From Terriglobales bacterium (lineage in GTDB: Bacteria; Acidobacteriota; Terriglobia; Terriglobales; Acidobacteriaceae): DNA of 54,636 bases. Under the pieces are notes generated by a model, which searched no databases, had not been told where the DNA came from, and worked only from the letters and a program-made list of their open reading frames with translations. The stretch is from NCBI GenBank assembly GCA_035624455.1, contig DASPRM010000052.1, positions 1 to 54,636 of the forward strand, in the 5' to 3' direction. Every line of letters begins with the position of its first letter. Positions within the stretch are counted from its first letter, which is position 1. A program made the translations under genes and the position numbers. Shown piece by piece: positions 1-54,636 of this stretch.

Positions 1-1212
1 GTGATCCTCAACTTCGAGCTGTAACGCGTCCGGCAGAAACTGAAGCCGCACCCACGCCTGCCGGGCGCCGGAATGCCGCGCAACGTTGTTGAGAGCTTCC
101 TGCAGGACGCGATAAATATGGATACCCGTGCTGCCATCCACGGGAAAGGGCGTGCCTGACTTTTCATAGCTTATGACAATTCCGGTTTGTCTTTCCACCG
201 TGGGCAGGTACCAATCTAGTGTGTTCTCCAGCCCCGACTCGTCGAGGGTCACGGGATGCAACGCCTGCGAAAGGGTGCGGACGTTATTGAGCGTAGATTG
301 GGTAATTTCCGAGACTTCACGCAGTTCGGAACGCAGCGGCGATCCCTCAGGAGCATGATTTCCCGCCCGCGAAAGCATGGATCCGATGGCGGTCAGGATC
401 TGGCCAAATTCGTCGTGCAGTTCCCGCGAAATGTAACGCAGGGTAGATTCCTGAGTGGCGATCAACTTCTGCGCCAGCTCGCTGCGCTGTTCGGAGAGCT
501 CCGCCAGTTGCGTAAACAGCCGGCGGTTCGAACGAATCAGATAAAGGCTGGTGAGGGCGATAGCAATCAAGGTGGCAGTGAGAAAGAAATACACCTGCCG
601 TTGAACGCGGCTATAGATCTGGTTAATGCGCTGCGCCGCCAGTTCTTCGCTCTCATTATTTTCCACCAGTAAACGTGCTACCGCTGTGCTCAGGGCCGCC
701 TGGCGTGCCTGCAGGGAGAGCCGGATCTGCGTGCGAGCCTCGGCTTCCTTGCCATCACGGGCCAGCGCGAAAATACGATCCGCGGCATCCCAGAACTGCG
801 CCAGGGAGTTGCTGAGAAACTCGCGTTGCTCGGGCGTGCGCGTAGTCACCGCCAACTGCTCCTCACGGCGTAGCGCGTCTTCAAGATCTGTACGCACACG
901 TTGAAACTGCGTTGCCCAGGCGGTGAGCGGATAAGGCTCATCGGCGTCGAGCATGTCGCGCATGGCTAAGGCGAGGGAATTGAGGTCGTTCTGGATGCGC
1001 AGCAACTGGAGGGAATCTTTCCTATTGCGGTCAACCAGGTTGGTCTGTAACTCACGCAAGCCGGAGATCTGGCGCGTAATGTACCAGGAGTAAGCCACCA
1101 CCGCCGCCAGCGTAATCAGCAAGCCCAGCAACAGAGCGGTGGCCGGTGAGCGGCCGGGCGCAGAGGGACGCGACACGCCCCGAGGATACAATGCAGGGCA
1201 AGTGGCTGTCAT
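1..1212 (-). CDS. Sensor histidine kinase, NarL/DegS type (partial, C-terminus off window)
   Basis: Reading leftward from 1212, the frame stays open to the window edge, so the C-terminal part of the ATPase domain is missing. A transmembrane segment lies near residues 22-40, followed by a roughly 140-residue helical sensor region, a second transmembrane segment (around residues 185-203), and a HisKA_3 dimerisation domain with the motif RELHDEFGQ, whose His is the expected phosphoacceptor. The last visible stretch, EALNNVARHSGA, is the N-box of a HATPase_c domain. Kinases of this class phosphorylate LuxR-type response regulators; the partner would lie beyond the left edge. The ATG at 1212 has no clear SD, and the frame is open further upstream, so the start is uncertain. 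The family assignment is firm; the signal sensed is unknown. Confidence 0.88.
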   Translation of the reverse strand, partial: MTATCPALYPRGVSRPSAPGRSPATALLLGLLITLAAVVAYSWYITRQISGLRELQTNLVDRNRKDSLQLLRIQNDLNSLALAMRDMLDADEPYPLTAWATQFQRVRTDLEDALRREEQLAVTTRTPEQREFLSNSLAQFWDAADRIFALARDGKEAEARTQIRLSLQARQAALSTAVARLLVENNESEELAAQRINQIYSRVQRQVYFFLTATLIAIALTSLYLIRSNRRLFTQLAELSEQRSELAQKLIATQESTLRYISRELHDEFGQILTAIGSMLSRAGNHAPEGSPLRSELREVSEITQSTLNNVRTLSQALHPVTLDESGLENTLDWYLPTVERQTGIVISYEKSGTPFPVDGSTGIHIYRVLQEALNNVARHSGARQAWVRLQFLPDALQLEVEDH

Positions 1213-1392
1213 AGGCCGATGAGGGGAGTGCGGGGCGGTAACGCCAGCGGTTGGCGGGACCCCATCGACCGTAACGGCATCCTGACTCTTCCTGATAGAC
1301 AGGCGTGCAAGCGGACTGGGATAATTAAGCATTGATCAGGCCCGCTGGCCGTCGCAAGCCACGGGCCTGGATGTTTCAGGGGATATTTGTTA

Positions 1393-1977
1393 ATGGCGAT
1401 CAGTACCTTACGGAAATTTCAGAAACGCGGCATTTGCCTTGGCTTGATTCTCATAGCATCAATGGCTGTTGTTGCAGCGGGTCCTGCCACCTCAACGCCT
1501 CCAGTGAAGGTAGTGACAACCAGTACCAGCCAGGAACATCGGCTGATTCTCTTCCACACTCATACTGGCGAGAGCCTCGACATCGTCTACCGTCGTGGTG
1601 ACGAATACATCCCCGACGCACTTGCACAGCTCAATGATTTCCTTCGCGACCACCGCACCGGCGACGTCCATCAGTACGACCCACGTGTATTCGATCTGCT
1701 AAGCGATCTCACTGCCGCAGTTGGAAAACCGGGAGCGGAAATCGACATTATCTGCGGCTATCGCACGCCCTGGAGTAACGAATATCTGCGCACGCACGGC
1801 CATGGAGTCGCCCAGCACAGCCTGCATATGCAGGCGATGGCGATTGATATCCGAATTCCTGGCGTGAAGACCTCGGAACTGCGCGACGCAGCCCTGGCGC
1901 TTCACCGTGGAGGCGTGGGCTACTACGCCGCCTCGGACTTCGTCCACGTCGACGTGGGACGGGTGCGGCGCTGGTAA
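1393..1977 (+). CDS. Secreted M15-family (YcbK/DUF882-like) murein peptidase
   Basis: A 194-residue protein with an N-terminal signal sequence (hydrophobic core about residues 14-30, then a Thr/Pro/Ser-rich linker). It has the zinc ligands of the peptidase M15A/YcbK group: H145 and D152 in HSLHMQAMAIDI, and H185 in FVHVDVGRVRRW. The glycine usual between His and Asp in SxHxxGxAxD is Ala here. Family members act on peptidoglycan cross-links in the cell envelope. The ATG at 1393 is preferred over TTG 1387 because AGGGGA at 1378-1383 is properly spaced for it. It is convergent with the L,D-transpeptidase gene, so both neighbours concern peptidoglycan. The exact bond cleaved cannot be told from sequence. 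Confidence 0.85.
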   Translation: MAISTLRKFQKRGICLGLILIASMAVVAAGPATSTPPVKVVTTSTSQEHRLILFHTHTGESLDIVYRRGDEYIPDALAQLNDFLRDHRTGDVHQYDPRVFDLLSDLTAAVGKPGAEIDIICGYRTPWSNEYLRTHGHGVAQHSLHMQAMAIDIRIPGVKTSELRDAALALHRGGVGYYAASDFVHVDVGRVRRW

Positions 1978-2080
1978 CTCGTTTTTTCTAATAGCCGATA
2001 ATCATCGGAAGTCAAGGCCCCGCCCAAGCTGCGCTTGAACGGGGCACCCTCAGAATTATTGTTCGACTCCCCAAATCACT

Positions 2081-3820
2081 CTAGCCAGGATAGGGGTAGC
2101 CTTTCGCCAGCACCACCTCCAGGTCGCGGTCGTGCCCATAAATATCGTCGAAGAATTCGACATCACCGTTTTCGAGTACCACGGCAGTCGCGTACACGAT
2201 TAGAACTGGAATCTTCTGCTTGAGATTAACTTGCACCGGCACGGTACCGTCTATTGCCGCCTGGATCTTCTGCCGCGTCCAATCTGGCTGGTCCTGTAAA
2301 ACCCACAGCGCCATGGTCATGGGATCCTCCACGCGTATACAGCCATGAGAAAAGTCGCGACGCGAGCGGGCGAACAGTTCGTGCGCCGGACTGCCGTGCA
2401 AATAGACGTTGTACTGGTTGGGGAAGATGAACTTGGCCGGACCGAGAGCATTCTCAGGGCCGGGCCGCTGGCGGATGGACAGCTTTCCCGAGCGCAGCTG
2501 TTCGAGAACTTCGTTACTCACGTGGGCGGAGGCCACTACCTCCCCTTTGCTGTTGTAGGCCTCCAGATCGTGTTTTGCCAGGTAGTCGCGGTCCTTGGTG
2601 AGCTTTGGGACCATTTCGCTGCGCTGGATGCTGGGGGTTACGTTCCAATAAGGACGAAAAATCACATATTCCATGTTGTCAGAGAATACTGGCGTTTCGC
2701 TGCGATAGGCCCGGCCGACCACCACATTCATCGTCAGCTCTACGTGGCCCTCACGGTTCACTCCTCGCACGCGAAATTCCGGAATGTTGACCACAACTGG
2801 CGGACGCGGAAAATCATGCGGAACCCAGCGCCAGCGCTCCAGCGTGAGTTCAAGCTGATGCACTCGCTGGCTCAGCGGCACATTGAGTTGTTGGACCGTG
2901 GCCGCATTAATGCGGCCGTCTGTATCCAGGCCGTGTCGTTGCTGAAAATGCTTGACGGCATCAACCAGCGGTCCCGAGTAAATATTCGAGTCAGGAGGGA
3001 CCTGGGCATCGGCGGGAAGGTCACCAAGCAAGCGCAGCAGGCGCGTGAGGCGGGGTACCCCGGTATAGGGCTGCCCGGGCGGGATCGGCTTAGCAGGCAC
3101 GGGAAGCGCCTCTCCATCGTCCTGGCTGGCCAGCTTGCGATAGATCTCCAATGCTTTCTGAGTGCGCTGATATCCGGGAAAAGGAGGCTCGACATGTGCC
3201 AGGGCTGTGGTGATGTCAGTTGCGGTGAGCACCTGCTCGCGTACCAGGTCAGGAAGGTCGTATTTCTTGTGCTCGATATCAAACCCGAAGTGAAAGTAGT
3301 GGGGATTGACTCTGCCGATATGCAGATCGGAGATATAGCGCATGAGGCAAACCGTCAGGGCAAGATCGAACTCGGCAAGGTCGATGTCCGCGGGGGCCGA
3401 GGTTGCTGGCCGAAGCTTGTCTACGCGTGCCGCCCAGCGCGAACCGTCATAATCCTCCGCATGGAGACCCTTATTGTCGGCATTTTGCAAGACCGCGATC
3501 ACTTCGGTCGCCTGCGGCGTCGGCTGTGAATTACGGATCCAGGCGAGGGCGTAATTGCTTGGACCGTAGAAGTGCTGAACGTGAGCACGGTAGTCGGAAA
3601 AGTTCGGCCACTTAAGGCTGGCCAGCGTTCCGGCATCGATCCAGGAACGGAACGTAGCGTCGCCAGCACTCGATAAGTGCTGGTCGGCTTGCGATGAACC
3701 AGACGCCTGATTGTTCGGCCCGGCAGCCTCCACCTGATTTTGTGTGCCTGCCTTCCGGGCGCATGCCGCCGAGATTCCTACCACCAGCAGCAACAAAATT
3801 GTGGACTGCGACCTCTTCAT
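2081..3820 (-). CDS. L,D-transpeptidase, YcbB/LdtD type, probable lipoprotein
   Basis: A 579-residue envelope enzyme expected to form 3-3 peptidoglycan cross-links or attach proteins to murein. The N-terminus has a hydrophobic segment ending in SAAC, a weak lipobox, so it is either a lipoprotein or a plain secreted protein. A helical YcbB scaffold domain occupies about residues 50-230, a PG_binding_1 domain about 250-320, and the YkuD catalytic domain about 350-520. The catalytic motif is SHGCIRVEDP, with Cys near 494 and HGSP upstream. The start at 3820 is chosen because GGAGG lies 8 bases upstream; the longer frame to 3916 has no such support. The length matches the large YcbB class rather than the short YkuD proteins. 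Confidence 0.93.
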   Translation of the reverse strand: MKRSQSTILLLLVVGISAACARKAGTQNQVEAAGPNNQASGSSQADQHLSSAGDATFRSWIDAGTLASLKWPNFSDYRAHVQHFYGPSNYALAWIRNSQPTPQATEVIAVLQNADNKGLHAEDYDGSRWAARVDKLRPATSAPADIDLAEFDLALTVCLMRYISDLHIGRVNPHYFHFGFDIEHKKYDLPDLVREQVLTATDITTALAHVEPPFPGYQRTQKALEIYRKLASQDDGEALPVPAKPIPPGQPYTGVPRLTRLLRLLGDLPADAQVPPDSNIYSGPLVDAVKHFQQRHGLDTDGRINAATVQQLNVPLSQRVHQLELTLERWRWVPHDFPRPPVVVNIPEFRVRGVNREGHVELTMNVVVGRAYRSETPVFSDNMEYVIFRPYWNVTPSIQRSEMVPKLTKDRDYLAKHDLEAYNSKGEVVASAHVSNEVLEQLRSGKLSIRQRPGPENALGPAKFIFPNQYNVYLHGSPAHELFARSRRDFSHGCIRVEDPMTMALWVLQDQPDWTRQKIQAAIDGTVPVQVNLKQKIPVLIVYATAVVLENGDVEFFDDIYGHDRDLEVVLAKGYPYPG

Positions 3821-4019
3821 CAGATTTGCCTCCGGGGAATGGCTGCATAGAACATTTCGCGGCAATACATGCTGCAATCCGAGAATGAATATTGGCGACG
3901 GCTCGCGAACCTGCAACTTTAACTGCGGTTTCGTCTGGAAACCGAACGAATGAGCTGATTGGGCCCATGGAGACTGTGACGGTAGGGTTATCTTAAAGGC
4001 GGGTGTCGAGGTTCACAAG

Positions 4020-4316
4020 CTAGAGCAGGCGAAGGCCGGACATCACCAACTCTCCGACGGACCAGTTCCAGACCACCTCGGTGTGGAGATCGTCACCGGC
4101 GAGCGAGACGCGCAAGCGGCGTCCGGGAGGCAGTTGTTTGAATTGGTGACGAATGCACAGGCCGCGCTGGCTGCGATCGACCAGAAACGCGGGAAATTCT
4201 ACGTGCCCGTCTGTTTGCTCGACCACGACGGTTACAGGCTCGCAGGCTGGTGTGCGCGGTTCGCTGCGTCTTTCTACCGCTTGGGTACCGATCACGGGTT
4301 GTGGGCTTTCTTCCAT
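4020..4316 (-). CDS. PilZ-domain protein
   Basis: A 98-residue protein that is almost entirely one PilZ domain. The c-di-GMP-binding signatures are visible: the RxxxR-type motif in RRSEPR near residue 16, and D-x-S-x-x-G in DRSQRG about 32 residues later. Single-domain PilZ proteins act as cytosolic c-di-GMP adaptors for motility, polysaccharide or transcription machinery; some acidobacterial copies bind no nucleotide. It is divergent from the Ser/Thr kinase gene. No SD was found before the ATG. The family is clear from motifs; actual c-di-GMP binding and the target are unknown. Confidence 0.82.
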   Translation of the reverse strand: MEESPQPVIGTQAVERRSEPRTPACEPVTVVVEQTDGHVEFPAFLVDRSQRGLCIRHQFKQLPPGRRLRVSLAGDDLHTEVVWNWSVGELVMSGLRLL

Positions 4317-4575
4317 GACCGTTGGGGAAACGATAGGTCAGTCGATCCAGCCGGGCAACACACGAACGTCGTTGGCCGAGCGACAGGACTAAACGCCAAA
4401 ACAGTCAATACACAAAACCACTAGCTCCATATTTTTGTTACGGTTCTGGGCAAACTGCCAAATCAGGATAGTCTCAACGTTACTTCAGTTACCGCTTCTT
4501 CCCTATAGAGACAAGCTTGTTGAGGAGTTCAGCGTTACTCTTAGCTCTGGCACATCCCCGGCCAAGCGTGGCCAT

Positions 4576-6492
4576 ATGCCCACAGGAACTCGCGGCGGCG
4601 TGTCTTTAGGAAGATACGAAATCCTGGCCGAATTGGGGCGGGGAGGCATGGGTGTTGTCTACCAGGCCCACGACCCCAAAATTAACCGGCTGGTAGCCAT
4701 TAAAACCGTTTCTCTGGCCGCTCTCGAAGTCGACGAAGAAGCCGAATATCGGGAACGGTTCTTTCGCGAGGCGCAGGCCGCAGGCCGCCTATCCCATCCC
4801 CGCATTGTGACCATCTTCGATGTAAGTGAGGAAGGCACGACTCGCAGTCCGTACATCGTGATGGAGTACGTACCCGGTCAATCGCTCAAGAAATTGCTTT
4901 CTACGGCTCCGCAAGGCCTGCCTTGCGATACCGCCCTGCAGCTCATCGAAGAACTGGCGGACGCTCTTGGCTATGCGCATGGTCAAGGGGTGGTGCATCG
5001 CGACATCAAGCCGGCGAACATCATCGTCACCGAAGATGGGCACGCCAAGATCACCGACTTTGGCATCGCCAAAATGGATCTCACCACGTCTACGAAGGCG
5101 GGAGAGTTGCTTGGCACGCCGGCCTATATGTCGCCGGAGCAACTGCGAGGCGCCGAGGTAGATGGCCGATCTGACCTGTTCTCTTTGGGAGTGGTTCTAT
5201 ACACGCTCTTGACCGGCCACAGGCCTTTCCAGGGCGATGGAAACAGCACGGTTCAGTTCAAGGTCATGCATCGCGCCCCTCTGCCGGCGGCCACCTACAA
5301 CATTGCACTCCCACCCCAGGTGGACAGGATCTTGAGCCAGGCCATGGCCAAAGATCCCGCCCGGCGGTATCAGACAGGCGCGGAAATGGCAACGAGCATT
5401 TGCCAGGTGCGGCAGGAATTGAGCCTTGGACAGAATCCAATTCCCGCAGTCCTGCCTGCAAGCGTGAGCCATGTCTCCGCAAGGCCAGCGTCTCAGAGTG
5501 TCGCGACGACAGGGTCGCCTGCGGCCCGCACGATGCGGGTCGGGGCCCGAGGGCTGCTGGCCGACACCCAGAGGTCTGCCTGGGCACGTCTGTTGCAGCT
5601 ATGGCGAACCGATTCTGTAGTTCAACAGATCAGGAAATGGCAACAGCTATGGGTGCGATCCGCACAGGCTTGGGGTAAGAAATGCAATCTCTCCATCCGC
5701 AAACTGCTGACCACGACTCCCCCGATCTCTCCTAAGTGGTATTTCGCGCTTCTTAGTTCAGTTTTGTTGGTTGCCGCTCTAACGGTGAGGGGAGCGCAGC
5801 ATCGTTCGTCGCGGGCGATGCCGGCCGGAGCCGCACACTCGGCCGTGAAGATGCCAAACAGTACTGGTTCGGTGGCTGCGCCCGGGATACCGATGCAGGC
5901 AGCCAACTCGACGAAACCAGCAAGCCAGAAGCCTGCAGCCGACGCCAGGGCTTCCGTCCAAACGCATTCCCAACTGCAGTCAGAGAGGAACACTGCCGGG
6001 CACGTCACTGGCGCTAAGAAGGGCTCTCCGAGGCCGGGCAATTCGGGGGCGGATCTGTCCGCGATGGCGTCTAGTTCCGTCGCCAGCACACCTGGGTTAG
6101 AGGCGGAGCCCTCCGCAGCTCCGCAGGTCACCAAGCCAGTCGCATTCATTCCGGCGCCTGCGCGAGTTGCTCCTGCCACCCTGGAGCTGGGAGTTGAGCA
6201 TCAGCTCGCCGAAGGCACCATGACTATATGGATCGATGGCGCGAAGGTATATAGCGATACATTCCAGGGAGACGTCAAGAAGCGCCTGGGCATCTTCCGG
6301 AAAATTCATGGGGCATTCGCTCATGAACTCACGGTATCCGCGGGCAAACACCGGGTGCGGGTGAGGGTGCAGTCGGCCGACGAGAAATATGATCAGTCCA
6401 AAGCGATAGCGGGCAACTTCCCCGAGAATGGGAAAATCGTGCTCAATATCAAGTGCGAGAAGAACAAGGACATGCAGATCGCGCTGGATTGA
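4576..6492 (+). CDS. Transmembrane Ser/Thr protein kinase (PknB-like)
   Basis: A 638-residue Hanks-type kinase. The domain starts at once (about 14-275) with the glycine loop GRGGMGVVYQA, catalytic Lys43 in VAIK, HRDIKPAN at 141-148, DFG at 161-163 and GTPAYMSPEQ in the activation segment. A low-complexity Ala/Ser/Pro juxtamembrane region surrounds one transmembrane helix near residues 388-405. The C-terminal 100 residues form an extracytoplasmic domain of unknown family. All catalytic residues are intact, so an active kinase is expected. ATG 4576 is preferred because the kinase fold begins there; the frame is open back to TTG 4435 and neither start has a good SD. Substrates are unknown. Confidence 0.93.
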   Translation: MPTGTRGGVSLGRYEILAELGRGGMGVVYQAHDPKINRLVAIKTVSLAALEVDEEAEYRERFFREAQAAGRLSHPRIVTIFDVSEEGTTRSPYIVMEYVPGQSLKKLLSTAPQGLPCDTALQLIEELADALGYAHGQGVVHRDIKPANIIVTEDGHAKITDFGIAKMDLTTSTKAGELLGTPAYMSPEQLRGAEVDGRSDLFSLGVVLYTLLTGHRPFQGDGNSTVQFKVMHRAPLPAATYNIALPPQVDRILSQAMAKDPARRYQTGAEMATSICQVRQELSLGQNPIPAVLPASVSHVSARPASQSVATTGSPAARTMRVGARGLLADTQRSAWARLLQLWRTDSVVQQIRKWQQLWVRSAQAWGKKCNLSIRKLLTTTPPISPKWYFALLSSVLLVAALTVRGAQHRSSRAMPAGAAHSAVKMPNSTGSVAAPGIPMQAANSTKPASQKPAADARASVQTHSQLQSERNTAGHVTGAKKGSPRPGNSGADLSAMASSSVASTPGLEAEPSAAPQVTKPVAFIPAPARVAPATLELGVEHQLAEGTMTIWIDGAKVYSDTFQGDVKKRLGIFRKIHGAFAHELTVSAGKHRVRVRVQSADEKYDQSKAIAGNFPENGKIVLNIKCEKNKDMQIALD

Positions 6493-6581
6493 CCGAGTCG
6501 GGTTATTTTCACTAAACAATTTCTGTGAGATCCGATGGCCTCGCCTATTTCTGATTTTGATAGCGAGGTATGGTCCCTGCT

Positions 6582-7310
6582 CTATCCTTTCGGATTGGGT
6601 ACGAACTGGTATCCCAGTCCCCTGACGGTGAGCAGATAGCGTGGCTTGCTGGGGTTGGGTTCAATGTAGCGGCGCAGGCGCACGATGAAATTGTCGATGG
6701 CGCGGGTATCGGTATCCTCGCGCAAATTCCAGACATCTTCCAGAATCGCCTTGCGCGAAACTGGGCGTCCGCTGTTGCGAATCAGGTAGCGCAAAAGCTC
6801 CAGCTCCATCAAGGTGAGCTGGATTACCTGTTTTCCGCTGCGCAATTGCAGATTCTGAAAGTCGACTGTCTTACCCTCGAAGGTGAATAGGTCAGGCGGA
6901 GCTGAGGAGGACGCCTCTGCGGCGCCGTTATTTTGTGTCCAGGTCTTACGGCGCAGCAGGCTTCCCAGGCGCGCTGTGAGAATGGCGAGATTGAAGGGCT
7001 TGGAGAGATAGTCGTCGGCGCCGGATTCGAACCCTTTGAGCACATCTTCCGGGCGGCCGAGAGCGGTCAACATCAGTACGGGAATATAGTTCTGAGCTGC
7101 GCGCAACTCGTGTGCTACGGCGAAACCATCTTTTCCCGGCAGCATGACGTCCAGAACCAGGGCATCGAAGTTTTCTTTGTTCTGTAGCAGCCTGGCCAGG
7201 GTATCTTCGCCATTGCTGCTGACAGCAACGAAATAGCCTTCGGCCTCCAAGTTAAAACGCAGCCCCTCGGCAAGGTGAGCTTCGTCTTCGACTACGAGGA
7301 TGCGGTTCAT
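6582..7310 (-). CDS. OmpR/PhoB-family response regulator
   Basis: A 242-residue two-domain regulator. The receiver domain (1-115) has the acidic pair in VVEDE, phosphoacceptor Asp54 in LVLDVMLPGKDG, and conserved Lys104 in DYLSKPFN. A C-terminal winged-helix Trans_reg_C domain lies at about 145-240 and ends in the typical RGLGYQF. It is translated immediately after its kinase: its ATG overlaps the kinase stop in an ATGA junction at 7307-7310, so the pair is translationally coupled. It should bind DNA as a phosphorylated dimer; target genes are not evident from the window. Confidence 0.95.
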   Translation of the reverse strand: MNRILVVEDEAHLAEGLRFNLEAEGYFVAVSSNGEDTLARLLQNKENFDALVLDVMLPGKDGFAVAHELRAAQNYIPVLMLTALGRPEDVLKGFESGADDYLSKPFNLAILTARLGSLLRRKTWTQNNGAAEASSSAPPDLFTFEGKTVDFQNLQLRSGKQVIQLTLMELELLRYLIRNSGRPVSRKAILEDVWNLREDTDTRAIDNFIVRLRRYIEPNPSKPRYLLTVRGLGYQFVPNPKG

Positions 7311-8293
7311 ACGCGATAGATCCTGGGGAAGCGCAAGGTAAACGTACTCCCGTGGCCTTCGCCATCGCTCTCGGCGAATGCTTCACCTCCGTGGCGGCGG
7401 GCAATCGAGCGCACGATGAATAAACCCAGTCCTGTGCCCTTCACCTGACCCGTGCCCGGGTGGGTTACACGATAGAAGCGCTTGAATATGCGTTTCAGCT
7501 CTCCGCGCGGAATGCCAATGCCGTTATCGCGCACGCGCAGCAAGACGGTGTCGATGTCGGGCGTGAGGATGTCAACGACAATGTCCTTTTTCTCGCCCGA
7601 ATATTTCACCGCATTGTCAAAGACATTGGCCACCGCGGTGCGGAGTTCGTCCGAGTTTCCCAGCAGTGTCACGCCCTGGGGCAGCTCAGTTCCGAAGCGC
7701 AGCGTCTCCGGCTGCAGGTTGTGGCGGAGGCGCGCCAGCTCCAGGGCATCGCGCACCAGGCTGGAAAAATCCACTTCGCGCCAATTCTTGCTTCGCGTCC
7801 CGTGGCGCTCCTCGCCGGCTTTCAGGACCTGCTCCACTGTTCCCAGCAACCGCTCGGTATCTTCCAGCATGACGCGGTAGAACTGCTGGCGCTGCGCCTC
7901 CTCCAGATGGCGCCGCTCCAGCGTCTCCAGGTAAAGGCGTATGGAGGTGATGGGAGTCTTCAGCTCGTGGGTGACGGCGTTGAGGAAGCTGTCCTGCTGT
8001 TCGTTGCGGCGGATTTCCCGGACGAGGAAGATCGTGTTGACTACCAGGCCGGCGATGATGACTCCGAAAAAGATGACTCCCAGCACCAGGGGAACAATTT
8101 CGCGCCAGTTAAGGATGATCCAGCCAACATTAAGCGTTACCGCCAGCCCCACCAGGCAGGCGCTCAGGGTGATGAAGAACGCGATCGTCTTGCCGCGGCT
8201 GGCTATGCGCATGGGAATCAGCCAAAATTGTAGTAGATGGGCCGGCCCCAGAAGCAAGAACCGCAGGGGGCGCCTGCGGTCCATGGCATTCAC
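7307..8293 (-). CDS. Sensor histidine kinase, HisKA/HATPase type, partner of the downstream regulator
   Basis: A 328-residue membrane kinase with two transmembrane helices near residues 37-60 and 67-92 and almost no periplasmic loop between them, so it probably senses the membrane or an intramembrane partner. The HisKA domain has phosphoacceptor His109 in AVTHELKTPITS. The HATPase_c domain shows the N-box in FDNAVKYSG, the G1 box DNGIGIP and the G2 box GTGLGLFIV. It is the first gene of a two-gene minus-strand operon and overlaps the regulator by 4 bases. It is divergent from the NHL-repeat gene across about 150 bases. The signal is unknown. Confidence 0.94.
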   Translation of the reverse strand: MNAMDRRRPLRFLLLGPAHLLQFWLIPMRIASRGKTIAFFITLSACLVGLAVTLNVGWIILNWREIVPLVLGVIFFGVIIAGLVVNTIFLVREIRRNEQQDSFLNAVTHELKTPITSIRLYLETLERRHLEEAQRQQFYRVMLEDTERLLGTVEQVLKAGEERHGTRSKNWREVDFSSLVRDALELARLRHNLQPETLRFGTELPQGVTLLGNSDELRTAVANVFDNAVKYSGEKKDIVVDILTPDIDTVLLRVRDNGIGIPRGELKRIFKRFYRVTHPGTGQVKGTGLGLFIVRSIARRHGGEAFAESDGEGHGSTFTLRFPRIYRV

Positions 8294-8441
8294 GAAATGT
8301 CGAAGCGATTAGGTCCAGGTGGCCCACTCAAGCTTTCTCTTGCTTCAGTGGGTATCTGTCTCTGGCAGAAGCGCTGGTACGAATTCAAGATCAATCGTCA
8401 GTTTTGTGGAAAAGCTGCGTTATATTCCGCTGAGGTGACAA

Positions 8442-9446
8442 ATGGTCAACTGGATCATCGACCAGATCGTGCATTTCGACTTCAGACGGGATACCGTCAA
8501 GAACGGCCTGGCCCACTTCGGTTTCTATGACAGGCGGGGCCGCTACTTCGCAGTTCTTCACGCGAAACACTTCATGGGCCTCGCTGGTGAGAACGATCGC
8601 CTTAAGTGGACCGTCGCGGCAAAACCAGTGTTCGCTGACGTGCCGAACATTCAGGCGCCCCTCGAATTCCCCATGTACGTCGATGTTCTGCACGATGAAG
8701 CGCTGGTGGTGTCGAACTTTAAGACTGCCGAGTTGTACCGCATCGATCTGTCCACAATGACCGCGCGGCTGCTCGTTGATGGGCATGCGCTCGGCATGGT
8801 GAACATGGGCAACTGCGTCGTCGATGCGGAGGGTTACATCTGGGTGAACGAGGTAAGCGGTTGCCGACTCTGGCGGTTCGACTCAGGTGGCCACTCCGTC
8901 GAGGTGCTCGGCGATGGAACTTTCGGGTTTCAGGCGGATCCCGTACCTTTCAGCGGGTCACGCTTTAGCTGGATTTACGACATACGGCGAGGTCCGAATA
9001 ACACAATCTATTTGCTGGACAGCCGCAACTTCGCGGTCCGTGTTATCGATATAGCCCGGCGCTGCGTAACCACGATCGCGGGCGATGGCCAGCCGGGATA
9101 TGAGGGTGACGGGAGAAACGCGCGAATTGCACGTTTCGGCGGGAATCCACAGGCGAAGTTCGATGGTCCGATCGCCCTCTCAGTGGACGAGTATGGGAAC
9201 GTGTACATCGGTGACCGTTTCAATCACGTCGTTCGAATGATCGATGGCGTAACCGGGGTCATCTCTACGATCGCAGGCACCCAGGACGTCAATGAGGAGC
9301 GGGCGAACGACACCAACGAGCGCGACCCTCTACGCCTCAATCTGCCGAAGATCGGCAGTATGGACTACCACGATGGTCGCCTCTTCGTGCCCACGAATTT
9401 GACTGCCGATTCGGGAGATCTTATTGTCCTCCACCGAGTTGCCTAA
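8442..9446 (+). CDS. NHL-repeat beta-propeller protein without signal peptide
   Basis: A 334-residue protein with no signal peptide or membrane segment. The central and C-terminal parts contain NHL-type blades, recognised by recurring patterns such as IAGDGQPGYEGDG, LSVDEYGNVYIGDRFNH and VRMIDGVTGVISTIAGT. GAGGTG lies 6 bases before the ATG. Such propellers are usually secreted binding or lyase-like scaffolds in Acidobacteriota; a cytosolic version is less usual. No catalytic motif is apparent and the function is not assignable. The fold is supported by the repeats only. Confidence 0.75.
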   Translation: MVNWIIDQIVHFDFRRDTVKNGLAHFGFYDRRGRYFAVLHAKHFMGLAGENDRLKWTVAAKPVFADVPNIQAPLEFPMYVDVLHDEALVVSNFKTAELYRIDLSTMTARLLVDGHALGMVNMGNCVVDAEGYIWVNEVSGCRLWRFDSGGHSVEVLGDGTFGFQADPVPFSGSRFSWIYDIRRGPNNTIYLLDSRNFAVRVIDIARRCVTTIAGDGQPGYEGDGRNARIARFGGNPQAKFDGPIALSVDEYGNVYIGDRFNHVVRMIDGVTGVISTIAGTQDVNEERANDTNERDPLRLNLPKIGSMDYHDGRLFVPTNLTADSGDLIVLHRVA

Positions 9447-9500
9447 GAGGGGTGGGGAACTAACCCCATGCTCTCTCTTACCCCTCAGGCGATTGAGGGG
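9447..9500. terminator. Hairpin cluster between convergent genes, possible bidirectional terminator
   Basis: Between the convergent NHL and desaturase genes are two stem-loops: GGGG-AACTAA-CCCC at 9454-9467, and a perfect 7-bp stem CCCCTCA/TGAGGGG at 9481-9500 with a 6-base loop. No T-run follows on either strand, so intrinsic termination is uncertain; the position suits transcript 3' ends of both genes. Confidence 0.4.
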
Positions 9501-9539
9501 GCAGGCGCGCTCTTCTAAGATGGCTTCTTAAGTTTGCGG

Positions 9540-10451
9540 CTAGTCGCCCGAGCCGGCTGTGACTAGTTCTTGTGCGGCCGGAACTGGGAGAGCGGTTGGG
9601 AGAGCCGGACTGGATTCCGGTTCGGGCTTGAGCTTAGGCAGTTTAATATCCCAGGCCAGCCCGAGCTTACTCATGCACCAGATGCCGTACCAGTTGATAT
9701 CGACTTCGTACCAGGCGAGTCCGTGCCGCGCGGATTGCGGGTGCGCATGATGGTTGTTATGCCACCCTTCCCCGAACGTAAGGATAGCTACCCAAAAGCT
9801 GTTCTTGGAGCTGTCACCGGTGAGGAAGCGCTGCGTTCCCCACATATGGGTGGCTGAATTCACCAGCCACGTGGAATGCAGGCCCACCACTGTGCGCAGA
9901 AAAATGCCCCACATCAAATATTTCCAACCGCCGATCGCCAGAATCACTAACCCCAAAACAGTGATGGGCACCCAATGCCATTTGCTGATCCAGGTATGGA
10001 ATTTGTCTTTGCGCAGGTCCGGAACATAGGGCAGCACGTCGACAGAATTGTTGTGCATCGCCCGGCCGGTGATGATCCAGCCCATGTGGGACCAGAAGCC
10101 GCCGTCGTGGGGGGTGTGGGGATCGCCTTCCTTGTCCGTGTTCTGATGATGCACGCGGTGCGTCGCCACCCAGAAGAAAGGCCCGCCTTCAAGAGCGAGA
10201 GTAGCGCATGTCGTGAAGAAGTATTCCACCCACTTGTAGGTTTTGTATCCACGATGGGTGAGCAAGCGGTGATATCCCATTCCGATGCCGAGGCAGCCAG
10301 AGACAAACCACAGAAAAGCCGCCAGAGCCAGCCCCTTCCAACTGAACATGAACAGGGCCACAATGGCTCCTATGTGAAAGATCACCATAAAAAAGGTGGT
10401 GATGGGGCTCAGCGGCTCGCTGAACGTACGATCGTGCTTAAACCATTTCAT
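9540..10451 (-). CDS. Delta-9-type fatty acid desaturase
   Basis: A 303-residue integral membrane di-iron desaturase of the acyl-CoA/acyl-lipid delta-9 group. All three histidine clusters are present: HRLLTH, HRVHHQ and HNNHH. Four hydrophobic segments flank them in the usual pattern. It introduces a cis double bond into saturated acyl chains using O2 and an electron donor, adjusting membrane fluidity. The start at 10451 is chosen over the longer frame because GAGGA lies 9 bases upstream and MKWFKHDRTF is the expected cytosolic N-terminus. The gene appears to be monocistronic. No electron-transfer partner is adjacent. Family confidence is high. Confidence 0.93.
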   Translation of the reverse strand: MKWFKHDRTFSEPLSPITTFFMVIFHIGAIVALFMFSWKGLALAAFLWFVSGCLGIGMGYHRLLTHRGYKTYKWVEYFFTTCATLALEGGPFFWVATHRVHHQNTDKEGDPHTPHDGGFWSHMGWIITGRAMHNNSVDVLPYVPDLRKDKFHTWISKWHWVPITVLGLVILAIGGWKYLMWGIFLRTVVGLHSTWLVNSATHMWGTQRFLTGDSSKNSFWVAILTFGEGWHNNHHAHPQSARHGLAWYEVDINWYGIWCMSKLGLAWDIKLPKLKPEPESSPALPTALPVPAAQELVTAGSGD

Positions 10452-10655
10452 CGTTCTTGGTCCTCTTTGCTGTCTTTGGGACTTATTTCTGAATTTCGCA
10501 GAGCAGATTCTGTCGGCTGATGTAGCGAGGCTATCAGGAGGCTGCGAGAGCGTTTGTAATACTTCTGTAATTGGTGCCGGGTATTGCAGCACGAAAGGGC
10601 GGGATCGATCGATTGCATTGTGTGTCCCATGCCACGCCGCACTTACCGCAAAGCT

Positions 10656-10755
10656 GTCTCATAAAACCAAAGTAGTAAACATTCGAGCTCCGCAAAGCTA
10701 CGGAAGTCCGGGCTTTAGCGAGCTACTGACGCATCGGGTTACCCATTTATGAGAC
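10656..10755. repeat. 100-bp palindromic element with 10-bp terminal inverted repeats
   Basis: The ends GTCTCATAAA (10656-10665) and TTTATGAGAC (10746-10755) are perfect inverted repeats. Inside is a second imperfect hairpin: AGCTCCGCAAAGC pairs with GCTTTAGCGAGCT, around a short loop. No reading frame is carried. The architecture is that of a REP- or MITE-like mobile palindrome located just past the 3' end of the metallopeptidase gene. No clear target-site duplication was seen. Confidence 0.65.
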
Positions 10756-10780
10756 CGCTTCTGATTGCTGACTGCTTCTT

Positions 10781-13700
10781 TTATTGCTGCAGCATGTTCA
10801 GCTCTGCCATTGAGGTCCAGGGACCACCATTGATCTCGCCGAGGGCGCGAAAACGGACATAGCGGGCAGCCAGAGGCGCGGCGAGCAGCACCTGCTTCTC
10901 TGCCGCGTCGGTCGAGTTCGTAATGAGCGTTCCTGTAGCGGAGGCAGCACCCCAATTGACGCCGTCGGTGCTGACATAGAACTCGAAGGCAGTGATTTTG
11001 CCTCGGGCCTTTCCGTCCTGACGCGGAAGATAGCGGAATCCGGCGACATTGTAAGTGGCGCCCAGGTCAATCTGAATCTCATGGGGCAGGTCTGGGCTTC
11101 CGCTGCAGTACTGGGTCTGCCACATCGAACTAAAGTTTCCATCGAAAGCGTTCGTGGCAGCGTAATTGCCGCAGTAGGTTTCCTGGCTATCCGCATACAG
11201 CAGCTTCCAGCCGTTCTGCGGGATCGACCTAGGAGATGATCCGGGCGGCGGCGGTGGGGGCGTGTTTACCACCGTCAAGGTGACGGAAGCATTTTTGCCG
11301 ATATTGCCGCCAGTCGCTCCCACGTTCAGGGTGTAAGTGCCGGGTGCGGTGTTCTGGCCAACAGAAATATTCATGGTCGAGTTGCCCTGGCCCGGAGCGG
11401 GAATCGAAGCCGGACTAAAGGTGGCGGTCACTCCTGCCGGTTGGCCGCTCGCGCTAAGGCTGATGGCGCTGTTGAAGCCTCCGGTCACGGTAGTAGTCAC
11501 GGTCGAAGTTCCGGAACCGCCGGGAGAGACCGTTACGGCAATAGGGTTAGCGGCGATGGTGAAGTCGGGCTGCGGCGCTAAGGACGTAACTCCCAGCGTA
11601 GCGCTGGCACTGGAGTTGTTGTAGCTTGCGGTGATTACTGAGCTCGTGGGGGAATTGACGGCGGTGGTAGTCACGGTGAAAGTCGTGCTCGTCTGACCTT
11701 GCACGAGGTTCACCGCAGCGGGGACGCTAGCCACACTAGGGGTCCCGCTGGAAAGGCCGACCTGCGCACTACCGGCAGGAGCTGCTGCGCTGAGGGTGAC
11801 GGTTGCCGTCGAAGAACTGCCTCCGGCTACGGAGCTGGGAGTAAGCGTCAAGCTCGCCACGGTTGGGTTGCTGTTGCCGCCGCCGGAGGTGCTGCCGCTC
11901 GCCAGCACGTTCAGTTCTGCCACATTGGTCCACGGACCGCCGTTCACTTCACTGATCGCTCGCAAGCGCACGTACCGGCCGGAGACTACAGTGCTGAATG
12001 TGACCGACTTCTCGGACGAATCGGAGGCACTGGTGATGAGGTTGCCAGAGGCCACTGGCGAGCCCCAATTCGTGCCACCGAGGCTTACATAGAATTCGTA
12101 CTGTTTGATGTTGCCTCTGGATCTGCCGTCCTGTCGCGGCTTGTAGCGAAAACCGGAGATGGGATAAGTGGCTCCGAGGTCGATCTGAATCTCATGCGGA
12201 ACGGATGGACTGCCGTTGCAGTACTGGGTTTGCCACATCGTATTCGGGTCGCTGTCAAAGGCATTGGCGCCGCCGTAAGATCCGCAGACGGTCTCCTGAT
12301 TGTCAACGTAGAGCAGTTTCCAGCCACTCTGGGGAATTGGTCCGGAAATCTGGGGAGGCGGAGGCGGTGGAGGCGGCGAGCCTGGGGCTGTTACCGAAAG
12401 CGTTACATTCGTGCTGTGGTTTACTCCTGTGCCCACTCCATTCACAGTGACCGCGTAGGAGCCGACGGGGACGCTTGCGCCAACGGTGAAAATCAAAGTC
12501 ACACTGCCGCTGCCAGGCGCAGGCAGAGCGGACGAACTGAAGCTTGCGGTTGCTCCCGACGGCAAGCCTGAGGCCGAGAGCGTCAGCGCTGACGAGAAAC
12601 CGCCGCTGACTGCAGTGCTGATCGTGGTGGAACCATTTCCGCCTTGAGGAATACTCACAGAAGATGGATTAGCGGAGATGGAGAAATCGCCAGCGTTTGT
12701 GACCACATAAGTGCCGTTGATGCCACTGGCGTACGGTGCGTTTGCTGCCACAGTTGTGAAGCTATAGGAGCCGCTGGCTGTGCCCGGAGACGAAGTTAGA
12801 AAAAGCGTCGTTTGTCCGGTCGCTCCGGGAGCCAGGGTCAGTGATGCATTCGTAAAGGTTGAGGTGAACCCGTTGGGCAGGAAGGCCCGCATAGTGAACG
12901 TAGCGGGATTGCAAGTGTAGCTGTCCTGGTCAGTTACCGTTACTGTGAACTGAACAGTGGTGCCGGGCGCAACCTGAGCACTTTGCGATGGAGAAATGGT
13001 TATCGCGGGATTCGCCGGAGCGCAAGCCGGAGGATTGAGAGTGACATTGACCACCGCCCCTTTGGCATCGGCCTTGACCGTTGTGAGTGAAACACCGGAA
13101 GTGGGATCGCTGAAATTCTCTCCCACTGCCAATGCGGCCGTATAGAACGTGGTGTCCTTGGGGTTCATATTCAGCAGATATAGGTTGTTGGGAGAGGAAG
13201 GATCGCCGCTGTGAATCAGCACTCCCTGCGTGGACGCAGGATATGGGCTGAGCACGCTGTCGAATCCCAGATCCTGACGGTATTCAGCATAGTAGTAAGT
13301 CGTGAAGCCAGTGCTGGGATCGACGCTTTGCAGCAGCTTCAAAGCTTTCGGTCCCGGTGAAAGGTCTTCATAAGGCGCAATGGTGTAAGTTCCGCTGCTC
13401 TGGATGAACTGTATGGGCAGGGAGGACCCATAGTTCAGCCATCCCAGCCGCTCTTTCTGAAAGGCATTGAAGTGTCCAGCAACCGTGTGGCCCATGATGT
13501 CAAAAGCATCGCCATACTCGATCTTCGTGCAGTTGCTGCCGAGAGTGAGGCCACCGCAATCCAGTGAGTGAGAATGCAGGAGTCCAAACTGGTGGCCCAT
13601 TTCGTGCCCTACGACCTGCAGATTCATGAAGCCGTTGACCCAGGCATGACCGGGTGAACCGCCCAGGTTGGCCAAGCCCTCCCAACCGCACCCTGGAATA

Positions 13701-14596
13701 TTCGGGAACGCGTATATGAAGTGGTTATAGTTGGAGAGAATCGCGCCTGCATTGATTGCAGCCGCCTCGCCCTGGCTCTGAATCTGAGCAAAATCACAAC
13801 TGCTGCTACTCACCGCAATGGTGAACCAGCCGAACACATCCCCAACCAGCCAGGTCTGATTTTGAGAATTCTCCATATAAAAGCCATTGACCTGATTGAA
13901 GACCACATCCTGCGTGGTAGGTACGTCAAAGGGCTGGACCGGATTATCTTGGAAGTTCACCAGGATGACGATCGTGGATTGCACCCCAAAGGTGTTAGTC
14001 AATGGTGCCGGTGTTCCGCTGGCTGCGGTCTGAGACAGGTTTTGGGGAGCAAGGTTCTGCGCTGATTCCATCAGCAGGACGTTTCCCAATTGCTTGCCTT
14101 GAACCTGCACCATCGCACCGCTGAGGATGTGTTCCGGCGGATTGGCAGCAAAATAGAGTTCAAGCTTCTGATCCCGAGCCTTCAGGAAATAGCGCATGCG
14201 ATGGCGGTCGGCGTAATCCTCCACCATGACTTCGAGTTGTCCGCTGTGCCTGGCATCTGTCTCCACAAATGGCTTGGCGGATTCGTGCAGCGTCGAAACT
14301 ACGTCAGGAGGAAGGCTGAGACGCAGTGCGTCTGCGGGCGAGGTGGCCGCCAACTGCAGCCAAAGCTGAGAGCGGACGCGTGCCAGAGCCTCAGCCTGAT
14401 CGCCCAGAGTTTCGGATTGTGGCCGACCTGAGGGCTGGCGCTGACTGAGCTGAACCAGCGAATGCGTCAATTCTTGCAGCCGAGCAGCAGTCTGCTCGCT
14501 CGATTCCTGTGAGGTCGCTACTCCCGCTAGCAGCCAAAGCGGAACCAATCCACCGATGATTAGCTTGGAGACGAGAGCGAACGCGCGACTACGCAT
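10781..14596 (-). CDS. Large secreted zinc metallopeptidase with Ig-like and two discoidin-like domains
   Basis: A 1271-residue exported protein. The signal peptide covers about residues 1-28. A propeptide-like region is followed by a gluzincin/metzincin-type catalytic domain with HEMGHQFGLLH near residue 330, the HExxHxxGxxH zinc signature; it resembles the M6/gametolysin group. Next come Ig-like or NEW3-like beta domains with Ser/Gly-rich patterns. Two F5/8 type C (discoidin-like) domains lie near residues 753-897 and 1124-1267. Pro-rich linkers (eight consecutive Pro before the first) precede each of them. It is likely to degrade extracellular protein while bound to glycans or cell surfaces. 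ATG 14596 has GAGGAG 9 bases upstream; TTG 14602 is too close to it. Confidence 0.88.
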   Translation of the reverse strand: MRSRAFALVSKLIIGGLVPLWLLAGVATSQESSEQTAARLQELTHSLVQLSQRQPSGRPQSETLGDQAEALARVRSQLWLQLAATSPADALRLSLPPDVVSTLHESAKPFVETDARHSGQLEVMVEDYADRHRMRYFLKARDQKLELYFAANPPEHILSGAMVQVQGKQLGNVLLMESAQNLAPQNLSQTAASGTPAPLTNTFGVQSTIVILVNFQDNPVQPFDVPTTQDVVFNQVNGFYMENSQNQTWLVGDVFGWFTIAVSSSSCDFAQIQSQGEAAAINAGAILSNYNHFIYAFPNIPGCGWEGLANLGGSPGHAWVNGFMNLQVVGHEMGHQFGLLHSHSLDCGGLTLGSNCTKIEYGDAFDIMGHTVAGHFNAFQKERLGWLNYGSSLPIQFIQSSGTYTIAPYEDLSPGPKALKLLQSVDPSTGFTTYYYAEYRQDLGFDSVLSPYPASTQGVLIHSGDPSSPNNLYLLNMNPKDTTFYTAALAVGENFSDPTSGVSLTTVKADAKGAVVNVTLNPPACAPANPAITISPSQSAQVAPGTTVQFTVTVTDQDSYTCNPATFTMRAFLPNGFTSTFTNASLTLAPGATGQTTLFLTSSPGTASGSYSFTTVAANAPYASGINGTYVVTNAGDFSISANPSSVSIPQGGNGSTTISTAVSGGFSSALTLSASGLPSGATASFSSSALPAPGSGSVTLIFTVGASVPVGSYAVTVNGVGTGVNHSTNVTLSVTAPGSPPPPPPPPQISGPIPQSGWKLLYVDNQETVCGSYGGANAFDSDPNTMWQTQYCNGSPSVPHEIQIDLGATYPISGFRYKPRQDGRSRGNIKQYEFYVSLGGTNWGSPVASGNLITSASDSSEKSVTFSTVVSGRYVRLRAISEVNGGPWTNVAELNVLASGSTSGGGNSNPTVASLTLTPSSVAGGSSSTATVTLSAAAPAGSAQVGLSSGTPSVASVPAAVNLVQGQTSTTFTVTTTAVNSPTSSVITASYNNSSASATLGVTSLAPQPDFTIAANPIAVTVSPGGSGTSTVTTTVTGGFNSAISLSASGQPAGVTATFSPASIPAPGQGNSTMNISVGQNTAPGTYTLNVGATGGNIGKNASVTLTVVNTPPPPPPGSSPRSIPQNGWKLLYADSQETYCGNYAATNAFDGNFSSMWQTQYCSGSPDLPHEIQIDLGATYNVAGFRYLPRQDGKARGKITAFEFYVSTDGVNWGAASATGTLITNSTDAAEKQVLLAAPLAARYVRFRALGEINGGPWTSMAELNMLQQ
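10796..11224 (-). repeat. Intragenic repeat encoding a discoidin-like domain (partner 11906-12337)
   Basis: This segment and 11906-12337 encode near-identical F5/8 type C domains within the metallopeptidase. Both share GWKLLY, MWQTQYC, HEIQIDLGATY and GFRY-PRQDG with the same spacing. Nucleotide similarity is visible along most of the roughly 430 bases, pointing to a tandem domain duplication with the intervening Ig-like domains. Confidence 0.8.
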
Positions 14597-15031
14597 ATGC
14601 AACTACTCCTCATGCTGTGGCCGTTTGAAGGAAGGAAGAACGACGCCAACTTCGAGTTCTGTACACCTGAGAAGTGAATGGAAATTGCTGGAGAGTCCCG
14701 TGGCACAACTGCAGATCCGGTCCGCGCGCTTCAGCCCTGTCCATTCTGAATACCTCCCCGGCGTGCATGGGGCAAACCAGTGGCTGGAACAAAGCCGCCC
14801 TTACCTTTGAGTTTTGAAAGGGACCCGACTCGAAGCCCAATTGGAAGCCGAGTTGGCACAATCATAGCGCCGAATAGTCGCCACTCATTAGCAATTTGCG
14901 CTTTCCTGGATAACTAGAATTGTTCGGGGCCGAATTGGGCTGAACCGCTTCTGGTTCGTAACGTCGCGAAACTACGCGAGCGGTCTAAGCGATCAGGAGC
15001 GATAATCTAGTAATGGCTAGGGAGGATGATT
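14597..15031. other. Non-coding divergent upstream region
   Basis: This 435-base gap separates the divergent metallopeptidase and a small helical-protein gene. Short frames here have no SD and no protein-like composition. It should hold promoters for both genes, but no convincing -35/-10 pair could be picked. Nothing else seen. Confidence 0.5.
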
Positions 15032-15220
15032 ATGGCGAGCGAATCCAAGTCTGCAGTGTCAAAACAAAAAGCCCAGGCCGCGCAACAGGTGGCCGATGCG
15101 CATCACTTACTGACCGCCTTACGCGAGCGGCTGGAGAAGCATCCAGAACTCGATCAGGCGATCCTCAAACTGGAGCAGGCGTTGAATGTGCTGACGCTCG
15201 AAACCGGCGGGATGTTGTAG
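15032..15220 (+). CDS. Small helical protein of unknown function
   Basis: A 62-residue hydrophilic, probably all-helical protein with an Ala/Gln/Lys-rich N-terminus followed by a heptad-like stretch (LLTALRERLEKHPELDQAI). AGGGAGG at 15019-15025 is well spaced for ATG 15032 and too close to ATG 15026, which decides the start. No family is recognised. It is convergent with the DUF1223 gene. The strong SD and regular amphipathic helices support a real gene; its role is unknown. Confidence 0.6.
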   Translation: MASESKSAVSKQKAQAAQQVADAHHLLTALRERLEKHPELDQAILKLEQALNVLTLETGGML

Positions 15221-15257
15221 GTGTATGTTTAGGAATGGGCCCTACGTTTTTTCTTGG

Positions 15258-16076
15258 TTAGTGATAATTCAGCGCAGCTGCTCCCAGAATTTCTCCGCTT
15301 TCCGGTTGCTGAACAAAGACAACAACTCGCAGATTCTGCAGTTTCCACTGGGGATCGATGGGGACTTGCAGATTCTGGCTGAAATTCCCGTCCCGGAGCT
15401 GACCTAAGTCACGTAGAGACCGCACCAGCGCGGGATGATGCAACACCCTTCCGCCGTTCTCACCACCAGCAACAGATGTACTGAGACCGCTTTCCGTAAG
15501 CGCCAAGAATACTCGCGCATGACCAGGACCAGCCTGATGAACGTCTATGGCAAGCGACCTCGATCCTGGCAGATCGTTATCCGCAGTATCCGCAGCTCCA
15601 CCTTTGCTCTCAGGTAACGACGCAGTTGCGTACGTCTTCCAGATCAGGCTAATCTTCGCCGGCTTCGGTTTGGTTGCTGCCTGAGCAATCTTGCGCAGGA
15701 CTACAGCCGAATCACTTCCGACGGTTTCAAAGCGCCCGTCGATTACCAATTGCGGTGTGTAGACCGAATTCAGCGAAAATCTGGAAGCATACTGTCCTTG
15801 CCGCCGGGTGAGTGCATGAGACGAGAAGCGGTCGTTCCAGCCCAGATCGTTCCAGTAATCGACGTGTTCAGCAAGTGCGATGATCTCGGCTCCCGCAACC
15901 GCGCCCGGCTGTTCGAGTTTCATCAGCAGAGCATCTGCCGGAGGACAGCTCGAGCACCCCTCAGATGTGAATAGTTCCAGCACTACGGGATTGGTTACCT
16001 GGGCATTCGCTGGGTTCGTAAGCACGAGGGATGCAACCAGACCCGATAGGAGCGCCATGGTGCGAAACACTCGCAT
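15258..16076 (-). CDS. DUF1223 family secreted thioredoxin-like protein
   Basis: A 272-residue exported protein with a signal peptide ending near NPANA-Q (about residue 25). Directly after it comes VVLELFTSEGCSSCPPADALL, the DUF1223 hallmark with a CxxC pair in a thioredoxin-like position. Further conserved parts are DYWNDLGW and YTPQLVIDG. The family is periplasmic and presumed redox-active, but no biochemical role is established. The start at 16076 has no clear SD; Met at 16058 is an alternative that still leaves a signal peptide. It lies 41 bases downstream, on the same strand, as read from... the ABC genes end at 16118, so it could be cotranscribed with them. Confidence 0.85.
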   Translation of the reverse strand: MRVFRTMALLSGLVASLVLTNPANAQVTNPVVLELFTSEGCSSCPPADALLMKLEQPGAVAGAEIIALAEHVDYWNDLGWNDRFSSHALTRRQGQYASRFSLNSVYTPQLVIDGRFETVGSDSAVVLRKIAQAATKPKPAKISLIWKTYATASLPESKGGAADTADNDLPGSRSLAIDVHQAGPGHARVFLALTESGLSTSVAGGENGGRVLHHPALVRSLRDLGQLRDGNFSQNLQVPIDPQWKLQNLRVVVFVQQPESGEILGAAALNYH

Positions 16077-16117
16077 GCCAGATTGGACGCGCTTGGAGGG
16101 TCAAAAGTTTCAGCGCC

Positions 16118-17857
16118 TCACACGTCCAGCCGATAGCGGTTCTCGGCCAGCCGGAATAGCGGCTTCCACAGCAGCCGGTTCACCGTAACAACCAGCCCAG
16201 CCATTACCACCGTGGACAGAAGAAGCAGATGGAAATTTCCGGTGTCGGTAGCGCGGCTGATTTGCGCTCCGAGCCCGAGAGTGGAGTACGTCTGGTCTTT
16301 CAGATGAAAATATTCAGCCACGATGCTGGCGTTCCAGGCGCCACCAGAGGCTGTAACCAGGCCGGTCAAGAGGTAGGGGAAAATTCCGGGGAGGATCACC
16401 GTCATCCAGCGCTCCCGGTTGCTAAAGCGGAAAATGCCTCCCACCTCGCGAAGGTCGGAGGGAATTGCCAAAGCGCCGGCAATGACGTTGAACAGGATGT
16501 ACCACTGTGTTCCCAGCAGCATCAACAGGATCGAGCCAATACCTAACCCTCCTCCAAGCCGAACGATCGCCACCAGCAACACGGGAAACAATGCCGTGGC
16601 GGGGATCGATGCCGCGATTTGTGCCAATGGCTGCGCAATTCGCGCCAAGCGCGGATGGAATCCGATGGCGACCCCCGTGGGTATCGTCCATGCCGAAGCG
16701 ATCAAGAGGGAGGCGGTAACTCGCAGGAAGGTCGCTATCGCGCTCTTGACCGTCAATTCCAATTCGCCACTGCTGATTCGTCCCAGCAGGATGACACTAT
16801 GTATGAGTGCATAAACCACGGCCCCTAAAGCCGCCACGGCAAGCACTATGCCGGCAATCCTTTTGAATTTTCCATTCGCAGCTTCCTGGGTTGTGGGCTC
16901 CTCACTGCGGTGCGCAAAACGCATCACCAGGCGCTCGCTGAGCGGAGCAAACCATTTCTTGCGCATTATCCCCAGGATACGGGAATTCTTGATCCATGCG
17001 ATCAGCGGGGAGCGCGGCACCACCGAGCTTTCTACCTGCTCGAATTTGAACTTGTCGGACCAAGCGATTAGCGGCCGCCAGACGAGTTGATCAAGCAGAA
17101 GAATGACGGCGATCATGGCGGCAAGGCCCCAGATCATCTCAGAAGTGTCGCCAGCGCTGGCCGCGGTCTGCAGGTACGAACCGAGGCCGGGCAGACGGAA
17201 ATCGCGATTGCCCAGGACAAACATCTCGCAGGCCATTAGAAAAAACCAGCCTCCAGCCACCGACACCATGGAGTTCCACACCAGGCCGATGGCGCTATAG
17301 GGAAGCTCGAGTTGAAAAAAACGCTGCCAGGGGCTAAAGCGGTAAATCCTGGTGGCTTCGCGGAGTTCGCGGGGGATGTTCTTCAAGGAGGAATAAAAGC
17401 TGAAGGCCATATTCCAGACCTGGCCGGTGAAGATAAGAATGATCGATCCCAGTTCCAGGCCTAACTGGCGAGTGGGGAACAGAGCCACCATTGCCAGCAT
17501 CACTCCAGGCAGAAAACTCAGAACCGGGATCGACTGCAAAATGTCAAGCACCGCGATCATCGGCGCTTCCAGTCTGCGGTTGTAGGCGGCGATGTAGCCG
17601 TATCCCAGCGCAAAGAGCAAACTCAGAAAATACGCGGCGAAGATGCGGACCAGGGAATAGAACGCGTAGGCGGGAAGGGCCTTGGGAGAGCGTGAAATTT
17701 CAGCCACGGGAACGGGATTTCCGAACCAATAGCGCGCGACGAAGACCACCGCATAAAACAGCAGCGCGAATCCCAGGAGAGTGGCAGCAATATCCAGAAA
17801 CGCCGACCAGGTGCGATAACGGACCAGTGATCGCGCAAAGGTGCGGACCTGGATCAA
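16118..17857 (-). CDS. ABC transporter permease with two fused BPD domains
   Basis: A 579-residue inner-membrane protein containing two binding-protein-dependent transport permease domains in one chain (about residues 50-270 and 350-570), each with five to six transmembrane helices. It should therefore form the whole membrane channel alone. The type resembles NitT/TauT/SsuC permeases for nitrate, sulfonates or similar anions. The start is TTG at 17857: it overlaps the ATPase stop as TTGA, and GGGAGGAG sits about 7 bases upstream, so coupling to the ATPase is strong. No substrate-binding protein gene is nearby, leaving the substrate unknown. Confidence 0.9.
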   Translation of the reverse strand: MIQVRTFARSLVRYRTWSAFLDIAATLLGFALLFYAVVFVARYWFGNPVPVAEISRSPKALPAYAFYSLVRIFAAYFLSLLFALGYGYIAAYNRRLEAPMIAVLDILQSIPVLSFLPGVMLAMVALFPTRQLGLELGSIILIFTGQVWNMAFSFYSSLKNIPRELREATRIYRFSPWQRFFQLELPYSAIGLVWNSMVSVAGGWFFLMACEMFVLGNRDFRLPGLGSYLQTAASAGDTSEMIWGLAAMIAVILLLDQLVWRPLIAWSDKFKFEQVESSVVPRSPLIAWIKNSRILGIMRKKWFAPLSERLVMRFAHRSEEPTTQEAANGKFKRIAGIVLAVAALGAVVYALIHSVILLGRISSGELELTVKSAIATFLRVTASLLIASAWTIPTGVAIGFHPRLARIAQPLAQIAASIPATALFPVLLVAIVRLGGGLGIGSILLMLLGTQWYILFNVIAGALAIPSDLREVGGIFRFSNRERWMTVILPGIFPYLLTGLVTASGGAWNASIVAEYFHLKDQTYSTLGLGAQISRATDTGNFHLLLLSTVVMAGLVVTVNRLLWKPLFRLAENRYRLDV

Positions 17858-19236
17858 CGAGCTCCTCCCGCGTGTTCCGGGATCCGCTCATCATGGATGA
17901 TGAAGCGCTTGCGATCGGCGTCGTACTCGTACAACTCGGCGTAACGGCCCCAGTTGATAGCCGTATCCAACTGATGGAGTGTCTCGTCCTCACTGAACTG
18001 TTCATCGAGCGTGTCGTGAAACAGATCGGCCGGTGCGGAGTGGTCGCGCTTGGCTTCCAGCGTACGGTAGATCTGGCGGATCAGAGTTACGTTATCGAGG
18101 GCTGCCTGCCGAAACAACTCCTTCTGGCGGAGGATTTCGGCATCGGCGAATTCGCGGCCCGCAGGAGTAATTTCCACATCTCCCTCTTCGACCTTTACGA
18201 ATCCCAGAAGGCGGGCAGCCTCGATAATCGGCAGCAGATCGTCGATTTCGAAGGGCAGAGCATCGGCAAGGCGATACATATCGGCTTTGCCGTCGTAATC
18301 TTCGATCAACTCTAGTAGCCCCGCAATGCCGCCCGGACGCGCGTGGGGCAGCATTTCATAGCGCTGCACCTTCGTCAGCTTGGCAGCTTCCTCGGCAGCG
18401 GCTCCGGGCAGTTGCGGAAGTTTCCCGGGAGCCATCAAGACCTTGTAGATGTAATCCACGTAGCTGATGAAATCGGCAGCTTTGCGATCGCGCGGACGCG
18501 GCAGCGCAATGCGGAAATCGGTTCGAATGGATCCCGGATTTTTGCCCAGGACGATCACTCGATCGGCGAGCAGGACCGCTTCTTCAATATTGTGGGTGAC
18601 AATAAAGATGGCGCGCGTCGGAATGGCGCGTTTTCCCCACAGCTCCAGCAATTCGCTGCGCAGATTCTCGGCGGTGAGGACATCCAGCGCAGAGAACGGC
18701 TCGTCCATGAACAGGACCTCGGGCTCGACCACCAGCGCCCGCGCAAAGCCCACCCGCTGCTTCATTCCGCCCGAAAGTTCCTTGGGATAGGCGGCTTCGA
18801 ATCCATCCAGACCGACCGTGTCGATTATGCGCAGGCTTCGCTTGCGGCGCTCCAGCGCATTCACTCCCCGGGCTTTCAGGGGAGCCTCCACATTCTCGAT
18901 CACGCTGAGCCAGGGGAATAAGGCGAAGCTCTGAAATACGATCGACACGTTAGGGGAACATTCCCGCACCGGCTTGCCATGCCAGAACACTTCGCCAGCC
19001 GATGGCTTGGCCAGTCCAGTCAGCATGCGCAGAAGTGTGGATTTTCCGGATCCGGAGGGGCCGAGCAGCGTAACGATCTCGTCGGGATAGATGGCAAGAT
19101 CGGTGGGCGCGATCACCTGGATCACGGGATCGGGCGGTTGCCCGTAGAACTTCTCCACCTTCGATGCCCGGATGATTGCTTCCGAAGCTACACCAGCACC
19201 CTTCGAGGTTCCGGTCGTGCTGCTGTTAATCTGCAT
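17854..19236 (-). CDS. ABC transporter ATPase, NitT/TauT type, with C-terminal AAA-associated domain
   Basis: A 460-residue protein. The N-terminal ABC ATPase (about 20-265) has Walker A GPSGSGKST, signature LSGGMKQR, Walker B VLFMDEP and switch His in IVTHN. The additional 180 residues form an AAA_associated_C-type winged-helix-like domain found in a subset of nitrate/sulfonate/bicarbonate-type ATPases. It energises the fused permease encoded immediately downstream, overlapping by 4 bases. The extra domain may gate transport in response to an intracellular ligand, which is inference. No SD close to the ATG was found, so the operon start is moderately certain. Confidence 0.92.
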   Translation of the reverse strand: MQINSSTTGTSKGAGVASEAIIRASKVEKFYGQPPDPVIQVIAPTDLAIYPDEIVTLLGPSGSGKSTLLRMLTGLAKPSAGEVFWHGKPVRECSPNVSIVFQSFALFPWLSVIENVEAPLKARGVNALERRKRSLRIIDTVGLDGFEAAYPKELSGGMKQRVGFARALVVEPEVLFMDEPFSALDVLTAENLRSELLELWGKRAIPTRAIFIVTHNIEEAVLLADRVIVLGKNPGSIRTDFRIALPRPRDRKAADFISYVDYIYKVLMAPGKLPQLPGAAAEEAAKLTKVQRYEMLPHARPGGIAGLLELIEDYDGKADMYRLADALPFEIDDLLPIIEAARLLGFVKVEEGDVEITPAGREFADAEILRQKELFRQAALDNVTLIRQIYRTLEAKRDHSAPADLFHDTLDEQFSEDETLHQLDTAINWGRYAELYEYDADRKRFIIHDERIPEHAGGAR

Positions 19237-19450
19237 GTGCGCGCAAGACCTTCATCGTAGCAGTCCGATCAACCTAGAGGAGAACTATTAGCAGAGTGTA
19301 AATAAAGGGGGCATAAAGACAGGTGAAAGGTGCCGGGCAGGGTGCGGTCATTCGGGATTATTTTTGTTGCGCTTATGCTAACCATGATGGCTACTAATCC
19401 GTCCAAATCGCCAAGTCAGCCTGGTGTGTCCTAAACCTGGAGAGATACTA

Positions 19451-20386
19451 ATGAAGCGAAGAGACTTCCTTGAAAAATCAGCACTGCTGGGCCTGATGGC
19501 AGCAGTGCCTGCGTCGCCATTCGTCGAACTTTCGGCCGCCACGAGTCCAATCGACGGAACCCAGTCGTCCTCCACCGCCAATCCCCTGAAGCCGCCGGCT
19601 CAAGGCAGCATTCCGGTTGGCTTTCTGCTCTCCGAGGGTGCGGTGGTAATCGATTTCTGCGGACCCTGGGAGGTCTTTCAAGATGTCAGCGTGCCTGGCC
19701 GCATGGAGGACGCGTTCCGTCTTTACACCGTGGCCGAAACGACTAAGCCTATTCGAGCCAGTGGCGGCCTGACTATCGTCCCTGATTACACTCTCAGCAA
19801 TGCCCCTGCTCCCAAGATTATCGTGATTCCAGCTCAGCATGGACACAGTCAAGCCATGCTGGATTGGATTCGCAAGTCGAGCAGGAATGCCGATGTAACC
19901 ATGTCCGTCTGCACCGGTGCATTTCTGCTCGCCAGCACCGGATTGCTCGCCGGCAAACCTGCCACGACGCACCACTCGGGTTATAAGGGCCTCGAGGTAG
20001 AGTTCCCGGACGTACAAGTCAAACGCGGCGCCAGGTTCGTAGAGGCAGGCAATCTTGCCACTGCCGGTGGACTTTCATCTGGCATTGATCTGTCACTACG
20101 CGTGGTCGAGCGCTATTTCGGGCGCGAGGTTGCCACACAGACTGCCTATTATTTGGAATACCAGGGACAGGGCTGGATGAATCCCGATTCCAACCAGCTT
20201 TACGCCCAGGCGCCTGTGTCAAGCGACGAGCATCCCCTCTGTCCGGTATGTGAAATGGAGGTGGATCCGAAGACCGCACCCACGTCGGCGTACAAGGGCA
20301 AGACTTATTACTTCTGCTCACAGGATCACAAGCAGCTATTCGATCAGACTCCGGACAGGTACATTGCGGCTGCTCAGAAGCGCTGA
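19451..20386 (+). CDS. Exported DJ-1/PfpI-family protein fused to a YHS domain
   Basis: A 311-residue protein starting with a Tat-like signal (MKRRDFLEKSALLGLMAAV). A DJ-1/PfpI glutamine-amidotransferase-like domain spans about residues 53-240, with nucleophile-elbow Cys154 in SVCTGAFLLASTG as in the GlxA/AraC-associated branch. At residues 261-305 a YHS domain follows: HPLCPVCEMEV then YYFCSQDHKQLF, a small Cys-rich module often linked to metal binding. GGAGAG precedes ATG 19451 by about 6 bases; the longer GTG start at 19424 is disfavoured. The enzymatic activity is unknown; candidates are glyoxalase/deglycase-like or isonitrile-hydratase-like chemistry. Confidence 0.87.
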   Translation: MKRRDFLEKSALLGLMAAVPASPFVELSAATSPIDGTQSSSTANPLKPPAQGSIPVGFLLSEGAVVIDFCGPWEVFQDVSVPGRMEDAFRLYTVAETTKPIRASGGLTIVPDYTLSNAPAPKIIVIPAQHGHSQAMLDWIRKSSRNADVTMSVCTGAFLLASTGLLAGKPATTHHSGYKGLEVEFPDVQVKRGARFVEAGNLATAGGLSSGIDLSLRVVERYFGREVATQTAYYLEYQGQGWMNPDSNQLYAQAPVSSDEHPLCPVCEMEVDPKTAPTSAYKGKTYYFCSQDHKQLFDQTPDRYIAAAQKR

Positions 20387-20404
20387 TGCGCGAGAGCGGA
20401 GCCG

Positions 20405-21376
20405 TTAATCCGATTGATAACTTGGCTTGCGCACCCAGCGGTGCTTGCGCAATTGTTGCACTAGATCGGGCGGAAGCCTCTGGCCATCGCTGATTGCAAA
20501 ATTTTCTCTTACGTGATCCAGCTTGCGCATGCCGATGATGGTGGTGCTGACGTCGGGATTTTCCAAAATAAATCGCAGCGCCATTTGCGGCAGGGTCACC
20601 CCGGGTGGCACGATTGCTTTCAACTTTTCCACCCGCTTTAGAGTCGGCGTTAGGTTCGAAGCGCGGAAATAACGCGACCGCCAATCACCCTTGGGGAACT
20701 TTGTATCTTTCGTGAGCTTGCCGCCCAGGCTGCCTTCATCGAGCGGCACGCGCGAGATTACGGCGATATCATGTTTGCGGCAGGCGGGGAAGAGTTCATC
20801 CTCCGGATTCTGATCGAATATGTTGTAGATCACCTGCACCGCATCCACCAGCCCTGTCTCAATTGCACGGATGCCATTCCACGGTTCCCAGCGGTTGAGA
20901 CTGAGACCAAAGAATTCGATCAAGCCTTCGCGTTTGAGTTGCTCTACTGTTTTTCGGAAGTCAGGATCCTCGATCCAGCTATCGTCCCAAACGTGGTATT
21001 GCAAAAGATCGATCCGCTCTACACCGAGCGCCTTGCGAATCTTATTGGCGTACTCGAGAACATGCTCGTTCGGAAAAACATCTTGCAATGAATCCTTGGG
21101 ACTCGCTGGCCACTGCAGATTCTTGGGGGGAATTTTGGAAGCTGCGTAGAGCCGTCTGCCGGGATTATTCCGAATGGCTTCCCCCAGCAGCGTATCGCTC
21201 TTTCCATCTCCGTATGCCCAAGCGGTGTCGAAGAAGTTGCATCCCATGTCCACGGAAGCCTGAATTGACTGGCGTGATTCGGCGTCATCAGAACCTGTCC
21301 AGCCACTCATTCCCCAAAGGCCATAGGCGATCTCGCTGACTTTCCATCCGGTGCGTCCGAATCTGCGGTAGATCAT
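20405..21376 (-). CDS. Aldo/keto reductase
   Basis: A 323-residue cytosolic NADPH-dependent oxidoreductase of the AKR superfamily, closest in look to the YgdS/Tas-like branch. The tetrad is visible: Asp and Tyr in DTAWAYG, Lys in AASKIPP, His in LLQYHVWDD. The C-terminal cofactor-binding segment includes TTIIGMRKLDHV. It reduces aldehydes or ketones, with unknown physiological substrate. It is convergent with the DJ-1/YHS gene, the two stops being 18 bases apart. The N-terminus MIYRRFGRTGWKVSEIAYG fits the family start exactly. Confidence 0.92.
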   Translation of the reverse strand: MIYRRFGRTGWKVSEIAYGLWGMSGWTGSDDAESRQSIQASVDMGCNFFDTAWAYGDGKSDTLLGEAIRNNPGRRLYAASKIPPKNLQWPASPKDSLQDVFPNEHVLEYANKIRKALGVERIDLLQYHVWDDSWIEDPDFRKTVEQLKREGLIEFFGLSLNRWEPWNGIRAIETGLVDAVQVIYNIFDQNPEDELFPACRKHDIAVISRVPLDEGSLGGKLTKDTKFPKGDWRSRYFRASNLTPTLKRVEKLKAIVPPGVTLPQMALRFILENPDVSTTIIGMRKLDHVRENFAISDGQRLPPDLVQQLRKHRWVRKPSYQSD

Positions 21377-21451
21377 GGGTCGATTTCCGTCCCTGATATG
21401 GTTTTGCGGCTTTCTACCCTAACCGCGGGCGAGCAAAACGACAAGCGCGCA

Positions 21452-23260
21452 CTAGAGGTTCGCAGACAGGCTAGTGTCAGCTGCGATCGCGCGGGTATCC
21501 GCATCTTGGCGGGTGAGACTCAGGCGTGAAAGCAAGCGGTGAAAACGCGGATGGCTGGAAAGTGGATCGTAGACAGGATCAATGCCCAGGAAGATCATCC
21601 AGCAGGATCTTTCCGCGAATCCCTTGTCGAGCCAGTCGAGCGCACCCTCGTTATCTCCCAGTCCGATGTAAGCCATCGCCACCTGTGGTGATGCGAGGTA
21701 GCGATTAGACGAAGGCTTCAGCGCCTCTTGCAACAGTTGCCGTGCCCGGCCGGTGTTTGCGGCTCTGGCGTGAGCATGCGCCAGGAAAAGCAAGACTTCC
21801 TGATTCTCGGAAAGCTGGTGAGTTCGCTCGAACGCAGAGATGGCCTGCTGATATCTGCGGCTATGCAGGTAAGCACGTCCCAAGTCGAACTGAGCAGGGA
21901 GAAACTTCGAGTCTTGTGCCAGCACAGCCTGGAAGCGCTGGATAGCTTCGTCGTACTGGCGGGCGTAGAAATAGGAATCACCTGCCGTTTTGGCGATTGC
22001 CAGTGACAGGGGATCGAGTACCTGGGCGCGCCGCTGCTCGACTTCAGCTTCTCGGAGACGACCCATAGCGCAAAGAAAAGTGCCGTACCAATGGTGAGCG
22101 GCGGCATTGTTCGGGTTCAGCTCTATGGCGCGAAGAAATTCCTTTTCTGCCTTATTCCAATGCCAGTCATACCAGAAGCGCATGAGGGCCAGCGAGGTGT
22201 GAGCTTCAGCGAGAGTGTCGTCGATCGCCAGAGCGTTATGTGCCGCCTGCTTGGCTTTGGGGGCAACCTGACGTGGAGGGATCGTGCCAAACCAGCTCAA
22301 GTAAGCATGACAATCGGCTAGACCGGCGTAGGCCAGGGCATAATTGGGATCTTCCTTTAGCGCCTGCTCGAAGGATTCAATCGCCAGCTGCAACGATTTT
22401 TCTGAGAGCTGATTCCAGTAAGAGCGACCGCGCAGATAGGCTTCGTGGGCCAGCACCGGCACTATGCGTTGATGATCAGGTTTTAGATTTGATTCGGGCA
22501 GAAGAAGTTCGCTAGCTAATGATTGGCGAATTTTTCCCGCGACCTCATTCTGGATCGCCATGACGTCGGAAGGCTCCCGTTCGAAGGTATCCGCCCACAA
22601 CTGGGTCTGATCAACTGCCTGGATGAGCTTGGCGCTGATGCGCAAGCGTCCCAAGCAGCGGCGAACCGTGCCTTCCAAGACATAATCGACCCCAAGCTCT
22701 TCGGCGATCTGGCCAATGCTTTTGGCCGTGTTTTTGTATTGCATAGCAGAGGTTCTTGCGATTACTCCCAGCCGTTGCGGATTCAGGCTGCCAAGCCGTG
22801 CAATCATCTCGTCGGTCAGCCCGTCGCTGAAATAATCCTGTTCCGCATCGCCTAGATTCTCGAAGGGCAGAATCAGCAGACGAAGCTTGCGGTGCTCATC
22901 GGGGATCTTCTGGGGACTGGCGGCGTTAACCAAGGGATAAATGAATCGATATCCCCGGCGGGACAGGGTCTCGATGTAGCGCGGACTGACAGCAGAGTCC
23001 CCGAGGGCGTCACGCAGTTTATTGATGGCCTTATTCAGGCCGTGATCAAAGCCAACGAAGGTTTCCGCAGGCCAGATGCGGCGGCGTAATTCTTCGCGGG
23101 TGACGAGAGCTCCGGGCCGCTCCAGAAGCGCGCTAAGCACCTGAAAAGGCTGCTCCTGAAGCTTCATTTTTACTCCCTTTTTACGCAGCTCTCCGGCTCT
23201 TAAGTTAACCTCGAATACGCCAAAACTGATGAGATGCGACGATCCCGCCAAATCGCGCAT
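21452..23260 (-). CDS. Winged-helix transcriptional regulator with TPR repeats (CadC-like)
   Basis: A 602-residue protein combining an N-terminal OmpR-type winged helix (about 10-105: FGVFEVNLRAGELRKKG to RRGYRFIYPL) with a FlgO/TolB-N-like domain (LLILPFENLGD, DYFSDGLTDEM, 125-260) and about six TPR-like repeats to the C-terminus. No transmembrane helix is evident. This architecture is abundant in Acidobacteriota; members are thought to be DNA-binding regulators with a protein-interaction tail, but few are characterised. ATG 23260 is used because the winged helix begins shortly after it; the frame extends to 23407 without support. It is divergent from the Sel1 gene. Confidence 0.88.
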   Translation of the reverse strand: MRDLAGSSHLISFGVFEVNLRAGELRKKGVKMKLQEQPFQVLSALLERPGALVTREELRRRIWPAETFVGFDHGLNKAINKLRDALGDSAVSPRYIETLSRRGYRFIYPLVNAASPQKIPDEHRKLRLLILPFENLGDAEQDYFSDGLTDEMIARLGSLNPQRLGVIARTSAMQYKNTAKSIGQIAEELGVDYVLEGTVRRCLGRLRISAKLIQAVDQTQLWADTFEREPSDVMAIQNEVAGKIRQSLASELLLPESNLKPDHQRIVPVLAHEAYLRGRSYWNQLSEKSLQLAIESFEQALKEDPNYALAYAGLADCHAYLSWFGTIPPRQVAPKAKQAAHNALAIDDTLAEAHTSLALMRFWYDWHWNKAEKEFLRAIELNPNNAAAHHWYGTFLCAMGRLREAEVEQRRAQVLDPLSLAIAKTAGDSYFYARQYDEAIQRFQAVLAQDSKFLPAQFDLGRAYLHSRRYQQAISAFERTHQLSENQEVLLFLAHAHARAANTGRARQLLQEALKPSSNRYLASPQVAMAYIGLGDNEGALDWLDKGFAERSCWMIFLGIDPVYDPLSSHPRFHRLLSRLSLTRQDADTRAIAADTSLSANL

Positions 23261-23623
23261 AGATGCCCCCACCCTTCTTCGAGTTAGACGAGTTGTTGGC
23301 GAACCAGTAAGCAGAGGTACGCACACAACGGAGAATAAGTTTGTTCTGGTTGCGCACTTCCACAAGGTTAGCCGGGAATCTACATTCCGTTGAGAAAGGA
23401 CCGGCAACTCTCCAGCACCCTACGTCTAAGACAGCCAAGACTGGGAGTCTCGTATTGGGGATGTGCCTCGATACGACGACTCGTAGCTTCCGGTTCGTTC
23501 GTGCTGAAGCTCGGTCAGGGGCAGATGGGCCGGCCCTCCTGAACAGCGGCAGAGACAGGCAAGAACGGTAATTGAAGCCAGTCTTAGTTTCACTTTCCCC
23601 ACTGGAGGGGAAAGGAAAACGTC
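23261..23623. other. Intergenic region between divergent regulator and Sel1 genes
   Basis: These 363 bases should contain promoters for both divergent genes. No convincing -35/-10 pair, operator or conserved ORF was recognised. Short frames in it lack SD sequences. Confidence 0.5.
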
Positions 23624-25084
23624 ATGTCGCGGGCATCGGTAGGGTGGATCCTAAGCTTCCTGTTCACGTTTTGGCCTTCAGTTTACGGACAAACGGGACA
23701 AACGGGCTCAAATACGGGCACGGAATTTACAAATTTGATGCAAAAGGCACGCAACGGAAATACCGCTGCACAAATCCAACTAGGAAGCGCTTTTCAGAAT
23801 GGGCTGGGTGTCGAAAAGAATTCTGAAGAGGCGATGAAATGGTATCGCCTGGCTGCAGATCGAGGAGATCCGCAGGCACAAGTGGACGTGGGGTGGATGC
23901 TTCAGCATGAAGCTCCCCCGAAGTACGACGAAGCAGCGAAATGGTACATGCGGGCGGCTGTCTCTGGATCTGAAACCGGCGCTTTCAATCTGGGAATGCT
24001 CTATATGCAGGGATTGGGTGTGGCGAAAAGCGAAGCAGAAGCAGCGCGCTGGTTTCGCAAGGCGGCTGATGCGGGCAATGTCAACGCCATGACCAATCTT
24101 GGCTGTCTCTATTCGCGGGGAGTGGGAGTGCCGAAGGACATGCATGAGGCTCTGGCACTCACTCGCAAAGCGGCAAAAAAACATGTGGCCGAGGCAGAGT
24201 ACAACCTCGGCGGCTTTTATGAGAACGGCGACGGTGTCCCACAGGATTTCCACGAAGCCATGAAGTGGTATCGCGAAGCCGCAGTTCATGGGAGCGTGAA
24301 ATCCCAACTTCGTCTTGGGCTGATGTGCGCGCAAGGCCGTGGGACCGGGCCGGACGATCGCGAAGCCTTGCAGTGGTTTCTGAGGGCCGCCGAATCGGAT
24401 TCGGCTGAAGCAGAGTTCAATACCGGCCTGTTCTATGAGAAGGGCCGGGGACTCTCACCCGATCTAGAGAAGGCAGTGGAGTGGTATCAGAAATCTGCTT
24501 ACCAGGGCTTTGCCGCCGCGCAGGTAAATCTGGGCTACCTCTGTGAGCATGGGCTGGGAACTCCGGAGGATCCCGCAAGAGCAGCCAGCCTCTATCGCTC
24601 CGCCGCAGAACAGGGAAAGCTTGAGGGCCAGGTGAACCTGGCACGGCTTTACGACCATGGCGTGGGAGTAGTGCAGGATTACGCCGAAGCCGCCAAGTGG
24701 TATCGCCAAGCTGCGGATCAAGGCGACCTGGAAGCTATGACAAAGCTTGCTGCATTTCTCCTAACCGGCAAAGGAGTAGTTCGCGATGCCGGCAAAGCTT
24801 TGGATTTTCTTAAGCAAGCGGCGGAGCAGGGCAATGCCACCGCGCAGTTTGACTTGGCCCAGATCTACCGCGACGGAGCAGCAACTCCGGTCGATCTGGT
24901 AAGTGCGTACGTGTGGTTGAGTCTCGCTGGTCGCTCCTTCGATGTAAGCACACTGCTGCAAGCGCTTACTTCGCGGATGAGTCCGGCTGATGTGGCGGCG
25001 GCTCAGGCAAGAGTCGCAGACTGGCAGAAACGCCACGGAGCCGGTTTGTCTGCTAAACAAACGGTGGGGGTTGGTCCCCATTGA
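23624..25084 (+). CDS. Secreted Sel1-repeat protein
   Basis: A 486-residue protein with a signal peptide (cleavage expected after SVYG, near residue 22) and eleven consecutive Sel1-like repeats of about 36 residues, each of the form A-x-LG-x-LY-x-x-G-x-GV-x-x-D-x-x-x-A-x-x-WY-x-x-AA. The repeats make an alpha-solenoid for protein binding. AAGGA lies 8 bases before the ATG. The Sel1 family has scaffold roles in envelope stress and signalling, but a partner cannot be named. The LytTR regulator gene begins 60 bases downstream, suggesting an operon. Confidence 0.9.
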   Translation: MSRASVGWILSFLFTFWPSVYGQTGQTGSNTGTEFTNLMQKARNGNTAAQIQLGSAFQNGLGVEKNSEEAMKWYRLAADRGDPQAQVDVGWMLQHEAPPKYDEAAKWYMRAAVSGSETGAFNLGMLYMQGLGVAKSEAEAARWFRKAADAGNVNAMTNLGCLYSRGVGVPKDMHEALALTRKAAKKHVAEAEYNLGGFYENGDGVPQDFHEAMKWYREAAVHGSVKSQLRLGLMCAQGRGTGPDDREALQWFLRAAESDSAEAEFNTGLFYEKGRGLSPDLEKAVEWYQKSAYQGFAAAQVNLGYLCEHGLGTPEDPARAASLYRSAAEQGKLEGQVNLARLYDHGVGVVQDYAEAAKWYRQAADQGDLEAMTKLAAFLLTGKGVVRDAGKALDFLKQAAEQGNATAQFDLAQIYRDGAATPVDLVSAYVWLSLAGRSFDVSTLLQALTSRMSPADVAAAQARVADWQKRHGAGLSAKQTVGVGPH

Positions 25085-25144
25085 TAGACAGCATCCGTCC
25101 GCCGGCACCAAGGACCGGACGGGAGGGGATGATGGAAGGGAGAT

Positions 25145-25960
25145 ATGGCGCACTACGCGGTAAATACGGTCACACCCTTTAGGAATGAATTATCAGGCGT
25201 TCAGGCATTTATCGTAGATGGCGATGCGGAAGCCCGCCGTCAGATTCGTGATCTCCTCCAGCCAGAAATGGATATCAACGTAATTGGCGAGTTCTCGAAT
25301 GCTTCCGACGCTCTGGTCGCCTTACGTCACAACAACCCCGACTTGCTGGTCCTAGATGTGCAACTACCCGAGATTCAGGCGGCGGCCAATTTGGACGTGC
25401 TGGGGAGCGACAAAATTCCAGTCACGATTGCTATGGCGCGCGATCCGCTGGCCTTGCGGAGATTTACTCCCCAGGTCGTGGATGTTCTAGTAAAGCCCCT
25501 GGACCGCGAACGCTTCGAGCGAGCGATGCTGCGGGCAAAGCTAGAAATCGAGCGCGCGCGCAACGAGGAACTGGAACGGCTCCTCCAGGTGCACGCGGGT
25601 ACCGGCAATGGAAATGGTTCAGCCTACGCACAGAAGTTCGTGGTGAAGGACAATGGCAGGATATTCTTTCTACGCGCAGATGAAATTGACTGGATCCAGT
25701 CTGCGGGAAATTACGTGCGTATGCATGTTGGACAGGATGTGCATACCATTCGCCGTACCATGCAGGATTTGCAATCATCCCTGGACCCGCAGCGGTTCCT
25801 GCGTGTTCATCGCAACGCGATCGTGAATCTGGACCACATTCTTGAATTCCAGTCTCAGAACCGCTCCGCCATGTGCGTTGTGCTGAAAAGCGGAGCGCGG
25901 CTGCCGCTGAGCCGCAGCTATCGCAGTGAACTGCGCAAGTATTTGAAACGGCCGCTCTAA
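25145..25960 (+). CDS. LytTR-type response regulator
   Basis: A 271-residue regulator with an N-terminal receiver (about 18-130; phosphoacceptor Asp71 in LLVLDVQLP, Lys in VLVKPLD) and a C-terminal LytTR DNA-binding domain (about 165-268; motifs FFLRADEIDWIQSAGNYV, FLRVHRNAIVN, LPLSRSY). The usual acidic pair near the N-terminus reads DGD rather than DD. AGGGAG is spaced 4-5 bases from the ATG. No LytS-type kinase is encoded nearby, so the signalling partner is elsewhere. Placement after the Sel1 gene suggests joint transcription. Confidence 0.92.
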   Translation: MAHYAVNTVTPFRNELSGVQAFIVDGDAEARRQIRDLLQPEMDINVIGEFSNASDALVALRHNNPDLLVLDVQLPEIQAAANLDVLGSDKIPVTIAMARDPLALRRFTPQVVDVLVKPLDRERFERAMLRAKLEIERARNEELERLLQVHAGTGNGNGSAYAQKFVVKDNGRIFFLRADEIDWIQSAGNYVRMHVGQDVHTIRRTMQDLQSSLDPQRFLRVHRNAIVNLDHILEFQSQNRSAMCVVLKSGARLPLSRSYRSELRKYLKRPL

Positions 25961-25976
25961 TCCTCTCTTTTCGATT

Positions 25977-26005
25977 GCGGGAGCCGGGCGATGCCGGTCT
26001 CCCGC
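25977..26005. terminator. Strong hairpin between convergent genes
   Basis: Seventeen bases after the LytTR stop, GCGGGAG pairs with CTCCCGC and an inner CCGG pairs with CCGG, with one bulged T: 11 base pairs in 29 bases. No T-run follows. It sits between two convergent genes, so it may protect or end both transcripts. Confidence 0.45.
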
Positions 26006-26079
26006 GCGCCCTGCGCAGCTTTATCGGCAGCGCTCGATCTGATCGGCTCGGTGAGACCACGTCAGGATGGGCACGCCCA

Positions 26080-27096
26080 TTAGTCCTGGCAGAGCAGAAC
26101 GACTTTGCCGCTTACTGCTGCTTTCTCGACCAACTGATTGGCCATGCGTGCCTGGCGCAAGGGCAATTTTTCGGAAATGATGGGCTTGATTTTGCCCTCC
26201 GCGAGCAAGCCGAACAGCATATTGAGATCTTCTCGAAACCAGTCTGGATGGCGCCGCTTCTCGGTGGTGATGTTGTACCAGCGTGCTGACCTTCCATCCG
26301 GGAGCGCGCGCAGCAGCCCCAACAAGGCAAAGCTCAGCGCCCCTGCTGTTTTGTTTCCGGTTCCTCCGGAAATAATTGACGACATGCCGTACGCCATCAG
26401 CTTTCCACCCCGGCGCAGGGCGCGGTAAGAACGCAGGAAGTTCCAGCCTCCAACACCATCGATTACCAGGTCGACTCCATCTCCAGTCATGCGTCGGATC
26501 GCTTCAACGAAATCTTCATTCTGATAGTCGATAGGCTTGGCTCCCAAACGGCACACAGTAACGTGTTTTGGCTTGGAGGCAGTTCCATAGAGTTCGAGGT
26601 TACGAATTCGGCCCAACTCGAGTGCGGCAGTGCCCACCCCACCCGCTGCGCCGTGAATCAACACCTTCGCTTGCGAGCGCAGATTGCCGAAGCGAAACAG
26701 TAATTGGCATGCAGTGGTGTAATTGAGAATCAGACTGACGGCTTCTGCCGGATCAATACCAGCAGGAACTGGCACTAGTTCCTCTGCAGGGACCAGCACA
26801 AACTGCGAATATCCCCCAAACATAATCAGAGCCGCCACGATCTCATTCGCTGCGAGTTGGCTGACACCTTCGCCCAGCGCATCGACTTCACCCACGACGT
26901 CGTATCCAGGCGAGAATGGAAGCTTCGGCGCCTTGGGATAGAGGCCGTATCGCATCAGTACATCTGCGAAGGCGACCCCGGTCGCGAGAACTCGTACCCG
27001 CACCTGACCCGGACCTGGTACGGGGACGGGTTCCTCGATTTCCTCCAAGACCTCCGGTCCGCCTAGACGTGTTATCACTACGCGGCGGTTCTTCAT
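26080..27096 (-). CDS. Zinc-independent medium-chain reductase (quinone oxidoreductase family)
   Basis: A 338-residue NAD(P)H-dependent MDR enzyme. The N-terminal GroES-like domain includes GGPEVLE and FSPGYDVVGEV; the Rossmann domain has the nucleotide loop GAAGGVGTAALEL and the family motif DGVGG. Zinc-ligand cysteines of alcohol dehydrogenases are absent, so it belongs with quinone oxidoreductase/enoyl reductase-like proteins. It is a single cytosolic gene, convergent with the LytTR gene. ATG 27096 is chosen over TTG 27117, which only adds seven unconserved residues; neither has a clear SD. The substrate is unknown. Confidence 0.9.
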   Translation of the reverse strand: MKNRRVVITRLGGPEVLEEIEEPVPVPGPGQVRVRVLATGVAFADVLMRYGLYPKAPKLPFSPGYDVVGEVDALGEGVSQLAANEIVAALIMFGGYSQFVLVPAEELVPVPAGIDPAEAVSLILNYTTACQLLFRFGNLRSQAKVLIHGAAGGVGTAALELGRIRNLELYGTASKPKHVTVCRLGAKPIDYQNEDFVEAIRRMTGDGVDLVIDGVGGWNFLRSYRALRRGGKLMAYGMSSIISGGTGNKTAGALSFALLGLLRALPDGRSARWYNITTEKRRHPDWFREDLNMLFGLLAEGKIKPIISEKLPLRQARMANQLVEKAAVSGKVVLLCQD

Positions 27097-27334
27097 GGCG
27101 TTATTAGACTGGTCCAACCCACATTCGTTTAGTTCACTTGCGGGTTACGCGCACATCTCAAAACTGATTCGTGTGATGAAACACTGTTCCCACGGGATGA
27201 GTCCCGGATGGTATGGAGAGACGCATCCGAACCTCCAGCAACGTTCGTTGCAGTGCTTGAAGAGAAGGAAGCCAGAGTCAGCTACGCACGGCCGAGTCGT
27301 GTAGTTCCAGAAATATGAAATTTTGTGGGAATTT

Positions 27335-27634
27335 TCAATCGGCAGCGGTTCGGCGAACGGTGGTGGCGATATCCACGAGGTAGTGGACTTCGGGCTGGCC
27401 CAGGACTCCGGCCTGCTGCCGCGCCTGCTGGAGCCATTCGGAAGTCATGAACCGCTTGGCCGATTCGAGGCTGTCCCATTCCAAGAACAGCGTGAGATCG
27501 TTGGGGTTTTCAGGATTGCGAAACACCCGAAAGCTCTTCTCGCCCGAGTTCCGGCGAATATTGTAGGAGCCATCAAACGCGGCCTTCCAAGTACTGTAGT
27601 CTTTAACCAAATAGCGCACCAGGACGTAAATCAT
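27335..27634 (-). CDS. ABM-like dimeric alpha/beta-barrel protein
   Basis: A 99-residue protein that fits a single ferredoxin-like alpha/beta barrel of the antibiotic-biosynthesis-monooxygenase (ABM) type: strand MIYVLVRYLV, helix DYSTWKAAFD, strand SFRVFRNPENPNDLTLFLEWD, helix SAKRFMTSEWLQQA, then a final strand. AGGAG stands about 7 bases before ATG 27634, which fixes the start. Such proteins dimerise and may be monooxygenases, heme-degrading enzymes or simply ligand-binding. The residues seen give no reaction. It is divergent from the next gene. Confidence 0.75.
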   Translation of the reverse strand: MIYVLVRYLVKDYSTWKAAFDGSYNIRRNSGEKSFRVFRNPENPNDLTLFLEWDSLESAKRFMTSEWLQQARQQAGVLGQPEVHYLVDIATTVRRTAAD

Positions 27635-27780
27635 GGCTGCTCCTAGCTTTGTGTCGGCTACAAGATACTGAAGTCGACTCCGCAAATCCAGAGAGATTGT
27701 CCGCCAGGCCGGAGGCCCGAAGATGGGCGATTGCAACGGCGCAGTTGCAATCTTGCTTCCGGGCGCAGACAATCCTTGGT

Positions 27781-28158
27781 GTGAGCTACTCTGTACGACC
27801 TGGGGCACCCGAAACTGTCGGCCATAGTCCATTTGCAGCGGGAACGGCGGTGTTGGTAACGCTGCACTCCCCGCGCGAGAAATTTTGGGGTGTCCTGTTG
27901 GAACTGACCGTGGCGGGGGTCAGCGTTCGCGGTATCGACTTGAACTCCTTTGACGACTTCACTGGCATGGTGCGAGCAGGTGAGCCGGCCTCGCCCACAA
28001 CCGCGTTTTTTCCTCTAGCGCGAGTGGAACGGGTGGAGCTGGATACTGCCAATGGCACCATTCCATCTCTGAGCGAGCGCTTTGCCGAAATTACCGGACG
28101 TCTGGCGTTGCGATTTCTGATGCCATCGGAATTTCCTGTCGAGGATGCTGCCGGGTGA
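27781..28158 (+). CDS. Conserved hypothetical protein, coupled to pgsA
   Basis: About 125 residues if GTG 27781 is the start; the frame is open back to TTG 27649 but that part has unstructured, non-conserved-looking composition. No domain is recognised. The core VLVTLHSPREKFWGVLLELTVAG reads like a beta-rich soluble domain, followed by GIDLNSFDDF and FFPLARVERVELD. Its TGA overlaps the GTG of pgsA (GTGA at 28155-28158), so the two are translationally coupled, and a role connected with lipid synthesis or membrane proteins is possible but only inferred. The start remains uncertain. Confidence 0.65.
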   Translation: MSYSVRPGAPETVGHSPFAAGTAVLVTLHSPREKFWGVLLELTVAGVSVRGIDLNSFDDFTGMVRAGEPASPTTAFFPLARVERVELDTANGTIPSLSERFAEITGRLALRFLMPSEFPVEDAAG

Positions 28159-28733
28159 TTTCACAGCTCGCGACCGTCGCCAACCAACTCACCCTCTTGC
28201 GCCTGATCTTCATCCCGTTCGTCATTATTAACGTCGTTGATGGAAATTACGGCTGGGCACTTGGGCTGTTCATCGCCGCGGGTCTTAGCGACGGACTTGA
28301 CGGACTGCTGGCCCGCAAGCTCGGCCAGCAAACCACGCTGGGTCAATATCTGGATCCAATAGCCGACAAGATGCTGCTCAGCAGCACCTTCCTGGTGCTT
28401 TCGTTCATGGCATTGATTCCCTGGAAGTTTACGGTGATGGTCTTTGCCCGTGACGCGTCGATCTTGGCGATCTCGGCTGTGCTGTATGCTACGACAGCGC
28501 TGCGTGACTACTCTCCCAGTATCTTCGGCAAACTGAATACTGGATTCCAGGTGCTTACGGTGTTTTTTGTTCTCCTGAAGCAACTCACGCAGAACAGCCT
28601 GATCTATTACGGCCGTCTCATCTGCCTGTGGCTGACGTTCGCATTTACGCTGCTTTCGGGGATTCACTACATTTTCCTGGTGGGTAGGCGGCTGAAGAAG
28701 CTGAGCGCTTCGCGCACCGCGGGAGCGGCGTAA
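28155..28733 (+). CDS. pgsA: CDP-alcohol phosphatidyltransferase, probable phosphatidylglycerophosphate synthase
   Basis: A 192-residue integral membrane enzyme with four to five hydrophobic segments. It has the CDP-alcohol phosphotransferase signature D-G-x2-A-R-x8-G-x3-D-x3-D, seen as DGLLARKLGQQTTLGQYLD followed by PIADK. It is expected to transfer a phosphatidyl group from CDP-diacylglycerol to glycerol-3-phosphate, the committed step to phosphatidylglycerol and cardiolipin. The length fits PgsA; other family members such as cardiolipin synthase of the same fold cannot be excluded. It starts with GTG overlapping the upstream stop. Confidence 0.88.
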   Translation: MISQLATVANQLTLLRLIFIPFVIINVVDGNYGWALGLFIAAGLSDGLDGLLARKLGQQTTLGQYLDPIADKMLLSSTFLVLSFMALIPWKFTVMVFARDASILAISAVLYATTALRDYSPSIFGKLNTGFQVLTVFFVLLKQLTQNSLIYYGRLICLWLTFAFTLLSGIHYIFLVGRRLKKLSASRTAGAA

Positions 28734-28842
28734 GTTGCGGATGACGAGCTCTTAGGGTTTTCATCGCTAGCCGCGCCGGGCTGCGAGGAGCTTTCGACCG
28801 GTGCGTGGGCGAGCTATGTTGTGTAAGATCGATAGAAAAAAC

Positions 28843-28920
28843 ACGCAAGATCCTTCGACTCCGCGCCCGCGACCCGCGAAAGACGCGGGGTCGGAAGAGG
28901 AAGACGTGCTCAGGATGAGA
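28843..28920 (+). repeat. Dispersed palindromic (REP-like) repeat, copy 1
   Basis: It begins ACGCAAGATCCTTCGACTC, then a GC-rich palindrome in which CGACCCGCG pairs roughly with CGCGGGGTCG, and ends in GCTCAGGATGAGA. It matches 37387-37470 over nearly the whole length. It lies between pgsA and the cysS promoter and carries no ORF. Confidence 0.7.
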
Positions 28921-29072
28921 GCCTGAAATCCCGTCAGTTCTGAGACGGACTAGAATGCGTCGGTATGCCCGTCCTCGGCCAGATTTTGCGGTTTGCGGAT
29001 TTGTGCTTACATCACTTCATTTCCCGAATCGAAAACGCCACTATCGTAACCACCTCTAACCCCATGGATAGA

Positions 29073-29102
29073 TTGACCCTTTCTTCCCGTCACCCCTACA
29101 AT
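29073..29102 (+). promoter_or_regulatory. Sigma-70-type promoter for cysS
   Basis: The -35 box TTGACC (29073-29078) and -10 box TACAAT (29097-29102) are separated by 18 bases, and transcription should begin near 29109. This gives an mRNA leader of about 90 bases before the cysS ATG. AAGGAGG at 29116-29122 falls right at the predicted 5' end. Confidence 0.65.
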
Positions 29103-29197
29103 CGAAATTCGTTCCAAGGAGGTTAATCCAGTCCGCAAGAAGCGAGCCGAGACTCGCCGATTGCCGGACCCGCGTGGCTTCTGCCCGCGGAATTTAT

Positions 29198-30691
29198 ATG
29201 GCGCCGCACTTCTACAACACACTATCCGGCCGGGTAGAAGAGTTTCATCCGCTTGATAACAATTTGGTCCGCATGTACGCCTGTGGCCCTACGGTTTACG
29301 ACTATGGCCACATTGGGAATTTCCGGACGTTCATTTTTGTGGACATCCTGCGCCGATTCCTGCGCCACAGCGGTTACCAGCTTCGCCACATGATGAACAT
29401 CACCGATGTGGACGACAAAATCATCCGCAATGCTTCCAGGGCCGGCGTCAGCGTTGGCGAGTACACGAAAAAATATGAGCAGGCGTTTCTCGAGGATGCT
29501 GATGCCCTCAACATCGAGCACCCTGAAATTCTCGGCCGAGCAACGGAGCACATCAACGAGATGGCGGCGTTCATCGCCGAATTGGAAAAAAAGGGCTTCG
29601 CCTATCGGGCAGAGGATGGCTCGTACTACTTCCGCATCGCTAAGGATCCCGAGTACGGCAAACTCTCCAAAAAAGACTTCTCGGGCATCGAGGTGGGCGC
29701 GCGGGTGGACGTGGATGAATACGAGAAAGATAACGCCCGCGACTTCGCTCTCTGGAAGGCGCCTAAGCCGGGGGAAGCGTTCTGGGAGACTCCGATCGGG
29801 CCTGGCCGCCCCGGCTGGCACATCGAATGCTCAACCATGTCAATGAAATATCTGGGCGAGAGCTTCGACATTCATTGCGGCGGCGAAGACCTGATCTTTC
29901 CTCATCATGAGAATGAAATTGCGCAGTCGGAATCGCTGACAGGCAAGCCTTTCGCGCATTTCTGGATGCACGCGCGCTTTCTGCTGGTCGAAGGCGAGAA
30001 GATGTCGAAGAGCCTGGGCAACTTCTATACCCTGCGCGACCTGATTCTGATGGGCCACAAGCCGTCGTCGATCCGATATCTGCTTAGCTCGGTGCCGTAC
30101 CGCAGGCAGTTGAATTTCACCTTCGACGGACTGACGCAGGCTGCGAATGCCGTCGAGCGGCTGCGGAATTTCCAGTTGCGCCTGGGAAAAGCGAAAGAGA
30201 ACCTGCCGGCGGGCTCGAATGAAGGGATGGCGAAGCTCGCCGCCGACACCATTTCGAAGATGCATGCCAGCCTGGCCGACGACCTGAATACTGCGCAGGC
30301 TCTGGCTGCGATATTCGACCTGGTGCGCGATGCGAATGCCACCGCCGATGCTGGCCAGCTTCGCAAGGATGACGTCGCGCCGCTGCTGAAAGCGTTGGAA
30401 AACTTCGATGCCATCTTCGACGTGCTGAAAGATGATGATGCGGCGAAGGTCCGTCGGACTGTCGAGTGGGCAAGGGCCGAAGGACTGGCGGACAAGATCA
30501 GCCCAGCGACTCTGGAAATCGCAGCTGCCGCCGAGACCAGCGATTCGGACATCGAGAAGCTGGTGAACGAAATGCAGGCGGCACGGAAGTCTCGCAACTT
30601 TGCGCGTTCTGACGCCATTCGCGGAGAACTCAACCAGATGGGCATCATCGTGGAGATCACGAAAGATGGGGTGCGCTGGCGAAGGAAGTGA
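29198..30691 (+). CDS. cysS: Cysteinyl-tRNA synthetase
   Basis: A 497-residue class-I aminoacyl-tRNA synthetase that charges tRNA-Cys. The zinc-ligand Cys and HIGH-type motif are in YACGPTVYDYGHIGNF; further zinc ligands appear in GWHIECS and CGGEDLIFPHHENE; the KMSKS loop is GEKMSKSLGNF. A C-terminal helical anticodon-binding region ends in the usual ARKSRNFARSDAIR. Length is normal for CysS. ATG 29198 matches the family N-terminus better than GTG 29174, though both lack a strong SD at ordinary spacing. It is expressed from the promoter at 29073-29102. It is an essential gene. Confidence 0.96.
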   Translation: MAPHFYNTLSGRVEEFHPLDNNLVRMYACGPTVYDYGHIGNFRTFIFVDILRRFLRHSGYQLRHMMNITDVDDKIIRNASRAGVSVGEYTKKYEQAFLEDADALNIEHPEILGRATEHINEMAAFIAELEKKGFAYRAEDGSYYFRIAKDPEYGKLSKKDFSGIEVGARVDVDEYEKDNARDFALWKAPKPGEAFWETPIGPGRPGWHIECSTMSMKYLGESFDIHCGGEDLIFPHHENEIAQSESLTGKPFAHFWMHARFLLVEGEKMSKSLGNFYTLRDLILMGHKPSSIRYLLSSVPYRRQLNFTFDGLTQAANAVERLRNFQLRLGKAKENLPAGSNEGMAKLAADTISKMHASLADDLNTAQALAAIFDLVRDANATADAGQLRKDDVAPLLKALENFDAIFDVLKDDDAAKVRRTVEWARAEGLADKISPATLEIAAAAETSDSDIEKLVNEMQAARKSRNFARSDAIRGELNQMGIIVEITKDGVRWRRK

Positions 30692-30695
30692 TGAG

Positions 30696-30881
30696 ATGAG
30701 TGCTGCAGGATATATGCTCGACCAGGCTTTGTCGGGAGCAGACTTCATCGCGCAGCATTTTTCCAAATACCCCGCAAACACGACGATGGACCCCAATCAC
30801 CACCTCACGCCCATGGTGAATGTGATGAACTTCGCTTATGGATATAACGCCCACCAGAATGGAACTCTATGCCACAAGTAG
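30696..30881 (+). CDS. Possible small protein following cysS
   Basis: A 61-codon frame beginning 4 bases after the cysS stop, with AAGGA (30682-30687 region) spaced about 9 bases from its ATG. The product, rich in Asn/His/Met, matches no family known to me and overlaps the next gene start by 13 bases. The SD and position favour translation; the composition does not look strongly protein-like. Treat as tentative. Confidence 0.25.
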   Translation: MSAAGYMLDQALSGADFIAQHFSKYPANTTMDPNHHLTPMVNVMNFAYGYNAHQNGTLCHK

Positions 30882-31333
30882 ATTTTGGGGAAAACATAGG
30901 CAAGCCGATCGCCAAGCGGGTCAGAGTTAACCTTTCTGCGGCCCGCAAGGTGATGTTGATGTTAGCGATCTCAGTTTGTGCCGCACTATCAGCCTGCAGT
31001 AGTGTTGTGACAATCTGGTCTGCAGAAGCTGGATCCCCAGATGGTCGTTGGGTTGCGACAGCTCGCACGGACCAATATAGTGGCCCAGGCAACGCTGCTT
31101 TACTAACCACCGTTCATCTCAGGCGGACCAACGGCCCAAAGGATCCGATTGAAGTCTTGCTGTTCATGCAAGATGCAAAATCCATAGACCTCAAGATGAC
31201 CTGGTCGACGCCGTCACACCTTGAGGTCACTTACAAACAACCTGCAGTAATCGATTTCCAGGCGATTAAGTGCGGCGGAGTCGATATCTCCGTTCGGGAT
31301 GTTTCTAGCAGTACGATGAATTCATCCCATTAG
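30869..31333 (+). CDS. Probable lipoprotein of unknown function
   Basis: A 154-residue protein. A hydrophobic stretch (VMLMLAISVCAALSAC) ends in a lipobox ALSAC near residue 43, indicating an exported lipoprotein. The mature part starts with SSVVTIWSAEAGSPDGRWVATARTD and looks like a small beta-rich domain seen in other hypothetical bacterial proteins. The long 28-residue N-terminal extension before the hydrophobic core may mean that the true start is GTG 30950 or ATG 30953 (CAAGGTG upstream). It lies downstream of cysS in the same direction. No function is known. Confidence 0.65.
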   Translation: MPQVDFGENIGKPIAKRVRVNLSAARKVMLMLAISVCAALSACSSVVTIWSAEAGSPDGRWVATARTDQYSGPGNAALLTTVHLRRTNGPKDPIEVLLFMQDAKSIDLKMTWSTPSHLEVTYKQPAVIDFQAIKCGGVDISVRDVSSSTMNSSH

Positions 31334-31398
31334 GATGGCAATGTGTGCGATGTTCTCTGTCTGTTGCAGCGGTTGATATCCATCGGGCCGGAGCGCCC

Positions 31399-32250
31399 CT
31401 ACTCCAGCAACCGCTTCATCTCAGGGCTCGGTATCGCCGTCTCCGCCAGCATTCGGTATGTCCCTGATTCCAGCAGTTCGTGTGCCAGTCTGCGAAATGC
31501 TCCCAGCGCCGTGCGGTAAGGCCCAGCGCCGAGACTGACTCGCGCCACACCCAGCTCTTGCAACTCACGGATCGAAGGCGCTCCGGGCATCGAGCCCAGA
31601 ATGTTCAGCGGACCCGGACTTTCCTTCAGCAGCCGGCTGATCTCGTCTTTATCTACCAATCCTGGCACGAAGATGCAGTCGCCGCCGGCCTCGCGATAGA
31701 TATTGGCGCGGCGCATCGTCTCCGCCAATCTTGTCTTGGGATCTGCGCCCTTCCACCAGTACGCGTCGGTGCGCGCGTTCAGCACCAGCGGGACATGCGC
31801 GATCTCGGCGATGGAACGAACAGCCTTGATCTTCTCTACCTGCAGCTTCACATCTACCAGGCGCGATTCGTTTTCCAGACTATCTTCCAGGTTCAGCCCG
31901 ACTGCGCCGGCTTCGATCAGCTCTCGCGCTGTGTCTGCCATCTGCTCGGGGTCCCGTGCATAGCCGGCTTCCATATCGGCTGTGACCGGAACGTGCACGG
32001 CGGAGGTAATTCTCTCGACCACGTTCAGCATTTCATTGCGGCTGATGCGCTCGCCATCCGGATAGCCGAGCGAGTTGGCCACTGCCGCACTGCTGGTAGC
32101 CACGGCGGGGAAGCCAAGGTGCTCCACGAGTCGAGCGCTGGCCACATCCCAGGCGTTGATGAGCACCAGAATTTTCGATCCCCGATGCAAACTGAGCAGC
32201 GTCTCTGCTTTCTCTTGTAAGCTTTCCGACTTGGCAATTTCTTGAGCCAT
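31399..32250 (-). CDS. Isocitrate lyase/PEP mutase superfamily protein
   Basis: A 283-residue TIM-barrel enzyme of the ICL/PEPM superfamily. The N-terminal active-site segment LINAWDVASARLVEHLGF, the metal/substrate motif VPVTADMEAGYARDP and NLEDS are all present. Members include 2-methylisocitrate lyase, carboxyphosphonoenolpyruvate mutase and oxaloacetate hydrolases. The catalytic KKCGH-type loop of true lyases is absent, so the reaction is open. The start at 32250 has GAGGGA about 6 bases upstream; the longer frame to 32292 is rejected. No cofactor or pathway gene is adjacent. Confidence 0.88.
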   Translation of the reverse strand: MAQEIAKSESLQEKAETLLSLHRGSKILVLINAWDVASARLVEHLGFPAVATSSAAVANSLGYPDGERISRNEMLNVVERITSAVHVPVTADMEAGYARDPEQMADTARELIEAGAVGLNLEDSLENESRLVDVKLQVEKIKAVRSIAEIAHVPLVLNARTDAYWWKGADPKTRLAETMRRANIYREAGGDCIFVPGLVDKDEISRLLKESPGPLNILGSMPGAPSIRELQELGVARVSLGAGPYRTALGAFRRLAHELLESGTYRMLAETAIPSPEMKRLLE

Positions 32251-32341
32251 ATCAGTCCCTCGAGACGAGTGTAGAAGAAGAAAGAACAGCAAGTTGAATT
32301 GAAACGGACTCTAATCTGAGCTTCCCGGCCCGGAAATGCGC

Positions 32342-33301
32342 TCAATCTCCGGTGCTCTCGACCATGGGAAGCGGCTCTTCTTCGATCACGCCAAGTTTGG
32401 GCTTTACTTCCGCTCGTGTGACCAGGGCGACGGCGGCAATGATGGTGGCACTTCCCGCCAGGATGTAGGCGTCCACGCGCTCCTGCAGCACAATCCATCC
32501 CAAAAACACGGCCACAACTGGATTAACATATGCATAGGTCGAGACCTTGGACATCTGCACGTGCTGCAGCAGCCAAATATAGGCGCTGAAACCCACCCAC
32601 GATCCGAACACTACGAGGTATGCCAGGGCTCCGATTCCCTTCGGACTCCACACTGCCCGGCGAGGTTCACCCAGGGCGAATGCGAGTACCAGGTTGACGG
32701 CGCCTCCGAAAACCATCTCCCAGCCGCTGGCCACAAAGGGATTGATTCCCTTTTGCCAACGCTTAGAAAACGAGGATCCCAGCGCCCACGCCAAGGACGC
32801 CGCTACCAGCGCCAGAGAATAGACCAGTTCTTTCGTCCCCAGAGCGCTGGTGGCGGTCAGCTGCGGCCATAGGAGAACGACTATGCCTGCAATTCCCAGC
32901 CCCAGGCCGGCGATACCTTTGCCTGATACACGGTCGCCGTGAAATACCCAGGTCTCCAGCACGAGAAACCAGAGAGGAATGATGGCTACGATCAGGGCGG
33001 CCAGCCCACTAGGCACAACCAATTCGGCGCGCGCAAGGGTGGCGTTGGCGCAAGTCAGCAACAGTATGCCGATAATAGCCAGGCGAAGCGCCTCGATCGC
33101 GGTGATTCGCACCTTACGGCCCGAAAGGGCACAGTAGGCAAGCATCAGCGATCCAGCGATCAGGAATCGGACGGCCGTCATTACGAAGGGCGGCAAATAC
33201 TGGACAGCCAGCCGTATTCCCAGATACGTGGAACCCCAGAACACGTATACCAGGGCAAACGCCAGGATGACGCGAAAACGATGCTGTTCGGATGAAGACA
33301 T
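32342..33301 (-). CDS. EamA-family drug/metabolite transporter
   Basis: A 319-residue inner-membrane protein with ten predicted transmembrane helices in two EamA repeats. The N-terminal repeat shows VYVFWGSTYLGIR and the second PVVAVFLGWIVLQERVD, both typical of the YedA/RhaT branch. Family members export amino acids, metabolites or drugs by proton antiport. The substrate is not predictable. It lies 91 bases upstream of the lyase gene on the same strand and may be cotranscribed with it. The start at 33301 fits the family N-terminus. Confidence 0.92.
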   Translation of the reverse strand: MSSSEQHRFRVILAFALVYVFWGSTYLGIRLAVQYLPPFVMTAVRFLIAGSLMLAYCALSGRKVRITAIEALRLAIIGILLLTCANATLARAELVVPSGLAALIVAIIPLWFLVLETWVFHGDRVSGKGIAGLGLGIAGIVVLLWPQLTATSALGTKELVYSLALVAASLAWALGSSFSKRWQKGINPFVASGWEMVFGGAVNLVLAFALGEPRRAVWSPKGIGALAYLVVFGSWVGFSAYIWLLQHVQMSKVSTYAYVNPVVAVFLGWIVLQERVDAYILAGSATIIAAVALVTRAEVKPKLGVIEEEPLPMVESTGD

Positions 33302-33772
33302 GGATCCCCAGCCCTTGCGGTTACTAAACAGACGCTGCCAGACACCTTCCGGACTCGATAAATCATTGCTTTGATCCCGTCAGATGCACCCGAGCTGGGG
33401 AATTCGTACCTCACAACCAGCCGGTCAGACCCGGAAGTCATCTTTCATTACTCGGGAAAGGAGCCCAAACTGGGCTTATCCACAAGAAGGAGCAGAGGTT
33501 TGGGGGTTACGCCGTCGAAAATGCCGGGCTATAATGCCAGCTGGAGTGAAAGAGTGCGCTGGCACGGTAAATATCAGGGTCTGGTCGAGGCGGCTCCGCC
33601 TTGTGCTCTGCGCATTCGTCTAAGCTATCCCCGAGTTGGGCTTAATCTCCTTCCTTCTAACGCCCGGCCATTCCTCTTCGGTTGCGACTAATCACCTGCT
33701 CCTGCTGAGCCGTTAGTTTTTTCCGCAACATTTCCCGGCACGGCTTCGTGCGCAACCATTTTGGAGGTTCGT
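33302..33772. other. Non-coding region between divergent EamA and aminotransferase genes
   Basis: These 471 bases have no supported gene; frames here lack SDs and have improbable composition. A small palindrome AGGCGGCTCCGCCT lies at 33588-33601. Promoters for both divergent genes should be here but none could be selected with confidence. Confidence 0.5.
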
Positions 33773-35131
33773 ATGTCCACAAAGACTCTGGTTCCCGTCG
33801 GCCCCAACATCCGCACGGCGCTTCCCGGTCCGAATGCCAAGCGCGTGCTGGAGGGCGACGCCACATATATTTCGCCGTCTTATACCCGTTCATATCCACT
33901 GGTCGCCAAGCGCGGCCACGGCGTGATGGTCGAGGATGTCGATGGCAACGAATTTCTCGATCTTGCCGCGGGTATTGCTGTGTGCTCTACCGGGCACTGC
34001 CATCCCGAGGTGGTGAAGGCGATTCAGGAGCAGTCGGCTGAGCTCATTCACATGTCTGGGACCGACTTCTATTACGAGCACATGATCACGCTGGCGGAGC
34101 GTCTTTCGAAAATCGCGCCGATGCCCGGACCGCATAAGTTTTACTACGGCAACTCCGGCGCCGAGGCAATCGAAGCTGCCATCAAGGTCGCTCGTTATCA
34201 CACCAAACGACAGAACATTATCGCGTTCTATGGCGCATTTCACGGCCGCACCATGGGTGCGCTGTCGCTGACAGCCTCGAAGCCCCAGCAGAAGCGGCGC
34301 TTTTCCCCGCTGATGCCGGGTGTCACGCACGTGCGTTTCCCCAATGCCTACCACGATTGCGCAACTGGAACGCAGGATGCGGATCAGTATGCTCTTGAAT
34401 GTGCCCGCTTCATCGAAGAGAAGCTGTTCAAGACCTCGCTGCCACCGGAGGAGGTGGCTGCGATCTTCGTGGAGCCGATCCAGGGCGAGGGCGGATACGT
34501 GGTTGCACCTACCGTTTTCCTGCAGGAATTGCGCAAGATCTGCGACCGGCACGGAATCCTGCTAGTGGGGGATGAGGTTCAGTCCGGCGTCGGCCGCACC
34601 GGAAAATGGTGGGCGATCGAGCACTCCGGCGTGCAGCCCGATATTGTTTGCATCGCGAAAGGCATCGCCTCGGGTATGCCGCTGGGCATCACCATGACGC
34701 GTGGCGAAATCATGGACTGGATTCCCGGTTCGCACGCTTCCACTTTCGGGGGTAACCCGGTGGCAATCGCAGCGGCCTTGGCGACACTCGATGTGCTGGA
34801 ACGGCAGGGCATGAAGAATGCAGCCGCTGTTGGTGACCACATGATGGAACGGATGCGCACCTGGCCGTCCACAGTTCCTTTGGTCGGAGAGGTGCGCGGG
34901 CGAGGGCTCATGATCGGGGTCGAGATTGTGAGTGACAAGCGCCAGCGGACCGCTGCCCCGGAACTGCGCGACAAGATCGTGCAGGCCGCCTTCCTGAAGG
35001 GACTGCTGATTCTGGGCTGTGGTCCCAACACCGTGCGCGTGGCTCCGCCGCTGATCATCACCCGCGAGCAGGCGGATGTGGCCATGGACATAATGGAGGA
35101 CTGTCTGAAAGAGGTGGCGAAGCACGCCTAG
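33773..35131 (+). CDS. Class-III PLP aminotransferase (GABA/acetylornithine type)
   Basis: A 452-residue pyridoxal-phosphate enzyme. It shows the class-III marks: GNSGAEAIEAAIK, FHGRTMGALSLT, VEPIQGEGGY, LVGDEVQSGVGRTG (Asp binding the pyridine nitrogen) and the Schiff-base lysine in IAKGIASGMPLG. Overall length and sequence resemble 4-aminobutyrate aminotransferase and broad-specificity ornithine/lysine aminotransferases more than ArgD. GGAGG lies 5 bases before ATG 33773, so this start is used and not 33761. A strong terminator follows, consistent with a single-gene transcript. The amino donor cannot be decided from sequence. Confidence 0.9.
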   Translation: MSTKTLVPVGPNIRTALPGPNAKRVLEGDATYISPSYTRSYPLVAKRGHGVMVEDVDGNEFLDLAAGIAVCSTGHCHPEVVKAIQEQSAELIHMSGTDFYYEHMITLAERLSKIAPMPGPHKFYYGNSGAEAIEAAIKVARYHTKRQNIIAFYGAFHGRTMGALSLTASKPQQKRRFSPLMPGVTHVRFPNAYHDCATGTQDADQYALECARFIEEKLFKTSLPPEEVAAIFVEPIQGEGGYVVAPTVFLQELRKICDRHGILLVGDEVQSGVGRTGKWWAIEHSGVQPDIVCIAKGIASGMPLGITMTRGEIMDWIPGSHASTFGGNPVAIAAALATLDVLERQGMKNAAAVGDHMMERMRTWPSTVPLVGEVRGRGLMIGVEIVSDKRQRTAAPELRDKIVQAAFLKGLLILGCGPNTVRVAPPLIITREQADVAMDIMEDCLKEVAKHA

Positions 35132-35164
35132 ACTGGGTTGCAAGGTCGCGGTTTTCGGCACTTG

Positions 35165-35200
35165 AGCGGACGGGGAATATGAATCCCGTCCGCTTCGCCT
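35165..35200 (+). terminator. Rho-independent-like terminator after aminotransferase gene
   Basis: A perfect 10-bp stem, AGCGGACGGG (35165-35174) with CCCGTCCGCT (35185-35194), encloses a 10-base loop, and the mixed pyrimidine tail TCGCCTTTCT follows. It begins 33 bases after the stop codon. Confidence 0.65.
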
Positions 35201-35368
35201 TTCTGAACCGGAAACGAACAGATCGTTATTCGAGAAGACTCAGAGCCACACTGTAATAGTTGCCACAGGTCTCTCCGGCGGACAAAATTGCCAACTCGAC
35301 AGAAAAATCGTTAAACTTCCGGCTCTAAGGCGATCTTTTGTCGGTTCGCGGGCCTTGAGTCGTGGGCC

Positions 35369-35839
35369 GTGGGAGATGTGCCAGTGCCCACTCGGGTGTT
35401 GGAAATCGCCGTTAAACTTGCGGATCGCATCGTTTCTGCCCTGCCCGGGCGTTCGCAACCACAGAACCGTCCTCAGCATCTACTTACAGCGGAGGCCGGT
35501 GAGGACGCCGCTTATTTCTATCTCAGCCGCTTAGGTTACAGAATCGTGGCCAGGCGATATCACTCCTCACGCGTGCGAGGTGACATCGATCTGATCGGCT
35601 GGGATGGCGATGTGCTCTGTTTCGTGGAAGTGAAGACCCGCACCACGCGCAGCGTGATGCCCGCAGAAGCCGCTGTCAATCACGCCAAGAAGAGATATCT
35701 GTCTCGCCTGGCGCAAGAGTACTTGCGGCGGTTACCGGTGATACCGGCTTTTCGCTTCGACATTTTGAGTGTTTACTGCGAAAATCAGACATCGACTCCG
35801 GAATTTCATCTTTATAAGAATGCCTTTCCGCTGGTCTAG
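35369..35839 (+). CDS. yraN: YraN/UPF0102 family nuclease-like protein
   Basis: About 156 residues from GTG 35369; GTG 35384 behind GGGAG would give a shorter N-terminus and is nearly as likely. The core matches UPF0102: GEDAAYFYLSRLGYRIVARRY, then RGDIDLIGWDGDVLCFVEVKTR, which carries the PD-(D/E)xK-like catalytic pattern (D-I-D, E-V-K). The family is related to Holliday-junction resolvases and is widely conserved, but its biological role is unsettled. It precedes galT by 37 bases on the same strand, so an operon is likely. Confidence 0.88.
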   Translation: MGDVPVPTRVLEIAVKLADRIVSALPGRSQPQNRPQHLLTAEAGEDAAYFYLSRLGYRIVARRYHSSRVRGDIDLIGWDGDVLCFVEVKTRTTRSVMPAEAAVNHAKKRYLSRLAQEYLRRLPVIPAFRFDILSVYCENQTSTPEFHLYKNAFPLV

Positions 35840-35876
35840 CTGGAGTCTTTGCCAGCATGGGTGAGAGGATTAAAAA

Positions 35877-36914
35877 TTGCCCGAATTAAGAAAAGACCCG
35901 ATTGTAGGCCGGTGGGTGATCATCTCCACTGACCGGGCCAAGCGGCCCACCGATTTTGTTCGCGAACGTGTACAAAACAAAGGCGGGTTCTGCCCCTTCT
36001 GCTATGGGAATGAATCGAAAACGCCCCCTGAAGTGCTCGCCTATCGTCCCAGCAACAATGGCGGACCTCCGCCGCGACGCGATACTCCCGGATGGACCGT
36101 GCGGGTCGTGCCCAACAAATTTCCTGCCCTGGGAATTGAAGGCAACCTTAATCGCCAGGCTGAGGGCATGTTCGACAAGATGAACGGTATCGGCGCCCAC
36201 GAAGTCATCATCGAGGGGCCGGATCATAACGCCACCCTGGCGACGCTTCCGGATAAGCGCATCGAGGATGTGCTGTGGGCGTTTCGCGATCGCATCCTCG
36301 ACCTCAAGCAGGATCGGCGCTTCAAATACATCCTGATCTTCAAGAATCACGGCGAAGCTGCGGGGGCATCGCTCGAGCACTCGCATTCCCAGTTGATCGC
36401 TCTGCCGATTCTGCCTAAGCAGGTCGCGGAGGAGTTGGAAGGTGCCAAGCAGTACTACATCTACAAGGAGCGCTGCGTCTTTTGTGATGTGATCCGGCAG
36501 GAGAGCGAGACCGGCGCGCGCGTAGTAGGAGAGAACGCAGATTTCCTGACCATTGCGCCCTACGCCCCGCGGTTCCCGTTTGAGACCTGGATTCTGCCCA
36601 AGCGTCACGAATCGTCGTACGAGAACTCGTCGTCCTCGATGTACGAGAACCTGGCGCGCTCGATCAAGACGCTGCTGAACAAGGCCGATCTGGTGCTCGA
36701 TACGCCGGCGTACAACCTGGTGCTGCACACCTCGCCGGTGCAGGACCCGCAGAACGATCACTACCACTGGCACATCGAGTTCATGCCCAAGCTGACCAAG
36801 ACGGCGGGATTCGAGTGGGGCACCGGCTTCTACATCAATCCCACGCCGCCGGAAGAGGCCGCACGCTTCCTGCGCGAGGCCAGCATTGAAACGCCGCAGA
36901 CAGTGGGAGTGTAG
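35877..36914 (+). CDS. galT: Galactose-1-phosphate uridylyltransferase
   Basis: A 345-residue HIT-superfamily enzyme of the Leloir pathway, exchanging UMP between UDP-glucose and galactose-1-phosphate. Zinc ligands appear in FCPFCYG and CVFCD; the active-site histidine is in SLEHSHSQL; the C-terminal HWHIEFMPKL is typical. It starts with TTG at 35877: GAGAGG is spaced about 8 bases away and no ATG fits the conserved N-terminus MPELRKDPIVGRWV. No galK or galE is adjacent, so it may act on other nucleotidyl sugars. A terminator hairpin follows the stop. Confidence 0.92.
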   Translation: MPELRKDPIVGRWVIISTDRAKRPTDFVRERVQNKGGFCPFCYGNESKTPPEVLAYRPSNNGGPPPRRDTPGWTVRVVPNKFPALGIEGNLNRQAEGMFDKMNGIGAHEVIIEGPDHNATLATLPDKRIEDVLWAFRDRILDLKQDRRFKYILIFKNHGEAAGASLEHSHSQLIALPILPKQVAEELEGAKQYYIYKERCVFCDVIRQESETGARVVGENADFLTIAPYAPRFPFETWILPKRHESSYENSSSSMYENLARSIKTLLNKADLVLDTPAYNLVLHTSPVQDPQNDHYHWHIEFMPKLTKTAGFEWGTGFYINPTPPEEAARFLREASIETPQTVGV

Positions 36915-36942
36915 GCGGGAAAACTGAACGAAGATGGACGAA

Positions 36943-36968
36943 GGGCGCCAGAGTTTGGCGCGCCTTTT
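36943..36968 (+). terminator. Terminator hairpin after galT
   Basis: GGGCGCCA (36943-36950) pairs with TGGCGCGCC (36956-36964) with one bulge, loop GAGTT, then TTTT. It starts 29 bases past the galT stop. Confidence 0.6.
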
Positions 36969-37115
36969 GTATGTCTGTCTTGGCTATAGCCTTTAGAGTG
37001 TTATCTGAGCGAGGGCCGAGCATAAAGACGAGGATCGAGTTGAACGACCTTGCGGTTGCTGGACTACGGTCGAGGGTCTCGCGGCTGCTTCAGATCCGAT
37101 CACAAAATCAGCCGA

Positions 37116-37331
37116 TTACAACTTCTCCTTGTACTCCTCGTACCAGGCCATCTGAATCTCTTCGAGCTTACCCTCGTTCGAGGCCTTGGGATCATCGGAG
37201 AACCCCGGCAGTTCCATAACCATCTTGTGCAGGTCAGTGAACCGCACTTGTAGCGGATCAACGTCAGGGTGGGTCTCGGCCAGCAAAATTCCGATATCTT
37301 CAGCGCTATCCCAGGTGAGTTGCGGGGGCAT
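37116..37331 (-). CDS. iscX: IscX (YfhJ) iron-sulfur cluster assembly adaptor
   Basis: A 71-residue acidic protein. LTWDSAEDIGILLAETHPDVDPLQVRFTDL is split here as the hallmark N-terminus, LTWDSAEDIG, followed by ETHPDVDPLQVRF, LPGFSDDP and a C-terminal IQMAWYEEY. IscX binds IscS and iron and modulates cluster assembly. It is the last gene of the ISC operon as in E. coli. The start at 37331 fits the family length (about 66); the longer frame to 37421 runs into the repeat and is rejected. It is separated from fdx by 162 bases filled with a palindromic repeat. Confidence 0.92.
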   Translation of the reverse strand: MPPQLTWDSAEDIGILLAETHPDVDPLQVRFTDLHKMVMELPGFSDDPKASNEGKLEEIQMAWYEEYKEKL

Positions 37332-37378
37332 GGCTCTCCTTGCTGACCAAAAGGGGCAGGGTTGGAGCGTCGAGCAGA

Positions 37379-37490
37379 GCAGCAAAACGCAAGATCCTTC
37401 GACTCGGCGCCCGCGGCCCACAAAAACGCGGGTCGGAAAACCAAGACGGGCGCGTCGCTCAGGAGGACAGCGGTAGGGCGGTTTTGCTGC
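37379..37490 (-). repeat. Dispersed palindromic (REP-like) repeat, copy 2, inside the ISC operon
   Basis: The core 37387-37470 matches the copy at 28843-28920 (start ACGCAAGATCCTTCGACTC, GC-rich palindrome, end CGCTCAGGAGGACAG). Here the core is further flanked by perfect 10-bp inverted repeats GCAGCAAAAC (37379-37388) and GTTTTGCTGC (37481-37490), so the transcript can fold into one long stem between fdx and iscX. Confidence 0.7.
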
Positions 37491-37493
37491 ACC

Positions 37494-37913
37494 CTACTGC
37501 TCCCCACCCTCCGAAACGTAATTCCGATTCCACGCCGGTATCTCGACCACGATTTCTCCTGGCTTCTCGATCACGCATTGGCAGCCTAGACGGGAATTCA
37601 ATCGCAGATCGGCGGCCATGTCGAGACGGTCGGCTTCATCATCCTCCATGCTGCTGAGCAACTCCGACCCCTGCTTTACCCAGATGTGACATGTCGTGCA
37701 GGCACAGTTTCCGCCGCATGCATGTTCCAGGTGGATGCCGTGGTTTAGCGCCACATCCAGGATCGATTCCGGCTTGCCGTGGTCTTTGTACGGCAGGTTG
37801 CCGTGTTCGAACTCCACCACTTTGCCTTCCGGGAGAAAGGTGACGCGAGCGCAGTTGGGCCCGGGCGCCTCCACCGTGGCTGTGTTCGCTTCGTTTGTGT
37901 TCTCCTGAGACAT
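37494..37913 (-). CDS. fdx: ISC-type [2Fe-2S] ferredoxin
   Basis: A 139-residue adrenodoxin-type ferredoxin. The cluster ligands are the C-x5-C-x2-C of ACGGNCACTTC and a fourth Cys in LGCQCV. The C-terminal region ends in IVVEIPAWNRNYVSE, as in E. coli Fdx. It donates electrons to IscS/IscU during cluster assembly. The first 30 residues (Asn/Thr/Glu-rich) are an extra extension compared with the 111-residue E. coli protein. The ATG at 37913 is chosen; the upstream frame to 38057 overlaps hscA and is rejected. It lies 31 bases after hscA. Confidence 0.93.
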   Translation of the reverse strand: MSQENTNEANTATVEAPGPNCARVTFLPEGKVVEFEHGNLPYKDHGKPESILDVALNHGIHLEHACGGNCACTTCHIWVKQGSELLSSMEDDEADRLDMAADLRLNSRLGCQCVIEKPGEIVVEIPAWNRNYVSEGGEQ

Positions 37914-37944
37914 GCTTATCGTCCTAAAGAAATCTTCGCGACGC

Positions 37945-39855
37945 TCATCGCTCCGTCTTGAACTCGGCCGGCGCAAAGGGATGCGGCGCGGAGGGGCCTT
38001 CACCGACTTCCACCTGCTCGAAGGTTTTGCCCTTGAGGGCAGAAGACACGGCCTCATCCATCATCAGTTCCGCGAGATGCATGGTTCCCTGGTTCAGAGC
38101 GTCAATCGCTTTGCGGATGGCCGCGTACTCGTCGCCTTCCATCACCGCGCGCAGGGCCTTCTCCAGTTTCTCCACGCGCTTGCGCTCATCGGCAGTGAGC
38201 TGCTGCCAGCCGGGGCCCGACCGTCCCTTAGCGAGAGCAGAAAGTATGGTGTCGGCGTCGTTGCGGGCCTCGATCACCTGGCGGCGGCGGAAATCCTCCT
38301 CGGCGTTGTCGAAGGAATCGAGAATCATGCTCTCGACCTGGTCATCCGTGAGCCCGTAGCTGGGCTGAACCGCGATCTGAGCTTCCTTCCCGCTGCGCTG
38401 CTCACGGGCCGCGACATTCAGAATGCCATTGGCATCGATCAGAAATCGCACCTCGATGCGCGGCAGCCCCGCCGGCATAGGCGGAATCCCCTTCAGATCG
38501 AAGCGCGCCAGCGAGCGGCAATCAGCCGCCAGTTCCCGTTCTCCCTGCAAAACGTGAATCGCAACGTTCGTTTGACCGTCTACGCCGGTCGTGAAGTGCT
38601 CGGTCGCGGATGCTGGAATTGTTGAATTCCGCTGAATGATCTTGGCTACCACGCCGCCCAGCGCCTCGATGCCGAGCGAGAGCGGAGTAACGTCAAGCAG
38701 CAGCATCTCTTCGGTGGCTTCTGATCCGCCCGCAAGAATATTGGCTTGCACCGCTGCTCCCAGGGCGACTACTTCGTCCGGGTTCAGCTCAGAGTGCGGC
38801 ACGCGCTGAAATAGTTCCTCAACCAGTTGCCGGACGCGCGGAATGCGCGTCGAACCGCCAACCAACACAACTTCCTCGATCTGCTCCGGCCGCAGCCCGG
38901 CGTCTTTTAGCGCCTGCTTGCAGGGCGCGACCGTGCGCTGGAAGATCGGTTCTGCTAACTGAATGAACTGCTCGCGGCTGATCGTACGCTGATATTTCTT
39001 GCCTGCGGGTAGTTCCACATCGAGTGTGGCTTCAGGCTCGGACGAGAGCCTGATCTTCGCCTCAATCACCGCCTTACGAATGGCCTGCACCACCCCGGCG
39101 TTGCGCCGCACGTCCACACCCAAATCTCCCTGGATGTCGTCAAGTGCGATGGAGATGAGCAGGTTGTCGATGTCATCGCCGCCTAGATGCGTGTCACCGT
39201 TGGTCGCGATCACTTCAAAAATTCCGTCGTGCAACTTGAGAATTGAAATATCGAAGGTGCCCCCGCCGAGATCGTAAACCGCAATGATGCCGTTCTTCTT
39301 CTTGTCCAGCCCATACGCGAGCGATGCCGCGGTGGGCTCGTTCACTAAGCGCAGAACCTCCAGACCGGCGATGCGGCCGGCATCTTTTGTGGCCTGACGC
39401 TGGGCATCGTTGAAGTAGGCGGGCACGGTGATCACCGCCTTGCGCACCGGAGCTCCGAAGTAACGTTCAGCATTGCGGCGCAACTGGCGGAGGATGAAAG
39501 CGGAAATTTCCGGAGGCGTGAAGTCCTTGTCACCAAGTTTGATGCGCAATACTTCGCCGGGCTGAAGATCCTCGGCCAGGCGGAAGGGGAACAGCTTCAA
39601 CTCTTCCTGGATATCTTCGACTCCACGGCCCATCAGCCGCTTCACGGAGTACACGGCTCGTTCCGGCGTCTCGATGAGATGCTTGCGAGCGGGACTTCCG
39701 ACGATAATCTGCCCCGCGGAATCGAGCGCCACTACCGAGGGGACCAGGCTCGATCCGTCCTCGCCGGGAATGACCACCGGCTCGTTGCCCTGCATGAAGG
39801 CAACGAGCGAATTGGTGGTTCCCAGATCGATTCCGACTACGCGTTCGTCAGACAT
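37945..39855 (-). CDS. hscA: HscA, Hsp70-type chaperone for Fe-S cluster transfer
   Basis: A 636-residue Hsp70 homologue. Nucleotide-binding-domain motifs are [26 protein letters not shown] and LVGGSTRIP; the substrate-binding domain follows (about residues 390-540). Position between hscB and fdx identifies it as HscA and not DnaK. It binds the LPPVK peptide of IscU and drives cluster release with ATP. Its immediate leader has no SD but contains a 14-base tandem repeat. The ATG at 39855 begins [12 protein letters not shown]; the longer frame to 39879 adds only leader-encoded residues. Confidence 0.93.
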
Positions 39856-39861
39856 AGATAA

Positions 39862-39896
39862 GCAATCAGTAGTCAGCAATCAGCAGTCAGCAAATC
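39862..39896 (-). repeat. 14-bp tandem repeat in the hscA leader
   Basis: GCAATCAGTAGTCA (39862-39875) is followed at once by GCAATCAGCAGTCA (39876-39889) and a partial third unit GCAAATC. The same word, CTGATTGCTGACTGC, occurs at 10761-10775 in the other orientation. It takes the place of the ribosome-binding region directly ahead of hscA. Confidence 0.75.
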
Positions 39897-39925
39897 GGGC
39901 TGAGCCGGCGAGCCTCACGTTCCTG

Positions 39926-40687
39926 CTAACCTTCCAATACTTCGTTCACGTCGCGAACCAGATTTCGTATGTAGGATCGACGATTCAGCAGGGCGACCAT
40001 CTTGTCGCAAACCTTGCGTCGCGCGTCACTGGTGTCCTCCCCGCCTTCTGCGTGGGCGACCAAGCCATCCCACTCCGCCCAGTAGCCCCGCAATTCCTGA
40101 AAAAGCAGATCAAACTTCTGCTGCAGATGGCGTTTGGTCTGCTGCAACTGGTGCGCGAGGTCTTCATCGACCTCACCCGACATCCTGTTCATGCGCGCTT
40201 CTTCCAACTGTAGGTTGAGTTCAAACACCTCCTCCAGTAGCTCGGGAGGAACCACCTGCTTCTTGACGGCTCCGGTCGCACGCGCCTGATCCGTAGCATT
40301 CTTCGATTGTTCCTGCAGTTGCACTCCCTCCAGCTTGAGCAAGTACTCAGTGCGCGCGATCGGATCCTTCAGCGTGCGATAGGCATCGTTAAGTTGGGCG
40401 CTCTTCTCCAGGATCCATCCTTGCTCCTGCGTCGATGAGCGAGCGTAGAGATCGGGATGCAATTTGCGGCTCAACTGGTAAAACTCGCGTTCCAACGCCG
40501 CCGTATCGATGTCCAACTTGCGTGGAAGCCCGAAGAAGGAGAAGTAATCGGCCGGGAGCGGTGGCTGAACTTTCCCGCAGGAACTGCAAAAGTGCGCCGC
40601 CCGCATGCTGCCGCACGACCAGCAGGCGCTCAGTTCTTCATTGTTGAGGATGATGGAAGTTCCGCCCGACTTTTGCGAAGCTGTCAT
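39926..40687 (-). CDS. hscB: HscB J-domain co-chaperone with N-terminal zinc-type tetracysteine
   Basis: A 253-residue co-chaperone that stimulates HscA and delivers IscU. The J domain (about 47-120) has HPD at 77-79 in LSRKLHPDLYARS and ends in LNDAYRTLKDPIARTEYLL; the C-terminal three-helix IscU-binding domain follows. Before it, residues 22-37 carry CWSCG and FCSSCG. This two-CxxC layout and the following PPLPADYFSF resemble the N-terminal zinc module of human HSC20; the 171-residue E. coli HscB lacks it. It starts 93 bases after iscA. The start is the first ATG and leaves the tetracysteine intact. Confidence 0.93.
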   Translation of the reverse strand: MTASQKSGGTSIILNNEELSACWSCGSMRAAHFCSSCGKVQPPLPADYFSFFGLPRKLDIDTAALEREFYQLSRKLHPDLYARSSTQEQGWILEKSAQLNDAYRTLKDPIARTEYLLKLEGVQLQEQSKNATDQARATGAVKKQVVPPELLEEVFELNLQLEEARMNRMSGEVDEDLAHQLQQTKRHLQQKFDLLFQELRGYWAEWDGLVAHAEGGEDTSDARRKVCDKMVALLNRRSYIRNLVRDVNEVLEG

Positions 40688-40780
40688 CTTTTTAGCCTTA
40701 CGCCAATCAGCCCGGCTAGCGCGAGAAAAGCGAGCCGCCGGGCCAATCCAAAACCAGAAACGATCTGCCGAATGGTTCGC

Positions 40781-41161
40781 TTATACGGAAAACGAAGTCC
40801 CACAACCGCACGACTTTTGCGCATTCGGATTCGTGAATACGAACCCCTGATGCATCAGCGACTCTTCGTAGTCCAGAGTCATGCCATGCAAGTAGATGAA
40901 TGACTTGGGATCGATAAAAATCCGCACATCACCGAACTGAAAAATGCGATCGCGTTCCTGGGGCTGCGAGTCGAAGCGAATGTTGTAGCTCAGACCGGAG
41001 CAGCCGCCTCCCTGCACACCCACGCGCAGTCCGCCCTGTTCAGGGGAGATTCCTTCCTTGGCCATCGCGACCTTGATCTTCGCGAGCGCCCTTTCTGTGA
41101 CCACCAGCCCTCGCACTGCTTGCGTTGCCGGCGCCGAACTCTCCGTGGTTTCCATACTCAT
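40781..41161 (-). CDS. iscA: A-type Fe-S carrier IscA
   Basis: A 126-residue A-type carrier with three conserved cysteines: one in GGGCSGLSY and the pair in SCGCG near the C-terminus. It accepts clusters assembled on IscU and passes them to target proteins. The N-terminal 20 residues are a Thr/Ala-rich extension not found in E. coli IscA. Position between iscU and hscB identifies the paralogue as IscA over ErpA, although sequence alone cannot exclude the latter. Met3 is an alternative start. Confidence 0.92.
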   Translation of the reverse strand: MSMETTESSAPATQAVRGLVVTERALAKIKVAMAKEGISPEQGGLRVGVQGGGCSGLSYNIRFDSQPQERDRIFQFGDVRIFIDPKSFIYLHGMTLDYEESLMHQGFVFTNPNAQKSCGCGTSFSV

Positions 41162-41200
41162 CTTTCTTACGTCTCCCTACCTGCGCGAGCCTTTGTAGAC

Positions 41201-41629
41201 CTAGTCTCCCGCTTTGGCTTCGGCTGCGATGGGCGCTGGATTGTGTGCCGCCTGCTTCTTCTTCCAGTCGCTGATGGCCGCCCGGATCGCATCTTCCGCC
41301 AGCACCGAACAGTGAATCTTCACGGGAGGAAGAGAGAGCTCCTTAACAATTTCCGTATTCTTGATTTCCAGAGCTTGCTCAACCGTCTTTCCCTTGACCC
41401 ACTCGGTGGCGAGCGAGGAAGAAGCGATGGCAGAGCCACAGCCGAAGGTCTTGAATCTGGCTTCTTCGATTACCTGCGTATCCGGGTTCACCTTGATCTG
41501 CAGCTTCATTACGTCGCCGCATTCCGGAGCGCCCACCAACCCCGTCCCCACCTGGCTGCTGTTCTTGTCGAGCGAGCCCACATTCCGAGGATTGGTGTAA
41601 TGATCGAGTACTTTATCGCTGTATGCCAT
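41201..41629 (-). CDS. iscU: Fe-S cluster scaffold IscU
   Basis: A 142-residue scaffold on which [2Fe-2S] clusters are built. Ligand residues Cys37, Asp39, Cys64 and Cys107 are all present, at nearly the same positions as in E. coli. LPPVK at 100-104 is the HscA recognition peptide, which agrees with hscA and hscB being in the operon. A 15-residue Ala-rich C-terminal tail is extra. AGGAG is spaced 9 bases from the ATG. It lies 24 bases after iscS. Confidence 0.97.
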   Translation of the reverse strand: MAYSDKVLDHYTNPRNVGSLDKNSSQVGTGLVGAPECGDVMKLQIKVNPDTQVIEEARFKTFGCGSAIASSSLATEWVKGKTVEQALEIKNTEIVKELSLPPVKIHCSVLAEDAIRAAISDWKKKQAAHNPAPIAAEAKAGD

Positions 41630-41653
41630 GCTTCCGTTCTCCTAAGAAATTCA

Positions 41654-42907
41654 CTATTCCGCAGCCCAAGCGACCTTCTTCAGATCGATACCTTCCTTCG
41701 CCATCTCATAGAGTGGAGAGAGCTCGCGCAGACGATTCACCGTTTCGACAAGACGAGCCGCCACATAATCCACTTCCGCTTCGGTGTTAAAGCGCCCCAG
41801 CCCAAAGCGTATCGAGCTGTGCGCCAGATCGTCGCCCGTCCCTAATGCCTTAAGCACATAGGACGGCTCCAATGTTGCCGACGTGCATGCCGAGCCACTG
41901 GACACGGCAACATCGTTGATGCCCATCAGCAGGGATTCGCCTTCCACATACGCGAAACTGATGTTCAGATTGTTCGGCAGACGGTGCTCCAAAGAACCGT
42001 TGATGAACACCTCGTCGAGGCTGCTCATGATTTTTTCTTTCAGGCGATCGCGCAGTGCGGAGATCCGCTTGCTCTCTTCCGCCATCTCCTGCATGCAGAG
42101 TTCGCAGGCCTTGCCTAAACCCACGATGCCGGGAACGTTTAACGTACCCGAGCGCATACCGCGCTCGTGACCTCCGCCGTCGATAATCGGCGCCACCTGC
42201 ACGCGTGGATTCTTGCGACGCACGTAGAGCGCTCCCACGCCCTTCGGGCCATAGATCTTGTGCGCCGTAATCGACATGAGATCGATATTGTCTTTGTTCA
42301 CATCGACCGGAATCTTGCCGACCGCCTGGACGGCGTCGCTGTGGAACAAGACGCCGCGCTCGCGACAGATTTTCCCGATCTCCGCAATCGGCTGCAGCAC
42401 GCCGATTTCGTTATTCGCCGCCATGATCGTGACCAGGATGGTCTTGTCATCAATGGCACGCTTCAAATCGTCCAGATCGATCAGGCCATCCTTCATCACC
42501 GGCAGGTAGGTGACGCGATAGCCGTATTTCTCCAGCCGCTTGCAGGTGTCCAGAACAGCCTTGTGCTCAGTGACCGCGGTGATAATGTGGTTGCCCTTCT
42601 CGCGGTACATCTCGGCCACGCCCTTGATCGCCAGATTGTCGCTCTCAGTGGCGCCGGAGGTGAAGATGATTTCCTTCGCACTCGCGCCTATTAGCTTCGC
42701 GATCTGCTCACGCGCGGTTTCTACCGCTTCCTCCGCCAGCCAGCCAAACTGGTGATTGCGGCTGGCAGCATTGCCAAACTTCCCGGTGAAGTACGGCAGC
42801 ATGGCTTCCAGCACTCGCGGATCGACCGGCGTGGTCGCGTGGTTGTCCATATAGATGGGTAACTGGATATCTTTATGATTGCCGTTGTCATTTACCGTCG
42901 CAGTCAT
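41654..42907 (-). CDS. iscS: Cysteine desulfurase IscS
   Basis: A 417-residue PLP enzyme that removes sulfur from cysteine and hands it to IscU. The Schiff-base lysine is Lys217 in [10 protein letters not shown], the persulfide-forming cysteine is Cys341 in SSGSACTS, a sequence typical of group-I NifS/IscS proteins. The N-terminus [14 protein letters not shown] fits the family after a 16-residue extension. It is second in the operon, 29 bases after iscR. All catalytic residues are intact. It is likely also to supply sulfur for tRNA thiolation. Confidence 0.97.
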
Positions 42908-42936
42908 CTTTCTCTCCCAATCTCACCTTAGATCGC

Positions 42937-43392
42937 TCAGGATTTCATCGTCAGATGAACCAGTTGTTCTCGGGTTTGGCCCTCGTCGGCTGCCTGGGTC
43001 AGTTCCCAGATGGTGAGCTTGCTCAGTACTTCTTCGATCCCCACCTTCACTTTGCGAAGCGGCTCACGCACGGTGCAGCGGTTGGTCTGTTCGCATTCCC
43101 CGCGATGAGTTACGCAGGAGGTCAGAAACAGGGGACCATCGATGGCGCGGATAACGTCGAACGCAGAAATCATGCGCGCATCGCGAGCGAGGTTATAGCC
43201 GCCATTGATCCCATGATGCGATACCAGCAAGCGGGCTCGCACCAGGCGCTGCAGAATCTTTGCCAGAAGCTCCGCGGGAATGCCGTGCGCCTCGGCCAAT
43301 TCCTTAGCGCTGCAGGCTCGATCGTGCTGGTGCTCCGCCAGATGTTTCATGGCGATCAGCCCGTAGTCTGCCTTCTTAGTGAGCTTCAGCAT
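42937..43392 (-). CDS. iscR: Rrf2-family Fe-S regulator IscR
   Basis: A 151-residue Rrf2-type winged-helix repressor. The recognition region contains ILQRLVRARLL, and HGINGGYNLAR is the wing. The cluster-binding cysteines are Cys93, Cys100 and Cys106 (CVTHRGECEQTNRC), one residue wider in the first gap than in E. coli IscR. With a [2Fe-2S] cluster it should repress its own operon. First gene of the ISC operon; a promoter with an internal palindrome lies 12 bases upstream of the ATG. Confidence 0.94.
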   Translation of the reverse strand: MLKLTKKADYGLIAMKHLAEHQHDRACSAKELAEAHGIPAELLAKILQRLVRARLLVSHHGINGGYNLARDARMISAFDVIRAIDGPLFLTSCVTHRGECEQTNRCTVREPLRKVKVGIEEVLSKLTIWELTQAADEGQTREQLVHLTMKS

Positions 43393-43403
43393 TGGCCAGA
43401 GTC

Positions 43404-43432
43404 AAATTACGACCTGTTTAGTCGCATTTCAA
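43404..43432 (-). promoter_or_regulatory. ISC operon promoter with IscR-like operator
   Basis: On the minus strand TTGAAA (43432-43427) and TAATTT (43409-43404) are 17 bases apart. The spacer and both boxes overlap an imperfect palindrome, AAATTACGAC (43404-43413) and GTCGCATTT (43421-43429), separated by 7 bases. The GAC...GTC cores flanked by A/T resemble E. coli type-1 IscR sites. Transcription should start close to 43397, leaving hardly any leader before the iscR ATG. Confidence 0.6.
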
Positions 43433-43840
43433 GGTTATCTGACCAAAGCGTCTGTCGACAACTGGTTTCAGGGATCGGTAAATCGGGGCATTTAATGGCA
43501 AGTCCTGCCATATGAGTGGGTTAGAAAATTAGTCCCAAAATGGTCGGATTTTCATTGTGGATGTCAGAAAGGGGTGTTCGGGAGGTCGCGACCTCGAAAT
43601 CGCTTGCCTATGGCGAATGCAGGAGCCGAACGGCTGGTTACCGCGGCCTGTCCAGAGACTAGATATGGTCGCACGGTGCCCGTCCAGGGTACGAATCTTG
43701 CCGCCCTTCGCTGAGACGCTTCCGAGCTGCTGCACCCCTTTGGTTGCACTTGACAAGAGGTGGCACCTGTCTAGAATACGCGGAGATTCGGACGTACTCG
43801 GAGTAACCCTGAGCGGCACCTCGGGGTCAAGTTCCGGGAT
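43433..43840. other. Non-coding stretch upstream of iscR, with a possible decayed tRNA-like segment
   Basis: These 408 bases hold no supported gene. A second A/T-flanked imperfect palindrome, AAAATTAGTC and GTCGGATTTT, lies at 43525-43552. At 43678-43712 the bases GTGCCCGTCCAGGGTACGAAT then CTTGCCGCCC recall a tRNA 3' half with a mutated T-loop, but no cloverleaf can be closed. Confidence 0.4.
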
Positions 43841-44050
43841 ATGAGTACAAGCAAGCGGCCGATACCCACCAACGGATCCCCTCAGAGAGTCAGCATGCAG
43901 CCAGTGTGTAAGCATCCGCGCGTGCAGATCGTGGCCCGCCAAGATGACGTGGAATACGTCGAGTGCAAAGAATGCGGAGAAGTCTTTGAAGCCAGCGAGT
44001 TCAAAGACATGGCCATCGAAGAGAACACGCAGCAGACCAACGAATCCTGA
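43841..44050 (+). CDS. Small zinc-ribbon-like protein
   Basis: A 69-residue protein from ATG 43841; ATG 43895 would give 51 residues and retains the whole motif. CKHPRVQIVARQDD is followed by YVECKECGEVFEASEF: one Cys/His pair and one CxxC, spaced like a one-knuckle zinc ribbon. No family could be named. Its acidic C-terminus (IEENTQQTNES) looks disordered. It is convergent with tsaD. The metal-ligand pattern supports a genuine gene, but the function is unknown. Confidence 0.6.
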   Translation: MSTSKRPIPTNGSPQRVSMQPVCKHPRVQIVARQDDVEYVECKECGEVFEASEFKDMAIEENTQQTNES

Positions 44051-44149
44051 ACCAGCCCGCAAATTGTCCCCAACCAAGCGATGCCGGCGCGCACGCCGGT
44101 CGTGTGTCGCGAAATTCAGAGTTCGAGCGGGAACCTGCAATCCGGGTCG

Positions 44150-45298
44150 TCAGCGCAGAGCCAAAGACGCTTCCGCCGATAGCTCCGGCGGGGCGAAATC
44201 CCGGGCGAGAAGTTTGGGATAGGCGGCAGCTGCGATCATCGCTGCGTTGTCTGTCGATAGCGGACGGGATGGGAAGTAAACGGGGAATCCTCCCTGTGCT
44301 GCGGACTCCTCAAAACGATGGCGTAAATGACTATTGGCGGCGACGCCTCCGGTCACAAATAACGTAGCGACATCGTAGCTGCGCGCCGTTTCCAGAGTCT
44401 TCGAGACGAGATCCTCGACCATGGCGTGCTGGAACGAAGCCACCAAATCGAGCGTCCGCTGATCGCAAACCCTCCGATAGTCGTCGATGGATGGCCTGGT
44501 GAGCGAGCGCAACGCTTTGCGGCGAAGCTCGATGTCATCCTGGAGGTGATGGGTCTCGACGTAGCGAAGCAGGGCTGTCTTGATGCCGCTATAGGAAAAA
44601 TCAAATCGCGGCTGGCCATCGCCTGCGGCAAGATCGCGATCTTTGCGATCAACGTGCTTCATCTGCGAAATGGTGAACTTGACCGCAGTGCGATCGCCGA
44701 ATGGCGCGAGCTTGTCAATGACCGGTCCTCCCGGGTAGCCGAGGCCGAGCAGTTTGGCTACTTTATCGAAAGCTTCACCGGCAGCATCGTCGCGAGTGTG
44801 GCCGACGTTGCGGTATGTCCAGCATTGACCGCGTGATTCGGCCAGGTAGAGATGCGTGTGGCCACCCGAGACGACCAATGCCAGCACCGGAGAATGTAAC
44901 TCGCGGTTTCCTTTTCGCCGCTCTTCCAGGAGCACAGCATGAATGTGCCCTTCCAGGTGATTGACCGCGATCAGCGGTTTATCCAGGGCGAAGCAGAGCG
45001 CCTTGGCATAGGAAATGCCCACCAGCAGAGCGCCTGCCAGTCCCGGCCCCTGGGTAACTGCCAGCGCATCCACGGATTCGTAAGTCTGCCCGGCATCTTC
45101 GAGAGCCTTGCGAACAATCGGAACGATGGCGCGCAGGTGCTCGCGCGACGCCAGCTCGGGCACAACTCCCCCGTAAGGCTGATGGATTGCCGTCTGCGAG
45201 AGCACGACATTCGAAAGCACCTGTTCGCCGGAGCGGACCACCGCTGCTGCAGTCTCATCGCAGGAGCTTTCGATCCCCAAGATCAAGCCTGAACCCAT
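44150..45298 (-). CDS. tsaD: tRNA t6A37 threonylcarbamoyltransferase subunit TsaD
   Basis: A 382-residue ASKHA-fold enzyme that, with TsaB and TsaE, places threonylcarbamoyl on A37 of ANN-reading tRNAs. The start GIESSCDETAAAVV, metal-binding histidines in NHLEGHIHA, VSGGHTHLYL and FVTGGVAANSHLR are diagnostic. A 20-30 residue insertion near 215-230 makes it longer than the 337-residue E. coli protein. The ppk2 stop is 56 bases upstream on the same strand, so the two may be cotranscribed. Essential in most bacteria. Confidence 0.95.
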   Translation of the reverse strand: MGSGLILGIESSCDETAAAVVRSGEQVLSNVVLSQTAIHQPYGGVVPELASREHLRAIVPIVRKALEDAGQTYESVDALAVTQGPGLAGALLVGISYAKALCFALDKPLIAVNHLEGHIHAVLLEERRKGNRELHSPVLALVVSGGHTHLYLAESRGQCWTYRNVGHTRDDAAGEAFDKVAKLLGLGYPGGPVIDKLAPFGDRTAVKFTISQMKHVDRKDRDLAAGDGQPRFDFSYSGIKTALLRYVETHHLQDDIELRRKALRSLTRPSIDDYRRVCDQRTLDLVASFQHAMVEDLVSKTLETARSYDVATLFVTGGVAANSHLRHRFEESAAQGGFPVYFPSRPLSTDNAAMIAAAAYPKLLARDFAPPELSAEASLALR

Positions 45299-45354
45299 GC
45301 TTCTATCCTAGCGAAAAGTAGATGTACCAGCAGCTTAGGTGGGTCCGTGCCGCT

Positions 45355-46263
45355 TTATTTCCGGCCTTTTCGGTTTTCCCCTAACTCTTTCTTTGCGGCG
45401 TCAATTTCTTTGCGTCTCGCTGCATCAACTTTAGGGTAGTCGAGGTCCATCGAATGTAGCGCCTCCACCGTTGCCTCCGCCACCACCAAGCGTGTGTACC
45501 ACTTGTTGTCCGCTGGAACCACGAACCACGGAGCGTGCTCAGTGGAGGTGGCGCGGATCATCTCCTCGTAAGCATCCTGATATTGATCCCAGAACTCCCG
45601 CTCCTTAACGTCGGAGAGCGAAAACTTCCAGTTCTTCTCCGGCTCATCGAGACGGTTCAGGAATCTCTTCCTCTGTTCCTTCTTGGACAGGTGCAGGAAG
45701 AATTTTCGTATGACGATTCCATTCCTGGTCATGTACCGCTCAAATGCATTGATGTCCTCGAAGCGCTGCCGCCAAATCTCCTTCGTCACTAACGAGGATG
45801 GCAGTTTCTGAGCATGGAGGATGGCGGGATGGACGCGCACAACCAGAACCTCTTCATAGTAAGAGCGATTGAAGATGCCGATGCGACCGCGCTCGGGAAC
45901 GCATTTCGTCGTGCGCCAGAGGTAATCGTGATCCAATTCCTCCGGTGACGGAGCCTTAAAGGAATAGACCTGGCATCCCTGGGGATTTACTCCAGACATC
46001 ACGTGCTTGATGGTGCTGTCTTTGCCCGCCGCATCCATCGCCTGAAAGATCAGCAACAGCGCCCAGCGATCCTGCGCGTACAACTTGTCTTGCAGATCGG
46101 CAAGCATGGAGACGCCATGGACAAGCAGGTCTCGCGCTTTCTGCTTGTCGGAGGACTTGAGATCGTGAGTATCGGCAGGATCGTAGTCTTTTAACGAAAA
46201 CCGTTTTCCATCCGTGATGCGATACGGATTCACGAATTCCGCTACTTCCCTGCGAAGCTTCAT
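45355..46263 (-). CDS. ppk2: Polyphosphate kinase 2
   Basis: A 302-residue PPK2-family enzyme that phosphorylates nucleotides with polyphosphate or the reverse. The Walker A variant is [19 protein letters not shown], with the lid-module arginines following and [22 protein letters not shown] as the Walker B region. Length fits the class I/III single-domain group. AGGAGG lies 3-4 bases before ATG 46263, so the frame's 19-residue extension to 46320 is dropped. The preferred nucleotide (AMP, ADP or GDP) cannot be decided here. Confidence 0.93.
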
Positions 46264-46435
46264 GTGCCTCCTATGCCGGACTGACTGAAACCAGTTCGGT
46301 ACCAACGGTTCGAAAAGCAAAGTCCAGCTACTGTTTTCGGGTCATCGACTTCAGGGACCGAAATTGTACCCGATGGGCCGTTCGAGCAACGCTCGCCTGC
46401 CATCGCCATTCCTACGAAGCTATGGGAACATAAAC

Positions 46436-46459
46436 ATGGAGGTCATCGAGCATTGCTGA
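46436..46459 (+). other. Seven-codon mini-ORF overlapping the cca start
   Basis: ATG GAG GTC ATC GAG CAT TGC TGA begins 17 bases before the cca TTG and ends inside cca's third codon in another frame. It contains the cca SD. Translation could affect cca initiation; no evidence beyond position. Confidence 0.3.
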
Positions 46460-47811
46460 AGGAAGCGGCCATCGAGGTGGTACGTACACTTCGCCACCAC
46501 GGACATCAGGCGTATTTCGTAGGCGGCTGTGTGCGCGATCTGCTGCTCGGCCGGGAGCCCGCCGATTACGACGTAGCTACAGATGCTGTCCCGCAGGAGG
46601 TGATGCGCATCTTCCCCAAAACTTACGCAGTCGGGGCGCAATTTGGGGTGGTGCTAGTTCCAGTAGCAGAGAATGGGTCGTCTTCGCCTGGCGCCCCACC
46701 GGAACGCGCCAAGGCAATCGAGGTGGCAACCTTCCGGAATGACGGTCTTTACAGCGATGGCCGGCACCCTGACGAAGTCCGCTTCAGCGTTCACCCGCGC
46801 GAAGATGCGCAGCGCCGCGACTTTACCATCAACGGGCTCATGCTCGATCCGCTCAATCAGGATCAGATTCTCGACTTCGTTGGCGGCCAGGCGGATCTTC
46901 AGGCTCACATCGTGCGCACGATTGGCGATCCGGAGCGCAGGTTTGCCGAGGACAAGCTGCGGATGCTGCGCGCAGTTCGCTTTGCTGCTCGCTTCGGCTA
47001 CCAGATTGATCCCGCCACGTTTGCTGCGATTCAGCGACTGGCGGCTGAAATACAGCAGGTCAGCCGCGAGCGCGTCCGTGAAGAATTGACCAAGATGCTG
47101 ACTGAAGGTCATGCGCGCCGCGCTTTTGAGTTGCTGGATGAGTCGGGTCTGCTGCATGAGGTGCTGCCCGAAATCGAAAAGATGAAGGGAGTCGAGCAGC
47201 CCCCGCAATATCACCCGGAAGGCGATGTCTGGGTGCACACACTTCTTCTGCTCGAGATGTTGAAACCCAATGCTTCACGCACGCTTGCCTGGGGAGCTTT
47301 GCTGCACGATGTCGGCAAGCCGCCCACCTTTCGCGTTGCGCCCGATCGCATTCGCTTCGACGGACACGTGGAGGTGGGAACGCGCATGGCTGAGGAAATC
47401 TCGCATCGCTTGCGTATGTCGAACGAGGATACCGTGCAGATCGCCGCGCTGGTAGCCAATCATCTGCGCTTTGCGGACGTACTGCGTATGAAGGAATCAA
47501 CCCTGAAGCGCTTCTTGCGGTTGCCCCGTTTTGAGGAGCACCTGGAACTGCATCGGATTGATTGCCTGGGAAGCCACGGCGATCTGACGCTGTATGACTT
47601 TGTCTGCAAGAAGATCGAGGAGACGCCACCTGGTGAAATGCGCCCCCAGCCGCTGATTACGGGAGCGGACCTGATTGCGGCCGGTTATCGCCCGGGACCG
47701 CAATTTCGCGAAATGCTGTCAGCTGTCGAAGATTTGCAACTTGAAGGCAAGCTCAGCGGCAAACAAGAAGCCGTGGAGTTCGTCATCCGCGAATTCCCCT
47801 TGCCGCACTGA
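46453..47811 (+). CDS. cca: CCA-adding tRNA nucleotidyltransferase / poly(A) polymerase family with HD domain
   Basis: A 452-residue class-II nucleotidyltransferase. The head domain has YFVGGCVRDLLLG and DYDVATDA (catalytic DxD), followed by the RRDFTINGL region and the tRNA-binding neck. An HD phosphohydrolase domain is recognisable in DVWVHTLLLLEML and LLHDVGKPPTF. It repairs or completes tRNA 3' CCA ends. It starts with TTG 46453, ten bases after GGAGG; no ATG fits. The one tRNA in this window has an encoded CCA, so repair is at least one role here. It is divergent from ppk2. Confidence 0.93.
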   Translation: MLKEAAIEVVRTLRHHGHQAYFVGGCVRDLLLGREPADYDVATDAVPQEVMRIFPKTYAVGAQFGVVLVPVAENGSSSPGAPPERAKAIEVATFRNDGLYSDGRHPDEVRFSVHPREDAQRRDFTINGLMLDPLNQDQILDFVGGQADLQAHIVRTIGDPERRFAEDKLRMLRAVRFAARFGYQIDPATFAAIQRLAAEIQQVSRERVREELTKMLTEGHARRAFELLDESGLLHEVLPEIEKMKGVEQPPQYHPEGDVWVHTLLLLEMLKPNASRTLAWGALLHDVGKPPTFRVAPDRIRFDGHVEVGTRMAEEISHRLRMSNEDTVQIAALVANHLRFADVLRMKESTLKRFLRLPRFEEHLELHRIDCLGSHGDLTLYDFVCKKIEETPPGEMRPQPLITGADLIAAGYRPGPQFREMLSAVEDLQLEGKLSGKQEAVEFVIREFPLPH

Positions 47812-47922
47812 TTTGTTGTCGATGGAGTGGCACCAGGGCTGACGCCATTGACCCTGCCCATCTTTCCGAGCCATAATCGCACGCCTGGCGCCCGCAAATG
47901 GGCTGAGTGAAACGCGAACACA

Positions 47923-48165
47923 ATGAGCTCGAAAGACAATCCGGGAAGTGGCAAACCCCTGGAAGAATGGGGCGAGCGTGTGGGCCGGAAAATCGGCGAA
48001 ACCGTCGGAGACATGGAGAAGGAAACCGAGCGGCTGGTGGCTTATCTGAACACGGAAGTGGTTCCTGCTGCGCGCGAGCATTCGACACGCGCCCTGCGCA
48101 TCGCCGCTCAGAAACTGGCCGAATTCGCGGACTACCTCGACGATCAGAAGCGCAAACAAGGTTGA
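47923..48165 (+). CDS. Small helical protein coupled to rlpA
   Basis: An 80-residue charged, helical protein with no signal or membrane segment. Its middle (GRKIGETVGDMEKETERLVAYL) suggests a coiled coil. No family is recognised. Its TGA overlaps the TTG of rlpA as TTGA at 48162-48165, so translation is probably linked. It begins 111 bases after cca. The coupling and regular amphipathic pattern support it as a real gene; its role, perhaps related to the envelope, is only inferred. Confidence 0.65.
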   Translation: MSSKDNPGSGKPLEEWGERVGRKIGETVGDMEKETERLVAYLNTEVVPAAREHSTRALRIAAQKLAEFADYLDDQKRKQG

Positions 48166-48893
48166 GCTGCCGTTTCTTCGCCGCATTGGTCTGTTTCGCC
48201 TGTCTTCCATTCGTCGCCGCGTGCAGCCACAGGCACGTGCAGGCGAGCTCTCCACCGCCTCCACCCGCAAGCACCCCTGCTCCGCCTGTCGTTAGTTCTG
48301 TTCCCGGCCCGCCGCCGACCAATACGGAACGACACAGTAGCGAACCGGTTTTCAGCGAAGTAGGTTACGCCAGCTGGTATGGGCCGCCATACCACAACCG
48401 GCGCGGCGCCAATGGCGAAATCTTCGACATGAATCAGCTCACCGCTGCGCATCGCACACTGCCCCTGAATTCCGTGGTGCGGGTAACCAATCTCCAGACC
48501 AATCATTCCACGGTGGTGCGAATCACTGATCGCGGGCCCTTTGTACCCGACCGCATCATCGATTTGTCAGTTGCCGCCGCCAAGGCGGTTGACGTCTGGA
48601 GACCAGGGACGGCCAAGGTTCGCCTGGACGTGCTTGAGTCGCCAGCAGCAATTAGCCAGGGAGGGCGTTGGTGTGTGCAGATTGGGGCGATTCAGGACGT
48701 CGAGACTGCCACGGAACTCAAAGAAAAGTTGATGCGGCGGTACCGCTCAGCCAAGGTGCTGGAGTTTGCCAGCCCGGTAGGGGACTATTGGATTCGCATC
48801 CGCGTTCCCGAGGACGACAAACATCGTGCCGAAGAGCTGGCACGAGAAAATACGACCCCAGAGGGAAACATCTTCCTGGTACGGCTGGATTGA
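48162..48893 (+). CDS. rlpA: RlpA-like lipoprotein with SPOR domain
   Basis: A 243-residue lipoprotein. TTG 48162 gives a signal sequence ending in the lipobox FVAAC (Cys21); AAGG is just upstream. A Pro-rich linker precedes the double-psi beta-barrel (about 60-155) with YASWYG, FDMNQLTAAHRTLP, ITDRGPF and DLSVAAA. The C-terminal SPOR domain (about 168-240) begins WCVQIGAIQD and should bind denuded septal glycan. RlpA proteins are septal lytic transglycosylases in some bacteria. The longer frame to 47907 overlaps the small gene and has no signal peptide, so it is rejected. Confidence 0.9.
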   Translation: MSCRFFAALVCFACLPFVAACSHRHVQASSPPPPPASTPAPPVVSSVPGPPPTNTERHSSEPVFSEVGYASWYGPPYHNRRGANGEIFDMNQLTAAHRTLPLNSVVRVTNLQTNHSTVVRITDRGPFVPDRIIDLSVAAAKAVDVWRPGTAKVRLDVLESPAAISQGGRWCVQIGAIQDVETATELKEKLMRRYRSAKVLEFASPVGDYWIRIRVPEDDKHRAEELARENTTPEGNIFLVRLD

Positions 48894-48895
48894 GG

Positions 48896-49237
48896 TTATC
48901 CCGGCGGCCAGGTGAGTTTGCGCCCGCCAAGCAGGTGTAAATGAAGATGAAATACCGACTGGCCTGAGTCGGGTCCCACGTTTAAGACCGTCCGGTAGCC
49001 GCGCTCGATTCCGCGCTCGCGCGCGATCTTGGCCGCTACCAACTGCGTGTAGCCGATGATTTCTGCGTCGCCTGCTTCAGCTTCCTTCAGCCCGACAATA
49101 TGTTTTCTCGGAACGATAAGTACGTGGGTGGGAGCCTGCGGCCGGAGGTCTTCAAAGACGTAGACTCTGTCGTCCTCGTAAACTTTGCGCGAGGGCGCTT
49201 CGCCCGCAATGATCTTGCAGAACAGACAATCGGGCAT
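48896..49237 (-). CDS. HIT-family hydrolase (Hint/HinT-like)
   Basis: A 113-residue histidine-triad protein. CLFCKIIAGEAPSRKVYEDD is the conserved N-terminus and HLHLHLLGGRKL carries the triad. It should hydrolyse AMP-lysine or adenosine phosphoramidate-like nucleotides. The start at 49237 matches the family; the frame to 49333 is rejected because it overlaps the upstream gene. Only 8 bases separate it from the receiver-like gene, so both are in one operon. Convergent with rlpA: the stops are 2 bases apart. Confidence 0.92.
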   Translation of the reverse strand: MPDCLFCKIIAGEAPSRKVYEDDRVYVFEDLRPQAPTHVLIVPRKHIVGLKEAEAGDAEIIGYTQLVAAKIARERGIERGYRTVLNVGPDSGQSVFHLHLHLLGGRKLTWPPG

Positions 49238-49245
49238 GCTGGGGG

Positions 49246-49899
49246 CTACCCCGCCTCGTCGGTGGATCCATGCCGGCGCAACAGCGAAGGCAAGTTCTGG
49301 GAAAAGGCGGAGCGCGGCAAGACCATATCGCATCCGGCTTCTTGTGCCTTGACCTTCAGATCACCCTGCACGTGAGAAAGGAAGCCGATAATTGCGGTGC
49401 CCTTCTTGAGTTCCTTCTTCAGCTTGGGAATGGTTAACAGCGGCTTGGCGCTGTTGTTATTCAGATCGAAGATGATCAGTGAGGGGCGTTCATTACCGTT
49501 GTTCTTCAATCGCTCCAGGATGTCCTGGTCGGTTTTCACGAATTCCACCTTCACGTTGATCTTGCGTGAGATCTCCTGAATCTTGGCCAGGAAGAAAAGA
49601 TCATCGACAAACGCGAAGATCCGGGGAGCCGCGTTTTCGTCCTTGTGGACGAGCGGCTCTGGTTCGGGATGAACGTACACGCTGCCCATCCCTGGATGCG
49701 CGCGTCCGCGTCCGCCCTGGTGACTATTGCCAGTTCGATAGTTGTGATCCATGGGGCGAGTGAAGACGGAGTTGTGGTTGGGGCCGCGACCGGCGCCTCC
49801 GGGCTGTCCGCCCGGCCGGCCAGACGCACCCCGGCGTCCGCGGCGCCGCCGCCCTTTACCGCCCCCGCCTGCGGAGGGGTGATTCGGTCCAGTATTCAT
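49246..49899 (-). CDS. Arg/Gly-rich protein with degenerate receiver domain
   Basis: A 217-residue protein in two parts. Residues 1-75 are a disordered, strongly basic Gly/Arg/Pro region (KGRRRRGRRGASGRPGG) resembling RGG-type nucleic-acid-binding tails. Residues 92-215 fold like a CheY receiver: FVDDLFFLAKIQEIS, Asp145 in LIIFDLNN, then GFLSHV and MVLPRSAF. The strictly conserved Lys is replaced (Arg in LPRSAF). It may not be phosphorylated, or only weakly, and could couple RNA binding to another signal; this is inference. It is the first gene of an operon with the HIT hydrolase. No SD was found close to the ATG. Confidence 0.75.
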   Translation of the reverse strand: MNTGPNHPSAGGGGKGRRRRGRRGASGRPGGQPGGAGRGPNHNSVFTRPMDHNYRTGNSHQGGRGRAHPGMGSVYVHPEPEPLVHKDENAAPRIFAFVDDLFFLAKIQEISRKINVKVEFVKTDQDILERLKNNGNERPSLIIFDLNNNSAKPLLTIPKLKKELKKGTAIIGFLSHVQGDLKVKAQEAGCDMVLPRSAFSQNLPSLLRRHGSTDEAG

Positions 49900-50228
49900 A
49901 ATTCGTTTTTTGTGTGCCCGCTTATGCGGAAAAATTCAATTGTCGGGTTCGTCGGGTCCCGCTCCCCTTCAAGATGTGGTTCCGGAAGCTACGCTGTCCC
50001 CACACAGGAGGCGTGGGTTACAGCCTTCGATCTTACCTTCGTCCGTCTTGCGCTAAGGAACAGTGCCGAGGATTCGCCAGCACGGGAGCGTAACTGCGAA
50101 CGGAAGACATCTACGATGTTAACCGCCGTGCTTGTGGATACGCAAGCCCCAAAAGTTTAGATGTCGGCCAGGTCCTTTCGATTCAGCTTCCGGACGGTTC
50201 GATTCCGGAGGAGAACTGGAGGAGCACC
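49900..50228. other. Non-coding region between receiver-like gene and tRNA-Val
   Basis: These 329 bases contain no supported ORF. A short perfect hairpin TCCGGA-(9 bases)-TCCGGA at 50189-50209 lies 20 bases past the tRNA 3' end and could serve as its terminator, although no T-run follows. The promoter for the receiver-like gene should be here but was not resolved. Confidence 0.45.
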
Positions 50229-50303
50229 TGGTGGGCGCTATAGGATTCGAACCTATGACTTCCACCGTGTGAAGATGGCACTCTACCGCTGAGTTAAGCG
50301 CCC
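50229..50303 (-). tRNA. tRNA-Val (CAC)
   Basis: The transcript forms a full cloverleaf: acceptor GGGCGCT/AGCGCCC, D-stem ACTC/GAGT, anticodon stem CCATC/GGTGG around loop TTCACAC (anticodon CAC, reading GUG), and T-arm ATAGG-TTCGAAT-CCTAT. The discriminator is A and the CCA tail is encoded (50231-50229). The anticodon stem has one T-G pair. It has its own promoter 40 bases upstream. Confidence 0.96.
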
Positions 50304-50348
50304 CTTTGGGGTAAGAGCGGATCTGACTTTAGCGTGATCCTTGCGGTG

Positions 50349-50377
50349 AATATAAACGGCTGCTCCTGTAGCGTCAA
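50349..50377 (-). promoter_or_regulatory. Promoter of tRNA-Val
   Basis: On the minus strand TTGACG (50377-50372) and TATATT (50354-50349) are separated by exactly 17 bases, close to sigma-70 consensus. The predicted start near 50342 leaves about 38 bases of 5' leader before the tRNA. Confidence 0.7.
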
Positions 50378-50460
50378 CCCAACGGGACGTGCGGGATTGC
50401 AAAATAGGAATCAACATGAAAAAGGCTTCTCTGGGTACTGATGCCTTTTGGCAATTGAAC

Positions 50461-50489
50461 TTACGGACCAATCTCGTCAGTCGTATCAT
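50461..50489 (+). promoter_or_regulatory. Possible promoter for the ORF at 50531
   Basis: TTACGG (50461-50466) and TATCAT (50484-50489) are 17 bases apart. The -35 box is weak. Transcription would start near 50496, 35 bases before the ATG. Confidence 0.35.
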
Positions 50490-50530
50490 AGCGAATTCTC
50501 ACAAACCCAATCGGTGAAAGGTATTCGGAA

Positions 50531-50974
50531 ATGCCCGAAACAGATTCACAATTTCGCCCCTATCTGCAGATTGCGACGTTCTGCGAAAAAGTCTTACAGG
50601 AAGCGGATGGCGTGGTCAGCATCATCCGCATGATCGACAGGATTACGCACTTCGGCCGCGAACCGGAATTGCACGCGTTTCAGTATCAATTCATGGTCAT
50701 CGTGGTCTTTAAGGCTGGCCCCTTCATGAAAGGGAAAGCCACAATTAAATTACGCCCAATCTCCCCCTCAGGGAAGCAGTTGACAGCATTGGAGTTTCCG
50801 ATCTTGTTTGAATCGGAGGATCGAGGCGCGGGCTTCGTCGCCGGGGTGAATTTCACGTTTGAGGAAGAAGGTCTTTACTGGTTTGACGTTCTCCTGGAAG
50901 AGGATGTAGCGACACGGATACCCATGCGGGTGCTCTATCACCCAAGTATGACACTTCCTTTCCCTCCACAGTAG
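50531..50974 (+). CDS. Protein of unknown function resembling DUF6941
   Basis: A 147-residue soluble protein. YLQIATFCEKVLQEADGVVSIIRMIDRI and the beta-sandwich pattern up to YWFDVLLEEDVATRIPMRVLYHP resemble the DUF6941 family; this is a recollection of family pattern, not a search result. Members are unknown in function. GAAAGG is spaced about 10 bases before the ATG. Its last 122 bases overlap the convergent ORF on the other strand. No signal peptide or catalytic motif is visible. Confidence 0.75.
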   Translation: MPETDSQFRPYLQIATFCEKVLQEADGVVSIIRMIDRITHFGREPELHAFQYQFMVIVVFKAGPFMKGKATIKLRPISPSGKQLTALEFPILFESEDRGAGFVAGVNFTFEEEGLYWFDVLLEEDVATRIPMRVLYHPSMTLPFPPQ

Positions 50975-51248
50975 CGACGATGCTGGAGCCGGAGATTGTC
51001 ATTTGCTGAGTGAAATACACGTTGGCAAACGGTGCAAGTTTCAGTTTCAACTCCTGCTCCGTCCAATGTCCGTTGGTATGCTCGGCAAGTCTAAGATCAA
51101 TTTCCTTCGTCAGCATGATTGCGGCTTCGTTGCCGCTCTTCGAGATATCCCAAGTTGCACCAATGAACCAGTCTTCAAACGCCTCAAGTTCTATCAGTCC
51201 AAGTTCCCACGCTGCCAAGTTACTGCGAATATCAAGATCTAAGTGCAT
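50853..51248 (-). CDS. Unknown protein, overlapping both neighbours
   Basis: A 131-residue frame. The first 80 residues look strongly protein-like: LAAWELGLIELEAFEDWFIGATWD is split as LAAWELGLIE, FEDWFIGATWD and then EAAIMLTKEIDLRLAEHTNGH and WTEQELKLKL, an acidic alpha/beta domain I cannot assign. The C-terminal 40 residues lie antisense to the DUF6941-like gene and look less constrained, so the original stop may have been lost. Its ATG overlaps the ATG of the divergent gene at 51246-51249. AGGGTGG precedes the ATG. No function is proposed. Confidence 0.6.
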   Translation of the reverse strand: MHLDLDIRSNLAAWELGLIELEAFEDWFIGATWDISKSGNEAAIMLTKEIDLRLAEHTNGHWTEQELKLKLAPFANVYFTQQMTISGSSIVATVEGKEVSYLGDRAPAWVSVSLHPLPGERQTSKDLLPQT

Positions 51249-51543
51249 GCCACCACCCTATAAACGAATTCGGGTAAAGCCACAAGAACTGCGCAGAAAG
51301 CTCGAGGAATCAAACTGCCTTGCCAACAGCGTGCGCTGGGAGATCGAACGAGATGATCACCCGGCACCGCCATCTTCAGGACAGCCGTTTTGTACTCGAT
51401 CCCAAACTATTGCATATTTTGATGCTAATGGCGCAAGAATCGCCCTGTTCCATCAGTACAAACGGAAGGATGGGACGCTTGGAGGGAGCGGTAAGGCTGA
51501 TCCCAAGCGCCTCCTGATAGGAGATACGATTTATTATGTTTAG
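51247..51543 (+). CDS. Unknown small protein, divergent with overlapping start codon
   Basis: A 98-residue protein from ATG 51247. The second half, IAYFDANGARIALFHQYKRKDGTLGGSG then KADPKRLLIGDTIYYV, reads like a conserved compact beta-rich family that I recall among hypothetical bacterial proteins but cannot name. The first 30 residues are basic and helical (RVKPQELRRKLEES). Its upstream sequence is entirely the start of the opposite-strand gene, and the SD is weak. The frame extends upstream to 51010, but that part is antisense to the neighbour. Start and function are uncertain. Confidence 0.55.
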   Translation: MPPPYKRIRVKPQELRRKLEESNCLANSVRWEIERDDHPAPPSSGQPFCTRSQTIAYFDANGARIALFHQYKRKDGTLGGSGKADPKRLLIGDTIYYV

Positions 51544-51706
51544 CCTCCCCGCTCCCATTGCAATCAACCTGGCCCCATTTGGACTTAGGCTTGCCATCCT
51601 TCTCCAGTTCCCCGGACTTTGCCAGACCTGGGATCGGCTGAGATAATGGGCCACCTGGAGGAGAAGGGGACCCGTTTCCCAACCCGGGAACAGTTCTGCC
51701 GCCGGA

Positions 51707-52495
51707 ATGGCTGATCCCTCGAAAAATCAGAAGCTTACGTCGCCTGACTCGGGCAAAGAGCCTGGTTCGCAAGCCGACGAAGACCCGCAACTTTCAGACC
51801 CTGAATGTGTTTCCACAGATGTGAGCAGCGTAGCCATGGAGGGAGGGCTGCTGGCTGGCTCGGGGCGAACAGCCGTCGATGCCCGGCGGGAGCGAGGAGC
51901 TGCGCGTCCAGCGGCCGGGACGGAAGGTTTGACCGACGCCGACCTGATGCTGCGGGTGCGCGACGGCGACGATTCGGCCTTCAATTACCTGGTCGAAAAG
52001 TACCGCCGCCCGATGATGGGATTCATGTACCGGGTGGCGCGAAACGCCAGCGTGGCGGAGGAACTGGCGCAGGAAGTTTTCCTGCGCGTTTATCGCGCTC
52101 GTCAGACATACAATGCAGAAGCCAAATTCAGCACCTGGCTGTACCGCATTGCGTCGAACCTGTCGGTAAACTATATCCGGGACACGAAACACGAACGCCC
52201 GGAAATGAGCATTAGCCTCGATGAGCCGGATGAGGAAATGGGTACGACACTGGATTTACCCGACCACAGGCTCAACGTGGAGCAGGATATCCTGCGGCGC
52301 GAGCGTCTGCAGGCGATCCGCGAACATGTCCAGGCATTGCCAGAAAGGCAACGGCTGGCGGTCATCATGCATAAGTACCAGGGAATGGAGTACCGGCAAA
52401 TAGCAGAAGTGTTGAAAATCAGCGAGTCGGCAACGAAGTCCTTGTTGTTTCGTGCGTATGAGACTCTGCGTGACCGGCTCAAAGAGTTTATATAG
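51707..52495 (+). CDS. ECF-family RNA polymerase sigma factor
   Basis: A 262-residue sigma-70-family factor. Region 2 (about 80-150) includes FNYLVEKYRRPMMGFMYRVARN and FSTWLYRIASNLSVNYIRD; region 4 (about 205-260) has LPERQRLAVIMHKYQGMEYRQIAEVL, a clear sigma-4 helix-turn-helix. Region 3 is absent, as in ECF factors. The first 75 residues are an acidic, disordered extension; ATG 51836 or 51947 are alternative starts nearer the usual ECF length of about 190. The anti-sigma gene follows 11 bases downstream, so the pair should be coexpressed and autoregulated. Confidence 0.93.
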   Translation: MADPSKNQKLTSPDSGKEPGSQADEDPQLSDPECVSTDVSSVAMEGGLLAGSGRTAVDARRERGAARPAAGTEGLTDADLMLRVRDGDDSAFNYLVEKYRRPMMGFMYRVARNASVAEELAQEVFLRVYRARQTYNAEAKFSTWLYRIASNLSVNYIRDTKHERPEMSISLDEPDEEMGTTLDLPDHRLNVEQDILRRERLQAIREHVQALPERQRLAVIMHKYQGMEYRQIAEVLKISESATKSLLFRAYETLRDRLKEFI

Positions 52496-52506
52496 AAGGA
52501 AATATC

Positions 52507-52977
52507 ATGCTGTGCGTTGAATTTCGTGAACATTTGCTCGATCTGGCCGTCGGCGAAGCGGGGGTAACGGGCACCGCCGCCGAAGAGCACGTTCGCTCCT
52601 GCCCCGACTGCGCTGGGGAGTTGCAATCGCTGCGGCAGACCATGAACCTGCTCGACGAGTGGAAAGCGCCCGAAGACACGTCACCCTATTTCATGACGCG
52701 ACTGCGCGCCCGGGTGCGTGAGGAGGCCGGGCGGGAAACTCGAGCCGGCTGGCTGTCATGGTTCCGCAAGCCGGCGTTGGCGCTCACGTCGGCGGCGCTT
52801 TTGCTGCTTGGCATTTCATTGTTTACCGGTGGCGGCAAAAACAGGCCGGTGGCGAGTGTTCCCAACGGCCTTACCAGCTCCGCAGTCTCGGATTTGAAAG
52901 TCTTGGACGACAATCACGACCTGCTGGCAAATTTCGAATTGCTCGATGACGATGATGCACAGCAGGTAGCACAGTAA
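52507..52977 (+). CDS. Membrane anti-sigma factor with zinc-finger (ZAS) domain
   Basis: A 156-residue single-pass protein. The N-terminal cytosolic region has the H-x3-C-x2-C zinc anti-sigma motif (EEHVRSCPDC) with an upstream Cys at position 3. A transmembrane helix lies near residues 88-106 (PALALTSAALLLLGISLF), and an acidic periplasmic tail of about 50 residues follows. GAAGGA precedes the ATG. It should hold the upstream ECF factor at the membrane until a signal arrives. The acidic tail resembles those of other acidobacterial anti-sigmas. Confidence 0.88.
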   Translation: MLCVEFREHLLDLAVGEAGVTGTAAEEHVRSCPDCAGELQSLRQTMNLLDEWKAPEDTSPYFMTRLRARVREEAGRETRAGWLSWFRKPALALTSAALLLLGISLFTGGGKNRPVASVPNGLTSSAVSDLKVLDDNHDLLANFELLDDDDAQQVAQ

Positions 52978-52992
52978 GAACGAGAAACAAGG

Positions 52993-53544
52993 GTGTCAGG
53001 GCTTAGATCCATTCTGTTCGCATTCCTTCTGGGAGGCGTGTTGGTGCTGCCAGCGAGTGCTCAGCGCCGTCCCGAGGGTCCGCCCCGCCCCCCTCGCGGC
53101 CATGCGGGAGAATGGTTGAAGAAGAACAAAGATCTTCCCCTGGCACAGCAGCAGAAAAACCTGCAGAACGATCCCAACTTCAGAGCGCTCCCTCCACAGC
53201 GACAGCAGCAACTGATGCAGCGCCTGGAGAAGTTCAACAGCCTTCCGCCCCAGCAGAAAGACCGCATGATCGAGCGGATGCAGAGGTTTGAGCGCCTCAC
53301 GCCAGAGCAACAGCAGGAGGCTCGTGGCGTCTTCAGCCAATTTCGCAGCTTGCCTGACGATCGTCGCAATATGGTGCGGCGTGCATACCGCGACTTGCAG
53401 GGAATGCCACCCAACCAGCGTCAGCAGATCCTGGAGTCGAACAAGTTCAGGAACACGTTTTCCGACGACGAGCGCAATTTGATAAAGCGCTCGCTGGATC
53501 TGAATCTGGCAGGTGGGGAACCCGCCGGCGGCCCACCGCGATAG
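52993..53544 (+). CDS. DUF3106 secreted protein
   Basis: A 183-residue protein with a signal peptide (FAFLLGGVLVLPASAQ, cleaved near residue 24) followed by a Gln/Arg/Pro-rich helical domain. The recurring FNSLPPQQKDRMIERMQRFERLTPEQQQ pattern is split as SLPPQQKDRMIERMQRF and RLTPEQQQEAR and marks DUF3106. The function is not known; in Acidobacteriota it often follows a sigma/anti-sigma pair, as here (15 bases after), and may be a periplasmic sensor in the pathway, which is inference. It starts with GTG without a strong SD. Confidence 0.85.
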   Translation: MSGLRSILFAFLLGGVLVLPASAQRRPEGPPRPPRGHAGEWLKKNKDLPLAQQQKNLQNDPNFRALPPQRQQQLMQRLEKFNSLPPQQKDRMIERMQRFERLTPEQQQEARGVFSQFRSLPDDRRNMVRRAYRDLQGMPPNQRQQILESNKFRNTFSDDERNLIKRSLDLNLAGGEPAGGPPR

Positions 53545-53565
53545 GACCTTAACGGACTGCAGACT

Positions 53566-54063
53566 CTACTTCTTGTCGGCAGTCGTTGTCGGCGGCGGCA
53601 CGTAGTTCGTGTTGTGGAAGGCGGCAATCAGCCACTTGCCATTGCGCTTCTGCACTGTCAGAGTCTGCAAGCCTTCACGCGGTTCGGGCAGTCCTGATGG
53701 CATATGCGCGCCTTTCATCATCCACCAGGCATGCGCAATGGCGATATCCGGCGTCAGGAAGCGCACGTCCACTTGCGTGAACGTGAGCGTGCTTTCATGG
53801 AAGATGTTGGCGAACATGCGCGTGAGGTTACTTTCGATCTCGGCGCGACCCTTCCACCACCACGCCACGACATTGACGACGTCGGCATCTTCGGCGAACA
53901 GTGCAGCGTAAGCATGAGCATCGTGCTGGTTCCATGCCTGCTGCTGACCCGCCCCGACCAGGTCGCGGATGGCCGAGTCATCGGTTGCACGGTCGGCAGC
54001 GCAGAGCGGACCCGGTATGCATGCTGAGAAAAAGACCACAAAGGTCAGAAATTGCCAGACCAT
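53566..54063 (-). CDS. Secreted SnoaL-like / SgcJ-type protein
   Basis: A 165-residue protein with a signal peptide ending at LCAA-D (about residue 23), followed by a SnoaL-like cystatin-fold domain: AIRDLVGAGQQQAWNQHDAHAYAALFAEDADVV is the typical first helix and strand, split as IRDLVGAGQQQAWNQHD and YAALFAEDADVV; WWWKGRAEIESNL and GKWLIAAFHNTN complete the fold. This matches the SgcJ/EcaC family of unknown substrate. GGGAGG lies 5 bases before the ATG. It is convergent with the DUF3106 gene, the stops being 21 bases apart. Confidence 0.88.
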   Translation of the reverse strand: MVWQFLTFVVFFSACIPGPLCAADRATDDSAIRDLVGAGQQQAWNQHDAHAYAALFAEDADVVNVVAWWWKGRAEIESNLTRMFANIFHESTLTFTQVDVRFLTPDIAIAHAWWMMKGAHMPSGLPEPREGLQTLTVQKRNGKWLIAAFHNTNYVPPPTTTADKK

Positions 54064-54170
54064 TCGTTACCTCCCGCGCCGCCCCCTTAGATGCCACTGG
54101 GCGCGTGCCGCATCCTGAGCGGGGTGAAGGTTAGGGCAGACTTGTCGATGGTTAGAACGGGGCGCCGCCT

Positions 54171-54636
54171 TCAACCTGCGTGGCGCTTCAAAAACTGCAA
54201 CGTCCTGTCGTTGAACTCTTCCACCTTCTCATACAGTGGTGCGTGCGCACATGCTTCGAAAAACAACAGCTCGGAATTGCGAATACTTTGCTTTAGGGGA
54301 TTTGCGAAGCGAACCGTCAGTACGTCATTACTTCCGAATGTTATCTGTGTTGGCGCCGTAATCCTGCCCAGCTGCGCTTCCACGTCATGGGCGATGACTG
54401 CGTTCGTTTGCTGCATAAAGCTCGCTACCGACTGCGCGGGTCGGCTGCGAACGAAATCTGCCAGCGATTTTATGTAATCTGGCTTAGTTACATATAGCTC
54501 GGGCGTAAAGCACCAGGGAAAGATCGCCAGAATCGCCATTTCCGCAACATTGTTCAGTGCCTTGGCCAGCACCTGCCAGCTTTCCGCGATCGGCTTGAGG
54601 AACCCGTCGGTTTTCGGCCAGCCGCCATGGAGCGAA
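54171..54636 (-). CDS. Alpha/beta hydrolase, C-terminal part
   Basis: The frame continues off the right edge; about 155 C-terminal residues are visible. The last part has the alpha/beta-hydrolase ending: ITAPTQITFGSNDVLTVRFA with the acid residue, then FFEACAHAPLYEKVEEFNDRTLQFLKRH with the catalytic His. The visible cap region (AIFPWCFTPEL) fits the family. The nucleophile elbow is outside the window. Residues visible match ABHD/epoxide-hydrolase-like members, without a substrate clue. Its start lies beyond 54636; GTG 54572 is internal. Confidence 0.85.
   Translation of the reverse strand, partial: SLHGGWPKTDGFLKPIAESWQVLAKALNNVAEMAILAIFPWCFTPELYVTKPDYIKSLADFVRSRPAQSVASFMQQTNAVIAHDVEAQLGRITAPTQITFGSNDVLTVRFANPLKQSIRNSELLFFEACAHAPLYEKVEEFNDRTLQFLKRHAG

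Follow-up and report, generated by a model that had tools for sequence, protein, structure and literature searches.

Human HSC20 carries two N-terminal CxxC pairs ahead of its J domain, and E. coli HscB has none. An hscB gene in the window, by which we mean the whole stretch of 54,636 nucleotides that was analysed, raises the question of whether this bacterial HscB carries the same module and, if so, what the module does and where it comes from. A sequence-only reading had placed CWSCG and FCSSCG at residues 22-37, before DYFSFF and the J domain, and the translated ORF has both motifs exactly there. A review reports that human HSC20 binds zinc in vitro through the pairs C41/C44 and C58/C61, that these pairs are important for its function, and that the human protein differs from those of "fungi and most bacteria" (PMC6006194). 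Since that wording says most bacteria and not all, and since the domain is already catalogued as Pfam PF18256 (HscB_4_cys), a bacterial HscB with the module is less of a surprise than the sequence-only reading had made it.

The isc operon around the window hscB is complete (Table 1). On the minus strand, the genes run in the order rrf2 regulator, iscS, iscU, A-type carrier gene, hscB, hscA, fdx, and iscX. The window HscB scored 72.1 bits against TIGR00714 (NCBIfam hscB; cutoff 46.75) and fell under the cutoffs of all three stricter HscB equivalogs, PRK05014, PRK03578, and PRK00294. Its DnaJ match reached 29.7 bits (cutoff 27.8), with the HPD motif formed by H77, P78, and D79. The C-terminal HSCB_C domain was borderline from sequence (residues 147-197, with 20.9 bits in one search and 23.1 in another; cutoff 22.1) but clear from the fold. 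The LPPVK motif of IscU is described as the Hsp70 site (PMC9596805). The ferredoxin scored 93.6 bits against TIGR02007, under the cutoff of 132.1. As listed, the fdx ORF overlaps the end of hscA and has about 70 residues ahead of its match to the ferredoxin model; the real fdx start probably lies further in.

Table 1. Features of hscB and the surrounding isc operon in the window
Feature	Coordinates	Strand	Remarks
hscB	39926..40687	-	ATG start, 253 aa; ISC-system J-domain co-chaperone
tetracysteine module, hscB residues 22-41	40565..40624	-	CWSCGSMRAAHFCSSCGKVQ
J domain, hscB residues 47-115, HPD at 77-79	40343..40549	-	Pfam DnaJ
C-terminal IscU-binding type domain, hscB residues 147-253	39929..40249	-	HSCB_C and fold
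hscA, partner Hsp70	37945..39879	-	TIGR01991, 744.6 bits
fdx, [2Fe-2S] ferredoxin	37494..38057	-	Pfam Fer2, 37.9 over 21
iscX	37116..37421	-	TIGR03412
A-type carrier	40781..41161	-	exceeds the TIGR00049 cutoff but not those of the ErpA and IscA equivalogs
iscU scaffold, contains LPPVK	41201..41629	-	TIGR01999
iscS cysteine desulfurase	41654..42907	-	TIGR02006
Rrf2-family regulator	42937..43392	-	exceeds the rrf2_super cutoff but not those of the IscR and SUF-regulator equivalogs

Residues 22-41 of the window HscB follow the pattern CWSC-x7-FCSSCGKVQ, directly ahead of the J domain: C22-W-S-C25-G is followed by F33-C34-S-S-C37-G and Q41, after which D47-Y-F-S-F-F begins. Across 51 aligned homologues, which had been picked as module-bearing, the four cysteines, W23, and Q41 were invariant. 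When a profile of the module alone (41 columns) was searched against 177,635 PDB sequences, human HSC20 (3BVO) came first with an E-value of 1.8e-9, and the second match, ribosomal protein bL32, had an E-value of 0.013. With the window HscB alone as the phmmer query, 3BVO was again the top match (2e-20), and this alignment ran from residue 20 through the module, whereas the alignments to the E. coli and Vibrio HscBs began at residue 47. A profile of the 51 bacterial sequences matched 3BVO at 3.5e-41 and E. coli HscB at 1e-30. All four cysteines of the window HscB align one to one with those of human HSC20. The window module and the tetracysteine domain of human HSC20 are thus homologues, and the pattern is more than chance. 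The earlier suggestion that the two proteins share one layout, with the CxxC pairs at homologous positions, is borne out, as is the lack of the module in E. coli HscB, which aligns from the J domain onward only.

The two proteins share the four cysteines, the tryptophan, and the glutamine, followed by a J domain and a C-terminal helical domain. They differ in that the window HscB is bacterial and is encoded beside hscA in an isc operon, whereas the partner of the human protein is mtHsp70. The spacer between the pairs is also shorter, at 8 residues compared with 13. Over 117 rows, this spacer (the residue before the third cysteine included) varied from 5 to 17 residues, while the pairs themselves were constant. 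For animals, plants, and magnetotactic bacteria, the abstract of Bitto 2008 reportedly gives the consensus CWXCX(9-13)FCXXCXXXQ; the window HscB has 7 residues before the phenylalanine, compared with the 9-13 of that consensus. As magnetotactic bacteria are said to be included there, bacterial occurrence of the module is not claimed here as new. PF18256 matched 14 of the 51 aligned relatives at an E-value of 0.1 or lower (best 1.4e-5) and did not match the window HscB itself at 0.1, so that assignment of the latter to HscB_4_cys rests on its relatives and on 3BVO. As a genome query, PF18256 matched 0 of 21 genomes; none of the 14 controls was detected either, making that search uninformative.

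Structure prediction led to the same relative. The AlphaFold model of the window HscB had a mean pLDDT of 91.4 (89 for residues 21-30 and 92 for residues 31-40). Its best structural match was 3BVO_A, with a Z score of 15.0 and an rmsd of 3.4 over 190 residues, and model residues 20-253, the module included, were placed on residues 39-234 of that chain. Foldseek likewise ranked 3BVO_A at the top (2.5e-8). By contrast, structures from E. coli and Vibrio (both from residue 46) and from yeast aligned with the model no earlier than residue 44-46. E. coli HscB (1FPO) resembles the window HscB in its J and C-terminal domains, its operon, and its adjoining hscA but is devoid of the N-terminal module; in yeast Jac1 (3UO2/3UO3), the J and C-terminal parts, and only those, align. 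The module modelled by itself was less sure (pLDDT 76.0, pTM 0.46), and the sole structural match to that model, 7ob9_I (Z 2.0), was too weak for use.

We then quantified how widely the module occurs. Of 396 Acidobacteriota genomes, misses counted, 70 had a match at the HscB level (E-value no higher than 5.9e-45); 8 further genomes among the 78 with a match had weak matches only (2.9e-13 to 1.1e-16). The module was present in 36 of the 70 (17/31 in the first set and 19/39 in the new one) and absent from 34. Among Myxococcota, 191 of 378 genomes matched at 1e-12. The module was present in 44 of the 158 HscB-like loci read there (20/51 in the first draw and 24 among the new loci) and absent from 114, the loci read being the stronger matches listed, with weaker matches outside the count. 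Because the query profile for the first Myxococcota draw (51 HscB-like loci from 141 genomes) itself bore the module, loci with the module are favoured among the leading matches of that list. The second draw gave 108 new loci, one of which (L304) was unreadable and was excluded from the held-out count as no HPD was found. The wide absence of the module in both phyla shows that HscB can function without it.

A genome scan with patterns from module-bearing sequences was kept out of these frequency estimates. Among its best 80 of 535 matches, all were Acidobacteriota by title and tree except one Myxococcales record, L041, and the module was present in all 79 loci other than L041. Phylum labels were partly inferred, that of the window from named tree neighbours and that of Myxococcota from the title of L041. 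One record titled Arcobacter sp. (L086) carries an isc operon, and its HscB groups with Bryobacterales; it is probably a mislabelled MAG. Elsewhere, the N-termini of five gamma- and betaproteobacterial HscBs, four from plasmid records and one from E. coli K-12, were without the module. Plasmid searches gave 19 and 14 records, and in none did the match extend as far as the query's first CxxC pair. Among the literature matches listed, no title or abstract beginning dealt with the module in Acidobacteriota or Myxococcota, which is weak evidence that the literature is silent on it. What is added here is the distribution of the module over these two phyla; the motif itself was already known.

The two CxxC pairs were present or absent as a set. 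In 313 loci (159 module-bearing and 154 module-less), no row had just one pair downstream of the likely start. This set excludes L001 and L002 (the window's own gene) as well as L115-L118 and L170-L187, which repeat other rows, and it counts some species twice, as named and unnamed copies of the same sequence. A CxxC ahead of the J domain occurred in only 4 of the 154 module-less loci, each time singly and before the likely start methionine. A metal site with four ligands would be expected to behave in this way. In the 159 module-bearing loci, TGC was used 113-130 times and TGT 29-46 times at each of the four cysteines, and an in-frame ATG, GTG, or TTG lay no more than 23 codons upstream of the first cysteine in 158 of them (no more than 5 codons in 67). 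In L008 and L012, reading through a stop gave what looked like module remnants, but this stretch was the C-terminal end encoded by iscA, which lies upstream. Beyond the cysteines, the motif is looser outside Acidobacteriota: tryptophan after the first cysteine, phenylalanine before the third, and glutamine four residues after the last were found in 88, 94, and 90 of 97 Acidobacteriota rows, compared with 10, 4, and 16 of 20 module-bearing Myxococcota rows.

A conserved N-terminal extension, nearly free of cysteine, precedes the J domain in twelve Myxococcota HscBs (L120, L125, L126, L129, L133, L142, L156, L159, L160, L164, L251, and L285), around (R)PWV..G.(I/V)DL.R.P.PGE..PD.F. The first ten, L120 through L164, form one clade (99, a starred branch). 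When this extension was compared with the module by hhalign, only the start of the J domain aligned.

The history of the module was followed on a tree of 133 HscB rows, built from the J and C-terminal columns only by a quick method, on which the module changed state 5 times. A second tree, from new genomes, had 7 changes in 138 rows. Such counts do not distinguish gain from loss between phyla. The close homologues L003-L006 of the window HscB carry the module, so that its absence from all near relatives, which would have spoken against the sequence-only reading, is not observed. One whole clade of the same family is nevertheless without it: these 8 rows (99, starred) lie inside a starred group of 52 that is otherwise module-bearing. 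Elsewhere in the tree, module-less L031 adjoins module-bearing L033 (85). The latter is an IMG/VR "viral" contig with bacterial isc genes from iscR to iscX and no Fdx match found; it is probably host DNA. Because the deep Acidobacteriota rows (L024, L025-L030, L088, and L169) bear the module, loss is the simple reading within this phylum. On the simplest account, HscB of Acidobacteriota had the module from the start and lost it afterwards at least twice.

Taken together, the window HscB is quite probably an ordinary ISC HscB that has retained an old structural, zinc-binding homologue of the human HSC20 tetracysteine module. The four cysteines would bind one metal ion through two facing CxxC knuckles; we take this ion to be zinc, although sequence does not separate zinc from iron. 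The knuckle would have a structural role, folding the HscB N-terminus into a small domain that precedes the J domain. The J domain, with its HPD motif, would stimulate HscA and the C-terminal helices would bind IscU, presumably unchanged from E. coli and mitochondria.

The site might instead be a redox, persulfide, or cluster site that senses oxidation or briefly carries iron or a cluster from IscU. CxxC pairs are capable of such chemistry, and this site is located in an Fe-S assembly factor; an extra redox role had been raised in the sequence-only reading. The pairs, however, are retained or lost together while the spacing between them is free, as for a structural site. Moreover, in 13 module-less Acidobacteriota loci, hscB was still adjacent to genes for HscA (10), IscU (10), and Fdx (8), from which it follows that the pathway operates without the module, and the human site coordinates zinc in vitro (PMC6006194). 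We therefore regard a redox or cluster function as improbable; our data lend it no support, and a structural metal site fits better. In 6 of these 13 loci (L175, L176, L178, L179, L180, and L181), the isc operon was apparently split, into hscB-hscA-fdx-iscX without iscRSUA or into iscRSUA-hscB or iscU-iscA-hscB without hscA (within ~6 kb). Likeness to human HSC20, and that only, would favour a eukaryotic origin or recent import of the window hscB. Against this, the protein nests in Acidobacteriota (nearest L003, 72% identity over 185 columns), and the 76 Acidobacteriota-labelled rows form one side of a branch with an SH-aLRT of 89. The operon is also whole and includes HscA, which is confined to bacteria according to a review (PMC8215388), G+C along the window is even (0.552-0.594), and two phyla share the module. 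Such an origin is thus extremely improbable. The converse suggestion, that Acidobacteriota explain the eukaryotic form, is not supported: the module is also present in Myxococcota, human HSC20 is a long branch with no supported position on the quick-method tree of 133 rows, and among proteobacteria the sampling covered gamma- and betaproteobacterial HscBs.

Compatible with the zinc-knuckle reading is a further proposal, in which an aromatic residue at position 91, where helix III begins, would let the module dock on the J domain and tune the contact of HPD with HscA. Among the columns compared, residues 91 and 92 best separated module-bearing from module-less HscBs. W91>A and S92>A were the sole fixed HscB differences found in the module-less Acidobacteriota clade (12 vs 65 rows), and human HSC20 has F at position 91. 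In new genomes, whose rows are related, an aromatic residue occupied position 91 in 10/43 rows with the module and in 0/103 without it. A test set beforehand, scoring W/F/Y/M/L/I at 91 on new genomes, gave 10/19 module-bearing vs 0/20 module-less rows in Acidobacteriota. In Myxococcota, however, it gave 15/24 vs 36/83, and none of the 24 new module-bearing rows had an aromatic residue there. Over the whole comparison, starred branches supplied just 4 and 1 independent pairs, which is not enough. Residue 91 thus fails as a general partner of the module and is kept as a lead only; docking through it seems rather unlikely. Fixed differences in the module-less Acidobacteriota clade vs a module-bearing control numbered 2/7 for HscB, 0/2 for IscU, 9/13 for HscA, 1/3 for IscS, 1/2 for the A-type carrier, and 6/0 for Fdx, and no clear partner of the module emerged. 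The Fdx excess maps to residues 84-147 of the window fdx.

The best reading of these results is an old structural zinc knuckle that eukaryotes and some bacteria have retained and other bacteria have lost. In the portions of the literature consulted, the module is treated as belonging to HSC20 of humans or animals. As it is frequent in two phyla, and kept or lost there as a set, a mitochondrial invention is unlikely. It is possible, though we lean somewhat against it, that the module predates the split between Acidobacteriota, Myxococcota, and mitochondrial-type HscB, and that E. coli-like HscBs were secondarily stripped of it. If so, a metal-bearing part of ancestral origin, one that sets the contact of HscB with HscA or IscU, would be missing from the E. 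coli model. The clean losses inside the window's family provide natural matched pairs, and module-bearing bacteria with HscA are systems in which the use of the module is testable by gene replacement.
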